DNA from: Prochlorococcus sp. AG-355-O17
Lineage (GTDB): Bacteria > Cyanobacteriota > Cyanobacteriia > PCC-6307 > Cyanobiaceae
Reading direction: 5' to 3'
Length of the DNA stretch: 50,729 bases
Assembly: GCA_003280655.1 (NCBI GenBank)
Contig: QCEK01000011.1
Coordinates: forward strand, 1-50,729
Part shown: in pieces, positions 1 to 50,729 of the stretch
How the letters are laid out: each line of letters opens with the position of its first letter
Numbering within the stretch: the stretch's first letter is position 1
Program-made: the position numbers and the translations under genes
The notes under the pieces: generated by a model
Told to the model about the DNA's origin: nothing
The model's input: only the letters and a program-made list of their open reading frames with translations
The model's database searches: none

Positions 1-197
1 TCATGTTTATTTATTAAAGTGCTTTCACCCTAAATTTATAAAGTTAAAAATAAATTAAAAATTATTTAATTCCCTGGTCAAATCTGATTAAAAATTGACT
101 AACTCAAAATAAAAAAATTAATCAGAATTTAAACTCTTTTTGGGAAAAAGTTAATCTCTTTAGAGCAAGTTAAACATGGAGAATAAATTCAACACTA

Positions 198-1196
198 ATG
201 AGAAATTTTTTAAAGATAGTCTTAGGGCTATCAATAATCAGTGCAAGTATTTCAAGTTGTGGAAACAAATCAAATGATTTAATTGGAGATTTAGATTTAT
301 CTGATTGCAATCCAAATAATACTGTTGACAGCAAATATTGTGATCGAGATGGAGATTTTCTCGCAGACCTACCGCTTTCCGAAGCTGAATGGATAGATCC
401 TGAAACCATTGTGTTCTCATATACACCTGTTGAAGACCCCTCCGTTTATGCAAAAGTTTGGGAAGATTTTGTAATACATATGTCTAAGGTGACTGGTAAA
501 AAAGTCACTTTCTTACCAGTTCAATCTTATGCTGCTCAAGTTGAGGCAATGAGATCTGGACGTCTTCATGTAGCAGGAATTAATACTGGAAGCAATACAG
601 TGGCAGCAGCATGTGCAGGAGCAGTTCCATTTGGAATGATGGCTAAAAAAGATTTATCTTACGGTTATGAAATGGAAATTATTGTTCCTTCTGATAGTCC
701 AATTAATTCTCCTGCAGATTTAAAAGGTAAAAAAGTTACATTTACATCTAAGACATCTAATTCAGGATTTAAAGCACCATCGGCCATCCTTAAAGGAGAA
801 TTTGGTCTTGAGGCAAATAAAGATTTCACCCCAGTCTTTTCTGGCAAGCATCAAAATTCAATAATGGGTGTTGCAAACAAAGATTATGAAGTAGCACCAA
901 TTGCTAACTCAGTTCTTACAAGAATGGATGCAAGAGGTGTTGTTGATTCTTCTAAAATAAGAACTATTTATAAATCCCAAACCTTCCCAACGACAGGTTA
1001 TGCTCATGCTCATAATCTACATCCAGCTGTAGTTGCAAAAGTAAAGCAAGCTTTTTACACCTATAACTGGGATAATTCAACATTAGATAAAGAATTTAAA
1101 AAGGCTGATAGATTCATTTCAATAAGTCACAAGCACGATTGGGATGTTATTAGAAAAATAGATAAGGCTAATGGTGTTGTTTATGATTGCAAATAA
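198..1196 (+). CDS. phnD: Phosphonate/phosphite ABC transporter substrate-binding lipoprotein PhnD
   Basis: Periplasmic solute-binding protein that would deliver phosphonate or phosphite to the PhnC/PhnE importer encoded just downstream. The N-terminus has a basic start, a hydrophobic stretch and a lipobox-like ISSC with Cys21, so it is probably a lipid-anchored protein. The body (about 332 aa) has PhnD-family features: a TFLPVQSYAAQVEAMRSGR-like segment near residue 100, a G-x-N-T-G-S segment, and the later KVTFTSKTSNSGF segment typical of the fold. It is followed 31 bp later by phnC. No C-P lyase genes are visible, so the actual substrate is open. Homologues in Prochlorococcus have been linked to phosphite and methylphosphonate binding; that is family knowledge, not visible here. 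Confidence 0.93.
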   Translation: MRNFLKIVLGLSIISASISSCGNKSNDLIGDLDLSDCNPNNTVDSKYCDRDGDFLADLPLSEAEWIDPETIVFSYTPVEDPSVYAKVWEDFVIHMSKVTGKKVTFLPVQSYAAQVEAMRSGRLHVAGINTGSNTVAAACAGAVPFGMMAKKDLSYGYEMEIIVPSDSPINSPADLKGKKVTFTSKTSNSGFKAPSAILKGEFGLEANKDFTPVFSGKHQNSIMGVANKDYEVAPIANSVLTRMDARGVVDSSKIRTIYKSQTFPTTGYAHAHNLHPAVVAKVKQAFYTYNWDNSTLDKEFKKADRFISISHKHDWDVIRKIDKANGVVYDCK

Positions 1197-1227
1197 AAAT
1201 TTTTAATCATAAATAAAATCAGACTTA

Positions 1228-1995
1228 ATGCTTAAAACAATAAACCTCAAAAAGGTTTATCCAAATGGAGAAGAGGCGCTTAAAGGAATAAACCTAGAAA
1301 TTCCTAATGGGCAAGTAGTTGCTCTTATCGGTCCTTCAGGTGCTGGTAAAAGTACTTTTATTAGAACAATAAATAGATTAGTTGAGCCCACTTCAGGGAA
1401 AGTTTATTTCGCTAATGAAAAAAATGACATTACTTCTTTAAATAAATCTAAATTAAGAAAAATAAGAAGACAAATTGGAATGATTTTCCAGGAATTTGCT
1501 TTGGTAGAAAGATTAAGTGTAATGGAAAATGTCCTTTCCGGCAGATTAGGTTACGTAGGATTTTGGAATAGTTTTTTCAGGAAATTTCCTCAAAAAGATA
1601 TTGAAGAAGCATTCCGTCTGCTTCAAAGAATTGGACTAGAGCATATGCTTGATAAAAGAGCCGATGAATTGTCAGGAGGGCAGAGGCAAAGAGTAGGAAT
1701 TGCTAGAGCTTTGATACAAAATCCAATGTTACTTTTAGTAGATGAACCTACCGCTAGTTTAGATCCCAAAAATTCCAGGCAAATTATGCGATTAATATGC
1801 GAGTTATGTAATGAAAGAAATCTTGCTGCGATTATAAATATTCATGATGTTTTTCTTGCTCAGAATTTTGCAGAAAGAATAATAGGTTTAAAAGCTGGAG
1901 AAATTGTTTACGATGGCAAGCCAAGTGGCTTATCAGAGACAATACTTACAAAAATATATGGAGAAGAAGACTGGTCTAAAACTGTAGCAAATTAG
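1228..1995 (+). CDS. phnC: Phosphonate/phosphite ABC transporter ATPase PhnC
   Basis: Cytoplasmic ATPase that powers the PhnD/PhnE importer. The 255-aa protein shows a Walker [10 protein letters not shown] at residues 35-43, the ABC signature LSGGQ at 148-152, Walker B LLLVDEP at 168-174, and the switch His206 in NIHD. Length and motif spacing are normal for PhnC. It sits between phnD and two permease genes (11 bp to the next), so the four genes are very likely one operon. Confidence 0.95.
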
Positions 1996-2006
1996 GAATA
2001 TATTAA

Positions 2007-2804
2007 ATGAATGATAAGAAAGTAATTTGGAAAAGAAAACCGTTAATAAAAAATAGGTTATTAAGAATTGGATTAATTTTGCTAATTAGTACTTACTTAT
2101 TATCTGTTTTCCTAACTACCGAAATTGATTGGCAAAGAATTCTTGAAGGGATCCCAAGGGGTAAAAATTTTATATTTGCTTTTTTCCCTCCAGATTTTAT
2201 AACTAGATCTGATGAGATTTTGGCAGGTATTTTTGAAAGTCTATGGATGACTATTGTTGCAACTATTGTGGGGATACTTATTTCTATACCTGTATCCTTA
2301 GGGGCGGCTAAAAACATAGCTCCTAAATTTGTTTATTTCTTATCAAGAGGAGTTATCACATTGTCTAGGAGTTTTCAGGAAGTTATCCTAGCAATATTTT
2401 TTGTTAAGTTAATGGGTTTTGGACCTTTTGCTGGGATGGTAACTCTGAGTTTATCGACAATAGGGTTTTTCGCTAAATTATTATCTGAAGATATTGAAGA
2501 CATAAATAAATCCCAAGCTGAAGCAATCAAATCTACTGGCAGCAGTTGGTTTCAATGGGTTAATTATGGTGTCCAGCCTCAAGTTATGCCAAGATTTATT
2601 GGATTATCTTTATACAGATTGGATATTAATTTTAGAGAGTCAGCGGTAATTGGAATTGTTGGGGGAGGAGGTATTGGTTCTACCTTAAATACAGCTTTTG
2701 ATAGATATGAATTTGAGACTGCAGCGGCTGTTATTATCGTAATTATTTCTATCGTGATGATTGTTGAATATACATCTAGTCATCTCAGGAAATTAATAAA
2801 GTAA
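2007..2804 (+). CDS. phnE: Phosphonate/phosphite ABC transporter permease PhnE (first copy)
   Basis: Inner-membrane permease of the PhnCDE importer, 265 aa. It has an N-terminal TM helix (about residues 20-40), a cluster of further hydrophobic helices, and a permease coupling segment around ESTGSSWFQWVNYGVQPQVMP-type residues, followed by a glycine-rich IVGGGGIGSTL loop typical of PhnE. Its stop overlaps the start of the second permease gene by one base (TAATG), indicating translational coupling. The two permeases probably form a heterodimer in the membrane. Confidence 0.93.
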   Translation: MNDKKVIWKRKPLIKNRLLRIGLILLISTYLLSVFLTTEIDWQRILEGIPRGKNFIFAFFPPDFITRSDEILAGIFESLWMTIVATIVGILISIPVSLGAAKNIAPKFVYFLSRGVITLSRSFQEVILAIFFVKLMGFGPFAGMVTLSLSTIGFFAKLLSEDIEDINKSQAEAIKSTGSSWFQWVNYGVQPQVMPRFIGLSLYRLDINFRESAVIGIVGGGGIGSTLNTAFDRYEFETAAAVIIVIISIVMIVEYTSSHLRKLIK

Positions 2805-3619
2805 TGCCAATAATAAAACAAAAGGATTACAAAACCTGGAAAAAATTTGATCGAAAAAGAGATTTACAAAACTGGCTTTGTTGGTTCTTAGGTACTTTAA
2901 TTTTTAGCTTTTGTTTCGGTCTGATTAGTAGTAAAACAATCTGGTTTTATGTATTTGATTCACATAATGAGGCTTTAGATCTTTTAGGTAGGATGTTTCC
3001 TCCAGAAACTAATTATTTCTTCACTTTAATAAAACCTATTTGGGATACTTTAAATATCGCGACTATTGGTACAACGATTGGAACTTTAATTGCAATACCA
3101 TTAGCTTTTTTATCCGCAAACAATACTACCCCAAGTAAAAAGTTTTTAAGACCTTTAGCCTTATTTTGCATAGTTTCAAGCAGATCAATTAATTCAGTAA
3201 TCTGGGCATTACTTCTGGTTGCAGTTGTCGGTCCGGGAGTCTTGGCTGGCATAATTGCTATCGGATTAAGATCGATTGGATTTTGTGGAAAATTACTTTA
3301 TGAAGCTATAGAGGAAATTGATGAAAACCAAATTGAAGCTATTGAGGCAACAGGGGCAAATAAAGCACAAATTATGACCTTTGGCATAGTGCCTCAAATT
3401 CTCCCAGCATTTACGAGTATTTCTATTTATAGGTGGGATATAAATATAAGAGAAGCAACTGTTGTTGGCTTAGTTGGAGCAGGAGGTATAGGGATAGAAT
3501 TAGATGCTCAAATAGGAGACTTAGCTTGGGCTAAGGTATCAGTTATTTTATTAGCAATAGTAGTGGCAGTAGTTTTTAGTGAATGGATTACAGCAAAAAT
3601 AAGAAAGGCTATTATTTAG
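2804..3619 (+). CDS. phnE: Phosphonate/phosphite ABC transporter permease PhnE (second copy)
   Basis: Second membrane subunit of the importer, 271 aa. It shares the PhnE layout with its neighbour: an N-terminal TM helix, a central TM bundle, a coupling motif EATGANKAQIMTFGIVPQ, and a glycine-rich VGLVGAGGIGIEL segment near the C-terminus. The start ATG overlaps the upstream stop, so the start is well fixed. Having two different PhnE proteins encoded in tandem is common for this transporter family. Confidence 0.93.
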   Translation: MPIIKQKDYKTWKKFDRKRDLQNWLCWFLGTLIFSFCFGLISSKTIWFYVFDSHNEALDLLGRMFPPETNYFFTLIKPIWDTLNIATIGTTIGTLIAIPLAFLSANNTTPSKKFLRPLALFCIVSSRSINSVIWALLLVAVVGPGVLAGIIAIGLRSIGFCGKLLYEAIEEIDENQIEAIEATGANKAQIMTFGIVPQILPAFTSISIYRWDINIREATVVGLVGAGGIGIELDAQIGDLAWAKVSVILLAIVVAVVFSEWITAKIRKAII

Positions 3620-3664
3620 ACTAAATTAAATACTAGGATGAATAGTTAAGTAAAGATAAATTAA

Positions 3665-4675
3665 ATGCAATTTTCTGATAGATATCTAAGTGTTTGGGTT
3701 TTCTTAGCAATGTGTATTGGATCTTTATCCGGTTATTTATTTCCTAATTTATCTCAATTTATAGGCGAATTAGAACTCTCAAGAATAAATCTTCCAATAG
3801 CAATTCTTATCTGGGGAATGATTTTTCCAATGATGTTATCAATAGATTTCAAGTCAATAATAAATTTGAAATATAAGATTAAAGGATTTTCTATTGTCCT
3901 TTTTATTAATTGGTTAATAAAACCAGTTTCAATGGCAATCATTGCAGCCTCTTTTTTATATTTTTTATATGGTAATTTTATAGATCCTGTACTTGCTAAA
4001 GAATATGTTTCTGGAATGATTCTATTAGGAATAGCCCCATGTACAGCAATGGTTTTTGTCTGGAGTAATCTTGTTAAAGGCGATCCTTTATTTACTTTAA
4101 TCCAAGTAGCTATTAATGATCTAATATTAATTTTAGCCTTTCCATTATTGTCAAAAATTCTTTTAGGATTTAACAGTATAGATATCCCGTTAGATACTGT
4201 TTTCGGTTCTGTAATAATCTTTATTTTGGTACCACTTTTTCTAGCAATATTTTTAAAAAATAAAATCTATAGCGAAAAAAGAATAAAAAGTATTTTGAAT
4301 AAAAGTAAAAGTTATTCTTTGTTTTTTTTAATTCTTACAGTCTTTTTATTATTCTTTGTTCAATCAAAATCTATATTACAAAATCCTATTCATATAATCT
4401 TAATTTCAATTCCATTAATAATTCAGACTCTTTTTATTTTTTATTTAACTGCTTTTTCAATGAAGTTTTTTAGGCAAAAGTTTTCTATTTCCTGTCCAGG
4501 CTCGATGATAGCCGCTTCAAACTTTTTTGAACTTGCAGTAGCTGTATCGATAACTCTTTTTGGTATTAATTCAGGAGCTGCTTTGGCTACCATCGTTGGG
4601 GTACTAGTAGAAGTTCCTTTGATGCTTTATTTAGTAAATATTTCGAAGTCTTCCAAAATATTATTTATAAAGTAA
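3665..4675 (+). CDS. acr3: Arsenite efflux permease, ACR3 family
   Basis: Predicted inner-membrane arsenite exporter, 336 aa with about ten hydrophobic segments. The diagnostic ACR3 segment GIAPCTAMVFVWSNL is present, including the essential cysteine, as is a later conserved glutamate segment SNFFELAVAVSI. It lies 45 bp after phnE on the same strand. The location beside a phosphorus importer is sensible: arsenate enters through phosphate systems and leaves as arsenite. No ArsR-type repressor or arsenate reductase gene is adjacent. Its 3' end overlaps a small opposite-strand gene by 11 bp. Confidence 0.9.
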   Translation: MQFSDRYLSVWVFLAMCIGSLSGYLFPNLSQFIGELELSRINLPIAILIWGMIFPMMLSIDFKSIINLKYKIKGFSIVLFINWLIKPVSMAIIAASFLYFLYGNFIDPVLAKEYVSGMILLGIAPCTAMVFVWSNLVKGDPLFTLIQVAINDLILILAFPLLSKILLGFNSIDIPLDTVFGSVIIFILVPLFLAIFLKNKIYSEKRIKSILNKSKSYSLFFLILTVFLLFFVQSKSILQNPIHIILISIPLIIQTLFIFYLTAFSMKFFRQKFSISCPGSMIAASNFFELAVAVSITLFGINSGAALATIVGVLVEVPLMLYLVNISKSSKILFIK

Positions 4676-4832
4676 TATTTTCTTCTTCAAGTTTTTTCTT
4701 AAGTTCTAGTGGCATATAAGCAATATCTTTTTTAACTGCATCTATCGCATCTTTATACTTTTCAGGATTAGATAAAAGCGTTTTTATTAAGTTATATTGA
4801 CTTTCTATTTCCTGAGAGGAAAATTTACTCAT
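4665..4832 (-). CDS. Small hypothetical protein (55 aa)
   Basis: Opposite-strand reading frame of 55 codons, starting at ATG (4832) and ending TTA/TAA at 4665-4667, overlapping the 3' end of acr3 by 11 bp. The product is charged and probably helical: SQYNLIKTLL, then PEKYKDAIDAVKKDI, then a Lys/Glu-rich tail. Codon use matches neighbouring genes and the frame fills the gap exactly. No family is recognised. A copy of the TTGAC-T-GTCAA motif lies about 30 bp upstream of its start. Confidence 0.55.
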   Translation of the reverse strand: MSKFSSQEIESQYNLIKTLLSNPEKYKDAIDAVKKDIAYMPLELKKKLEEENITL

Positions 4833-4854
4833 TTTTAAAAACTTATCACTTTTT

Positions 4855-4880
4855 TTATTTTAGATTGACTGTCAATTTAA
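4855..4880. repeat. Third, partial copy of the dispersed repeat (TTGAC-T-GTCAA core)
   Basis: This stretch matches the right half of the 43-bp repeats at 5189-5231 and 6463-6505: TTATTTTAGAT, then TGACTGTCAAT. Here the core is a perfect 13-bp palindrome, ATTGAC-T-GTCAAT, whereas the other two copies have one arm changed (ATCGAC). It sits between the divergent starts of the genes at 4832 (minus) and 4930 (plus). Confidence 0.55.
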
Positions 4881-4929
4881 TCTGTCTTTAAATATCAACT
4901 CCTAAAATAAATTTAATTTTTAAATTATT

Positions 4930-5187
4930 TTGGGTTACTTAAAAAAAGAATTTATTAAATCACTTAAAGTTAAAGGGTCCATATTTTTAATTGTGTTAAT
5001 TATTGGATTTATTTACTCAAGTCCAAAATCAAAAGTAATTATTGCAAATTCTTTGACTTCTTCCGCTAAATTTTTAAACGAAACTGTAGAAATAACAGAT
5101 AAAGATAATTGGTTTTCTGAACCTGATTTCATTTTTAGTCTTAGGTTAAAATTACGAGAATTATTGAGAGGAACTCAAAGAGGTTGA
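4930..5187 (+). CDS. Small one-TM hypothetical protein, look-alike of the gene at 5227-5439
   Basis: An 85-aa frame with a TTG start. Residues 16-30 form one hydrophobic helix (GSIFLIVLIIGFIYSS) preceded by lysines, so the protein is probably inner-membrane anchored with the C-terminal part outside. The segment after the helix, I-I-A-N-x-L with a later F-L-x-x-T-V and D-x-x-W, resembles the I-A-D-x-L, F-L-F-K-T-V and L-N-K-W segments of the protein encoded head-on at 5227-5439, suggesting distant paralogy. There is no clear ribosome-binding site, so the start is uncertain. Function unknown. Confidence 0.6.
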   Translation: MGYLKKEFIKSLKVKGSIFLIVLIIGFIYSSPKSKVIIANSLTSSAKFLNETVEITDKDNWFSEPDFIFSLRLKLRELLRGTQRG

Positions 5188-5188
5188 G

Positions 5189-5231
5189 AAGGAGCTAAAT
5201 GCTAATTATGGTAGATCGACTGTCAATCAAT
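5189..5231. repeat. 43-bp direct repeat, left copy flanking the cupredoxin operon
   Basis: Ungapped match to 6463-6505 with 37 of 43 positions identical by eye, including an unbroken 20-bp run (TAGATCGACTGTCAATCAAT). It starts with AAGGAGCTAA. The copy overlaps the stop codon of the minus-strand gene ending at 5227. In the other copy the same segment is the 3' trailer and terminator of a gene remnant, so the repeat is probably a duplicated gene-end sequence. Confidence 0.7.
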
Positions 5232-5439
5232 AAGCAGTTCCTCCTAATTTCTCAAGTAATTCATACTTATCTCTTTTCTCATACCACTTATTTAAATCTT
5301 CTTCACTTACTGTTTTAAATAAAAATAAGGATATCTTTCCCAAATAATCAGCGATATAAATTCTTGAAATTGGGTTTAGAGAAAAATAAATTATGGTAAT
5401 TAAAACTAATAAAAGCTCAACTAGGAGTATGCGTTTCAT
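5227..5439 (-). CDS. Small one-TM hypothetical protein
   Basis: A 70-aa protein: an N-terminal hydrophobic helix (MKRILLVELLLVLITIIYFS) and a short charged tail with DLNKWYEKRDKYELLEKL. It is the last gene of a three-gene minus-strand run, 8 bp after the PDZ-protein gene. It resembles the protein encoded at 4930-5187 in the segment following the helix. No family is recognised. Probably an inner-membrane or secreted small protein. Confidence 0.65.
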   Translation of the reverse strand: MKRILLVELLLVLITIIYFSLNPISRIYIADYLGKISLFLFKTVSEEDLNKWYEKRDKYELLEKLGGTAY

Positions 5440-5447
5440 TCAGAAAT

Positions 5448-6017
5448 TTAAATTGAAGTTCCTTTTTTGAGCTTTGACGAGGAATCATTTTCTGGAAAAA
5501 TCTGTTTTATATTTTCTGGAAAGAAAAACTCTAATTGCCTCCTTAAATCACCTTCATATAAATAGTCTTTTGTTGAGACTTTAAAAGTATCTCTTACTAA
5601 TCGAACATTTATTTTTTCCTTTTTACCTGCCTCATTAATTCTTGATAAAACTAATTTAATTGGCTTATCTTTTGGTCCTTTTATGAGAGAAACAGCTTCA
5701 TTTATACCCATTCCTTTAGTTGATTTGCCATCTATTTTTATGATTACATCATTTGGTTTAATGTCAGCTGAAGCAGCAGGTGAATCATTTATTACAGATT
5801 GAATAGTTAATTCAGCAGTGTCACTATTGAGAAAAAGCCTTATTCCAATCCCTGATATTTCCTTATCTTTTTTATGAGATAGTTTTTTATTAGTTTTCAC
5901 ACATCCTGCATAATCTAGTGCTTCTAAACATTTTTTATGTAATTCATCAGATATTTCAGCATTAACAGCAGTTGGTAAAGCGAGGGCAGCTAGTAATGGG
6001 AGTAGTAAGCGTTTCAT
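5448..6017 (-). CDS. Secreted PDZ-domain protein
   Basis: A 189-aa protein with a clean signal peptide (MKRLLLPLLAALALPTAVNA, cleavage likely after Ala20) and a PDZ domain at about residues 54-135, seen in GIGIRL, SPAASADIKPNDVIIKIDG and GMGINEAVSLIKGP. A Cys pair (KKCLEAL...GCVKT) lies between signal and PDZ. There is no serine protease domain, so it is not a Deg/Ctp protease; it may be a periplasmic adaptor. It lies 4 bp downstream of the cupredoxin gene on the same strand and is probably co-transcribed with it. Confidence 0.8.
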   Translation of the reverse strand: MKRLLLPLLAALALPTAVNAEISDELHKKCLEALDYAGCVKTNKKLSHKKDKEISGIGIRLFLNSDTAELTIQSVINDSPAASADIKPNDVIIKIDGKSTKGMGINEAVSLIKGPKDKPIKLVLSRINEAGKKEKINVRLVRDTFKVSTKDYLYEGDLRRQLEFFFPENIKQIFPENDSSSKLKKGTSI

Positions 6018-6021
6018 TTAT

Positions 6022-6426
6022 TTATTCAACAATAATTGAGCCTCCCATCCCAAAAGGTGCATGAGGAGAACAAACATAATAGTATTTCCCAGCTGATACA
6101 CCCGTTGTGTTCCATGATAGTTTTCCATCTTGTGTTCCAGGGGTACCTGATAATGTCCCTTTGGTTACTTGATCACCGCCTCCACGAGAAAATTCAGTCT
6201 TTATATAAAACGGATGACTAAACGCATCAACATTAAAAACAATAGTATCTCCTTTATTAACAGTAACTGTAGGATCATTCCCACTTACAGATCCATTTTT
6301 ATCTTTACCACTAAGAATATAGTTTTCTATACTTTCTGCTGAAACATCAATAAAGTAAGTCTCTGACTTTGCATTCGCTGGAAATGAAAAACCTAAAAGC
6401 AAAGGCAATAATAAAAGTGAACGCAT
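6022..6426 (-). CDS. Secreted plastocyanin/azurin-like blue copper protein (cupredoxin)
   Basis: A 134-aa protein with a signal peptide ending in ANA (about residue 19), followed by a single cupredoxin domain. The type 1 copper ligands are visible: the first His in FSHPFYIK and the C-terminal cluster Cys-x2-His-x4-Met in VCSPHAPFGMGG. It is not the photosynthetic plastocyanin sequence, having a longer loop region and a different N-terminus, so its redox partner is unknown. It is the first gene of a minus-strand operon with the PDZ protein and the small membrane protein, suggesting a periplasmic copper or electron-transfer role. Confidence 0.83.
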   Translation of the reverse strand: MRSLLLLPLLLGFSFPANAKSETYFIDVSAESIENYILSGKDKNGSVSGNDPTVTVNKGDTIVFNVDAFSHPFYIKTEFSRGGGDQVTKGTLSGTPGTQDGKLSWNTTGVSAGKYYYVCSPHAPFGMGGSIIVE

Positions 6427-6454
6427 AAACTTAAGGAATTTATATAAACATATT

Positions 6455-6481
6455 AAAAAAAAAAGGAGCTAATTGCCCCTT
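6455..6481 (-). terminator. Rho-independent terminator of the remnant gene at 6510-6680
   Basis: Read on the minus strand, AAGGGGC pairs with GCTCCTT around a 5-nt loop (one G-U pair) and is followed by a run of ten Ts. It lies about 30 bp after the stop codon at 6510-6512 and forms part of the right-hand 43-bp repeat. Confidence 0.7.
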
Positions 6482-6505
6482 ATTTTAGATCGACTGTCAA
6501 TCAAT
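6463..6505. repeat. 43-bp direct repeat, right copy
   Basis: Same orientation as the copy at 5189-5231, with a spacing of 1274 bp start to start. The cupredoxin-PDZ-small-protein operon lies exactly between the two copies. This copy keeps a working-looking terminator hairpin and poly-T; in the left copy the hairpin has decayed. A duplication, or recombination between gene-end sequences, could explain the arrangement. Confidence 0.7.
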
Positions 6506-6509
6506 TAAA

Positions 6510-6680
6510 TTATCCCATCGCTGCTACTTCTTCAGCAAGTTGTTTATTTCTTAGAATAACTTCTTCATCATTAAAAACAGGAAGTACATTCCATTCAACG
6601 CATATTCACGTATAAGTACTTGAAATGGAGTGTATATTTTCTTCTCTCTAAATTCTTTAAAACCCTTGCGGTAGTTGGGC
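6510..6680 (-). pseudogene. Remnant of an unidentified small gene, frameshifted and 5'-truncated at the island boundary
   Basis: On the minus strand one frame reads YRKGFKEFREKKIYTPFQVL then IREYA and continues to a stop in unrelated-looking residues. Near 6600 another frame takes over with CVEWNVLPVFNDEEVILRNK then QLAEEVAAMG and a stop at 6510-6512. Both segments look protein-like and join if one base is gained or lost near 6600. A terminator follows. Upstream, the frame runs directly into the partial tRNA-Thr copy, so the original 5' end appears to be missing. Family not recognised. An intact small gene reading only the second frame lacks a start codon. Confidence 0.5.
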
Positions 6681-6681
6681 T

Positions 6682-6735
6682 TTGGGCTATGCCCTCGCCG
6701 AGAATTGAACTCGGGGCCTCTCCCTTACCAAGGGA
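6682..6735. repeat. Left attachment-like repeat (partial tRNA-Thr copy)
   Basis: Perfect 54-bp match to 10409-10462. Bases 6690-6735 correspond to the anticodon arm with GGT, the variable loop, T arm, acceptor 3' strand and discriminator of tRNA-Thr; the D arm and 5' acceptor strand are absent. Weaker similarity continues for roughly 40 bp on the side below 6682, including CTTGCGGTA, also seen at 10393-10401. It cannot fold as a tRNA on its own. Confidence 0.88.
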
Positions 6736-6798
6736 ATTACGCTCTTTTGAAATTGATTGCTATGACTGCTTTTTATACTAATTATTACTTAATATAAA

Positions 6799-6823
6799 CG
6801 TATTAGAGCGAAAATTAGAGCAG
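6799..6823. repeat. ATTAGAGC tandem motif, left end of the island
   Basis: Two ATTAGAGC units 13 bp apart (in TATTAGAGCG and AAAATTAGAGCAG) sit about 65 bp inside the left boundary. A closely similar pair in the same orientation occurs inside the right boundary at 10300-10320. Possible recombinase arm-type sites; this is an inference from position and repetition only. Confidence 0.45.
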
Positions 6824-6866
6824 ATATCATGCTGAATATGAACCTTTATAAATTTCTTTAATTGGG

Positions 6867-7859
6867 ATGGAAAATTTAACAAATAAATTGAATATTTTAA
6901 TTGAAAGGATGAAAAGTTTACAAACAACCTTTTATGAGGAGCAAGGTGTGAATGATCTTTGGAGTAATAGTAAGGTTTATGAGATCATAATCGCTAATGG
7001 TTTATCCCATAATTTAATTCCAGGACACTCTGGTTCTAGAGATGCTATCGATAATAACAACATTAAATATGAATATAAACATTTTAAGAAACTAAGTTCA
7101 AATCATAGCTGGACTTTTAATGACTACAGTGAAAATACTATTAAAGGACTTATTAATAATGAATACCGTTTAATATTTGCACATATCAATGATGAGAATT
7201 ATCCTCCTAAATTTGATTGGTACTATCAAATTGAAGGAATAGATGTAGGAAACTATCTAGCTGAGGCAACAAAAAGTATAAAAAATAATAGAAAAATGAT
7301 AAACATCTCCGAAAATCAAATAAAAAGATTTTTAGTAAGTAGCGAGAAAATATTTGTCAAAAATAATTATGTACAGAAATATCAGATGTATCTCAAAGAA
7401 ATATTTGATATTACAGAAGCATTAGAAAAGCTAACTGGAGTAAAAAACTCACTTACTAGTAATAAATTTTGGGAAATATTTATAGCTTATCAACTTGGTC
7501 ATAAAGTTAATTCTGAGCAGGGAGGAAGAAAAGGGGCCCATGATGCTTATGATGAATTTGGTAATAGTTATGAATATAAAGTTAGCAAAAGTTTTTCTTG
7601 GAATTTTCAAGATATATCAAATGAAGTATTAGATAAATACTATAATGACGCAGCAATAATACTTGCTGTAGTAGATAAAGAAAATTTTTTGGTTAAAGCA
7701 ATATTTAGTGTTAAGCCACAAATTGCGGTCCCTTTCATAAAAGAAAAGTTAAAAACTAAGATGAATAAATTAAAAATTCAAAATAAAGAAATTAGGAGAA
7801 AACAAATATCTTTATCAAAGGGAGATTTAAAATTTCTTCAATTTAGCAAATTATTTTAG
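6867..7859 (+). CDS. Predicted type II restriction endonuclease with two tandem PD-(D/E)XK-like domains
   Basis: A 330-aa protein built of two similar halves. Repeat 1 has VYEIIIA (about 38-43), D59-A-I-D62, E69-Y-K71 and SWTFNDYS (81-88). Repeat 2 has FWEIFIA (201-207), H225-D-A-Y-D229, E236-Y-K238 and SWNFQDIS (244-251). The spacing from the D-A-x-D segment to E-Y-K fits a PD-(D/E)XK nuclease core, and both halves keep the acidic residues and lysine. Its gene ends 4 bp inside the convergent end of the methyltransferase gene, so the two are tightly packed. The restriction role is inferred from this fold signature and the methyltransferase neighbours. No known enzyme is recognised. Confidence 0.72.
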   Translation: MENLTNKLNILIERMKSLQTTFYEEQGVNDLWSNSKVYEIIIANGLSHNLIPGHSGSRDAIDNNNIKYEYKHFKKLSSNHSWTFNDYSENTIKGLINNEYRLIFAHINDENYPPKFDWYYQIEGIDVGNYLAEATKSIKNNRKMINISENQIKRFLVSSEKIFVKNNYVQKYQMYLKEIFDITEALEKLTGVKNSLTSNKFWEIFIAYQLGHKVNSEQGGRKGAHDAYDEFGNSYEYKVSKSFSWNFQDISNEVLDKYYNDAAIILAVVDKENFLVKAIFSVKPQIAVPFIKEKLKTKMNKLKIQNKEIRRKQISLSKGDLKFLQFSKLF

Positions 7860-8641
7860 TTAACTAATTCATTAATTCTCAAAAGAGATTGTTTGTGATA
7901 GGTTTCATTATTCTCTATCCCAATAAATCTCCTTTTATGCAATTTAGCTACATATGGGATTGTGCCACTCCCTGAAAAAGGATCAATAATTAGTTCATTC
8001 TTATTCGTGCAACCAAGAATGAGTCTTTCAATAACTGCTTCAGGTTTTTGTGAGGGGTGCTTACCGTATTTTTTTTCAGATAATTTAGTCATAGGTATAT
8101 CCCACATGTTTCTCATTTGTTTTTTATTTATTGTCATTTCTTTAAGTTGTTTATAGTTAAAAACCCAATTTTTTGCTTTTTTTCGAGAATTATTAACTGC
8201 CCAAACTATTTGTTCAGTGCTCTCACAAAATAATCTTTGGGTAATATTTGGAAAAGCATTTCTTTTATACCAAATAATTGAATTATTTATTTTAAGGTCT
8301 AATTCTTCTAATAAAAAACCAATTTTATAGATGTTGTGATAAGTTCCAAATATCATGATGTTTCCATTCTCTTTAACCAAACGTTTTATTTCACTAATCC
8401 ATTTTATGGAAAAATCTAAATAATCTTTATCATTGAATTTGTCCCATTTCTCCTCAATTTTTTTAAATTTCTTATCTCCTTTCCATAAATCATTTGATTT
8501 GTACCATCCAATCTCCTTTTTATTATCGTAACCAGAAATATTATATGGAGGGTCTGTAATGCAATGATCAAATGAATCATCTGGAAATCTTTTCATTCTA
8601 CTAATGCAATCGTCGAGAAATATTTTATTTATTTCGATCAT
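7856..8641 (-). CDS. Site-specific DNA methyltransferase, beta-type motif order (N6-adenine or N4-cytosine)
   Basis: A 261-aa modification enzyme. Catalytic motif IV DPPYN is at residues 30-34 and the AdoMet motif I DPFSGSGT at 220-227, preceded by KHPSQKP near 194. This order, with the recognition region between, is that of beta-class amino-methyltransferases. Length is normal and both motifs are intact, so it should be active. Its start overlaps the end of the second methyltransferase gene (ATGA), indicating one transcript. It probably protects one strand of the site cut by the nuclease encoded convergently at 6867-7859. Confidence 0.9.
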   Translation of the reverse strand: MIEINKIFLDDCISRMKRFPDDSFDHCITDPPYNISGYDNKKEIGWYKSNDLWKGDKKFKKIEEKWDKFNDKDYLDFSIKWISEIKRLVKENGNIMIFGTYHNIYKIGFLLEELDLKINNSIIWYKRNAFPNITQRLFCESTEQIVWAVNNSRKKAKNWVFNYKQLKEMTINKKQMRNMWDIPMTKLSEKKYGKHPSQKPEAVIERLILGCTNKNELIIDPFSGSGTIPYVAKLHKRRFIGIENNETYHKQSLLRINELVN

Positions 8642-10248
8642 TTGGATATGTGATTATTTTTATCAATGAAAAAATTTTTTTTGATTATTTTCTTTAGTTG
8701 GTTTATATTTTTAAATTTTTTGAGAGCATCTTTTTTGATCAAAACCTTAAGTAAACCATCATCCAATATTTGACTTAGGCTTGGTCTATCATTTTTGACT
8801 AAATAACTTTCAATAAAATTATTAACATAATTCTCATTATTTTCCTGATTAATATCTATTGAGAATAAATATTTTTGTGAAACTAATTTTTGAAATATAA
8901 ATATACTTTCACCTGTTAAGGTTGATTCAGAAGAATTATTTTGCTTATATGTTTTGATATTTCTTGGGACATGAATTATGTCCTTAAAATATAAATTACA
9001 TTTACTGAGAGTAAAAATAAAATCTTGAAGATTTACAAAATTAGTATCCTTAAAATAAATAAGAGCATATTTTTTTTCTTTAAGTTTTTTAGATACGTTT
9101 TTGAATACTAAATATAAATTATTTAAATATTTATCTCTGTTCATGCTTTTTTCTTTTCTATTTGATTGAACTACTTCTTTTGAAAGATTATTTTTATAGT
9201 TTAGAAAAAATTTCCAAAGTTCTAGATATTCAGAAAAGGGAATTTGATCAAAATAGGGAGGATCTGTAAAAACTAAATCTATACTATGGTCTGGGATCTC
9301 CTTATTATTTACTGACTGAAACGGTTTATTGATGAGAAATAATGATTTTTTAGTAGTTTCAAGTTCCTCAAATTTTGAACAAATTGAATTATCTAATGAA
9401 GCCTCATTCGAAAATACTTTTTTTTCTATTGATAAGAGCTTTTTTTTGAGAGTTTGAATAATGTTTCTGTCAACAGCATATTTTTTTGGAAACCAAAAAA
9501 TAAATTGAGATTGTGATTTTTTGTCCGTAAATTTGCATAGTTGCAAGACTTGCGACAACAAAAATTTTAACTCATTATTGTTTTTACAAAAATTTTTGAA
9601 ATTAATTAATATGAAATAGTTTACAGGGCTAAATAGATCAGAAATTCTTAAATTTTTATTGATAGCAATTCTACTATTTTCAATAAGATTATAATTTTCT
9701 AACTTAGATAATTCAATTTGTTTATAGTTCTTTTGTGCATAAATTTTTGAGAACTCATCAAAATATTGTGAATTTTCATCTTTGCTAATTTTTAAATTAT
9801 GATTGCTATTTTTAATAAGCACGAAGAATTCTTTTGGATGAATTTTTGAATTAATAATATTTACATATGCTTTTTGAAGAATTACTTCCCCTTTTATACC
9901 AGCAATTGAGTAAGTATATAAATATTTGTATTTTTCTTCGAAAATTTTGATTTTTTCTTTTAGAGAAACTAATTTATCTCTATTTAAACTTATGTTGGTT
10001 AGTAAGTTTTTAAATGGCATTTCATTTATTTCAGCTCCAATAAATTTTATTGAGTTTTTCGATAATACAGATCCATAAAGATTGGAGCCGCTGCCCATAA
10101 AAGGATCTAAAACAAAATCGTTATCTTTCGCAAATTTATCAAGAATATGGGATGAAATATTGATATCCTTCTTAGTCCAATAGAAAATATCATTTTTTTG
10201 AGGTTTATTGGGTTCATCAAAGACTATTTGTTTCTGAAGGGAAGTCAT
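8638..10248 (-). CDS. Second DNA methyltransferase, motif I first with a large central insertion
   Basis: A 536-aa protein. The AdoMet motif VLDPFMGSG is near the N-terminus (residues 46-54) and the catalytic DPPYFDQIPFSEYLELW segment starts at 329, followed by the C-terminal part. The roughly 275 residues between them probably contain target recognition; the order I then IV fits an alpha-like arrangement and is the opposite of the smaller neighbour. The sequence is very rich in Lys, Asn, Ile and Phe, in keeping with an A+T-rich origin. It is the first gene of the two-gene minus operon. The most likely job is modifying the second strand of an asymmetric site. Confidence 0.85.
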   Translation of the reverse strand: MTSLQKQIVFDEPNKPQKNDIFYWTKKDINISSHILDKFAKDNDFVLDPFMGSGSNLYGSVLSKNSIKFIGAEINEMPFKNLLTNISLNRDKLVSLKEKIKIFEEKYKYLYTYSIAGIKGEVILQKAYVNIINSKIHPKEFFVLIKNSNHNLKISKDENSQYFDEFSKIYAQKNYKQIELSKLENYNLIENSRIAINKNLRISDLFSPVNYFILINFKNFCKNNNELKFLLSQVLQLCKFTDKKSQSQFIFWFPKKYAVDRNIIQTLKKKLLSIEKKVFSNEASLDNSICSKFEELETTKKSLFLINKPFQSVNNKEIPDHSIDLVFTDPPYFDQIPFSEYLELWKFFLNYKNNLSKEVVQSNRKEKSMNRDKYLNNLYLVFKNVSKKLKEKKYALIYFKDTNFVNLQDFIFTLSKCNLYFKDIIHVPRNIKTYKQNNSSESTLTGESIFIFQKLVSQKYLFSIDINQENNENYVNNFIESYLVKNDRPSLSQILDDGLLKVLIKKDALKKFKNINQLKKIIKKNFFIDKNNHISK

Positions 10249-10299
10249 TTATAAAATATTTAGCTTTATCTGAGACTTTAAAATTTAGATTAACGAATC

Positions 10300-10320
10300 T
10301 ATTAGAGCAGAAATTAGAGT
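10300..10320. repeat. ATTAGAGC tandem motif, right end of the island
   Basis: TATTAGAGCAG and AAATTAGAGT form a pair of ATTAGAG units like that at 6799-6823, in the same orientation, about 90 bp inside the right tRNA repeat and 50 bp upstream of the methyltransferase start at 10248. Confidence 0.45.
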
Positions 10321-10337
10321 GATTTGCATATATTCCT

Positions 10338-10355
10338 GATATATCTGGATATATC
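10338..10355. promoter_or_regulatory. Two GATATATC palindromes one helical turn apart, upstream of the methyltransferase operon
   Basis: The palindromic octamer GATATATC occurs at 10338-10345 and again at 10348-10355, exactly 10 bp apart, about 90 bp before the start of the methyltransferase gene (minus strand). Paired palindromes at this spacing could bind a dimeric regulator. No controller-protein gene is visible, so function is speculative. Confidence 0.35.
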
Positions 10356-10408
10356 TCGCTATTTACGATTTATTTCTGATTCTTTCTAAAGCCTTGCGGT
10401 AAATAGGC

Positions 10409-10462
10409 TTGGGCTATGCCCTCGCCGAGAATTGAACTCGGGGCCTCTCCCTTACCAAGGGA
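10409..10462. repeat. Right attachment-like repeat (3' half of the intact tRNA-Thr)
   Basis: Perfect 54-bp match to 6682-6735, covering the anticodon arm to the discriminator base of tRNA-Thr plus 8 bp beyond its 3' end. The repeat stops within the 5' strand of the anticodon stem, so integration here leaves the tRNA gene intact. Confidence 0.88.
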
Positions 10463-10488
10463 GTGCTCTACCGCTGAGCTACAAGGGC
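10417..10488 (-). tRNA. tRNA-Thr (anticodon GGT)
   Basis: The minus strand gives a complete 72-nt cloverleaf: acceptor GCCCTTG paired with CGAGGGC, discriminator A, D arm with AGCTCAGCGGTAGAGC, anticodon stem CTCCC/GGGAG around the loop TTGGTAA, and a T arm with the TTCAATT loop. The anticodon GGT reads threonine codons ACC/ACT. No CCA is encoded. Its 3' half is duplicated at 6690-6735. Confidence 0.96.
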
Positions 10489-10498
10489 TTATATAAAG

Positions 10499-10580
10499 TG
10501 GGCCGGGTTGGATTTGAACCAACGTAGGCAGAGCCAGCGGATTTACAGTCCGCCCCCTTTAACCACTCGGGCACCGACCC
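10499..10580 (-). tRNA. tRNA-Tyr (anticodon GTA)
   Basis: The minus strand gives an 82-nt class II tRNA: acceptor GGGTCGG paired with CCGGCCC (one T-G pair), discriminator A, anticodon loop CTGTAAA with GTA, a long variable arm (GGCTCTGCC region) and T loop TTCAAAT. It lies 10 bp upstream of tRNA-Thr on the same strand, so both are probably processed from one transcript. Confidence 0.96.
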
Positions 10581-10682
10581 CCACTATTTGAACTTATCAG
10601 TTAATGGACACTTTGTGTGAAATTGTTTTGGTTTTTTTGTTTCTTTCTAGATAGCATTTGTAAAGAAAAGACTTTATTGATG

Positions 10683-11123
10683 ATGAATATTTTATTGATA
10701 AATGGACCAAATCTAAATCTTTTGGGCACTAGAGAACCTGATATATATGGTAATAAAACATTGAGTGATATAGAAAAAGATTTAACTAATGTTGCTAAAG
10801 AAAAAAGTATTAATCTTGAATGTTTTCAAAGTAATCACGAAGGGGAAATAGTAGATAAAATTCAGGAGTCCGTAAAAAGTATCCAAGGTATTCTTATAAA
10901 TGCTGGTGCTTTTACTCATACTTCGATTTCTATTCGTGATGCTTTAATTGGATCGAAAATTCCTTTTGTAGAATTACATATTTCAAATATTTTCAGTAGA
11001 GAAGATTTTCGTAAAGAATCTTTTCTTACAGATAAAGCTATAGGAATTATTAGTGGATTCGGCATATCAAGTTATTCCTTAGCTCTTGAAGGAATCATTG
11101 GATATTTGAGTATTAAAGATTAA
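10683..11123 (+). CDS. aroQ: 3-dehydroquinate dehydratase, type II
   Basis: Catalyses dehydration of 3-dehydroquinate in the shikimate pathway; cytoplasmic dodecameric enzyme in its family. The 146-aa form starting [15 protein letters not shown] matches type II length. Visible motifs are GTREPDIYG with the catalytic Tyr, the [16 protein letters not shown] segment with the conserved His, and ELHISN. The frame stays open upstream to a GTG at 10617, but that extension is hydrophobic and unlike the family; ATG 10680 or 10683 is preferred. The stop abuts the start of miaE. Confidence 0.95.
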
Positions 11124-11732
11124 ATGCTAGTCGATTTTAAAAGGCCCACTTCTCATATTAAATATTTATCGTCATTTACCTCAGATGAGTGGATCAAACT
11201 CGCATTATCTAATCCAATAGATATTCTTATTGACCATGCTCATTGTGAAAGAAAAGCAGCGGGAGTAGCTATTCAATTAATGTTTAGATATCCGTCAGAA
11301 CCAAATCTGGCAGAAGTTTTAAGTCCAATAGCTAGAGAGGAATTAGATCATTTTGAAAAAATACTTTATTTTTTAAAGGATCTTGGACATTCTCTTGAGT
11401 CCTTAAAACCGCCACCATATGGGGCTGAATTGTCCAAGAATATAAGAAAGGAAGAGCCCAATAGAATGCTTGATAGTTTCTTAATAGCAGGACTTATTGA
11501 AGCAAGAAGTCATGAAAGATTAAGCTTGCTTGCGCTGAATTATGAAGATAAATCGTTTAAATCCCTTTATGAGTCTCTGCTAGAGAGTGAGGCAAGACAT
11601 TTTGGAGTTTACTGGAAACTAGCGCAAACTAAATTCTCTAAAAATCAAGCTTTCAAAAGGTTAGAGGAATTGTCTGAAATTGAGTCAGCAATACTGGCTG
11701 AAACTTTTATATTGCCTAGGGTACATAGCTAA
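11124..11732 (+). CDS. miaE: tRNA-(ms[2]io[6]A)-hydroxylase, MiaE family
   Basis: Diiron hydroxylase of modified A37 in tRNAs reading UNN codons. The 202-aa protein has four metal-ligand segments: DHAHCERKAAG (first Glu/His), EELDHF, EARSHER and ESEARHF. This spacing fits the ferritin-like MiaE fold. The start immediately follows the aroQ stop, and its 3' end lies 16 bp before the cobI start, so it is in the same transcription unit as both. Confidence 0.9.
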   Translation: MLVDFKRPTSHIKYLSSFTSDEWIKLALSNPIDILIDHAHCERKAAGVAIQLMFRYPSEPNLAEVLSPIAREELDHFEKILYFLKDLGHSLESLKPPPYGAELSKNIRKEEPNRMLDSFLIAGLIEARSHERLSLLALNYEDKSFKSLYESLLESEARHFGVYWKLAQTKFSKNQAFKRLEELSEIESAILAETFILPRVHS

Positions 11733-11748
11733 AGTTAATAAAATAAAA

Positions 11749-12507
11749 ATGATAATAAAAAAGTTCTTAAGTTTACTTAATCCATATAAAACTGATTTAC
11801 CAACATTCACCATCGTTGGTGTAGGCCCTGGAGATCCATCGCTTTTAACAATTGCTGCTGTGGATGCAATAAAAAAAGCGAAAGTTATAGTTTTCCCAAT
11901 ATCAGATGATAATAAAAAGAGTTTTGCTGCGGAAATAGTCAAGAAATACACCAAATTTAAAAAAAATATCCCTATCATCTTTCCAATGGCTAGGAAGGAT
12001 TTTGATCCAGATGAAATATGGTCTAGTGCTGTAGAAAAAATTGTGAAATTCATAAAAAATGGTGAATCAGTTGTTTTACTATGTCTTGGAGATACTTCTC
12101 TATTTGCAAGTTCTTCTAATATCTTGAGGTTAATAAAAAATAATCATGCTGAAATTATTACCAAAACCATACCAGGTATTTCCTCTATATCAGCATCAGC
12201 AGCTTTGAATGATTTTGATTTGGTAAAAAAAGGCGAGACATTGATCATCAAAGAATGCTCTTCTTCAGAATCTGAATTAAAAACCCTAATTAGGGAAAGT
12301 AAGGCAAATAGAAGAACGGTATTGGCTATTATGAAAGTTGGCAAAAGATGGAATATAGTCAGGAAAATTTTGAAAGAAGAGGATATCATCAATACAACAT
12401 TAATAGCTTTAAGTGTTGGGATGCCTGATCAAATTATTCAATATGCATCACAATATAAAAAGGAATTTATGCCTTATTTTTCTTTGATTTTGATCAGGTT
12501 CGATTAA
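11749..12507 (+). CDS. cobI: Precorrin-2 C20-methyltransferase
   Basis: Cobalamin biosynthesis methyltransferase adding the C20 methyl to precorrin-2. The 252-aa protein shows the tetrapyrrole methylase signature VGVGPGDPSLLTIAAVDAIKKA near the N-terminus, a GDTSLFASS segment, and IPGISSISASAA. The frame is open upstream to 11680 inside miaE, but that segment does not resemble the family; the ATG at 11749 starts just before the conserved domain. Its stop overlaps the next start by one base. Confidence 0.9.
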   Translation: MIIKKFLSLLNPYKTDLPTFTIVGVGPGDPSLLTIAAVDAIKKAKVIVFPISDDNKKSFAAEIVKKYTKFKKNIPIIFPMARKDFDPDEIWSSAVEKIVKFIKNGESVVLLCLGDTSLFASSSNILRLIKNNHAEIITKTIPGISSISASAALNDFDLVKKGETLIIKECSSSESELKTLIRESKANRRTVLAIMKVGKRWNIVRKILKEEDIINTTLIALSVGMPDQIIQYASQYKKEFMPYFSLILIRFD

Positions 12508-12992
12508 TGTATAAAAAAGAAAAATTAGTTAAAAATCAATTTACATGGCCAATATGTAAAAAACTATTATTTCTTATTCTTGAAGATAAGGTTAGTGATG
12601 TATTTGTTTGTGAATTAGTTTGGGAAAGACTTTTTTATACTAAAGAACTATCTACAAATGATTGGGCATTTAACGCATTGACTCCTTCTTATTGGTCAGA
12701 AAAATTTGAAAAAGCTCCTCAAATTATTTCAGAGCGACCAGCCTCAGTACATTTGACTAGATCAATTCCAAAAGAATATAAACAGGGATTGAAAAATTTT
12801 CTTAATTTTAAAGGTTATAAGATTAATGAACTCTATCCAAGAAGAACTAGAAGAGCGACGGCAGTAAATTGGTTAATTTATTGGGCGATTGAAAATGATT
12901 GTTTTTCAGAAGATAATGGATTAATGCCAAGTCCAAGTTCACCTCCGGCTAACCCAGTAAAAGGACATTTTGGCGATCCAGAAATTAAATAA
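12507..12992 (+). CDS. DUF1823 family protein
   Basis: A 161-aa protein of the cyanobacterial DUF1823 family, recognised by VWERLFY, LTPSYWSEKF, RPASVHLTRSIPKE, FKGYKI and YPRRTRRATAVNWL. Basic, soluble, no signal or TM segment. Function is unknown. It overlaps the cobI stop by one base and precedes der, with 74 bp between. Confidence 0.85.
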   Translation: MYKKEKLVKNQFTWPICKKLLFLILEDKVSDVFVCELVWERLFYTKELSTNDWAFNALTPSYWSEKFEKAPQIISERPASVHLTRSIPKEYKQGLKNFLNFKGYKINELYPRRTRRATAVNWLIYWAIENDCFSEDNGLMPSPSSPPANPVKGHFGDPEIK

Positions 12993-13066
12993 GTTTTTTT
13001 GAATAAGGTAAATGATTCTATTAAAGGTATAGTTGTAATGGATACTACTTTCTTTGGAGAGAAGAA

Positions 13067-14440
13067 TTGATTCTTCCTACAATAGCAATTATCGGAAGAC
13101 CGAACGTTGGGAAATCCACCTTAGTTAATCGTCTTTGCCAAAGTAATGATGCAATAGTATTCGACAAGCCTGGTGTTACAAGAGATAGAACTTATCAAAA
13201 TGCTTCATGGGGAGGTAAGGAATTTCAAATAGTTGATACTGGAGGTTTAGTTTTTGATGACGATAGTGAATTTCTCCCAGAGATAAGGACACAAGTCTTC
13301 TTGGCTCTAGAAGAGGCTTCACTTGCGTTACTGGTGGTAGATGGAAATCAAGGCGTTACTGATGGTGATTTATCAATAGCAAAATGGTTAAGAAACTCAA
13401 GCTGCAAAACAATTGTTGCTGTTAATAAATGCGAATCGACTACTTTAGGAATATCTCTAGCTTCAGAGTTCTGGAAATTAGGATTGGGGGAACCTAACCC
13501 TGTTTCAGCTATTCATGGTTCAGGGACTGGAGATCTTTTAGATCTCGTTATTGGCGAACTTCCTGAAAATAATATCCAGGATGATGAAGAAAAGATAATG
13601 ATGTCAATTATTGGTAGGCCTAATGTTGGTAAATCTAGTTTGTTAAATTCAATCTGTGGAGAAAAAAGAGCAATTGTTAGTGATATTAGTGGCACGACAA
13701 CTGATTCAATAGATACTCTTATTAAAAAAGGGGATAATCATTGGAAAATTATTGATACTGCAGGGATTAGAAGAAAGAAAAATGTTAAATATGGCACTGA
13801 ATTCTTTGGTATTAATAGGGCCTTTAAATCCATAGATAGAAGTGATGTTTGTGTTTTAGTTATAGATGCTGTAGATGGAGTAACTGATCAAGACCAGAAG
13901 CTGGCTGGGCGTATAGAAGAACAAGGTAGAGCTTGTATAATTGTTGTTAATAAATGGGATCTTGTAGAAAAAAATAGTTCAACAATTTATCAAGTAGAAA
14001 AAGAACTTAGATCTAAACTTTATTTTTTACACTGGTCAAAAATGATTTTTATATCTGCCCTGACTGGTCAAAGAGTTGATAATATTTTTGAGCACGCTCT
14101 TAATGCTGTAAATCAACATAGAAGAAGAGTTACAACATCTGTAGTTAATGAAGTACTAAAAGAATCAATCAGTTGGAAAAGTCCTCCAACGAAGAGAAGC
14201 GGCAAGCAAGGTAGGCTTTATTACGGTACTCAAGTAAAGAACAAACCTCCCACTTTTACTCTTTTTGTAAATGACCCTAAATTATTCGGAATAACTTATA
14301 GAAGATATATTGAAAAACAAATTAGAGTAAATTTAGGCTTTGAAGGCACACCCCTCATTTTACTTTGGAGAGGAAAACAGCAAAGAGCTTTAAATAAAGA
14401 AGTCGAAAGAGAAAATATTGAGTTAATTCAAAAAGATTAA
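13067..14440 (+). CDS. der: Ribosome biogenesis GTPase Der (EngA)
   Basis: Double GTPase needed for 50S subunit assembly. The 457-aa protein has two G domains: the first with GRPNVGKST at residues 10-18 and DTGG near 57, the second with GRPNVGKSS at 183-191 and DTAG, NKWD. The first domain has NKCE in place of NKxD, which is usual for Der. A KH-like C-terminal domain follows. The start is TTG, supported by GGAG about 8 bp upstream; no in-frame ATG is available before the conserved region. Its stop overlaps the ATG of the next gene by one base. Confidence 0.96.
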
Positions 14441-15354
14441 TGAATTTGCTAACCAAATTTTCCGTTGGTCAATACGTGCATGGTAATAGAAGTTGGCTAA
14501 GAATTATAGATAGTAGATTAAAAATAATTATCGTAATGATATTTTTAATCACTCCAATCTGGGCAGGTCCAATATGGAGATTAAGTTTAGTTGGTTTTTT
14601 ACTATTAATTACTTTTTTAAGTTTATTGCCATCTAGAGTATGGTGGCGATCATTATTTTTCCTCTCATGCTTGTCACTTTTAATTGGATGTATATCAATA
14701 CTTGCCTCTTCTGATATTCAATCTCTTGATGGCTATTTGAGAAATCCCAATGAGTTGCAAGTAGTACTGGAAAGCCAAAAAGAATGGAATATTTTGCAAA
14801 TTCCTTCGCAGAAGATATGGTTTATTAATATTGGTCCCTATAACTTATCAAGAAAAGCCTTTGAATTAGGAATAAAAACCTCCACTTTGATATTTACCGT
14901 TATTCATAGTGTGAATTTGATGCTTTTAACCACATTGCAGGAAGACATTGTATGGGGATTAAGTTGGTTTATGTATCCATTAAGAAAGATTGGATTGCCA
15001 ACTAGTAAGTGGCTTTTTCAGTTGTTAATTGCATTACGTTTTATTCCTCTAGTGCAGGAAGAACTTCAAAATATCATTAAATCAGTGTCAGTTAGATCAA
15101 TAAATTTTCGAAATTTAGGACTAAAGAAATCCTTTAATGTTTTATTAATCTTAGTGGAAAGGTTATTTCAAAATATATTTCTGAGAATTGATCATGGAGC
15201 AGAATCATTACTCTCAAAGAAAAAAATTATTATAAAAACTTACAGATTTAGAACTCTTTATCCCTCAAAATCTCTCAATGTAATTGTTAATACATTATCG
15301 ATTTGTTTTATTTGCATAGCAATTTTTCTTAGAAAACTGTATGGTGCATTATAA
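14440..15354 (+). CDS. CbiQ/EcfT-family energy-coupling transporter transmembrane protein
   Basis: A 304-aa membrane protein with an N-terminal SRLKIIIVMIFLITPIWAG-type segment, about five hydrophobic helices and the cytoplasmic coupling region ALRFIPLVQEELQNI typical of EcfT/CbiQ (conserved Arg and Glu). The T component of ECF importers; substrate and partners (S component, ATPases) are not encoded nearby, as is usual for cyanobacteria. It is coupled to der by a one-base overlap. Confidence 0.8.
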   Translation: MNLLTKFSVGQYVHGNRSWLRIIDSRLKIIIVMIFLITPIWAGPIWRLSLVGFLLLITFLSLLPSRVWWRSLFFLSCLSLLIGCISILASSDIQSLDGYLRNPNELQVVLESQKEWNILQIPSQKIWFINIGPYNLSRKAFELGIKTSTLIFTVIHSVNLMLLTTLQEDIVWGLSWFMYPLRKIGLPTSKWLFQLLIALRFIPLVQEELQNIIKSVSVRSINFRNLGLKKSFNVLLILVERLFQNIFLRIDHGAESLLSKKKIIIKTYRFRTLYPSKSLNVIVNTLSICFICIAIFLRKLYGAL

Positions 15355-15373
15355 ATAACACAATATTTTAGGT

Positions 15374-15640
15374 TTGAGTTCTGAGCGTTATTTAAACCAT
15401 CCAACATTTGGCATGTTATACCAAGTGTCTCCTGGAAATGACGGGAGAGATATTTATGCGACTTTATACGCTCAAAAAATGTTTTTCTTGGTAGAAATTC
15501 GACAGAGAGAAGTTTTTTTTGAGGTTATACCTTATTTAGATGCCCGTAATCAGGCCGAATTAAACCTTCAAAAAGCTAGAAGAAAAGGATCTGAAGAACT
15601 ATCTAAATGGGAGAATTTATTTACGCAAACTTTCTTATAA
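15374..15640 (+). CDS. pipX: PII-interacting protein PipX
   Basis: Small cytoplasmic co-activator that binds the nitrogen regulator NtcA or the PII protein GlnB, linking 2-oxoglutarate to transcription. The 88-aa sequence has the PipX hallmarks: YLNHPTFGMLY, ATLYAQKMFFLV, DARNQAE and the C-terminal FTQTF. Length matches the family (about 89 aa). The start is TTG; the next in-frame Met is inside the domain. The gene is followed 3 bp later by pipY, the standard cyanobacterial pair. Confidence 0.95.
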   Translation: MSSERYLNHPTFGMLYQVSPGNDGRDIYATLYAQKMFFLVEIRQREVFFEVIPYLDARNQAELNLQKARRKGSEELSKWENLFTQTFL

Positions 15641-15643
15641 AAT

Positions 15644-16279
15644 GTGAATCCTGCAAATTATTTAAAAATAAAAAATAAAATACCATCAAATGTAAATATT
15701 CTTGCGGTAAGTAAAGGATTTAAAAGTCAAGAAATCAAGACTATTCAAAATATAGGTCAGAACGATTTTGGTGAAAGTAAGGTTCAAGAGGCGTTGGAAA
15801 AACAATTAACATTAAAAGATCTTAAACAAATAAATTGGCACTTTATTGGAAGAATACAAAGTAATAAAATAAGAAAAATAGTTCAAAATTTTAAATATAT
15901 TCATTCAGTAGATTCATTTGAAAAGTTGCAAAGGATTTCTAATATTTCACGTGAAGAGAAGAAAAATCCATTAATAATGTTGCAGGTTAAGTTGAGTGAT
16001 GACCCTACTAAAGGAGGCTTTAATCCTGAATTTTTAATTTTGAAATGGAGAGAAATTCAAGAGTTGAAAAATATTTCATTAACCGGTTTGATGACTATCA
16101 ATCCTAAAGGACTTAGCTCTCAAGAAAATTTAGGATTGTTCAAAAAATGTCGTGATCTCGCTGATTCCTTGCAACTACCAGATTGTTCCATGGGGATGTC
16201 AGGTGATTGGGAGGAAGCTATTGACGCTGGATCAACTTGGTTAAGATTAGGATCATTGATTTTTGGAGGCAGATCCTAA
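15644..16279 (+). CDS. pipY: YggS/PROSC-family PLP-homeostasis protein PipY
   Basis: A 211-aa PLP-binding protein that keeps vitamin B6 and amino/keto acid pools in balance. The PLP-lysine region is ILAVSKGFKSQEI (Lys near residue 24). GESKVQEALEK, WHFIGRIQSNKIRK, the MTINP segment and MGMSGDWEEAI with GSTWLRLGSLIFG are family landmarks. The start is GTG, since the overlapping ATG just upstream runs into a stop at once. It is coupled to pipX, its functional partner in cyanobacteria. Confidence 0.93.
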   Translation: MNPANYLKIKNKIPSNVNILAVSKGFKSQEIKTIQNIGQNDFGESKVQEALEKQLTLKDLKQINWHFIGRIQSNKIRKIVQNFKYIHSVDSFEKLQRISNISREEKKNPLIMLQVKLSDDPTKGGFNPEFLILKWREIQELKNISLTGLMTINPKGLSSQENLGLFKKCRDLADSLQLPDCSMGMSGDWEEAIDAGSTWLRLGSLIFGGRS

Positions 16280-16429
16280 TTAGTTATTTTTTTATAAAAA
16301 TCTTATCTATAAACTTGCAGTAAAGTTCAACTAACGTTATTTAAGTATAGGTAGTTTATTCATTTAAAAAATGAATCTATTACTTAAGGTTCTTAAACCT
16401 TAGTAATCAATTTCAAGAGGATTTAAAAG

Positions 16430-17005
16430 GTGTCACTTATTTCTAGATTAAAGGCAGTTGTTGCAGGGGATGAGTATCTCGATGATGATTTTGATGAGTT
16501 GGATTATCCTTCAGAGGATGAATTAAATGATATTAATAATTTCAAACAAAATCCAAAGAATGCAAATGCCCTTGCAAATTCAAATCCATTCGATTTTATG
16601 AATAACAACAGATCATCAAAAGTAGTTGGTATGCCTGGAATCTCAAATTCATCCTCAGAAGTAAGCTTAATGGAACCAAGAAGTTTTGATGAGATGCCTC
16701 AAGCTATACAAGCATTAAGAGAGAGAAAAACTGTAATTCTTAATTTAACTATGATGGATCCTGATCAAGCTCAAAGAGCTGTTGATTTTATTGCTGGGGG
16801 CACATATGCAATTGATGGACATCAAGAGAGAGTCGGTGAAAGTATTTTCCTTTTTGCTCCAAGTTGTGTAAATGTAACTAGTTCTTCCCCAGAAGAAGCT
16901 TCTCCTTCTTCTTTGTCTACAGAAAATACACCACAATATAGTTTGGGCAAAAATACTACTCCTGAACCAGCATGGGGTAATTCAAAATTAAGTGCTTATT
17001 CATGA
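16430..17005 (+). CDS. sepF: Cell division protein SepF
   Basis: Divisome protein that bundles and anchors FtsZ filaments. The 191-aa protein has an N-terminal amphipathic start ([10 protein letters not shown]), an acidic linker and the SepF domain near residues 85-150: [41 protein letters not shown] and [20 protein letters not shown] Ser/Thr-rich tail follows. The start is GTG, with AGAGG a few bases upstream. Placed between pipY and proC as in other cyanobacteria. Confidence 0.94.
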
Positions 17006-17012
17006 TTAATCT

Positions 17013-17825
17013 GTGACAAATAAAATAGCGATTATTGGTTTTGGAAATATTGCAAGTGCTATAGTTACTCCTCTATTAGATAACAAATTAATTCAGCCAG
17101 AAAATGTTTATTGTGTGGTTAATACAGAAAAAAGTTTAGAAAACATAGAAAAAAATTATAAATATAAAATAAACGTTTATAAATCAGGCTCTAAAGAGTC
17201 AAAAATAATTTGGGATTGTCAATATAAACTTCTTTCGATAAAACCCCAACAATTAAAAGATATAAGTGAGGCCCATCAGATAAAAAATAAGGGCAATTTA
17301 ATAGTTTCAATTCTTGCGGGGGTTTCAATAAATAAACTCACTCAAAAGTTTCCTAATCATCAATGTGTGAGAGTGGTTACAAATATTCCAATAACTATTG
17401 GAAAAGGCATAACAGGAATTTCTTGGGGTGAAGAAATTACAGAAGATCAGAAACAATTTACAAAAAAATTATTTGAAAATACTAGTAAGATTTATGAATT
17501 TACTGAAGATTACCTTGATATATTTTTAGCTTTAACTTCATCAGGTCCTGCAATTATTGCTTTGATCATTGAAGCATTAAGTGATGGAGGATTAAGCGGG
17601 GGATTACCAAAAAAAATTTCAGAGGAACTTGTTATGGAAATGATACTAGGGACTATTTGTTTAATAAAGGAAAATAAACTTACCACTTCTGAGCTTAAAA
17701 ATTTAGTAACCTCTCCAGGTGGAACAACTATCTCTGCTTTAAGGGTTTTAGAAAAAAAGAGTGTAAGGTCAGCATTGATTGAATCAATAGTTTCAGCGAG
17801 TAATCGAAGTAAAGAGTTTCGTTAG
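17013..17825 (+). CDS. proC: Pyrroline-5-carboxylate reductase
   Basis: Last step of proline synthesis, NAD(P)H-dependent. The 270-aa protein begins with the Rossmann motif IIGFGNIASAIV, includes KPQQ and SILAGVSI segments, and has the C-terminal ALTSSGPAIIALIIEAL and VTSPGGTTISALRVLE signature. The start is GTG, 7 bp after the sepF stop. Length is usual. Confidence 0.95.
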   Translation: MTNKIAIIGFGNIASAIVTPLLDNKLIQPENVYCVVNTEKSLENIEKNYKYKINVYKSGSKESKIIWDCQYKLLSIKPQQLKDISEAHQIKNKGNLIVSILAGVSINKLTQKFPNHQCVRVVTNIPITIGKGITGISWGEEITEDQKQFTKKLFENTSKIYEFTEDYLDIFLALTSSGPAIIALIIEALSDGGLSGGLPKKISEELVMEMILGTICLIKENKLTTSELKNLVTSPGGTTISALRVLEKKSVRSALIESIVSASNRSKEFR

Positions 17826-17830
17826 TGTTT

Positions 17831-18988
17831 TCAATTATCTTTTAAGTTCATATAAACTTTTTCAAGTGAATTTATATTTTTAGTAATTGTGTATCTCTCA
17901 AGTACACGTTCTCTAGCTTTTTCTCCAAGATCTTTTGTAAATGAAGGGTGTTCTATAAGAATTGGAATTATAGTTTTTAATTGTGCAGCCACATTATCAG
18001 TTGAAATTACTATTCCTGCTCCGTTATCTAAAACTTCACCATCCGCTCCGGCATCTGTAGCTACACAAGCAGTACCAGCCGACATTGCCTCTAAAAGTGA
18101 TAATGATAAACCTTCTACTAAGCTTGGCAAGAAAAATACTTCTGCTATTTGCATTATCGCTATCCTAGTTTCTAAATCTAATTCGGCACCCCACCAAATT
18201 AATTTCTCATTACCAAGGTTAGAAAAACTATTTTCAAGTGTTGGCTTCATTGGTCCATCCCCAACAATAACTAATTTGCAATTTTGAGTTCTTGTTTGGC
18301 GCCAAGAACGTAAAAGTGCCTCTATATTTTTTTCATTTGCAATCCTTCCCATGTATAAAAAGATTCTTTCATTTCCAAGTTTGTTTTTAACCTGATTATA
18401 TTTTTTACTTTTTTCGCAAAAAGGTTTCCAAATATTTTCATCAACTCCGTTTGGAATAATTATTTGTTTTTCTTTAGGTACTCCTAATTTCTCAAGAAAA
18501 TTTTTTTGAGGTTCAGAAAAGATAATTATCCTATCGAACTTTGCTAAAGAGGGAGCATAAAGTTGATAAGTTAATTGTTGTGTGCTTGCAGTTAGATTTC
18601 TATTTTTTGCATCAAATGGTGGATGAAATGTTCCTATAAGAGGAACATTAATTTTATTACAAAGCTCTGGAAGTCTGAAGTCTAAAGGAGATAAAGTTAG
18701 GCTTGCATGTACTATGTCAGGTTTTAATCTTTCCAATGATAGCCTTAGCTCTTTTTCTGCCCTTGGAGAGGGTATTGTATAAACTTGAGATTTAATTAAA
18801 TATGGGAGGCTTACATCTGGATCATTTGCAAGAAATAATGGTTTTGATGAATTTGAACTAGAGGGATTATCGAAATGAATAAAACTAATTTTATGTCCTC
18901 TGGCCTTTAATTCCTTAGTAGTTAACTTACCGTAAGTTACATTTCCACAAAAAGGTGATTTTTTTCCCAACCAGGCAATATGAACCAC
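17831..18988 (-). CDS. Glycosyltransferase family 4
   Basis: A 385-aa retaining GT-B enzyme. The N-terminal half begins MVHIAWLGKKSPFCGNVTYG; the C-terminal half contains FLYMGRIANEKNIEALL, VIVGDGPMKPTLE, and the acidic EX7E motif in PSLVEGLSLSLLEAMSAG. The acceptor sugar or lipid is not recognisable. It is convergent with proC, 5 bp apart, and has no glycan cluster around it. No TM or signal segment. Confidence 0.82.
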   Translation of the reverse strand: MVHIAWLGKKSPFCGNVTYGKLTTKELKARGHKISFIHFDNPSSSNSSKPLFLANDPDVSLPYLIKSQVYTIPSPRAEKELRLSLERLKPDIVHASLTLSPLDFRLPELCNKINVPLIGTFHPPFDAKNRNLTASTQQLTYQLYAPSLAKFDRIIIFSEPQKNFLEKLGVPKEKQIIIPNGVDENIWKPFCEKSKKYNQVKNKLGNERIFLYMGRIANEKNIEALLRSWRQTRTQNCKLVIVGDGPMKPTLENSFSNLGNEKLIWWGAELDLETRIAIMQIAEVFFLPSLVEGLSLSLLEAMSAGTACVATDAGADGEVLDNGAGIVISTDNVAAQLKTIIPILIEHPSFTKDLGEKARERVLERYTITKNINSLEKVYMNLKDN

Positions 18989-19073
18989 ATTAATTGAATT
19001 AACTATTTATAAAGTTAACAGGCAAAGGCGCCATGATCATATTTTTTAAATTTTTTAATGCTTCATGAATATG

Positions 19074-19859
19074 CTAACTATATATTTCTCTCAACATTTT
19101 TAGTGAAGATAGATCCTTCTCTAATTGAGTAGAGATCCATGTCTCAATAATGAATAATATTTTAAGCCAGACTTTTTTTGGACCCAACAACTCTCCATTA
19201 GATTTTATTGGTAATTCTGGGAAAAGAAGTCTCTGTAATAGAGCAACTTCAGATGCATTTATTTTTAGGTTACTTTGAGGATCTTCTATGGATGAAAACC
19301 CTTCACTTGGCAAATAATAACAACTCCATTCCCAATTTCCTAAAGGTGGAATAATAGGTTCTCCAGTTTTACAGCAATGATGAATTGGTAAATTAATACC
19401 CCCGATGGCTAATAGATGGATTAAAGATTGAATACTCATCGAGAGCATTTTAATATCTTCTTCTTGAGACTCTTTATATAAATAAATCCTATCAAGATGT
19501 GCAAGAACGCAAGATAAATAGTCTTGTTGCTTGTCATTATTACCTACTAATAAAAATGTTAATTCAGTTATTGCTTGTGCGGCTGCAAGACATTCAATAT
19601 TTTTACCTAGGCCAGAATAGCTTTTTAATATTTTAATTTGACGTACAGATTTAAGATTTCTTTTTCCAAAAATCTGCATACTTAAATATGTTAAAGGAGT
19701 AGCTGCGGCAAGACTACTTTTAGGACGCCTAGCACCAGGTGCCGCTAATCTAACAATCCCTTGCTCATCGGTAAGGATAGTTATTAATCTATCATTCTCG
19801 CCTAATGGAGAAGCTTTAATACAGAGACCTTTTAGTCTGCACTCACCAGAACCAGACAT
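19074..19859 (-). CDS. recO: DNA repair protein RecO
   Basis: Recombination mediator acting with RecR/RecF. The 261-aa sequence starts with the OB-fold segment LKGLCIKASPLGENDRLITILTDEQGIVRLAAPGARRPKSS, cut here at conserved family signals: R-P-K-S-S and L-T-Y-L. The C-terminal part has a reduced Cys segment (HHCCKTGEPI) where some homologues carry a zinc site. It abuts the deoC-like gene upstream. Confidence 0.88.
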   Translation of the reverse strand: MSGSGECRLKGLCIKASPLGENDRLITILTDEQGIVRLAAPGARRPKSSLAAATPLTYLSMQIFGKRNLKSVRQIKILKSYSGLGKNIECLAAAQAITELTFLLVGNNDKQQDYLSCVLAHLDRIYLYKESQEEDIKMLSMSIQSLIHLLAIGGINLPIHHCCKTGEPIIPPLGNWEWSCYYLPSEGFSSIEDPQSNLKINASEVALLQRLLFPELPIKSNGELLGPKKVWLKILFIIETWISTQLEKDLSSLKMLREIYS

Positions 19860-20519
19860 TTAAATAACGTTTACTTCTTCAAAAATTTCACAAAAATTGG
19901 AAGTACCCACGCAACTAATTCCATTATCAAATAAATCAATTACTTGCGTCAGATTTTTTATACCACCTACAACTTTGATTTGATTTTGTGATCCTGTTAT
20001 TTTTAGTATTTCGGTGACATCATTAGATGTAAGAGGAGACCCAAATCCGTCCCCAAATTGAAAATTTTTTATTCCTAATTCCAAACATATTTCTATCGCA
20101 TTAATAAAAACTTCTTCTTTTAGTTTTGATTTATTTATTATTATTGAAACTGGTAATCCAGATAATTTAACCTGCTCAATTTCAGCAGCGAAAGTTTCTA
20201 AATTTCTTTTGGATAAATTTATAAAGTTTGGGATATATTCAATTCCTTTTGCACCCTTATCTTTTGCAAAACAAACTAATTCTTCAATAAATGAGACTGG
20301 TAAATCTGCTAAAGGGTAAGAAATAAGTGCGTTTATATCCGCACTGTAATTAACCAAACAGTTTTTAAGATCAGTTAAATAATTTAGTGAAGTAGAAATA
20401 TTTTTGATATTGTATTTTCTTATCAAATTGCAATTCACACAGAAATCTTCCCAAGATAGATAAGGGTTAATAATTATCGCATGAATTTTCTCGTTTAATT
20501 CATATTCAATATTGGGCAT
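19860..20519 (-). CDS. DeoC-like TIM-barrel protein lacking the Schiff-base lysine
   Basis: A 219-aa protein with the outline of 2-deoxyribose-5-phosphate aldolase: GAKGIEYIPNF replaces the usual GA-x-EIDMV segment and IKVVGGIKN (181-189) matches the GGI phosphate-binding strand with its Lys182. At the strand that normally carries the Schiff-base lysine (K-T-S-T-G) this protein reads FQFGDGFG (153-160) with no lysine. So aldolase activity is doubtful; another role of the barrel is possible. It shares a tight junction with recO (0-1 bp) and follows hpf by 7 bp, so it is probably co-transcribed with both. Confidence 0.7.
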   Translation of the reverse strand: MPNIEYELNEKIHAIIINPYLSWEDFCVNCNLIRKYNIKNISTSLNYLTDLKNCLVNYSADINALISYPLADLPVSFIEELVCFAKDKGAKGIEYIPNFINLSKRNLETFAAEIEQVKLSGLPVSIIINKSKLKEEVFINAIEICLELGIKNFQFGDGFGSPLTSNDVTEILKITGSQNQIKVVGGIKNLTQVIDLFDNGISCVGTSNFCEIFEEVNVI

Positions 20520-20526
20520 TTAAAAC

Positions 20527-21111
20527 TTATTTAGATTGAATCAGTCCATAACCTCCATGATTCCTTTTGTATATAACTTGAAGTTCATTATTTTTTTTAT
20601 TTCGAAAAACATAAAAATCATGATCAATTAGATCTAATTGTTTTCTTGCTTCTTCTGATGAAATTGGAGTCATTTCAAAGTATTTATTTTTAATAGATGG
20701 TTCAGGCAGACTTGCTTCAGTTCCTTCTTCAAATAAAGCTTTATCTAAAAAACTTGATTCCATACTTTCAATTGGTAAAGAATCTTTATTTTTAAATTGT
20801 TTATTATGAATTGTTTTATTGTTTCTTTCTTTATATTTACGTAATTTTCTACAAAGTTTATTTGAAACTAAATCAATGCTTGAGTAAAGATTTTCAGTTT
20901 TTTCTTCAGCTCTAATTACGGTACCATTTGCAAAAATAGTAACTTCTGCAGTTTGGAACGAGACTCTTGGGTTCTTTTCAATTGAAAGGTGTATGTCAGC
21001 TTCTTTAACGATATCCTTATAGTGATGTGTTGCTTTTTCTATCTTTGCCTCAGTATATTCTTTTAATGCTCCAGTGAGCTCAAGATTCTTTCCATGGATT
21101 AAAATTTTCAT
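20527..21111 (-). CDS. hpf: Ribosome hibernation promoting factor, long form (LrtA-type)
   Basis: Binds the 30S subunit and promotes inactive 100S ribosomes under stress or darkness; the cyanobacterial version is called LrtA. The 194-aa protein has the N-terminal S30AE domain (MKILIHGKNLELTGALKEYTEAK, listed to its key start residues) with DIHLSIEKNPRVSFQTAEVT, and the long-form C-terminal domain ending in DFYVFRNKKNNELQVIYKRNHGGYGLI. Transcribed away from lipB, first gene of the minus run to recO. Confidence 0.93.
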   Translation of the reverse strand: MKILIHGKNLELTGALKEYTEAKIEKATHHYKDIVKEADIHLSIEKNPRVSFQTAEVTIFANGTVIRAEEKTENLYSSIDLVSNKLCRKLRKYKERNNKTIHNKQFKNKDSLPIESMESSFLDKALFEEGTEASLPEPSIKNKYFEMTPISSEEARKQLDLIDHDFYVFRNKKNNELQVIYKRNHGGYGLIQSK

Positions 21112-21155
21112 AACAAATCTAAAAATATTTACTTACTTTCTAAATCTACTTAAAT

Positions 21156-21806
21156 ATGGAAAATAGAACAGCAATAATTAAACAACCTGATAATATTTCT
21201 TCTTTTAATGATGTTTATAAATTACAAAAAGAATATCAGGAGGCATTGATTTTAGACAATTCTAACCCTGACTTTATATGGATAGGGGAGCATCAACTCT
21301 GTTATACGTTAGGTAGAGGATCTAATTACGATAATTTACTATTTTCTTTAGATGATGATAAATATGACGTTTTTAAGATTAATAGAGGTGGTGAGGTTAC
21401 TTGTCATATGCCTGGACAATTAGTAACTTACTTGGTTTTAGATTTGAAAAATTTTAATAAAGATTTAAATTGGTATTTGAGAAAAATTGAAGAAATTATT
21501 ATAAAAATTCTTGGAACTTTTAATATAAATTGTCATTCAAGAGAGGGTTTCACTGGTGTTTGGATAGGAAATAAGAAAATTGCTTCAATTGGAATTGGTT
21601 GTAAAAGATGGATAACAATAAATGGATTTTCAATTAATATTGACTGCGAATTAGAAAACTTTAATGAAATTGTTCCTTGCGGGATAGAAAATTGTCTTAT
21701 GGCAAATATGATTGATTACAACAAAAATTTAAATATTCAAGAAGTCAAGATAATTGTTAAAAAAATCATTCAGGAAGAATTTAATTTTGATTTTGTATCA
21801 AAATAG
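21156..21806 (+). CDS. lipB: Octanoyl-[ACP]:protein N-octanoyltransferase
   Basis: Transfers octanoyl from ACP to lipoyl domains, such as those of PdhC encoded downstream. The 216-aa protein has [19 protein letters not shown] (the family consensus usually has HGPGQ, here HMPGQ), a conserved lysine in KIASIGIG and the catalytic cysteine in VPCGI. Length is normal. 28 bp before the acyl-activating enzyme gene. Confidence 0.93.
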
Positions 21807-21833
21807 AAATTAAAATTTCAAAATAAATTTAAA

Positions 21834-23777
21834 ATGGGCGATTTAGCATACTGGCCTGCAGCCAAATTTCTTTCTAAAAAAGCTAAATTTGCTAAAAATA
21901 GAGATTTTATTAAGAACCTTGATCATATAGATCAAATTTGGGAAAAATTAAAATTTAAATGTGGTGATACTTTAGCTGTTTGCGATTTAAGAGGGAAATA
22001 CAAAGAAAAATTTTCTTATTCTGAGCTGGCTGATTTAATAACAAAAGTCTCTTTTTCTTTTAAAAATTATGGTTTAGCAAAGGGGGATGTAGTTACTGTA
22101 ATATCTGAAAATTCTCCAAGATGGCTAGTAGTTGATCAAGGCTTAATGCGTCTAGGAGCTATAAATGCAGTGAGAGGTATTAATTCTCCTTCAGTAGAAT
22201 TAGACTATATTATTGAGCACTCTAATTCAGTAGGTCTAATAGTTCAATCTAAGGAGATTTGGCTAAAGTTAAACAATAAAGAAGAATTAAAAAAAAGACT
22301 GAAATTTATAATCAATTTAGAAGATGAACAATTTGAAAGTTTAATAAGTTGGAGTAAATTTATAAGTTCAGTAGAAAAAGAAAATTCACAAAATAAGAAT
22401 CTTGAAAAATTTAATCCAGAAATAGATGACGTCGCCACTATTCTTTACACTTCTGGGACAACAGGAAAACCTAAAGGTGTGCCTTTGACTCATGCAAATT
22501 TTTTACATCAAATAATCAATTTAGCCTATATCGCTGATCCAGAACCAGGGACCTCTGTATTAAGCGTTTTGCCTATCTGGCATTCTTATGAGAGGAGTGC
22601 TGAATACTTCTTTTTTTCATGCGGTTGTTCTCAATACTATACAATTCCAAAATTTCTGAAAGATGATATTACTCAAGTAAAACCTGTTGTCATGGCAACT
22701 GTACCGAGACTATGGGAAGCAATACATGATGGTTTTTTTCAGGCGTTGAAAAAAATGCCTTCCAAAAAGCAAAAACTTATTAAGTTTTTAATAAGTAATA
22801 GTTCGGTTTTCAAAAGAAGTCTTAGAAAGATAAGAAATATAGATATAAATCAAATAACTTTTAAATCAAAAATCCCCTTACTAGGTTCTGTTATTAGGCG
22901 ATATCCTTTACATAAATTGTCTACTATTTTTTTATGGCCGAATATTCTTAGACAACTATGCGGAGAAAAACTGAAATTTCCCATTAACGGTGGAGGTGCA
23001 TTGCCAGAACATGTAGATCTTTTTTTTGAATCTTTAGGTGTAGATGTTTTGGTGGGATATGGACTCACAGAAACTAGTCCAGTATTAACTTGTAGGAGAA
23101 GAGAATTAAATGTTAGAGGATCATCTGGGCAGCCTCTTTCATTTACTGAAATCAAAATAGTGAATGATGATAAAAAAAAGATTCTGAAATTCAGAGAAGT
23201 CGGGAAAATTCTTGTTAGGGGGCCGCAAGTAATGAAGGGTTATCTTAATAATGAAATAGCTACAAATGATGTTTTATCCAAGGATGGTTGGTTTGATACT
23301 GGTGATTTAGGTTTTTTAATACCAAATGGTTCTCTCTTTATAACAGGAAGAGCCAAGGATACAATAGTGCTATCAAGTGGTGAAAATATAGAACCGAATC
23401 CGCTAGAGACTGAAATTCTTAGTTCTGAATTTATTAATCAGATTCAACTAGTAGGACAAGATAAGAAATGTTTAACAGCCCTTGTAGTTCCTAATGTCGA
23501 ATTGGTTAAAAGCAAGTTTTTGGAAGAAGACCTTTCAAAATTAAACCTGAATAAGAATATTGGTACATTTTTCAAATCACAAATTAATAATTTGCTTCAA
23601 AGTCGATTAGGAGCAAGATCTGAAGAACAAATATTAGATTGTTATTTTGTTGATGCCTTTACTCTAGAAAATGGGTTGTTAACACAAACCCTTAAACAAA
23701 AAAGAAAAGAAATAGAAAAAAAGTATTCATTACAAATAGAAAATATGTATGAAAACAGATTTAGTAAGAAAATTTGA
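21834..23777 (+). CDS. aas: Long-chain acyl-ACP/acyl-CoA synthetase
   Basis: AMP-forming acyl activating enzyme, 647 aa. In cyanobacteria this family recycles free fatty acids as acyl-ACP. The ATP-binding motif ILYTSGTTGKPKGVPLTHANF is near residue 204 (quoted in part), followed by GYGLTETSPV, WFDTGDLG and the conserved catalytic lysine region GRAKDTIVLSSGENIEP. The N-terminal segment ends in a hydrophobic stretch suited to membrane association. Acyl-ACP rather than acyl-CoA specificity is inferred from the lineage. Confidence 0.88.
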   Translation: MGDLAYWPAAKFLSKKAKFAKNRDFIKNLDHIDQIWEKLKFKCGDTLAVCDLRGKYKEKFSYSELADLITKVSFSFKNYGLAKGDVVTVISENSPRWLVVDQGLMRLGAINAVRGINSPSVELDYIIEHSNSVGLIVQSKEIWLKLNNKEELKKRLKFIINLEDEQFESLISWSKFISSVEKENSQNKNLEKFNPEIDDVATILYTSGTTGKPKGVPLTHANFLHQIINLAYIADPEPGTSVLSVLPIWHSYERSAEYFFFSCGCSQYYTIPKFLKDDITQVKPVVMATVPRLWEAIHDGFFQALKKMPSKKQKLIKFLISNSSVFKRSLRKIRNIDINQITFKSKIPLLGSVIRRYPLHKLSTIFLWPNILRQLCGEKLKFPINGGGALPEHVDLFFESLGVDVLVGYGLTETSPVLTCRRRELNVRGSSGQPLSFTEIKIVNDDKKKILKFREVGKILVRGPQVMKGYLNNEIATNDVLSKDGWFDTGDLGFLIPNGSLFITGRAKDTIVLSSGENIEPNPLETEILSSEFINQIQLVGQDKKCLTALVVPNVELVKSKFLEEDLSKLNLNKNIGTFFKSQINNLLQSRLGARSEEQILDCYFVDAFTLENGLLTQTLKQKRKEIEKKYSLQIENMYENRFSKKI

Positions 23778-23815
23778 TTTGTTCTATCTATATTGAAAAG
23801 GTAATTTAATTTTTT

Positions 23816-24259
23816 ATGGAAACAAAAAACTCAATATCTATAAAGCGCTCAATAGCTATTAAAGCTGTAGTTACACCAACTTGGAAGGAAGATGCTGAAA
23901 AAGAATTAAGTAAAGCAATTTCAAACATTGACCAGCAATTATCGCAACTTGAGCAGGAGGGGCAGCAAATAGTAAACAATATTAGATCCCAATCGGTTAA
24001 TCCTCTAGATCCAAGGGTTCAAGAACAGGTTAGTCAGGTGCAACAACAAGTCGCAGCAAAACGAAATGAAATTGAAGAACAAAAAAGAAATCTACTTCAA
24101 CAACAGAGTCAAGTTCGCGAATTAAAAATGGACGAAATTGTTGATCAAGGGCAAGTGGATAGTTTCTGTGATGTCACTGTGGGCGACAATCTTATTGAAA
24201 AAATGCAAGTCGCGATTACGGTTAAAGATGGAGTTATTCAATCTATAGATAATAATTAA
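23816..24259 (+). CDS. YlqD-family coiled-coil protein
   Basis: A 147-aa protein with an N-terminal beta-like stretch (ISIKRSIAIKAVVTPTWKED), a long Gln/Glu-rich coiled coil at about residues 22-105 and a short C-terminal domain with DVTVGDNLIEKMQVAI. It matches the YlqD family pattern. Function is unknown. It follows the acyl synthetase gene by 38 bp. Confidence 0.8.
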   Translation: METKNSISIKRSIAIKAVVTPTWKEDAEKELSKAISNIDQQLSQLEQEGQQIVNNIRSQSVNPLDPRVQEQVSQVQQQVAAKRNEIEEQKRNLLQQQSQVRELKMDEIVDQGQVDSFCDVTVGDNLIEKMQVAITVKDGVIQSIDNN

Positions 24260-24478
24260 ATAAAAAGATTTAGTATTTTTGATAAATATAAGTAAATCTT
24301 AATTTCGAAAAGTTTTAAATTCTAATCGATCTAAATTATTACTTTCTTAAGTTTTAAGAGTTCCCACTGTGAACATGATTTCGTATAATTAGATCAAGAG
24401 TTAAAAGGGTTCTTATTCATAAAAACTTTAGGAAGTTTGGTAGAAATCCTTTAAAACTTATGCAATAACAATTTTCTT

Positions 24479-25846
24479 ATGTCTCACGAAATATTCATGC
24501 CTGCCTTGAGTTCTACTATGACGGAGGGCAAGATTGTGGAATGGTTGAAAAATCCAGGAGATAAGGTTGAAAGAGGTGAATCTGTCTTGGTTGTTGAATC
24601 TGACAAGGCAGATATGGATGTTGAATCTTTTCAAGATGGATATCTTGCAGCTGTTTTAATGCCTGCTGGCAGCACTGCACCAGTAGGAGAAACTATCGGA
24701 CTCATTGTAGAAAATGAGGATGAGATAGCTTCTGTTCAAGAACAAAATAAAGGTAATCAACCCGAAGTTTCTACTTCAGACCAACTTGAATTGGTGAGCA
24801 ACAAAACTGAAGAAAAACCACTTGCCCAAAGTGAAATTGTTGAAAAACAAGAAAAAGAAGTCGTTTTAAAGAGTGAAAAGGCAGCCCCATCTTTTAATAG
24901 TGATCAAATTAATGCTGCTACAAGTAATGTTTCTTCGAGGGTGATTGCATCTCCAAGAGCTAAAAAACTTGCCTCTCAAATGGGTGTTGATTTAGCAAAG
25001 GTTCATGGATCCGGACCTCACGGAAGGATTCAAGCCGATGATATTTTAAAAGCTAATGGCCAACCCGTCTCTGTACCATGGATAGGTGAAGGTGGTTCTC
25101 CTGCAAGTTTACCTGGTATAAATTTGGGAGTTGAAAGTAAACCAGAAACTTCAGGAAATAGTTTTGGTAATCCTGGAGAAACAGTTCAATTTAATACTCT
25201 TCAAAAAGCTGTAAATAAAAATATGGAATCTAGTTTAGATGTTCCATGTTTTAGGGTTGGATACTCCATCAACACAGATAAATTAGATAATTTTTACAAA
25301 AAAGTAAAACAGAATGGAGTGACTATGACTGCTTTACTAGTAAAGGCAGTTGCAAAGACACTAAAGAAACATCCTCAAGTTAACTCAAGTTTTTCAGAGA
25401 ATGGAATTTCTTATCCAGAAAATATAAATATTGCTGTTGCTGTCGCGATGGAAGATGGTGGACTAATAACTCCAGTTTTAAAAGAACCATGCAATACTGA
25501 TTTATTTGAATTGTCTAGGGAATGGAAAGATCTTGTGAAAAGATCAAGATCAAAACAATTAGAACCTAATGAATACTCTACGGGAACCTTCACTTTATCT
25601 AACCTTGGTATGTTTGGAGTTGATAGATTTGACGCAATTCTTCCTCCAGGTACCGGTGCTATTTTGGCTATAGCATCATCGAAACCTACTGTTGTTGCTA
25701 ATACTGATGGCTCAATATCCGTTAAAAAAATAATGCAAGTAAATCTAACAGCTGATCATAGAGTGATCTATGGAGCTGATGGAGCTTCATTCTTAAAAGA
25801 CTTGGCTTCCGTGATTGAAAATGAGCCAGAGACTCTTGTCTCCTAG
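24479..25846 (+). CDS. pdhC: Pyruvate dehydrogenase complex E2 (dihydrolipoamide acetyltransferase)
   Basis: E2 core of pyruvate dehydrogenase. The 455-aa protein has one lipoyl domain with the lipoylated Lys43 in VESDKADMDVESF, an acidic linker, the E1/E3-binding region SPRAKKLASQMGVDLAKVHGSG (key part quoted), a second linker, and the catalytic domain ending in the DHRVIYGADGASFL motif with the catalytic His. One lipoyl domain and this length are usual for cyanobacteria. A 219-bp leader precedes it. The lipB gene upstream supplies the lipoyl precursor. Confidence 0.95.
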   Translation: MSHEIFMPALSSTMTEGKIVEWLKNPGDKVERGESVLVVESDKADMDVESFQDGYLAAVLMPAGSTAPVGETIGLIVENEDEIASVQEQNKGNQPEVSTSDQLELVSNKTEEKPLAQSEIVEKQEKEVVLKSEKAAPSFNSDQINAATSNVSSRVIASPRAKKLASQMGVDLAKVHGSGPHGRIQADDILKANGQPVSVPWIGEGGSPASLPGINLGVESKPETSGNSFGNPGETVQFNTLQKAVNKNMESSLDVPCFRVGYSINTDKLDNFYKKVKQNGVTMTALLVKAVAKTLKKHPQVNSSFSENGISYPENINIAVAVAMEDGGLITPVLKEPCNTDLFELSREWKDLVKRSRSKQLEPNEYSTGTFTLSNLGMFGVDRFDAILPPGTGAILAIASSKPTVVANTDGSISVKKIMQVNLTADHRVIYGADGASFLKDLASVIENEPETLVS

Positions 25847-25852
25847 ATTTAA

Positions 25853-26977
25853 TTGAGTTCTCAAATTAATAAAGAAGAAAGAGATTATAAGCTCGAATCT
25901 TATGATTATTTACTTGATCCTACTTTAATTGCTAGTAAACCTTCAGCAATTAGGCATGAATCAAGATTGATGATAGTTAGAAATAGTGTTTTAGAAGAAG
26001 ACTGCTTAACTAATAAATTTACCAAGAATCTTTTAGAGGAATTTAGAAAAGGTGATCTTGTAGTTATTAACAATACTAAGGTAATGAAGGCAAGATTAAA
26101 GGTTGAATTGGAAAATGGGATGTTAGTAGAATTATTAGTCTTAGAAAGATCCCATGAATGTATTTGGTTATGTTTGGCAAAGCCAGCGAAAAAGTTAAAA
26201 ATAAATAGAAAAATAATATTAAAATCTCCTTCTGCACAAGATATTAATTTGATGGTTGAAGGGGTTGATGAAGAAACTGGAGGGCGATTTATTAAATTTC
26301 CTGAAAACATAACTGATCTCAATTCAATGAATGACCTTCTTGATAAATACGGGGAAATCCCTCTCCCGCCTTATATAAAAAATACCGAAGAAGAATCTTT
26401 TCATGAGAATAGTTATCAAACTGAGTATGCAACTAATCCAGGGGCCGTTGCTGCGCCAACTGCTGGTTTACACTTAAGCAAAAGTCTTATTTCCAATCTA
26501 AAAAAAAAAGGAGTAATAATTTTACCGATAACTTTGCACGTGGGTTATGGAACATTCAAACCAATTGATCAAGAAGATCTAAGTAACTTAAAACTTCATA
26601 AAGAATGGGTAAGTGTTAATAAGGAAGTAGTGGAGGAAATAAAAAAAATAAAGAAAACAGATAGAAGAATAATTGCTATTGGGACAACTAGCGTGAGAGC
26701 TCTTGAAAGTTGTTATTCTCATGAAATTAATGACTATATTCCCATAGCGAAGTACGTGGATTTAGTAATTAAGCCTGGTTATAAATTTAAGGTAGTTGAT
26801 GGATTATTAACTAATTTTCATCTTCCTAAAAGTTCATTATTACTTTTAGTAAGTGCAATGATTGGTAGAGAAAGATTATTAGATTTGTATAAAAAAGCCA
26901 TAAAAGAAAAATTTAGATTTTTCTCTTATGGCGATGCGATGTATATTTCACCAGATTCATTACTGGAGAAAAAATAG
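25853..26977 (+). CDS. queA: S-adenosylmethionine:tRNA ribosyltransferase-isomerase
   Basis: Makes epoxyqueuosine in tRNA. The 374-aa protein has the QueA signatures DYLLDPTLIASKPSAIRHESRLM near the start (in part), LLEEFRKGDLVVINNTKV, GAVAAPTAGLHLS and VGYGTFKP, then GTTSVRALES and LTNFHLPKSSLLLLVSA. The start is TTG, seven bases after pdhC; the next in-frame Met is far inside. Convergent with cysK, only 2 bp between. Confidence 0.94.
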   Translation: MSSQINKEERDYKLESYDYLLDPTLIASKPSAIRHESRLMIVRNSVLEEDCLTNKFTKNLLEEFRKGDLVVINNTKVMKARLKVELENGMLVELLVLERSHECIWLCLAKPAKKLKINRKIILKSPSAQDINLMVEGVDEETGGRFIKFPENITDLNSMNDLLDKYGEIPLPPYIKNTEEESFHENSYQTEYATNPGAVAAPTAGLHLSKSLISNLKKKGVIILPITLHVGYGTFKPIDQEDLSNLKLHKEWVSVNKEVVEEIKKIKKTDRRIIAIGTTSVRALESCYSHEINDYIPIAKYVDLVIKPGYKFKVVDGLLTNFHLPKSSLLLLVSAMIGRERLLDLYKKAIKEKFRFFSYGDAMYISPDSLLEKK

Positions 26978-26979
26978 AT

Positions 26980-27966
26980 TTAGGCTTTGACTGGTTCTTG
27001 AATGATTCCGCTTGGAACTTCAGTAAACATAATTGATGATAAATATCTCTCTGCTAAATCAGGTAGAACAACTACAATAGTTTTCCCTGCATATTCATCT
27101 TGTTCAGCTAATCTAACAGCAGCAGCGGCAGCAGCTCCACAAGATATTCCCACTAATAGACCTTCTTCTTTTGCTAATCTAAGAGCCATCTCTATTGACT
27201 CGTCATTTGTTACTTGTTCAACCTTATCAACAATTGATAAGTCAAGGTTCTTAGGAATAAATCCTGCTCCAATTCCTTGAATTTTATGAGGTCCAGATTT
27301 AACCTCTTCACCATTCATCGTCTGTGTAATAACAGGACTATGTGATGGTTCTACAGCGACAGAAGTAATATTCCTTCCCTTCTCTTGCTTAATGTATCTT
27401 GAAACTCCTGTAATTGTGCCGCCAGTTCCAACCCCTGCAACTAAAACATCAATTTCACCATCGCAATCATCCCAGATTTCTGGTCCAGTAGTTTTGAAAT
27501 GAATTTCAGGGTTTGCTGGATTATCAAATTGACCTGGCATGAAATATTGAGAAGGATTACTTTCTGCAATTTCTTTAGCCTTAGCTATTGCTCCAGGCAT
27601 ACCTTTAGATGCTTCTGTTAAAACAATTTCAGCACCCAACACTGCCATAACCCTTCTTCTTTCAATTGACATGGATTCTGGCATTGTAAGGATCAGTTTA
27701 TAACCTCTTGCTGAAGCAGTAAAAGCTAGGGCAATTCCTGTATTTCCAGAAGTTGGCTCAACAATAGTTTTATCTTTTGTAAGCTTCCCACTTTTCTCTG
27801 CATCCCAGATCATGTTTGCGCCAATCCTACATTTGACGCTATAAGCAGGGTTTCTACCTTCAATTTTTGCAAGTACTGTAGCTTTCGCGTTTTTAGTAAC
27901 TGATTTTAATTTTACTAATGGAGTGTTTCCAATAGCAAAACTGTTGTCCTCATAAATTTTTGCCAT
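26980..27966 (-). CDS. cysK: Cysteine synthase A (O-acetylserine sulfhydrylase)
   Basis: Forms L-cysteine from O-acetylserine and sulfide. The 328-aa protein has the PLP lysine in [11 protein letters not shown] (Lys45), the substrate loop [13 protein letters not shown], and the [16 protein letters not shown] phosphate-binding loop. Length is usual. It lies downstream of the two cystathionine-type PLP enzymes on the same strand, so it may be expressed with them, although about 80 bp separate them. Confidence 0.95.
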
Positions 27967-28050
27967 TTATACATTGAGAAAATATATTATAATACTACCT
28001 ATTATTCAGAAAAAGAGTATATAAGTTTCTATACGGTAAATACTAGGAAT

Positions 28051-29520
28051 TTAGAAATTATTGAGTGCTTCAGAAAAGCTTTTCCATAATTGATCTTGGT
28101 CTTCTAATCCAACTGATACTCTAATAAGGTGCGAAGGTATACCAAAACTTTCAGCCCAATCCAACTCGTCATAATGAGCTAGTAAAACATAAGGACAAAC
28201 TAGAGTAAATTTTGTACCTAAACTAGGTCCTTTAGATACTTGTAGAGAATCATAAAATTTCTTAGCTTTGTTTAGTCCTCCATTTAATTCAAATGATAAT
28301 AAGCAGCCGTATCCTCCATCAGAAGTAAGTAAAGAATTATAATTTGGACAATTTTCAGGATGGAAAATATTTTTAATCTCGCTATGGGTCTCTAATCTTT
28401 TTTTTAATTCTAAACATGCTTTATTTTGTTCAAAAACTCTTTCATTTACATCTCTACTAACTTTCTCTAGATAAACTATATCTCCATCGGAAAGTATTGG
28501 AATATTAATCTCGTTTAATGCATTTCTAAACTGATCAATCCATTTGCTTTTTGGATTTAGTATTAATGATCCGGCAAGAATATCACCACTACCTGAAAAA
28601 ATTTTTGTAAGTGAAGTAAAAACTATATCTGCATGTTCTATAGAATTTATATTTAAATTCGAACCAATTGTATCGTCAACAATTAACGGAATATTTAGCT
28701 TTTTTGCAATTTTTGAAATTTTTTTAATGTTTACACATTTGAGCATTGGATTACTTGGAAGTTCAATAATTAATGCTGATGGATTTATTCTTTTGATTTC
28801 TAATTCAATATCCGCGCAATTTTCTTCTGTAATTAACTTTGCTCCGTGAAAGATTTTCATTGGTAATTTAAGTACATCTACATATGGAAAACCAACTTGG
28901 AGTGTTGGTTTAGCTGGAAATAATTTATATATGATTTCTAATGATGTATGCAATGCAGACATTCCGGATGAAGTTAAGTGAATATCATTAGAGTCAATTT
29001 TTGTAGATTTAGAAATTCTATTTTTTATTCTTTGAGAACATTCATTTACGTAAGATTTTGGAGGGCAATCTTCAAGACCTAGTTCTATAGCGGCAGCTCT
29101 TGAAGATAGACCAAGACCAGTATGTTGCCAAAAATATTTTGCATAAATACTTCCTTCTTTTTCAGTTATTAAGAAAGCTAAATTATTTCTTTTTTCTATT
29201 AACGAGAATTGTTCAGAAGTATTTCTATCAATGTATTTTTTAGCTTTAAAAGCTATTCTTTCATTCGGATATGGCCAGATACTTTTATTGTTGTAGTAAT
29301 TTTGTTTTTTTACTTTTTCGCATAATCTTTTCAATATGGGGTTTAGCCCGAATCGTGGGTAAATGGACTTCAATAAATTCATACATTCTTGATCTTTTTC
29401 CTCGTAATTTATTACATCATTCCAAGTTGGTAATGCTACAGAAACAGCATGAATACTATCAGGAATTGCATATCCCAACTCTAAATTTTTCCATATAGGT
29501 TTTTTAAGTAAATCTCTCAA
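28051..29520 (-). CDS. Cys/Met-metabolism PLP enzyme, long type resembling fungal cystathionine gamma-synthase
   Basis: A 489-aa PLP-dependent transsulfuration-type enzyme. The C-terminal two thirds have the fold with the PLP lysine in FTSLTKIFSGSGDILAGS. The N-terminal extension (about 1-130) has IPDSIHAVSVALPTW, VINYEEKDQECM and IYPRFGLNP, a pattern that I recognise from fungal cystathionine gamma-synthases rather than from the bacterial MetB. Likely reaction: cystathionine formation from an activated homoserine and cysteine. It follows the other PLP gene by 3 bp. Confidence 0.78.
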   Translation of the reverse strand: MRDLLKKPIWKNLELGYAIPDSIHAVSVALPTWNDVINYEEKDQECMNLLKSIYPRFGLNPILKRLCEKVKKQNYYNNKSIWPYPNERIAFKAKKYIDRNTSEQFSLIEKRNNLAFLITEKEGSIYAKYFWQHTGLGLSSRAAAIELGLEDCPPKSYVNECSQRIKNRISKSTKIDSNDIHLTSSGMSALHTSLEIIYKLFPAKPTLQVGFPYVDVLKLPMKIFHGAKLITEENCADIELEIKRINPSALIIELPSNPMLKCVNIKKISKIAKKLNIPLIVDDTIGSNLNINSIEHADIVFTSLTKIFSGSGDILAGSLILNPKSKWIDQFRNALNEINIPILSDGDIVYLEKVSRDVNERVFEQNKACLELKKRLETHSEIKNIFHPENCPNYNSLLTSDGGYGCLLSFELNGGLNKAKKFYDSLQVSKGPSLGTKFTLVCPYVLLAHYDELDWAESFGIPSHLIRVSVGLEDQDQLWKSFSEALNNF

Positions 29521-29523
29521 TTT

Positions 29524-30687
29524 TCAGAATTTATTTAAAGCAAATAATATGTCCGAGATTAAATCGTTTGTATCTTCACATCCAATTGATAATCTGACAA
29601 GAGCATCATCTATCCCTAGTAAATTTTTTGTTTTGTCATCAACAGAAGCATGAGTCATCGTTGCAGGGTGACAAATTAGACTTTCAACTCCTCCAAGGCT
29701 TTCTGCTAGAGAGAAATATTTGAGAGATTTGCAAAATTTAAAAGTATCCTCTTTATTTAAATTTAATTTTAGGGTGATCATTGAACCTCCAGATTTCATT
29801 TGCGATTTTGCTAAATTAAATTGCGGATGTTCTTTATTAAAAGGGTAAATTACTTTACTAATAATTTTATGATTACCTAATTCTTCAGAAATAAATTCTG
29901 CACTTTTAGTTTGTTGTTCGATTCTTAAAGGAAGAGTTTTTACTCCTCTCGTAATGAGCCAACTATCAAAAGGAGATGGTTGAAGCCCGAGAGCTTTTTG
30001 AGAGAAAAGCATCTTACTATTCCATTCCTCATTATTTGTAAGTACTGTTCCGCCAAGTGCGTCACTATGTCCATTAATGAATTTTGTGGTGCTTACAAGC
30101 GATAGTGTTGCACCAAGGTCCAATGGTTTTTGAATAAGTGCAGTAGAGAAGGTATTGTCTACAACTACTGGTATTTCGAGTTTATTCGCTTCATCGCAAA
30201 TCGCCTTAATATCAAGTACCTTCAAAAGTGGATTAGTTGGACTTTCTAGCCATATCAAGGTTGGCTCGAAGTTTGAAATCTTTTTGACATTATTTTCGTT
30301 TGTAAAATCTGTGTATAAAACTTCTAGTCCAAATTTCTTGAAAACTTTTTCGAACATCCTCACTGTACAACCATAGAGATTTGACTCGCAGAGTATCTTG
30401 TCACCTGATTTCAGTGTTGATGAAATTGCAGTTACCGCGCTAATTCCAGATCCAAAAACTGTACAGTATTTAGAATCTTCTATTGATTTAAGGATGTTTT
30501 CTAGAATTCTAAAGTTGGGATTGCCTGATCTGGTGTAGTCGAAATTATCTTTATTTCCATGTTTGAAAGTAGATGTAGAAAAAATAGGAGGCATAACGCA
30601 TCCAGTTTCTTCAGCAAATGTTTCCCCATGGTGAATAGATAAGGTCTTAAAACCTGGCTTTTTTATATTATTTTCCTTATTTCCCAT
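29524..30687 (-). CDS. Cystathionine gamma-synthase/lyase family PLP enzyme
   Basis: A 387-aa Cys/Met-metabolism enzyme of ordinary length. Motifs: STSTFKHGN, YTRSGNPNFRILEN, the PLP-lysine segment LVSTTKFINGHSDALGG, and SLGGVESLICHPATMTH. Sequence alone does not separate synthase from lyase. First gene of the minus run to the long PLP enzyme and cysK. Together the three connect cysteine and methionine metabolism. Confidence 0.88.
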   Translation of the reverse strand: MGNKENNIKKPGFKTLSIHHGETFAEETGCVMPPIFSTSTFKHGNKDNFDYTRSGNPNFRILENILKSIEDSKYCTVFGSGISAVTAISSTLKSGDKILCESNLYGCTVRMFEKVFKKFGLEVLYTDFTNENNVKKISNFEPTLIWLESPTNPLLKVLDIKAICDEANKLEIPVVVDNTFSTALIQKPLDLGATLSLVSTTKFINGHSDALGGTVLTNNEEWNSKMLFSQKALGLQPSPFDSWLITRGVKTLPLRIEQQTKSAEFISEELGNHKIISKVIYPFNKEHPQFNLAKSQMKSGGSMITLKLNLNKEDTFKFCKSLKYFSLAESLGGVESLICHPATMTHASVDDKTKNLLGIDDALVRLSIGCEDTNDLISDILFALNKF

Positions 30688-30711
30688 TATTTTTTAAAAA
30701 TAAGAATTAAA

Positions 30712-30744
30712 TTAAATCTCTCATTTTTTAAAAGAGAGATTTAA
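30712..30744 (-). terminator. rpsD terminator hairpin
   Basis: TTAAATCTCTC and GAGAGATTTAA form a perfect 11-bp inverted repeat around an 11-nt loop, placed 20 bp after the rpsD stop. The stem is A+T-rich and lacks a strong T run, but it is the best end signal for rpsD. Confidence 0.7.
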
Positions 30745-30764
30745 TAATCCAAAGAAAAGTAGTA

Positions 30765-31373
30765 TTAAACTTTTCTTGAATAATATTCAACAACTAGTAG
30801 TTCGTTTATTTCAAGAGCCACCCACTCTCTATCGCATTTCCCATTTATTTTTCCCGTTAATTTAGGCTTGTCTAAATCAAGATGAGGTGGGACATTTGCT
30901 AAGCCAGGGAATTCTATATTACCTTCTACAAGTTTTTTGCTTGCTTTGTTTTCTTTAATTCCGATTACATCTCCTGATTTGCATTGATAACCAGCAATAT
31001 CAAGAACCTTTCCATTAACGGTTACATGGCCATGATTTACTAATTGTCTTGAGCCTGGAATGGTGCCTCCAAAACCCAATCTAAAACAAACATTATCAAG
31101 TCTGTTTTCTAAAAGTCTTAGTAGGTTAGTACCTGTAGATCCTTCTTGAGCTCTAGCTTTTTTCACATAACGTACTAGTTGTTTTTCAGAAACTCCATAA
31201 TTAAACCTAAGTTTCTGCTTTTCTTCTAGACGAATTGCATATTCTGATCGCTTGCGACGGGCTTGGCCGTGCTGACCTGGAGGATTAGACTTTTTTGAAG
31301 CTTTCCTGGTGAGACCTGGTAGTTCTCCCAAGCGACGCGAAACCCTTAATCTGGGGCCGCGGTATCTTGACAT
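30765..31373 (-). CDS. rpsD: 30S ribosomal protein S4
   Basis: Primary 16S rRNA-binding protein of the small subunit. The 202-aa sequence begins [20 protein letters not shown] and carries the S4 RNA-binding domain with [20 protein letters not shown] (in part), [13 protein letters not shown]. Length is usual. A single-gene unit with a terminator 20 bp downstream. Confidence 0.97.
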
Positions 31374-31468
31374 AATTTTAAATTAAATAGAAAATTGCAA
31401 TAAATTGGATAATTGATTAAATTCAATTAAACTATTTACTACTTGAAATACTATTTTACATCATTAAA

Positions 31469-31705
31469 GTGTTCAAAACTATTAATAAATCAATTACTTC
31501 TATACTTCTTTTTATGATTTCGTTTTATCAAAAGTGGTTTTCTCCTTTTTTTGGACCAAGATGCAGATTTATTCCAAGTTGCAGCTCTTATGGATATGAG
31601 GCAATTACTAGACATGGTCCTTGGAGGGGTGGGTGGTTAACTTTAAAAAGATTAAGCAGATGTCATCCTTTAACTCCCTGTGGATGTGACCCTGTGCCTG
31701 ACTAA
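31469..31705 (+). CDS. yidD: Membrane protein insertion efficiency factor YidD
   Basis: A 78-aa short, basic protein that helps YidC. Visible marks: an N-terminal amphipathic segment, FYQKWFSPFFGPRCRFIPSC (in part), SSYGYEAI, and CHPLTPCGCDPVPD. Length is usual. The start is GTG. Followed 4 bp later by a glutaredoxin-like gene. Confidence 0.9.
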   Translation: MFKTINKSITSILLFMISFYQKWFSPFFGPRCRFIPSCSSYGYEAITRHGPWRGGWLTLKRLSRCHPLTPCGCDPVPD

Positions 31706-31709
31706 ATGA

Positions 31710-32012
31710 ATGAAAATATTTATTTTTGTTAGGCAGGGATGTTGCCTTTGTGATTCATTAAAAAACAAACTGGCAAAAATAAATCTTAATGAGTTATTCC
31801 CTAATCTAGAGGAGCTTAAGGAAATTGATATTGATAGGGTCGATTTATATAAAGATAAATATAAAAAATATGATTATGAAGTACCAGTTATTGCTGTTGA
31901 AAGAATTAGGTCCGAGGAGATCATAGAATTGCCTCGCACTTCTCCAAGATTAAAAGATGATCAATTAAAGAATTGGTTACAAAAAAATATTAGTACCATT
32001 CTGGAGAAATAA
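31710..32012 (+). CDS. Glutaredoxin-like (DUF836-type) thiol protein
   Basis: A 100-aa protein with the redox motif RQGCCLCDSL near the N-terminus (Cys-x2-Cys), then a beta-alpha-beta thioredoxin-like pattern with EVPVIAV. It resembles the short glutaredoxin-like DUF836 family. Substrate unknown. An earlier ATG at 31706 is in another frame and stops quickly. 9 bp before murE. Confidence 0.78.
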   Translation: MKIFIFVRQGCCLCDSLKNKLAKINLNELFPNLEELKEIDIDRVDLYKDKYKKYDYEVPVIAVERIRSEEIIELPRTSPRLKDDQLKNWLQKNISTILEK

Positions 32013-32021
32013 TTTTTTTCT

Positions 32022-33557
32022 ATGAGATCTATAAAATTACATAAACTTTTAGATTTGGTAGGAATTATTCCTTCATCAAATCTTATCGATCAAGATATCA
32101 ATAATATTTCTTTTAACTCTAAAGAAGTACAAAAAGGAACTTTATTTTTAGGAATGCCTGGTTTAAATGTTGATGGAGGAAAATTTTGTATTGAGGCAAT
32201 TGAAAATGGCGCAGAGGCTGCCATTATTGGCCCTGCTGCAAAACAGAAAATTGGATCTATTGATCGAAAAAGGATTTTGGTTATAGAGCATAATTTAGAT
32301 TATATTTTTGGTCAAATAGTCGCTGAGTTTTGGAATAGGCCTTCAAGAAAACTTAAACTTATTGGTGTTACTGGTACAAATGGAAAAACGACAATTACTT
32401 TCTTATTAGAATATCTTTTAAAAAAATTAGGGAAAAAGACTGCATTATTTGGGACCTTGTTTAATAGATGGCCTGGCTTCTCAGAAGTTGCCTCTCATAC
32501 AACTGATTTCGCCGATAAACTTCAAAAGAAATTAAATGCTGCTGTTGAGGCAGAATCTGAATTCGCGATATTAGAAGTAAGTTCTCATTCTATTGCTCAA
32601 AAGAGGATATCAGGATGCGAATTTGAGGCGGCTATTTTTACTAATTTAACTCAAGATCATCTTGATTATCACTCAGATATGGAATCTTATTTTCAAACAA
32701 AAAGAAAATTGTTTTTACCACCTTATTTAATAGAAAAGGATGGAATTTCTGTATTAAATCATGATGACCCTTGGATATCTAAATTATCATCTGATCTTGA
32801 AAAAAGATCTTCATTAGTGTCTACAAAGATTACTGAAAGTGAATTTAAAAATCATGATTTTTTTTTCGTAACAGATAAAAAATTTACTGAAAATGGCTCA
32901 ACCTGCATTTTTCATACACCCAAGGAAAAAATTCAACTTTTTGTTCCACTCGTTGGAGAATTTAATTTAATGAATGCGATTCAAGCAATAACAATATTGT
33001 ATAAACTTAATTTTTCTTTAAAAGATCTATCAAAGTTAATACGATCTTTCCCTGGCGCTCCTGGGCGAATGGAGAAAATAGAAATTGATAATGATGACGT
33101 TTCAAGATCACTTCCAACAGTAATTGTTGATTATGCCCACACTCCTGATGGATTAAAAAAAGTTTTGCAATCAATTAAAAAACTTTGTAAGGGAAAACTC
33201 ATTACTGTTTTTGGCTGTGGAGGAGATCGAGATCTTGGTAAAAGGCCTTTAATGGGATCAATAGCTGAAGAGTTTTCTGATCAACTTTTTATAACTTCAG
33301 ATAATCCAAGATCAGAAGAACCCCAAAAGATAGTAAATGATATTTTGATGGGTATAAAAAAAAGAGAAAAAATAACAATTGAGATTGATAGATTTAAAGC
33401 AATAAATGAATCTATTAAATTTGCCAATAAAGAAGATATTGTTTTAATTGCAGGAAAAGGACATGAAGACTACCAAATTCTCAATGATAAAGTTATTAAT
33501 TTTGATGATAGAAAAATAGCTTATAAATTATTAAAAGAAAAAAGAAAATCTCAATAA
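32022..33557 (+). CDS. murE: UDP-MurNAc-tripeptide synthetase MurE (meso-DAP adding)
   Basis: Adds meso-diaminopimelate to UDP-MurNAc-L-Ala-D-Glu in peptidoglycan synthesis. The 511-aa protein has the P-loop GTNGKTT at residues 118-124, the SSHSIAQKRI region, and the DNPR signature (in ITSDNPRSEEP), which marks meso-DAP specificity. Length is typical. Functionally linked to the class A PBP at 46952-48730. Confidence 0.95.
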   Translation: MRSIKLHKLLDLVGIIPSSNLIDQDINNISFNSKEVQKGTLFLGMPGLNVDGGKFCIEAIENGAEAAIIGPAAKQKIGSIDRKRILVIEHNLDYIFGQIVAEFWNRPSRKLKLIGVTGTNGKTTITFLLEYLLKKLGKKTALFGTLFNRWPGFSEVASHTTDFADKLQKKLNAAVEAESEFAILEVSSHSIAQKRISGCEFEAAIFTNLTQDHLDYHSDMESYFQTKRKLFLPPYLIEKDGISVLNHDDPWISKLSSDLEKRSSLVSTKITESEFKNHDFFFVTDKKFTENGSTCIFHTPKEKIQLFVPLVGEFNLMNAIQAITILYKLNFSLKDLSKLIRSFPGAPGRMEKIEIDNDDVSRSLPTVIVDYAHTPDGLKKVLQSIKKLCKGKLITVFGCGGDRDLGKRPLMGSIAEEFSDQLFITSDNPRSEEPQKIVNDILMGIKKREKITIEIDRFKAINESIKFANKEDIVLIAGKGHEDYQILNDKVINFDDRKIAYKLLKEKRKSQ

Positions 33558-33638
33558 AATTTCCCAATCAAATAAGAAAGATCTTTACGCAAATCACAGG
33601 AAAAGTTTCTTAGAATTGAATGAGTTATTTTTAATAAA

Positions 33639-34343
33639 ATGAAGGGCTTAGCCTTAGTTGTAGGCGCAGGTGGAATTGGAACCCAAATAGCTAAAGATCT
33701 CAGTGAAAGTGAAAAAGATTTAGAAGTTGTTTTGTGCGGAAGAAAAAGTGAATTTAATTCTTTTTGGGAATTAGATATAGAGGATTCTCAATCCCTTTTG
33801 CAGTTGAAAAATAAATTATCAAATCAGCCTTCAAAATTAAGGCTAGTTGTTAATGCTACAGGTAGACTTCATAGTGATTCACTTCAACCAGAAAAAAGAT
33901 TACAACATCTTGATAAAAAAAATATGATGGAAAGTTTTTCAATAAACGCCTTTTCTCCTATTTTATTAGCTAAAGCGATTGAAGAATTTATACCAAAAGA
34001 TTTGGATTTTAATTTTGCAAGTATAAGTGCAAGAGTTGGTAGCATTGGAGATAATCAAACTGGAGGTTGGTATTCATATAGAGCTGCAAAATCTGCGCAA
34101 AATCAGTTTTTTAAATCTTTAAGTATTGAATGGGCTAGACGTTTCCCAAAGGCTACTATCACATTGCTTCATCCAGGAACAGTAGATACTGATTTATCTA
34201 GACCTTTTCATAAATTTGTGCCAGAACATAAATTATTTAGTAAAGAAAAATCCTCCCAATTTTTGATCAATATTATTAAAAATCAATCCCCGGAATGTAC
34301 TGGAAAATTTATTGCTTGGGATAGCTCAGAAATACCCTGGTAA
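33639..34343 (+). CDS. Short-chain dehydrogenase/reductase
   Basis: A 234-aa NAD(P)-dependent oxidoreductase with the GAGGIG cofactor loop (9-14), NATG near residue 70, and the catalytic Tyr-x3-Lys as YSYRAAK. It resembles C-factor-like SDRs. Substrate unknown. Convergent with the C-S lyase gene, overlapping its end by 18 bp. Confidence 0.82.
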   Translation: MKGLALVVGAGGIGTQIAKDLSESEKDLEVVLCGRKSEFNSFWELDIEDSQSLLQLKNKLSNQPSKLRLVVNATGRLHSDSLQPEKRLQHLDKKNMMESFSINAFSPILLAKAIEEFIPKDLDFNFASISARVGSIGDNQTGGWYSYRAAKSAQNQFFKSLSIEWARRFPKATITLLHPGTVDTDLSRPFHKFVPEHKLFSKEKSSQFLINIIKNQSPECTGKFIAWDSSEIPW

Positions 34344-35507
34344 TTCTTTAATTTCTTCAGAAAGTAAATTAATCTCAGCTTCTGTAGTCATTTGATGTAC
34401 GCATGCTCTAAACCATTTTGGATCTTCTAAAACTCTAATCCAAATTTTCTTTTCTCCAAGTTTATTTACAAATTTATCCTTATCTTTAATATTTTCGATA
34501 TTAAAACTAACTATCCCATTTAAGTACTTTTTTTCTAAAACTAATTCAACACCCTTTAATTGATTTAATTCATCCCAAAGTTTCTCACTTAATTTTTTGA
34601 TATTTTCGCTTTTTTCTTTTTCATGGCAGTCTTTATCCAAAAGATCTATAGAATTACGAAGCCCTGCAAGTAAAGGAATGCAAGATGTAGCTACTTCAAA
34701 CTTCCTTGCATCATCATGAAAAAGATTATCTGAAGGCTCATAAATGCCTTGTTCTTTTTTTAATGATTTCCAACCAATTATTGTTGGATCTGTTTCATGA
34801 ATAAATCTATCAGAGACATAAATGGCTCCAAGTCCTTCTGGTCCACATGCCCATTTATGAGAAGTTATTGAATATAAATCAGAATAAAAAACTTCTTTTT
34901 CAATATTTATGTGCCCAAAGGTTTGAGAACCATCAACAAGTAAATAAGAATCTGCTCGATTATTTTTTAATTCGATAGAAATTTGTTTTAAAGGAATTTT
35001 ATATCCAAAGTTCCATAAGATATGAGAAATAATTAGTATCTTAGTCTTACTATTTAGATTTTTCAAAATCTCTAAAATTATATTTTCGTCGTTTAGATTT
35101 TTAAATTTTTGGATCGGCAAAATTTTGAATATTAATTTATTTCTTCTGCAAAATTCTCGACTTGCAGCCACTACTCCAGGATGTTCACAGTCACTTATTA
35201 ACAGCTCTTCTCCCTCTTCTACTTTTATCCCCCAAAAGGGCAAAATCATACCGGAAGAGATATTCTCGGTTAAAGCTACATTCTTTGAATTTACACCTAA
35301 TTTTTGTGCAATGAGCCTTTTTGTAGTTAATATTTCTTTGTAAATAAAAGGCCACATATTGTTAGTAAATGGTCCTAAATCTTGGATAATTTCCCACGTT
35401 TTAACTATGGCTTCTAAAGAAGATTTTGGTAATGGTCCTTGACCTCCATAGTTGAAATAATACTTATTTTTTAATGCTGGTATTTGATCTCGTAGATTAT
35501 TTCTCAT
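34326..35507 (-). CDS. Class V aminotransferase-fold enzyme, L-cysteine/cystine C-S lyase-like
   Basis: A 393-aa PLP enzyme. The N-terminus, with YYFNYGGQGPLPKSSLEAI, resembles the cyanobacterial cystine lyase (C-DES) group rather than the SufS/IscS desulfurases. The PLP lysine is in SITSHKWACGPEGLGAIYV. No mobile-loop Cys for a persulfide is obvious. Likely reaction: beta-elimination of cysteine or cystine supplying sulfur. Activity and exact substrate are inferred. Confidence 0.75.
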   Translation of the reverse strand: MRNNLRDQIPALKNKYYFNYGGQGPLPKSSLEAIVKTWEIIQDLGPFTNNMWPFIYKEILTTKRLIAQKLGVNSKNVALTENISSGMILPFWGIKVEEGEELLISDCEHPGVVAASREFCRRNKLIFKILPIQKFKNLNDENIILEILKNLNSKTKILIISHILWNFGYKIPLKQISIELKNNRADSYLLVDGSQTFGHINIEKEVFYSDLYSITSHKWACGPEGLGAIYVSDRFIHETDPTIIGWKSLKKEQGIYEPSDNLFHDDARKFEVATSCIPLLAGLRNSIDLLDKDCHEKEKSENIKKLSEKLWDELNQLKGVELVLEKKYLNGIVSFNIENIKDKDKFVNKLGEKKIWIRVLEDPKWFRACVHQMTTEAEINLLSEEIKELPGYF

Positions 35508-35543
35508 GAAAATTTAAGTTATATTTTTAAACTCTTGAATTTT

Positions 35544-36338
35544 TTAAATATTGCCTACTAAAGTTATTGTTCTAAATTCTATATCCTCAATTACTTTCCA
35601 AGGTTCAACACTCCTTTCTGCAAATTCTAAATTTTTAAATCCTAGTTCTTTAAAGTCACTTATAAAGTCTGGTTCATACCATGCTCCACTAATACATCCT
35701 GTCCATAGATCATGATCATTTTGCAATCTTAAAGGAACTTTTTTGTTAGAGACAATATCGCTAATTGCAATTCTTCCATTATCTTTTAAAACTCTTTTTA
35801 TATTTCTTAGGAGGTTATTTCTAGATTCTGGACTTACCAAGTTTAAAACGCAATTACTTAAAATAATATCAACTGATTTGTCGGCGATTAATGGACTTAA
35901 ATCTTTATCTAATTCATCAAGTTTTTCAATTGAACCTTCTAGAAATTCTGTATTGTTGAAACCTATATTTTTTGTAACTTCTTTAGAGGCTGATCTAGAT
36001 AAAGAAAGCATATCAGGATTCTGATCAACTCCAATAACTTTCCCTTCTTTCCCAACAATTTGGGCACAAATAAAAGCATTTTTGCCGCTACCACTTCCAA
36101 GATCTAAGACTATATCATTTTTTTGAACGTATTTAGTTGGATCCCCACATCCATAGTCTCTTTCTATAACCTCTTTAGGAATTGCTTCAAGTAAAAAGGG
36201 ATTAAACCCAACTGGTGTACAAAGACAACTTTCTTTTTCTAGTGCGGCTGAGCCATATCTTTCTTGAATCGCATCTTTATGATCGAATTGATTAGTTGCT
36301 TTATTCGATGTGTTAGTATTACAGCAACTTTCAGACAT
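35544..36338 (-). CDS. arsM: Arsenite S-adenosylmethionine methyltransferase (ArsM-like)
   Basis: A 264-aa SAM-dependent methyltransferase with DLGSGSGKN (79-87). Cys64 (YGCGDP), Cys163 (SNCVLNL) and Cys215 (TGCISGAW) match the three cysteines needed by ArsM for arsenite binding, with almost the same spacing; Cys38/Cys40 may supply the fourth. It also carries CC at residues 5-6. The first in-frame start is TTG at 36371, but that lies in the poly-A edge of a terminator; ATG 36338 is chosen. It pairs functionally with the ACR3 exporter at 3665-4675. Another cysteine-rich methyl acceptor cannot be ruled out. Confidence 0.75.
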   Translation of the reverse strand: MSESCCNTNTSNKATNQFDHKDAIQERYGSAALEKESCLCTPVGFNPFLLEAIPKEVIERDYGCGDPTKYVQKNDIVLDLGSGSGKNAFICAQIVGKEGKVIGVDQNPDMLSLSRSASKEVTKNIGFNNTEFLEGSIEKLDELDKDLSPLIADKSVDIILSNCVLNLVSPESRNNLLRNIKRVLKDNGRIAISDIVSNKKVPLRLQNDHDLWTGCISGAWYEPDFISDFKELGFKNLEFAERSVEPWKVIEDIEFRTITLVGNI

Positions 36339-36373
36339 ATTTTTTAAAGAACTCTTGATAAATATAGCCAAAA

Positions 36374-36396
36374 AAAGCCCCTAAAAAAGGGGCTTT
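36374..36396. terminator. Bidirectional rho-independent terminator
   Basis: AAAGCCCC and GGGGCTTT form a perfect 8-bp stem around a 7-nt loop, with A and T runs on both sides. It ends the DUF4278 gene (minus) and separates it from arsM. Confidence 0.85.
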
Positions 36397-36413
36397 CAAT
36401 TTGTTTAATTAAA

Positions 36414-36587
36414 TTATTTAGTGTAATTAACACCTCTGTAATTTAATTCTGCTTTTTCAGTACTTGAAGAAGCGTCATCCATTCTGTTGGTGTATACGTT
36501 TCTTCTGTAGGTAAGTTCAACAAGTTGCTTTTCAGCAGCTTCTTTGTTTTGAACGTAGTTTTTACCTCTGTAAGTTAAAGTAGTCAT
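36414..36587 (-). CDS. DUF4278 small repeat protein
   Basis: A 57-aa protein starting MTTLTYRGKNY. Three copies of an L-T/N-Y-R-G-x-x-Y-like unit are visible: LTYRGKNY, LTYRRNVY and LNYRGVNY, separated by acidic and helical linkers. This is the DUF4278 pattern of cyanobacteria. The frame continues 12 codons upstream (MERGMAVLSHRN), but those codons are G+C-rich and unlike the gene, so I treat them as leader. Function unknown. Confidence 0.85.
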   Translation of the reverse strand: MTTLTYRGKNYVQNKEAAEKQLVELTYRRNVYTNRMDDASSSTEKAELNYRGVNYTK

Positions 36588-36588
36588 G

Positions 36589-36680
36589 TTTCGATGTGAC
36601 AACACGGCCATCCCCCGTTCCATGGTATGACTCGAACTGCGCCCTCAAATGAGGGTGAACGAAAAAGTAGCAATTGCTAC
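36589..36680 (-). promoter_or_regulatory. Structured G+C-rich leader and palindrome before the DUF4278 gene
   Basis: The 36590-36660 stretch is strikingly G+C-rich compared with everything around it. It contains a hairpin CCCTC-AAAT-GAGGG (36642-36655) and, just upstream on the minus strand, a perfect 14-bp palindrome GTAGCAATTGCTAC (36667-36680). A structured 5' leader with an operator-like site is likely; the actual promoter is not identified. Confidence 0.45.
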
Positions 36681-36842
36681 TAAATTATTATAAGCGTATT
36701 TTTAAATGCATGTCTAGCTTTTACAAATAGAAACGAAGATTTAATGTTTTTTTAATTATTATCTTAAGTAAATTTTTTTATAAATAGTCTCTAAAAAGGT
36801 TTATGTTTATATTTGGTTTAATCTTCATGTAAGTATTTATTT

Positions 36843-37100
36843 ATGACAGGTTTTTTATATTTCTTGGGAAATACTTTAAGGTGGCCAGTGTTAAAGCCAA
36901 AAGAATTTTTTTCACTACATGCTTATTTTTCAATTATTTATTTGATAACTTTTACTTTAAGTAAATATGATGTAAGCCAATCAAATTTAGTTTTTACTTT
37001 AGGAATTCTTGCACCTCTTTTAATCGCTATTGGTCAAGGACTTCCAGTTGATTGCCTTGATATGGAATCATCTTTGTTGAAGGAATTAAAAACTAAATAA
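36843..37100 (+). CDS. Small membrane protein, hypothetical
   Basis: An 85-aa protein with two or three hydrophobic segments: about residues 25-40 and 48-65 (VFTLGILAPLLIAIGQGL). No known domain. An A+T-rich intergenic stretch precedes it. Convergent with the NifU-like gene on the opposite strand. Confidence 0.7.
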   Translation: MTGFLYFLGNTLRWPVLKPKEFFSLHAYFSIIYLITFTLSKYDVSQSNLVFTLGILAPLLIAIGQGLPVDCLDMESSLLKELKTK

Positions 37101-37122
37101 TATATATTTCAGTTAAAAATTT

Positions 37123-37368
37123 TTATAAAACCTGAACAACTTCGCTTATTTCAGGAATCATTTCTTTTAACTTTCTTTCAATACCCATTTTGAGAGTCAT
37201 AGTGCTACTTGGGCAACTACCACATGCTCCTTGAAGTCTGACTTTGACAATTGGACCATCTATTTCTGCAATCTCTACATTACCTCCATCAGAAATTAAA
37301 AAAGGTCTTAGCTCGTCAAGGACTTTTTCTACATTTTCGTTTGTCAGCGAGAGTGTTTCAGTACTCAT
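37123..37368 (-). CDS. NifU C-terminal-domain iron-sulfur scaffold protein (Nfu)
   Basis: An 81-aa single-domain Nfu protein carrying Cys-x2-Cys in [21 protein letters not shown] (key part). It binds and transfers Fe-S clusters. [14 protein letters not shown] near the N-terminus is the family signature. Cyanobacterial Nfu proteins of this size serve photosystem I assembly; that is family knowledge. Confidence 0.93.
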
Positions 37369-37438
37369 AATTTTGGATTAACTTTATAATAAGCCTAGAA
37401 AGAAATCTGATTAATTGCAAAAAAGATAATTTTCTGTT

Positions 37439-38935
37439 GTGACTTCATCTAAAAATCCCACTAATGATAATAGCTACTTTGATGCAGTCTTAGTAGGAGC
37501 AGGGATAATGAGTAGTACTTTAGCCCTCCTGATTTCAGAAGTTTTACCAGATATTAAATTTCTTATTATAGAAAAATTAAATGCTCCAGGAAGTGAAAGT
37601 ACTGGCGCTTTTAATAATGCGGGTACAGGACATGCGGCTAATTGCGAATTAAACTATACCCCTTTAGATGAAAAAGGAAATCTAAAAATAGATAAAGCGC
37701 TCTCAATAAATCGTTCTTTTGAAACATCCATGTCTTTATGGGCCACATTGTATGAAGCAGGGAAAATTGATATTAAGAAGTTTCTAAAATTTATTCCTCA
37801 TATTAGCTTTGTTTCTGGTCAGGATAATATTTCTTTTTTAAAAAAAAGATTTCAGAAAATGTCCGAAAATCCTGAATTTATCGATATGGAATTTTCTACA
37901 TCTTTTGATGAAATTTCATCATGGGCTCCTCTAATAACAAAAGATAGAAATCCATCCACTCAAATTGCTGCTACCAGAATAGGTAGAGGAACTGATATTA
38001 ATTTTGAGGCTTTAACTAAAGAGTATTTGTTATTAGTTTCCTTAAACAAAAATGTTGAAATTAGATACAAAACAGAATTAGTAGATTTAAAGAAAATTGA
38101 TAAAAAAGAATGGGAACTAGAAATCAGTTCTGAAGGTAGAAAAACTTCAATTAGAACTGGCTATGTTTTTCTTGGTGCTGGTGGAAAAACAATTAATTAT
38201 TTACAAAAATCAAAAATTCCAGAAGCAAAAAGTTATGGTGGATTTCCTGTTAGTGGGAAATGGCTTATTTGCGAGAAAAAAGATCTTACGGAAAAACATA
38301 ATTCAAAAGTTTATGGTAAAGCTGATATAGGATCGCCCCCGATGTCTGTGCCTCATTTAGACACCAGATGGATTGATAATAAAAAACTTCTTTTATATGG
38401 ACCTTTTGCTGGATTTACAACGAAATTTCTAAAACAAAGTTCATACTTTGACTTATTTAGTTCAATTAAAAAGAATAATATTTTTTCTATGATAGACGTT
38501 GGTTTCAAGAACAACGATTTAATAAATTACCTAATATCACAATCATTAAAGAACCATAACTCAAGAGTTGAGAATTTAAAGAATATGATGCCATCAGCTA
38601 ATCCTTCTGATTGGTATTTAAAGAATGCTGGTCAAAGAGTCCAAATAATTAAAAAAACTGAAGGTGGTGGTTCTTTGAAATTTGGAACTGAGATTGTAAA
38701 TTCATCTGATGGATCATTATCTGCTTTGTTGGGAGCCTCTCCGGGAGCAAGTACTGCGGTTTCAATTATGGTTGAGGTTCTAGAAAAATCTGTTTTATTT
38801 TTAAACGATAAGCACAATCTTCAGAAAAAAATAAATAACTTAATTCATCCAGAAATATCAGTCTCTAAAAATTACAGTACCTTTATAAAAGAAATTAAAA
38901 AAAGAAATAATTCCATTTTTGGTTTCCATCCATAA
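37439..38935 (+). CDS. mqo: Malate:quinone oxidoreductase
   Basis: Membrane-associated flavoenzyme oxidising malate to oxaloacetate with quinone as acceptor. The 498-aa protein has the FAD-binding [12 protein letters not shown] (19-30), [20 protein letters not shown] (in part), [12 protein letters not shown] and [16 protein letters not shown]. The start is GTG. Monocistronic between two divergent regions, 55 bp before lepA. Confidence 0.94.
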
Positions 38936-38990
38936 TCCTAATTAGCTAATATTAATCAAGATGTAATAAGAGGAGAATTTTTCTTTCTAT

Positions 38991-40799
38991 ATGACTGATA
39001 TATCGGTTTCAAAAATTAGAAATTTCTGCATAATCGCTCATATTGATCATGGTAAATCTACCCTTGCAGATAGGTTACTTCAAGATACTGGTACTGTGGA
39101 GCAAAGGGATATGCAAGAACAATTTTTGGACAGTATGGATCTTGAAAGAGAGAGAGGAATTACTATCAAGTTACAGGCCGCTAGGATGAAATATAGAGCT
39201 GACGATTCCCAAGAATATGTTTTGAACTTAATAGATACTCCAGGGCATGTTGATTTCTCTTACGAGGTTAGTAGATCCCTTCAAGCTTGTGAAGGCGCAT
39301 TACTTGTTGTTGATGCAAGTCAAGGAGTAGAAGCTCAAACCTTAGCTAATGTTTATCTTGCCTTTGAAAATAATCTTGAAATAATTCCTGTTTTAAATAA
39401 AGTTGATTTACCAGGGGCTGATGCTGAAAAAATAAAACAAGAGATAGAGGAAATTATTGGACTTGATACATCTAATGCAATAAATTGTTCAGCAAAAACT
39501 GGAGTTGGTATTAAAGATATTTTGGAAGCAATCGTAAGAAGAGTACCTCCTCCTCAAGATGAAATTAAACTACCTACAAAGGCACTGATTTTTGATTCTT
39601 ATTATGATCCTTACAGGGGAGTTATTGTTTATTTCAGGGTGATATCTGGGTCTCTAAATAAGAGAGAAAAAATATTATTAATGGCAAGTAAGAAAAATTA
39701 TGAACTAGATGAGATAGGAATAATGGCGCCTGATCAGCAGCAAGTTGATGAATTACATGCAGGAGAAGTTGGTTATTTAGCTGCTTCTATAAAATCAGTA
39801 GCTGATGCGAGAGTAGGAGATACGATTACTCTTTTAAATTCACCTGCCAATGATCCTTTGCCTGGATATAAGACAGCAAATCCTATGGTTTTTTGTGGCT
39901 TATTCCCTACTGATGCTGATCAATTCCCAGATTTAAGAGTATCACTAGAAAAATTACAATTATCTGATGCAGCTTTAAAATATGAGCCCGAAACCAGTAG
40001 CGCAATGGGCTTCGGATTTAGATGCGGATTCCTAGGACTTCTTCATATGGAGATTGTTCAAGAAAGATTAGAAAGAGAATATGACTTGGATCTAATCGTA
40101 ACGGCACCATCAGTTATTTATAAAGTTAATTTAAATCAGCAGGAACATATCTTTATTGATAATCCTTCTACAATTCCTGATCCACAACTTAGAGAATCAA
40201 TAGAAGAGCCTTATGTGAAAATGGAGATTTATGCTCCCAATGAATTTAATGGAACATTAATGGGTTTATGTCAGGAAAGAAGGGGAGTATTTATAGATAT
40301 GAAATACATAACAACAGATCGAGTTACATTGATTTATGAAATTCCATTAGCAGAAGTTGTTACAGATTTCTTTGATCAAATGAAAAGTAGAACCCAAGGT
40401 TATGCATCAATGGAATATCATTTGATTGGCTATAGAAAAAATGACCTTGTTAGATTAGATGTTCTAATAAATTCAGAAAGAGCAGATCCATTAACTTCTA
40501 TTGTTCATAAAGATAAGGCTTATGGAATTGGCAGAAGTTTAGTTGAGAAATTAAAAGAACTTATTCCAAAACAACAATTTAAAATACCTATTCAAGCATC
40601 AATCGGCAGTAGGATTATTGCAAGTGAAAGCATAAGCGCTTTGCGAAAAGATGTTTTATCTAAATGTTATGGAGGGGATATTTCTAGGAAAAAGAAACTT
40701 TTAAAGAAACAAGCCAAAGGTAAAAAGAGGATGAAGGCAATGGGTAAAGTTGAAGTCCCTCAAGAAGCTTTTATGGCAGTCTTGAAATTAAACCAGTAA
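38991..40799 (+). CDS. lepA: Elongation factor 4 (LepA)
   Basis: Ribosome-associated GTPase that can back-translocate. The 602-aa protein has G1 AHIDHGKST (16-24), [15 protein letters not shown] (G3) and NKVD (G4), and the family C-terminal domain ending in [19 protein letters not shown] (key part). Length is usual. GAGGAG lies about 20 bp upstream of the ATG. Confidence 0.97.
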
Positions 40800-40877
40800 T
40801 TTCTTTTAATTTAAAATCTATAGCTATTTATTTTTAAAAGAATTGGGTATATTTCATTTATATCTTTAAAAAAGATT

Positions 40878-41723
40878 TTGGATATTAACTCATTTAATCG
40901 TGTCGGTGCAAATATCAGAAAAGCTGGATTTTTAATTGTACTTTTTTATCTTCTTGTTGTTTTAATAATGAGATTTTTAGAGGCCAATAATTTTTTTGGC
41001 TATTCATTTTCAATGTTAAGCAATGATATCTTTGCCCCTCCTTCTCTTAATCATTTTTGTGGCACAGATAGATTAGGAAGAGATGTTTGCTTAAGAACTT
41101 TGCAAGGATCATCATTAGCGATAGAAGTTGTATTCTTAGCTATTCTTTTTTCATTATGTTTGGGTTTGCCATTGGGATTATTAAGTGGATATTTTGGTGG
41201 TTTTTTTGATAAATGCTTATCACTATTAATGGATACTATTTTTTCAATACCTGTAATTTTGCTTTCAGTTGTTGTGGCTTTTGTACTGGGTAAGGGTATC
41301 CTTAACGCGGCTTTGGCATTGTGTATTGTTTACTCTCCTCAATATTTTAGATTAATCAGAAATCAGACAATGTTGGTTAAATCCGAAACTTATGTGGAGT
41401 CAGCTCAAGTTGCAGGAGCTGATGTTAAAAAAATTATTTTTAAATATATCCTCCCAAATGTAATAACACCATTGCCTATTCTGCTTACCCTAAATGCTGC
41501 AGATGCTGTTTTGGTATTAGGAAGTTTAGGATTTTTAGGCCTTGGCGTTCCTGCAGATGTCCCAGAGTGGGGAAGTGATTTAAACCTGGCTCTTGCCGCT
41601 TTACCTACAGGTATCTGGTGGACGGCTTTGTTCCCAGGTTTGGCAATGTTTTTTTTAGTTTTAGGTCTTTCTTTTATAGGAGAGGACCTTGAAGAAATTT
41701 TTGATAGTCAAAATTCTGAATAA
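40878..41723 (+). CDS. ABC transporter permease, DppC/OppC type
   Basis: A 281-aa inner-membrane permease with six predicted helices and the coupling loop ESAQVAGADVKKIIFKYILPN (key part), then FLGLGVPADVPEWGSDL typical of DppC/OppC. The start is TTG. No partner permease, ATPase or binding protein is encoded beside it, so the rest of the importer must lie elsewhere. Substrate (peptide, nickel or other) unknown. Confidence 0.85.
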   Translation: MDINSFNRVGANIRKAGFLIVLFYLLVVLIMRFLEANNFFGYSFSMLSNDIFAPPSLNHFCGTDRLGRDVCLRTLQGSSLAIEVVFLAILFSLCLGLPLGLLSGYFGGFFDKCLSLLMDTIFSIPVILLSVVVAFVLGKGILNAALALCIVYSPQYFRLIRNQTMLVKSETYVESAQVAGADVKKIIFKYILPNVITPLPILLTLNAADAVLVLGSLGFLGLGVPADVPEWGSDLNLALAALPTGIWWTALFPGLAMFFLVLGLSFIGEDLEEIFDSQNSE

Positions 41724-41725
41724 AT

Positions 41726-42397
41726 TTAGTTATCTGTAATAGGATCAAGTTCTCCTTGATCATTCAACTTTGGATATTCTTTAGCTGATTTTTTATACAC
41801 CGCAGCTAATTCTGGGTAACACCATTCAAAAAGTGTTTTTTGATATTCATCCATATTTAACCCTTCTCCATTAGCGGGCAATGTACCTTTATTTTTTCTT
41901 TGGCGAACAGCTTCAAATAATAATATAGAGGCAGCGACTGAAACATTCAGAGATTGAACCATACCTCTCATAGGTATAAAAATTGATTGATCAACCATTG
42001 ATATAAGTTCATTACTTAGTCCCCATTTTTCTGCTCCTAAAACAAAACATGTATTTTGAGAATAATCAAAATTTCTATAATCTACTGATTCACTATTAAG
42101 AGTCGTTCCATATAATTTAAAACCCTTATTCTTTAAATCAGATATTGCCGTGATAGTGTTTTCATGATTATTCAGTTTTACCCATTTTTGACTTCCTTGA
42201 GCAGTACTATTAAAAGTCTTAACGGCATTCGTTTTGCTAATAAAATTTGCTTCGAAAACTCCTGCTGCATCACATGTCCTTAATATCGCAGACAAATTAT
42301 GTGGTTTATTGACATCCTCAACTAAAACAGTCAAGTTTTTCATTCTGCAATCTAAAACACTTTTGATTCGTTCAAATCTTCTTGGCAAAATTGACAT
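41726..42397 (-). CDS. trmH: tRNA 2'-O-methyltransferase, TrmH/SpoU family
   Basis: A 223-aa SPOUT methyltransferase. Motif 1 is NLSAILRTCDAAGV, motif 2 CFVLGAEKWGLSNEL, and motif 3 FIPMRGMVQSLNVSVAASILLFE (in part). The N-terminus (RRFERIKSVLDCRM) and short size resemble TrmH, which methylates G18 of tRNA; the exact target is inferred. Convergent with the permease gene, 2 bp apart. Confidence 0.88.
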   Translation of the reverse strand: MSILPRRFERIKSVLDCRMKNLTVLVEDVNKPHNLSAILRTCDAAGVFEANFISKTNAVKTFNSTAQGSQKWVKLNNHENTITAISDLKNKGFKLYGTTLNSESVDYRNFDYSQNTCFVLGAEKWGLSNELISMVDQSIFIPMRGMVQSLNVSVAASILLFEAVRQRKNKGTLPANGEGLNMDEYQKTLFEWCYPELAAVYKKSAKEYPKLNDQGELDPITDN

Positions 42398-42493
42398 TTA
42401 TAATTTTTTCACACTTTTAAATTATATTCAAAAAATATTGATTACCTATTAAATCTCTTGGTTTATAATATTCTGGTAGTTTAAATTAACTCA

Positions 42494-42697
42494 ATGGCAT
42501 ACATAGAATGGGACTATACAGTAATAACAAGTATGGTAGAAAAACAAGGGTGGGATCTACCTGATCGTGAATCGGAAGAATGGAATAAATTTAACGATGA
42601 ATTAGGAGAAAAAATGAGAGGTGTTGGACTTATTTTTGAAAAATATTGTAAATTTATTCCTGACGTAGGAGAAGGAGTTCATCTTCTAGATGATTGA
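42494..42697 (+). CDS. Small hypothetical protein (67 aa)
   Basis: A soluble, acidic 67-aa protein with MAYIEWDYTVITSMVEKQGW, a conserved-looking start, and no TM or metal motif. Codon use and spacing support a real gene. No family recognised. A 26-nt hairpin lies 17 bp after its stop. Confidence 0.65.
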   Translation: MAYIEWDYTVITSMVEKQGWDLPDRESEEWNKFNDELGEKMRGVGLIFEKYCKFIPDVGEGVHLLDD

Positions 42698-42714
42698 TCA
42701 TAAATAGTTTTAAA

Positions 42715-42740
42715 CCATTGATGTATCCCTTAATCAATGG
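42715..42740 (+). terminator. Hairpin after the 67-aa gene
   Basis: CCATTGAT and ATCAATGG form a perfect 8-bp stem with a 10-nt loop. There is no T run, so it may be a transcript-stabilising 3' hairpin rather than a strong terminator. Confidence 0.45.
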
Positions 42741-42874
42741 CTTACTAATATATAAGATAATATATTTTCATTAAATTAGAACTGGCAATTATTAAGGCTT
42801 TATAAAGCTTGTACTCTAAAAAAAAATTTTTATTCCACAAAAAAGTTATTTAATTTCTATATTTGAATAAAAAT

Positions 42875-43267
42875 ATGAAAAATAAATTAACCTTTTTATT
42901 CGATGGTGGTTGTCCACTTTGTTTGAGAGAAACAAATTTTCTTAAAAAAAGAGATACCTTAAATCAAATTGTATTTATAGATATTAATAGTAAGGATTAT
43001 GATCGAAGTCTTTTTAATGGCATCTCATATTCAGAAGCTATGTCAAACCTGCATGGGATTATTGAAAATGGTGAAATTATTAGGGGACTAGATGTACTTG
43101 CATATTCTTATGAATTAGTTGGTTTAGGTTGGGTTTATTATCCCTTGAAGATTAAGCTCTTATCTCCATTATTGAGATTGGTTTACAGATATTGGGCAAA
43201 ATATAGACTTCAAATTACAGGAAGATCCGATATTGAAAAACTTTGTACCTCACAATGTGAACAATAA
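42875..43267 (+). CDS. DCC-family thiol-disulfide oxidoreductase (DUF393)
   Basis: A 130-aa protein with the DCC motif FDGGCPLCLRETNFLKKRD at the N-terminus (redox Cys-x2-Cys) and a later aromatic segment. The frame opens at a TTG (42863), but ATG 42875 directly precedes the conserved region. Substrate unknown. 2 bp before the next gene of a small-gene run that ends with the photolyase-like gene. Confidence 0.82.
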   Translation: MKNKLTFLFDGGCPLCLRETNFLKKRDTLNQIVFIDINSKDYDRSLFNGISYSEAMSNLHGIIENGEIIRGLDVLAYSYELVGLGWVYYPLKIKLLSPLLRLVYRYWAKYRLQITGRSDIEKLCTSQCEQ

Positions 43268-43269
43268 AT

Positions 43270-43506
43270 ATGGAAAGTATCGACATAGACAGAATAATAG
43301 AAATGTGTTGGGAAGATAGAACACCCTTTGAAGCTATCGAGTATCAATTTGGTTTAAAAGAGGAAGATGCGATAAAAATTATGCGTCAAAATCTTAAACC
43401 CAAATCTTTCAAAGTCTGGAGAAAGAGAGTTTCAGGAAGAAATACAAAACATATGGCCCTTAAAGATTCAACTAGATTTAAATCTACTCATAAAAGAAAA
43501 TTATAA
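43270..43506 (+). CDS. TIGR03643/DUF2805 small protein
   Basis: A 78-aa basic protein: an acidic N-terminal helix IDIDRIIEMCWEDRTPFEAI, FGLKEEDAIKIMR, then KPKSFKVWRKRVSGRNTKH, the TIGR03643 signature. It may be a helix-turn-helix-like nucleic-acid binder; function not known. It is followed 3 bp later by a DUF2256 gene and then the photolyase-like gene. Confidence 0.82.
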   Translation: MESIDIDRIIEMCWEDRTPFEAIEYQFGLKEEDAIKIMRQNLKPKSFKVWRKRVSGRNTKHMALKDSTRFKSTHKRKL

Positions 43507-43509
43507 ATT

Positions 43510-43641
43510 TTGAAAAATCTTTCTACTAAAACTTGTCCTGTTTGCAATAGGCCATTTGAGTGGCGTAAAAAATGGAAAAACTGTTGGGATGATGTCATCT
43601 ACTGTTCAAAAAGATGCAGTAACAGGAAGTCGCAAAGATGA
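43510..43641 (+). CDS. DUF2256 zinc-ribbon-like small protein
   Basis: A 43-aa protein with a TTG start. The sequence has [20 protein letters not shown] and [10 protein letters not shown]: four or five cysteines arranged as Cys-x2-Cys ... Cys-x3-Cys, as in the DUF2256 family, probably binding zinc. Its stop overlaps the ATG of the photolyase-like gene (ATGA). Function is unknown. Confidence 0.85.
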
Positions 43642-45128
43642 AACAAGTATCAATTATTTTCCCGAATCAACTTTTTAGAGAAAGCCCAATCTTAAAAATA
43701 AATTGTGAAGTTTTGATTTTGGAAGACTCATTATTTTTTGGAAATGATAAATTTCATAAATTAATTAACCATAAAAATAAGTTAGTTTTTCATAGAGCGT
43801 CTATGCTCGCGTATAAAAATTATCTAGAAATATCTGGCTTTAAAGTTTTATATATCGAAAACAAGAATAATTTTTCTACAGTTGATTACTTATCGGAATT
43901 TATTAAAAATAAATATCAGAAAATAAATCTCATTGACCCTCATGATTTTTTAATAATGAAGAGGATTAATAATTTTGTTGAAAGTAATAATTTAGCTTTA
44001 AATATTTTGCCCTCTCCTATGTTTATGAGCAGTGAAGATTTAAAAGATTTATTTGCATCAAATGCAAAAAAACCTCTTATGGGGAGATTTTATGAGAATC
44101 AAAGAAAGAGCCAAAAGATATTAGTTAATCCTGATGATACACCTGAAGGTGGAAAATGGAGTTTCGATGAAATGAACAGAAAAAAATTACCAAAAAAAAT
44201 AAATATACCCTATACACCTAAATTACAAAAAAATAAATTTGTAGTTAATGCAGAAAGGTCATTAGCCAATTTTGATATTGAGTTTATTGGAGAAAGTAAT
44301 AACTTTTTATATCCAACTAATTTTGAAGAGGCAGATGAATGGTTAAATGATTTTTTTAAACATAGATTTTTCTTATTTGGAGATTATGAGGATGCTATTT
44401 CTAAAGAAAATTCTTTTTTATGGCACAGTTTACTTTCTCCACTTTTAAATAGCGGCTTATTAACCCCAGATGTAGTAGTAAATAAAGCATTATTTTTTGC
44501 AAAAAATAATAATGTTCCTATTAACTCTTTAGAGGGTTTTATTCGTCAAATTATTGGATGGAGAGAATTTATTTGCCTCGTCTATAAAAAGTACGGAACA
44601 AAGATGCGAAATAGTAATTTTTGGAATTTTGAAGATAAGCCAATTCCAAAATCTTTTTATCAAGGAAATACAGGAATTGAACCAGTAGACGTTGTTATAA
44701 AAAATATTATTAAATTTGGTTATTGTCATCATATTGAGCGGCTAATGATTGTTGGCAACTTTATGCTTCTATGTAGAATTCACCCCAACCAAGTTTATAA
44801 ATGGTTTATGGAGATGTTTATTGATTCCTATGATTGGGTTATGGTCCCAAATGTTTACGGAATGAGTCAGTTTAGTGATGGTGGTATCTTTTCAACAAAG
44901 CCATATATATCAAGCTCTAACTATATAAAAAAAATGTCTAATTTTAAAAGTGGCCCATGGTGTGAAATATGGGATGGCTTATTTTGGAAATTTATTAAAG
45001 ACAATGAAAGCTTTTTTAGAAAGCAATATCGTCTGGCAATGTTAACGAGAAATCTCGATAAAATGTCAGAGGAAAAATTAAATAATCACTTACAAACGGC
45101 TGATAAATTTTTAAGAGATATTCAATAA
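43638..45128 (+). CDS. Bacterial (6-4)-photolyase/cryptochrome-like protein, iron-sulfur motif not evident
   Basis: A 496-aa flavoprotein of the PhrB/CryB group. The N-terminus with IIFPNQLF and the later [41 protein letters not shown] (key parts), [21 protein letters not shown] and STKPYIS match this group. The group usually has a Cys-x2-Cys plus further Cys for a 4Fe-4S cluster after STKPY; here that loop is shortened to [16 protein letters not shown] with one Cys (about 442). So the cluster is probably absent. Light-driven repair of UV lesions is the likely role, and the coupled small genes may be partners. Confidence 0.85.
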
Positions 45129-45233
45129 ATTGAGAGTAATAACCTACATTTGTCTTTGAAAAATTAAAAGAATATTATGTTATGAAGAAATATTAACTAT
45201 GGATGTTAACTTGGGAAAAATTAGATTTATCTA

Positions 45234-45413
45234 ATGGAAATTGGAACACTTTTTTTAAAAAGTAATTCGACGGGAATTATCACTTTTTCTGAATTAAATT
45301 GGATAACTACCCATCAATCTAATTTCACTAGGTTGGAGGAATCCATAGCAATTAAATTAGGAAGAATGCTTGATTCAGGATCTATCAATATTGGTTGCCG
45401 TTTGAAATCCTAA
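45234..45413 (+). CDS. Small hypothetical protein (59 aa)
   Basis: A short frame in the 500-bp stretch between the photolyase-like gene and rsmB. The product contains GIITFSELNWI and LEESIAIKLGRMLDSGSINIG with a C-terminal GCRLKS, a compact look of a conserved small cyanobacterial protein. An ATG start is present, no clear ribosome-binding site. Function unknown; the family is not named with certainty. Confidence 0.6.
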   Translation: MEIGTLFLKSNSTGIITFSELNWITTHQSNFTRLEESIAIKLGRMLDSGSINIGCRLKS

Positions 45414-45432
45414 ATAAGTTTTTATTTTAATA

Positions 45433-45576
45433 ATGAAGTATCAAAAAGAAAAAAAAATATTTTTTCGGGAAAGGATTCATTCTTTAAATATCTTTCTTTT
45501 TTTAGGATTTAATCTTTCACTTATTTCTATCTTAGGTTTTATTTGGTTTAATTCTTCAATTGAAAAAGTAGTTTAA
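45433..45576 (+). CDS. Small one-TM protein (47 aa)
   Basis: A 47-codon frame starting MKYQKEKKIFFRERI with one hydrophobic helix at about residues 19-39 and a short tail. It lies 19 bp after the 59-aa gene. The positive N-terminus and single helix indicate an inner-membrane protein. No homology recognised; too short to be sure. Confidence 0.45.
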   Translation: MKYQKEKKIFFRERIHSLNIFLFLGFNLSLISILGFIWFNSSIEKVV

Positions 45577-45626
45577 ATTTTTGAATTTTTTGTATATTAA
45601 AGTTATCTTTAAAAATTAATTATATT

Positions 45627-46943
45627 TTGAGCATAGGATATTTACAAAGAAAGGCAGCTTGGGAAATTTTATTAAAAGTTAGTTCTGGTGATTTTTCTGA
45701 TCATGCTCTTGAAAAGGTTTTAAAAAATTATCAATTTAATCCTCTTGATATAGCTTTTATTACGGAATTATCTTTTGGATGCATAAGGTATAGAAAATTT
45801 CTTGATCTTTGGACGGATCATACTTCAAAAATTGCTCATAAAAAGCAGCCTCCAAAGTTAAGATGGCTTCTACATATAGGATTGTATCAACTATTAAAAA
45901 TGGATAAAATCCCATTTCCTGCTGCTATTTCTACCACTGTAGAAGTAGCTAAAAAAACAGATTTAAATGGTTTAGCGGGAACTGTAAATGCGATATTGAG
46001 AAATGCATCAAGAAAATTAGAACAAAAAATCTTTCCGGAATTATCCTCTGATAGAAAAGAACGAATTTCATATATTGAATCATTTCCATTATGGCTTGTG
46101 AAGGATCTTTATAAATGGGTCGGCAATAGCGAGGGTGAAAATATCATTAAGGCATTTAATAAAAAACCATCAATTGATTTGAGAATTAACCAATTAAAAA
46201 CTAATTTAGATAACTTTTTGAAAGTACTTCATGAAAATAAAATTGATGCTGAAATTATTAAAGATTTACATAATGGAATTACTTTAAAATCTAATCCAAG
46301 ATCTATAAAAAATTTACCAGGATATAGTGATGGACTTTGGACAATTCAAGATAGATCTTCTCAGTGGATAGCACCTCTCTTAAATCCAAAAGAAGGTGAA
46401 AAGATTTTAGATGCTTGTGCAGCTCCAGGAAGTAAGTCTACCCACCTTGCAGAATTAACAAATGATAGTGCTGAAATCATTGCCGTAGATAGATCAACAA
46501 AAAGATTGAAAATACTGCAATCAAATTTAGAAAGGTTAAATTTGAAATCTGTTAATACTCTTAAGGCTGATGCTACGAGTTTGATTGAATTAAATCCTAA
46601 GTTTATATCTTATTTTGATAAAATTTTATTAGACGCTCCATGTTCAGGCATTGGAACTCTTTCCAGGAATCCAGATTCTAGATGGTCTTTAAGTAAAGAA
46701 AAAATAAAATATTTAACTTTATTACAGGAAAAACTTTTGGAGAGTATTTTTCCTCTTTTGAAAAAAGATGGTACTTTAGTTTATTCAACTTGTACTATTT
46801 GTCCTGATGAAAATAATCTATTAATTGAAAGATTTATTGAAAAAAACAAAACTTTAAAATTGGTTAGCCAAAAGCAAATTTTACCTAGCTTGGATTACCC
46901 TGGTGATGGATTTTATTCTGCAATAATTTCTTATAAATCTTAA
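45627..46943 (+). CDS. rsmB: 16S rRNA m5C967 methyltransferase RsmB (Sun)
   Basis: A 438-aa enzyme with an N-terminal NusB-like domain (RKAAWEILLKVSSGDFSDHAL) and a C-terminal m5C methyltransferase domain: AdoMet motif LDACAAPGSKSTHLAEL, LLDAPCSGIGTLSRNPDSRW (in part) and the catalytic TC in YSTCTICPDEN. The start is TTG. Length and motifs fit RsmB. Confidence 0.93.
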   Translation: MSIGYLQRKAAWEILLKVSSGDFSDHALEKVLKNYQFNPLDIAFITELSFGCIRYRKFLDLWTDHTSKIAHKKQPPKLRWLLHIGLYQLLKMDKIPFPAAISTTVEVAKKTDLNGLAGTVNAILRNASRKLEQKIFPELSSDRKERISYIESFPLWLVKDLYKWVGNSEGENIIKAFNKKPSIDLRINQLKTNLDNFLKVLHENKIDAEIIKDLHNGITLKSNPRSIKNLPGYSDGLWTIQDRSSQWIAPLLNPKEGEKILDACAAPGSKSTHLAELTNDSAEIIAVDRSTKRLKILQSNLERLNLKSVNTLKADATSLIELNPKFISYFDKILLDAPCSGIGTLSRNPDSRWSLSKEKIKYLTLLQEKLLESIFPLLKKDGTLVYSTCTICPDENNLLIERFIEKNKTLKLVSQKQILPSLDYPGDGFYSAIISYKS

Positions 46944-46951
46944 AATATAAT

Positions 46952-48730
46952 TTATTTTTTAATTGGAATTTTATAAATTTCAGATATGAACTTCTTCCAT
47001 AAATAAGCTGCATTACCACTAGATAATTCAGACTCCTTGTTATCGTCGTAACCTATCCAGATACCTGTTGTAAGGTTATCAATGGAACCAATAAACCAGA
47101 GATCTTTATTTCCATCAGATGTTCCTGTTTTCCCATAAATTTTCTTTCCTTTTATAAAGGCTGCTTTTGAAGTTCCTTCTTTTACAGATTTTTCAAGAAG
47201 TTTATTAATTTTCTTGTTTATTTTTAAATCTAATATTTTCTTGGAAATAGATTTATTTTCCCAAATAGATTGTTTTTTAAATGATTCTATTTTTTCTATG
47301 ATTTCAGGGCTTTGAATCTTCCCATTATTGTTTATTGCAGAATATGCATTTGTGATGTTTAAAAGATTGTCTCCGTAGGCGCCAATAGCTAATGATGGGA
47401 ATTCCTCAAACTCTTGCTCGTAACCTAGGCCAAATGAATTTGCTAAATTAATTATATTTTTTAAGCCGATTTTTTTTGTTATTGATATTGGAACGATATT
47501 TGATGAACTTTTAAATGATTCAATCAAAGATATTGAACCTCTATAGTCTTCTGAAAAATTTTTTGGGCAATAACTTTCCCAGCATATTGGTAAGTCTTCA
47601 AATTTATCGCTTAATTTTATTCCTTCTATTAATGCAGCAGCATAAGGGATTATTTTAAAAGTAGAACCTAAAGGTCTTACAGATGAAATCACTCTATTGT
47701 ATTCATTAATTGATGGATTTTTGCTGGTTATCATTGTCTTGATTAGTCCTGTGTTTGATTCGATAGATAACAGACTAAATTCAAGTTCTTTGGGCCCTGC
47801 GTATCTTGATATTTTTTGACCTTTTTCTTGCCAATCTTTGTTGATAGAAGATTTAATTCTTAAAAACTTATAATCTTTTTTACTTCCAATTTTTTTATCT
47901 GTTTCTTGAAGAATAAAGTTTATTAGTAATTTATCATCTAAAAAATTATTAGCTGTTTGATAATTTAACTTTATTTTTTCTTTAATAGCCTCATTCTTAT
48001 TTGCAAGAGAAATATATCCATCAACATACATTGATTCAAGAACTTTATTTCTATTTTTAATAGCTAGTTCTAAATTTTGATAAGGTGAATAAATTGATGG
48101 AGCTGGAGCTAATCCTGCAATTAATGCGATCTCTGATAATGTCAATTCTTCTATAAATTTTCCAAAATAAACTTGGGCAGCCTCGTCTACCCCGTATGCT
48201 CCTGATCCTAGATAAATATTATTTAAATATAATTTTAAAATTTGATTTTTGTTAAATCTAAATTCAAGTATTAATGATATAAATATTTCTTTGATTTTTC
48301 TTTGAAAACTTAAATCATTATTTAGAAAAAGTAATCTAGCAACTTGTTGTGTAATCGTACTTCCTCCCTCTTTAACATAACCACTTCTAATATTTTGAAT
48401 AAGGGCACGAGAAATACTTTTTAAATCTATTCCATTATGTTTATAAAATCTTTTATCCTCAGAAGATATAAAAGAATGTTTAAGAAAAAATGGAATTTTA
48501 TGATAACTATTATTTATTTCAAATTTGCGGCTTAATTTGCTTAATATCTTATTATCAGAAGATGATATTACGTAAGAATATTTGGTTTCCCGAGACTTTT
48601 TATTTTTAGAAACGTCAAATTTTAAGGTACTAAATATTAGACTAAAAAAATAAAAAGATATTCCAGAAAAAATTAATATTGGCATTATTAAAACAAAAGA
48701 TTTGAATTTAATCTTTTGCACCTTAAGCAA
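46952..48730 (-). CDS. Class A penicillin-binding protein (PBP1A-like)
   Basis: A 592-aa bifunctional peptidoglycan synthase. One TM helix (about 12-33) anchors it. Transglycosylase: SSEDKRFYKHNGID with catalytic Glu91 and GGSTITQQ (122-129). Transpeptidase: SxxK as S356-T-F-K359 in RPLGSTFKII, SxN as SSN at 409-411, and KTG at 534-536. All catalytic motifs are intact. Its start overlaps the chlG stop by 8 bp. Confidence 0.94.
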   Translation of the reverse strand: MLKVQKIKFKSFVLIMPILIFSGISFYFFSLIFSTLKFDVSKNKKSRETKYSYVISSSDNKILSKLSRKFEINNSYHKIPFFLKHSFISSEDKRFYKHNGIDLKSISRALIQNIRSGYVKEGGSTITQQVARLLFLNNDLSFQRKIKEIFISLILEFRFNKNQILKLYLNNIYLGSGAYGVDEAAQVYFGKFIEELTLSEIALIAGLAPAPSIYSPYQNLELAIKNRNKVLESMYVDGYISLANKNEAIKEKIKLNYQTANNFLDDKLLINFILQETDKKIGSKKDYKFLRIKSSINKDWQEKGQKISRYAGPKELEFSLLSIESNTGLIKTMITSKNPSINEYNRVISSVRPLGSTFKIIPYAAALIEGIKLSDKFEDLPICWESYCPKNFSEDYRGSISLIESFKSSSNIVPISITKKIGLKNIINLANSFGLGYEQEFEEFPSLAIGAYGDNLLNITNAYSAINNNGKIQSPEIIEKIESFKKQSIWENKSISKKILDLKINKKINKLLEKSVKEGTSKAAFIKGKKIYGKTGTSDGNKDLWFIGSIDNLTTGIWIGYDDNKESELSSGNAAYLWKKFISEIYKIPIKK

Positions 48731-49670
48731 CTAAAAAACTATGTCCTATAGCTAAAGCTGTAACTAACATTCCAGTTATAAGGAATGGTTGGGCACTTGC
48801 TTGATATTTGACGTCAAACTTTAAAGGATCTCTTAGTAACCACATATCTTGAAATGTAATTTGTGGAATTACCAATAAAACCAAAATTACAGAGGCTAAA
48901 TGTTGACCAATAATGACTAATACTACAACCATTGCTAATTGAAAAATGTCAATTAGTCCCGCACTTATTCTACTTGCATTTTTAATTCCAAATACTACTG
49001 GTAGAGAATTTAAGCCTAGCTTTGAGTCTCCTTCAACACTTTTGAAATCATTAATCACAGCAATTCCAAGTCCTGAGAGGCTATAAGCAAGTGTTAGTAT
49101 CGCCGTCAAGATAGTTAATTTCCCAAACAAGGCTTGTCCTGCCCACCAAGGTAAAGCTATATAAGATGCTCCTAATGCATAATTTCCAAGCCAACCATTC
49201 TGTTTTAATTTGAGTGGTGGAGCAGAATATATATAACTAACAAAGGAACCTCCTAATGCCAATAGTAAGACGGAGGGAAAGCTGTGCTTAGCATATAAAT
49301 CTAATAGGAAAGCAACTATTAAACCCGCTATAAGTAATACCCAGATTTGTATTTTTACATCTTTAATTGAAATTTTCCCAGAAGGAATTGGTCTATTTGG
49401 TTCATTAATTGCATCAATTTCTTTATCAAAAAAATCATTTATGGTTTGGGTATAACCAGCAAGAAGTGGTCCGCTCATCAACATACATGCTAATGAAGCT
49501 AGAACATTACTAAATGTCCATTCAAAATTCCCACTTGCAGCTGCGCCACAAATAACTCCCCATATCAAAGGGATCCACGTTATGGGTTTCATTAACTGTA
49601 TACGGAGTTTCCATATACTTGATGTTTCAGAGGCACCCTTAATTCCTAATAGTTGTTTTGGATCATTCAC
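48723..49670 (-). CDS. chlG: Chlorophyll synthase
   Basis: Membrane prenyltransferase joining phytyl or geranylgeranyl diphosphate to chlorophyllide. The 315-aa protein has about eight hydrophobic helices and the substrate motif N78-D-x-x-D-x-x-x-D86 in INDFFDKEIDAINEPNRPIP. The second aspartate motif lies near GLGIAVINDFKSVEGD. The final proof of a chlorophyll-bearing organism in this window. It follows the DUF2862 gene by 8 bp. Confidence 0.95.
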   Translation of the reverse strand: MNDPKQLLGIKGASETSSIWKLRIQLMKPITWIPLIWGVICGAAASGNFEWTFSNVLASLACMLMSGPLLAGYTQTINDFFDKEIDAINEPNRPIPSGKISIKDVKIQIWVLLIAGLIVAFLLDLYAKHSFPSVLLLALGGSFVSYIYSAPPLKLKQNGWLGNYALGASYIALPWWAGQALFGKLTILTAILTLAYSLSGLGIAVINDFKSVEGDSKLGLNSLPVVFGIKNASRISAGLIDIFQLAMVVVLVIIGQHLASVILVLLVIPQITFQDMWLLRDPLKFDVKYQASAQPFLITGMLVTALAIGHSFLVA

Positions 49671-49678
49671 TTTACTCT

Positions 49679-49903
49679 TTAACCTTTCTCAATTTCTTCT
49701 GGGAAAAACCAATTTTGCTCACCATTCTGAAATTTTGCGGTGATTCCAATACTTCTGCCGTCTGTCATTTTATAGCCTGTTATTACGGCTTTAGGATTCG
49801 AGGATATTTGATCGATTAATTTAGCTGGTAGTCTATCTTTTACTTTGTTAATGTTAATTTTGATTTTACTACCGACTTTGGGTAATAATTTTGTTTCAGC
49901 CAT
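49679..49903 (-). CDS. DUF2862 small protein
   Basis: A 74-aa protein with KLLPKVGSKIKININKVKDR and a conserved aromatic end QNWFFPEEIE, as in the cyanobacterial DUF2862 family. It is probably a small SH3-like beta barrel. First gene of a minus-strand operon with chlG and the PBP gene. Function unknown. Confidence 0.82.
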   Translation of the reverse strand: MAETKLLPKVGSKIKININKVKDRLPAKLIDQISSNPKAVITGYKMTDGRSIGITAKFQNGEQNWFFPEEIEKG

Positions 49904-49962
49904 AAGAGGTAAAATGGAAGCTATTATGCAAGATTAACAGCATTTGGACAATTTTTACTAAA

Positions 49963-50729
49963 ATGGTAGCTCTTCGTTTAATTCCTTGTTTAGATGTCGC
50001 CCATGGCAGAGTGGTTAAAGGTGTAAATTTTGTTAACTTGAGAGACTCAGGCGATCCTGTTGAATTGGCTTGTAGGTATTCTGATGAGGGCGCAGATGAA
50101 TTAGTATTCTTAGATATTAGAGCTAGTGTAGAAAATAGAAATACATTAGTTGACCTTGTTTCTAGGACCGCAAAATCAGTAAAAATCCCATTTACAGTGG
50201 GTGGAGGAATAGATTCTGTTTCTTCAATTAATGATCTTTTAAGAGCTGGAGCGGACAAAGTGAGTTTGAATTCTTCTGCTGTTAGAAATCCAGATTTAAT
50301 TTCTAAAAGTTCTAGAGAATTTGGTAATCAATGTATTGTGATAGCAATTGATGCTAAAAGAAAAGTTAATAAGACTGATGAATGGGAGGTATATGTAAAA
50401 GGAGGGAGAGAAAATACTGGAATAGATGTATTAAGTTGGGCAAAGAAAGTTGAGGAGTTAGGCGCTGGGGAAATTTTGCTTACTTCAATGGATGGTGATG
50501 GCACGCAGAATGGATATGATTTAAATCTGACTGAATCTGTTACCAATATCGTTAAGATCCCAGTGATTGCCTCTGGAGGAGCAGGTTGTTTAGAAGATAT
50601 CTATGATGTTTTCAATAAAGGTAGGGCATCTGCAGCACTTTTAGCGTCATTACTGCATGATAAGAAACTTTCTTTAAGAGAAATAAAGACTTTCCTCCTA
50701 GAAAAAAAACTTCCAATTAGACCATATGA
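49963..50729 (+). CDS. hisF: Imidazole glycerol phosphate synthase subunit HisF (3' end cut by window edge)
   Basis: Cyclase subunit of the histidine and AICAR branch point. It forms a TIM barrel with catalytic Asp11 (PCLDVAHG) and Asp130 (IAIDAKRK) both present; GGGID and SGGAG phosphate-binding loops are visible. 255 complete codons are in the window, ending ...PIRPY; the final TGA-looking letters are out of frame, so the stop codon lies just outside. The family is about 256 aa, so only one or two codons are missing. Divergent from the DUF2862 gene. Confidence 0.95.

Follow-up and report, generated by a model that had tools for sequence, protein, structure and literature searches.

A restriction-modification islet at a tRNA-Thr gene

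The window, i.e. the whole stretch of 50,729 nucleotides of Prochlorococcus DNA that was analysed, contains three adjacent restriction-modification genes. The first encodes a putative nuclease of 330 amino acids (6867..7859, forward strand), for which a structure model and family-level matches to PvuII predict two fused PvuII-like PD-(D/E)XK domains. The other two lie on the reverse strand and encode a CcrM-like, beta-class N6/N4 DNA methyltransferase of 261 amino acids (M-beta, 7856..8641) and an alpha-class DNA methyltransferase of 536 amino acids (M-alpha, 8638..10248).

Together, the three genes form an islet of 3.73 kb between perfect 54-bp copies of the 3' part of a tRNA-Thr gene. The tRNA-Thr(ggt) gene itself (10417..10488, reverse strand; ARAGORN, Rfam RF00005 with 71.8 bits) would be the integration site: the right, attR-like repeat (10409..10462) consists of 8 nt and the 3' 46 nt of this gene, and the left, attL-like repeat (6682..6735) is a displaced copy of its 3' part. 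The two repeats are 100% identical at a spacing of 3727, and a relative (G658) has an empty site with one identical 54-bp copy (L111:5853-5906). The first-pass annotation had placed the unit at 6867-10248 and thus omitted the repeats that bound it. Apart from the three genes, no open reading frame of at least 100 amino acids is present between the repeats, and neither an integrase nor a controller protein of at least that length was found there; PF00589 is matched twice in the genome, both times on other contigs. The islet may be mobile. Like tycheposons and other tRNA-integrated islands known from marine bacteria, it occupies a tRNA gene of which the 3' part is duplicated, here in a cyanobacterium with a small genome. 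Tycheposons are described in PMC10872708 as elements of 4-200 kb with a tyrosine recombinase, and the islet differs from them in its size of 3.73 kb and in lacking a tyrosine recombinase.

A duplicated nuclease with a PvuII-like fold

The first catalytic core (7041..7079, forward strand) reads D59-A-I-D62 ... E69-Y-K71, with E39 upstream, and is conserved in the family; the second (7542..7580, forward strand) reads D226-A-Y-D229 ... E236-Y-K238, with E203 upstream, and is invariant in all 26 rows of the family alignment, the window protein included. The internal duplication that had been noticed from these two D-A-x-D ... E-Y-K cores was borne out by profile-profile comparison of residues 1-165 with residues 166-330, based on the 26 aligned sequences, which yielded a probability of 99.1 and an E value of 5e-19 over 118 columns. 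This match is far above chance, and the nuclease is an old tandem duplication, the halves of which are about 25% identical and form two separate clades in a tree, with a support of 100/100 for each. E39, E69 and K71 of half 1 and E203, D226, E236 and K238 of half 2 are invariant in 26/26 rows. D59 is kept in 25 of them, the exception (L013) having N; the D62 position of half 1 is N in four rows, and D226 and D229 of half 2 are D throughout. Among 19 positions conserved in both halves, 11 have the same residue and eight are fixed but different, including N34/S198, S35/N199 and N85/Q248, as would be expected if each half reads a different half-site.

PF09225 (PvuII) is matched by 13 of the 26 family members (E values up to 0.1, the best being 5.9e-11), and the Pfam search with the window nuclease alone gave no match to it. 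When the family profile was compared with PDB sequences, the engineered single-chain PvuII (3ksk) ranked first with an E value of 5.5e-4, a weak match composed of two stretches that each alone reach only 2.6, and PvuII monomers followed at 0.22-0.49, interspersed with LptE chains at 0.32-0.47. In the profile alignment, the core of half 1 aligns with the DAVD...EYELK of PvuII. The sequence link therefore rests on the Pfam matches of the relatives, and the firm link to PvuII is the fold. The AlphaFold model of the nuclease (pLDDT 88, pTM 0.84) has 3ksk as its best PDB match (Foldseek E value 2e-15, TM-score 0.64; VIA-align Z 19.6 over 295 residues of 1..330). Each half aligns with a whole PvuII subunit over 147-152 residues, with Z values of 11.3-12.9 for half 2 (six PvuII entries) and 11.6-11.8 for half 1 (two entries). 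Modelling of both halves, the check proposed earlier, thus predicts that each folds as PD-(D/E)XK and that the whole chain matches the PvuII pseudo-dimer, which lends support to the earlier idea of a single chain whose halves should each cut one strand. The family, which had not been recognised in the first-pass annotation, is PvuII-like by its predicted fold and its catalytic residues, and this fold is already known.

Searches for further nucleases of this type gave no match in the plasmid collection and none in viral contigs; the phage collection contained one, an unannotated 8.2-kb gut record that is only a putative phage (L002). Two weak matches from the phylum search, one with seven stops, were dropped, as were a PF17878 (ssDBP) match below the family cut-off (E value 0.002) and matches to dynactin. 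Two Cytophagales carriers (L027 and L028) have a disrupted reading frame for the nuclease. Most carriers are metagenome bins, so that their hosts are uncertain.

Two methyltransferases with exchangeable partners

The two methyltransferases indeed have opposite motif orders, as had been noted before, with the motif positions taken from near-identical copies in L005. In M-beta, DPPY (30-33; motif IV, 8543-8554, reverse strand) comes before DPFSGSG (220; motif I, 7964-7984, reverse strand), which is the order of the beta class; the protein matches PF01555 (E value 9.4e-46) and the CcrM structure 6pbd (1.9e-44). In M-alpha, DPFMGSG (48; motif I, 10087-10107, reverse strand) is followed by DPPY (329; motif IV, 9253-9264, reverse strand), which is the order of the alpha class; the protein matches PF01555 in two stretches (3.7e-12) and PDLC03319, MTase_II, over residues 23-531 (1.6e-12).

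Beyond the window there are 30 nuclease loci, of which 20 are adjoined by homologues of M-beta (49-98% identity) and 17 by homologues of M-alpha (30-96% identity). A survey of 31 loci, which took in L032 and L033, used four reference methyltransferases only, and a methyltransferase of another class would thus be missed. In 25 of these loci, the nuclease is accompanied by one enzyme from the set of CcrM-like beta and D12 methyltransferases and one from the set of alpha and second beta methyltransferases, namely M-beta with M-alpha (12 loci), M-beta with the second beta enzyme (eight) or D12 with M-alpha (five). Both partners came from one set (M-beta with D12, or M-alpha with the second beta enzyme) in none of the 31 loci, and in the remaining six the contig breaks off no more than about 2.5 kb from the nuclease. 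M-alpha and M-beta are joined in one chain in six carriers (L007, L011, L018, L024, L027 and L028). A third, alpha-like methyltransferase of 22-23% identity occurs in four relatives (L002, L025, L026 and L030) and is outside what a scheme of one methyltransferase per strand explains. It was also observed that one methyltransferase is fused to a complete LexA in some relatives from candidate phyla.

The divergence of the nuclease parallels that of M-beta (r 0.81, calculated for 19 of the 21 M-beta loci; none of 2000 permutations reached this value). The methyltransferase architectures cluster on the nuclease tree with four changes in all, and the swaps may have been few events only. Partners are swapped across loci, and two methyltransferase activities are retained; the sequence comparisons thus support the retention of two distinct methyltransferases despite partner replacement, as expected for an asymmetric site.

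Recognition site, classification and mode of action

A search for avoided words among all 4- to 6-mers, first in 447 kb of the genome to which the window belongs and then against 400 kb from six genomes of the same genus without a nuclease match, revealed no recognition motif, and neither did the flanks of 19 further carriers nor 320 kb of three Cytophagales carriers and 80 kb of one carrier from a candidate phylum, together with flanks. The asymmetric GGAACC, which has adenine on one strand only and would therefore require a cytosine methyltransferase for the other, is low in the own genome (53 observed versus 106 expected) and in the flanks of carriers (44 versus 77), but also in relatives without the system (observed/expected 0.65). 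The word was retested on further DNA, comprising 400 kb from the own genome and, in total, 400 kb from five of these relatives. The former had 64 occurrences versus 102 expected and the latter 89 versus 115 (z -1.3), and z was -1.8 with all data pooled; GGAACC is thus not established as the site. CATGA, CCGCC and GTCCAC, which were among the motifs most reduced relative to the relatives, did not repeat in new DNA (z 0.9, 0.3 and -0.4). CATCC, GAGAC and GTCAC are avoided by Cytophagales carriers, as are many palindromes, but this avoidance is not common to the own genome.

PvuII is a Type IIP enzyme, with the palindromic site CAGCTG and identical subunits. The window nuclease shares with PvuII and 3ksk the predicted whole-chain fold and the DAxD...EYxK core, and has the tandem layout of the latter; unlike 3ksk, it is natural, its halves are 25% identical and carry different fixed residues, and it is accompanied by two methyltransferases. 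It is not Type IIS, which had been considered as well, since no separate recognition domain remains beyond two halves that each align with a whole subunit. The class that fits best is Type IIT as defined in section 35 of PMC4081073, whose enzymes act on one asymmetric site with two catalytic sites and are accompanied by two methyltransferases, separate or joined (sections 25, 35 and 41). Two different catalytic sites are predicted here as intact, diverged PvuII-like cores in one chain, and two methyltransferases are present in the window and at 24 further loci. Examples are the single-chain enzymes Mva1269I, BtsCI, AciI, BsrI, BssSI and BsrBI and the heterodimeric BbvCI, whose subunits have about 27% of their sequence in common (PMC6326814), and Bpu10I. 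Mva1269I joins an EcoRI-like to a FokI-like domain, whereas both halves of the window nuclease are PvuII-like. Among the papers listed in searches of the open-licence PMC literature, none was listed as naming a natural tandem PvuII.

It is quite probable that the islet at tRNA-Thr encodes a Type II system with a single-chain, PvuII-like pseudo-heterodimer, a likely non-palindromic site and one methyltransferase for each strand. The two halves would pack on DNA like the two subunits of PvuII, each reading part of the site and cutting one strand, and the cut would probably lie within the site, which is Type IIT behaviour. The halves diverged long ago and differ in fixed residues, so that the site is most likely no palindrome; its strands would then differ, and two methyltransferases would be needed, M-beta protecting one strand and M-alpha the other. 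Relatives would replace either enzyme by another kind, keeping one of each functional kind.

DpnII-type systems likewise combine one nuclease with two methyltransferases of different classes; they have a palindromic site, identical nuclease subunits and methyltransferase classes other than those found here, and the two methyltransferases of DpnII act on double- and single-stranded DNA, respectively. The fused nuclease could also be a pseudo-homodimer on a palindrome, with both methyltransferases modifying the same site on different substrates, for instance as in DpnII. We consider this unlikely: single-chain PvuII as engineered is active although it is a pseudo-homodimer (PMC3850674), the halves agree at 11 of the 19 conserved positions, and C-type loci pair a D12 methyltransferase with another class, but the other eight positions, N34/S198 and N85/Q248 among them, are fixed differently, a palindrome would not require two different methyltransferase sets, and three class pairings were found instead of a fixed one.

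It is very improbable that the nuclease is methylation-dependent and the methyltransferases are unrelated neighbours or suppliers of its substrate. Structures obtained with methylated DNA, the PvuII-like N-terminal domain of Eco15I and NhoI, are among the next-best fold matches (Z 9.5-10.3) and would agree with such an enzyme, but PvuII itself is the better fold match, and the constant linkage to two methyltransferases and the co-divergence of M-beta suit a protective role. Equally improbable is a nuclease in which one half alone cuts and the other is a copy for binding or dimerisation; such an enzyme would nick DNA or cut it as a dimer. The asparagines at D59 (one row) and D62 (four rows) of half 1, as opposed to the constant aspartates of half 2, would be in line with this; however, an inactive half should have lost its catalytic residues, and seven of these are invariant in both halves taken together.

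A wider version of the proposed pseudo-heterodimer has, in our estimation, an even chance of being correct. One duplication would have turned the fold of a palindromic homodimer into a natural, single-chain, asymmetric PvuII with halves that read different half-sites; it would have spread to many phyla, with the methyltransferase of each strand swapped independently (beta, D12, alpha and second beta) and with one methyltransferase wired to a LexA repressor in some lineages, where DNA damage, including that caused by the own nuclease, would raise protection.

The system would be a natural case in which the nuclease fold of a palindromic homodimer has become a single chain with diverged halves, and thus a natural counterpart of the laboratory-built single-chain PvuII (3ksk). 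Engineered precedents are this single-chain enzyme (PMC3850674) and PvuII-based targeting nucleases (PMC3857828, PMC4081073). With two active sites in one chain, single mutations should yield strand-specific nickases, and the swapped methyltransferase partners would offer a clean route to assigning one enzyme to each strand.

A nuclease of two PvuII-like halves

The nuclease gene (6867-7859, +; 330 aa) converges with both methyltransferase genes, which encode a beta-class CcrM-like enzyme (M-beta, 261 aa, 7856-8641, -) and an alpha-class enzyme (M-alpha, 536 aa, 8638-10248, -), and its 3' end shares 4 bp with that of the M-beta gene. The three open reading frames are the same as those called in the first-pass annotation, and the internal duplication noticed there is confirmed by comparison of half 1 (residues 1-165) with half 2 (166-330; probability 99.1, E 5e-19, identity 25%). 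No model in Pfam, NCBIfam, PADLOC or PHROGs recognised the window's nuclease, for which one Pfam match below the cut-off was obtained.

Of the 26 members of the nuclease family, 13 matched the PvuII model PF09225 with E values no higher than 0.1, the best being 5.9e-11. The family profile, searched against PDB sequences, had as its top match 3ksk, an engineered single-chain PvuII (E 5.5e-4, or 2.6 for each stretch taken separately), and the first core was aligned with the DAVDnaGqEYELK of PvuII; PvuII monomers (E 0.22-0.49) were interspersed with LptE chains (E 0.32-0.47). The predicted structure settles the question of a PvuII-like fold better than these profile matches. An AlphaFold model built from 26 sequences (pLDDT 88.1, pTM 0.84) retrieved 3ksk first in Foldseek (E 2e-15, TM-score 0.64), and VIA-align superposed 295 residues spanning 1 to 330 on 3ksk (Z 19.6) with an rmsd of 5.0, so that the placement of the halves relative to each other is approximate. 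3ksk (2010) was probably part of the AlphaFold training set. Structural modelling of both halves had been proposed in the first-pass annotation, and each half is indeed matched by PvuII entries, two on residues 1-163 (Z 11.6-11.8) and six on residues 166-330 (Z 11.3-12.9), followed by the PvuII-like domains of Eco15I and NhoI (Z 9.5-10.3). PF22522 (DUF6998, function unknown) was matched by 4/26 family members (best 9e-7) and may therefore likewise be PvuII-like.

In a tree of the 52 halves, for which the tool noted that the bootstrap had not settled, all 26 first halves fall on one side and all 26 second halves on the other (support 100/100), and thus a single duplication most likely predates the spread of the family. 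At 19 aligned positions, each at least 85% conserved within both halves, the residue is the same in 11, including E39/E203, D59/D226, E69/E236 and K71/K238, and different in eight, including N34/S198, S35/N199 and N85/Q248. N34/S198 lies, in a register that is our own reading of the alignments, near the position of PvuII Asp34, which the title of PDB entry 3pvi gives as a DNA-recognition residue. These differences between the halves are indirect support for two different half-sites.

Relatives and their methyltransferase partners

The nuclease was found in the strain's own genome (1.59 Mb, of which the window is one entire contig) and in no other of 300 genomes searched in the same family; a search of 386 genomes of the phylum added two weak matches, which were discarded. 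Counterparts of all three genes are present in the uncultured Synechococcaceae isolate AG-422-B14 (97, 98 and 96% identity). A scan of genome contigs with a two-sequence nuclease profile yielded 29 loci (L005-L033), for the most part from metagenome bins; adding the window and the gut fragment L002 gives 31 loci in total. The 29 loci come from one cyanobacterium, Pelagibacteraceae, Bacteroidetes, Bacillota, Myxococcota, Bdellovibrionota, Zixibacteria, Melainabacteria, several candidate phyla and one archaeal MAG fragment; identity is 97% for L005 and 40-53% for the others.

Methyltransferases encoded in the interval between 4 kb before and 7.5 kb after the nuclease were assigned to types according to their similarity to four reference enzymes (E up to 1e-8, half coverage). 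M-beta with M-alpha occurs at 12 loci (window, L005, L007, L011, L015, L016, L018, L020, L024, L027, L028, L029), as a single fused chain in six of them; in L015 the end of the contig truncates M-alpha. M-beta with a second small beta enzyme occurs at eight (L012, L013, L014, L017, L019, L021, L023, L031; L012 has an additional weak match, 27%, 5 kb off), and a D12-M-alpha fusion at five, the D12 part being assigned by Pfam in L006 and L030 and by similarity in L002, L025 and L026. At the remaining six (L008, L009, L010, L022, L032, L033) the contig ends about 2.5 kb or less from the nuclease. With these four references, none of the 31 loci combined M-beta with D12, or M-alpha with a second beta enzyme. 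The simplest reading would be two jobs with two interchangeable enzymes for each, i.e. one per strand, which should not be over-read because the types cluster on the nuclease tree, with four changes altogether; four of the 26 labels (L008, L009, L010, L022) were assigned by us from cut loci, and the tool flagged L022 for its long branch. On this tree the D12 loci form two groups that are not sister to each other. Distances of nuclease and M-beta are correlated across 19 of 21 M-beta loci, near relatives included and two loci with a broken nuclease excluded (r 0.81; 0/2000 permutations as high).

Several further features of these loci were observed. In the window and 21 other loci the nuclease and the facing methyltransferase lie tail-to-tail, their 3' ends ranging between an overlap of 44 bp and a gap of 21 bp, an order preserved despite changes in the class of the facing enzyme; the C2 loci, in which D12 is combined with another class, differ. 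The nuclease frame is broken and the fused methyltransferases are open in L027 (9962-10994) and L028 (9977-11240), reflecting either nuclease decay or assembly error. A third, alpha-like methyltransferase (22-23% identity) is present in the D12 loci L002, L025, L026 and L030; in these and in the cut locus L022 it is an ORF of about 795 aa 3' of the nuclease. It ends in an Mrr_cat domain in both loci scanned, L030 and L022, and in L030 a 163-aa HTH protein precedes it. A scheme of one enzyme per strand does not account for this third methyltransferase.

In three candidate-phylum relatives (L014, L023, L031; each 10969-12303, -) the second methyltransferase follows a complete LexA (LexA_DNA_bind and Peptidase_S24) in one fused chain; the Ser/Lys dyad and the Ala-Gly site of cleavage can be made out by eye, at what we take to be the places known from LexA. 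L017 has a separate lexA-like gene immediately upstream (11692-12381, -). The fusion and the adjoining gene suggest that restriction in these relatives is under SOS-linked control; such a fusion was not named in the literature titles searched.

The tRNA islet and the recognition site

The three genes lie between perfect 54-bp direct repeats (6682-6735 and 10409-10462, spacing 3727 bp), and of the right copy 46 nt are the 3' part of tRNA-Thr(ggt) (10417-10488), the other 8 nt lying beyond it. In the relative G658 (locus L111), three pieces matching the left flank end at 6735, the match to the right flank begins at 10379, and both flanks join on a single repeat copy (54/54 identical), an empty site. 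The sister locus L005 likewise has the cassette at tRNA-Thr, between repeats of 46 nt that share 89% identity at a spacing of 3728 bp, with a different left flank. In ten further relatives the matches run along the tRNA's right side, and those to its left are no longer than about 510 bp each; the three genes are absent from this site in G658 and these ten, 11 relatives in all. No integrase is encoded within the islet. The own genome has two PF00589 matches, both on other contigs, one of them below the cut-off but in a 404-aa ORF adjoining tRNA-Ser, and the mobility of the islet may be helped in trans. Elsewhere in the window, a Glutamine-II riboswitch was detected (36607-36664, -; 67.5 bits).

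No recognition site could be deduced from word avoidance in the own genome, relatives and carriers of the nuclease. GGAACC was the sole word low in the own genome (observed/expected 111/196) and in the flanks of other carriers (44/77), and it is low also in relatives without the system (159/223). The Cytophagales carriers (L075-L090 and the flanks of L011, L018, L027 and L028; about 385 kb) have an extreme avoidance of short palindromes, with counts on both strands of 18 versus 1761 expected for GGCC, 118 versus 1589 for GATC and 68 versus 1481 for CTAG.

An unusual build within a known class

Type IIT enzymes are defined as having two different catalytic sites; they are heterodimeric or single-chain, act on asymmetric sites and in general have two methyltransferases, separate or joined (PMC4081073). 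BbvCI is the structural model for the heterodimeric form (PMC6326814), and a narrower sense, a heterodimer from two genes, is used in PMC12707154. The window's system fits the wider class in the features tested, two diverged catalytic cores and two methyltransferases, and its site may be asymmetric, as proposed in the first-pass annotation. No natural tandem of PvuII domains appeared among the open PMC papers listed, and REBASE may hold relatives. The restriction system is real, coherent and widespread, of a known mechanistic class and unusual in its build; the surprise lies in a PvuII that occurs naturally as a diverged single chain, together with interchangeable methyltransferase partners, on a bare tRNA islet.
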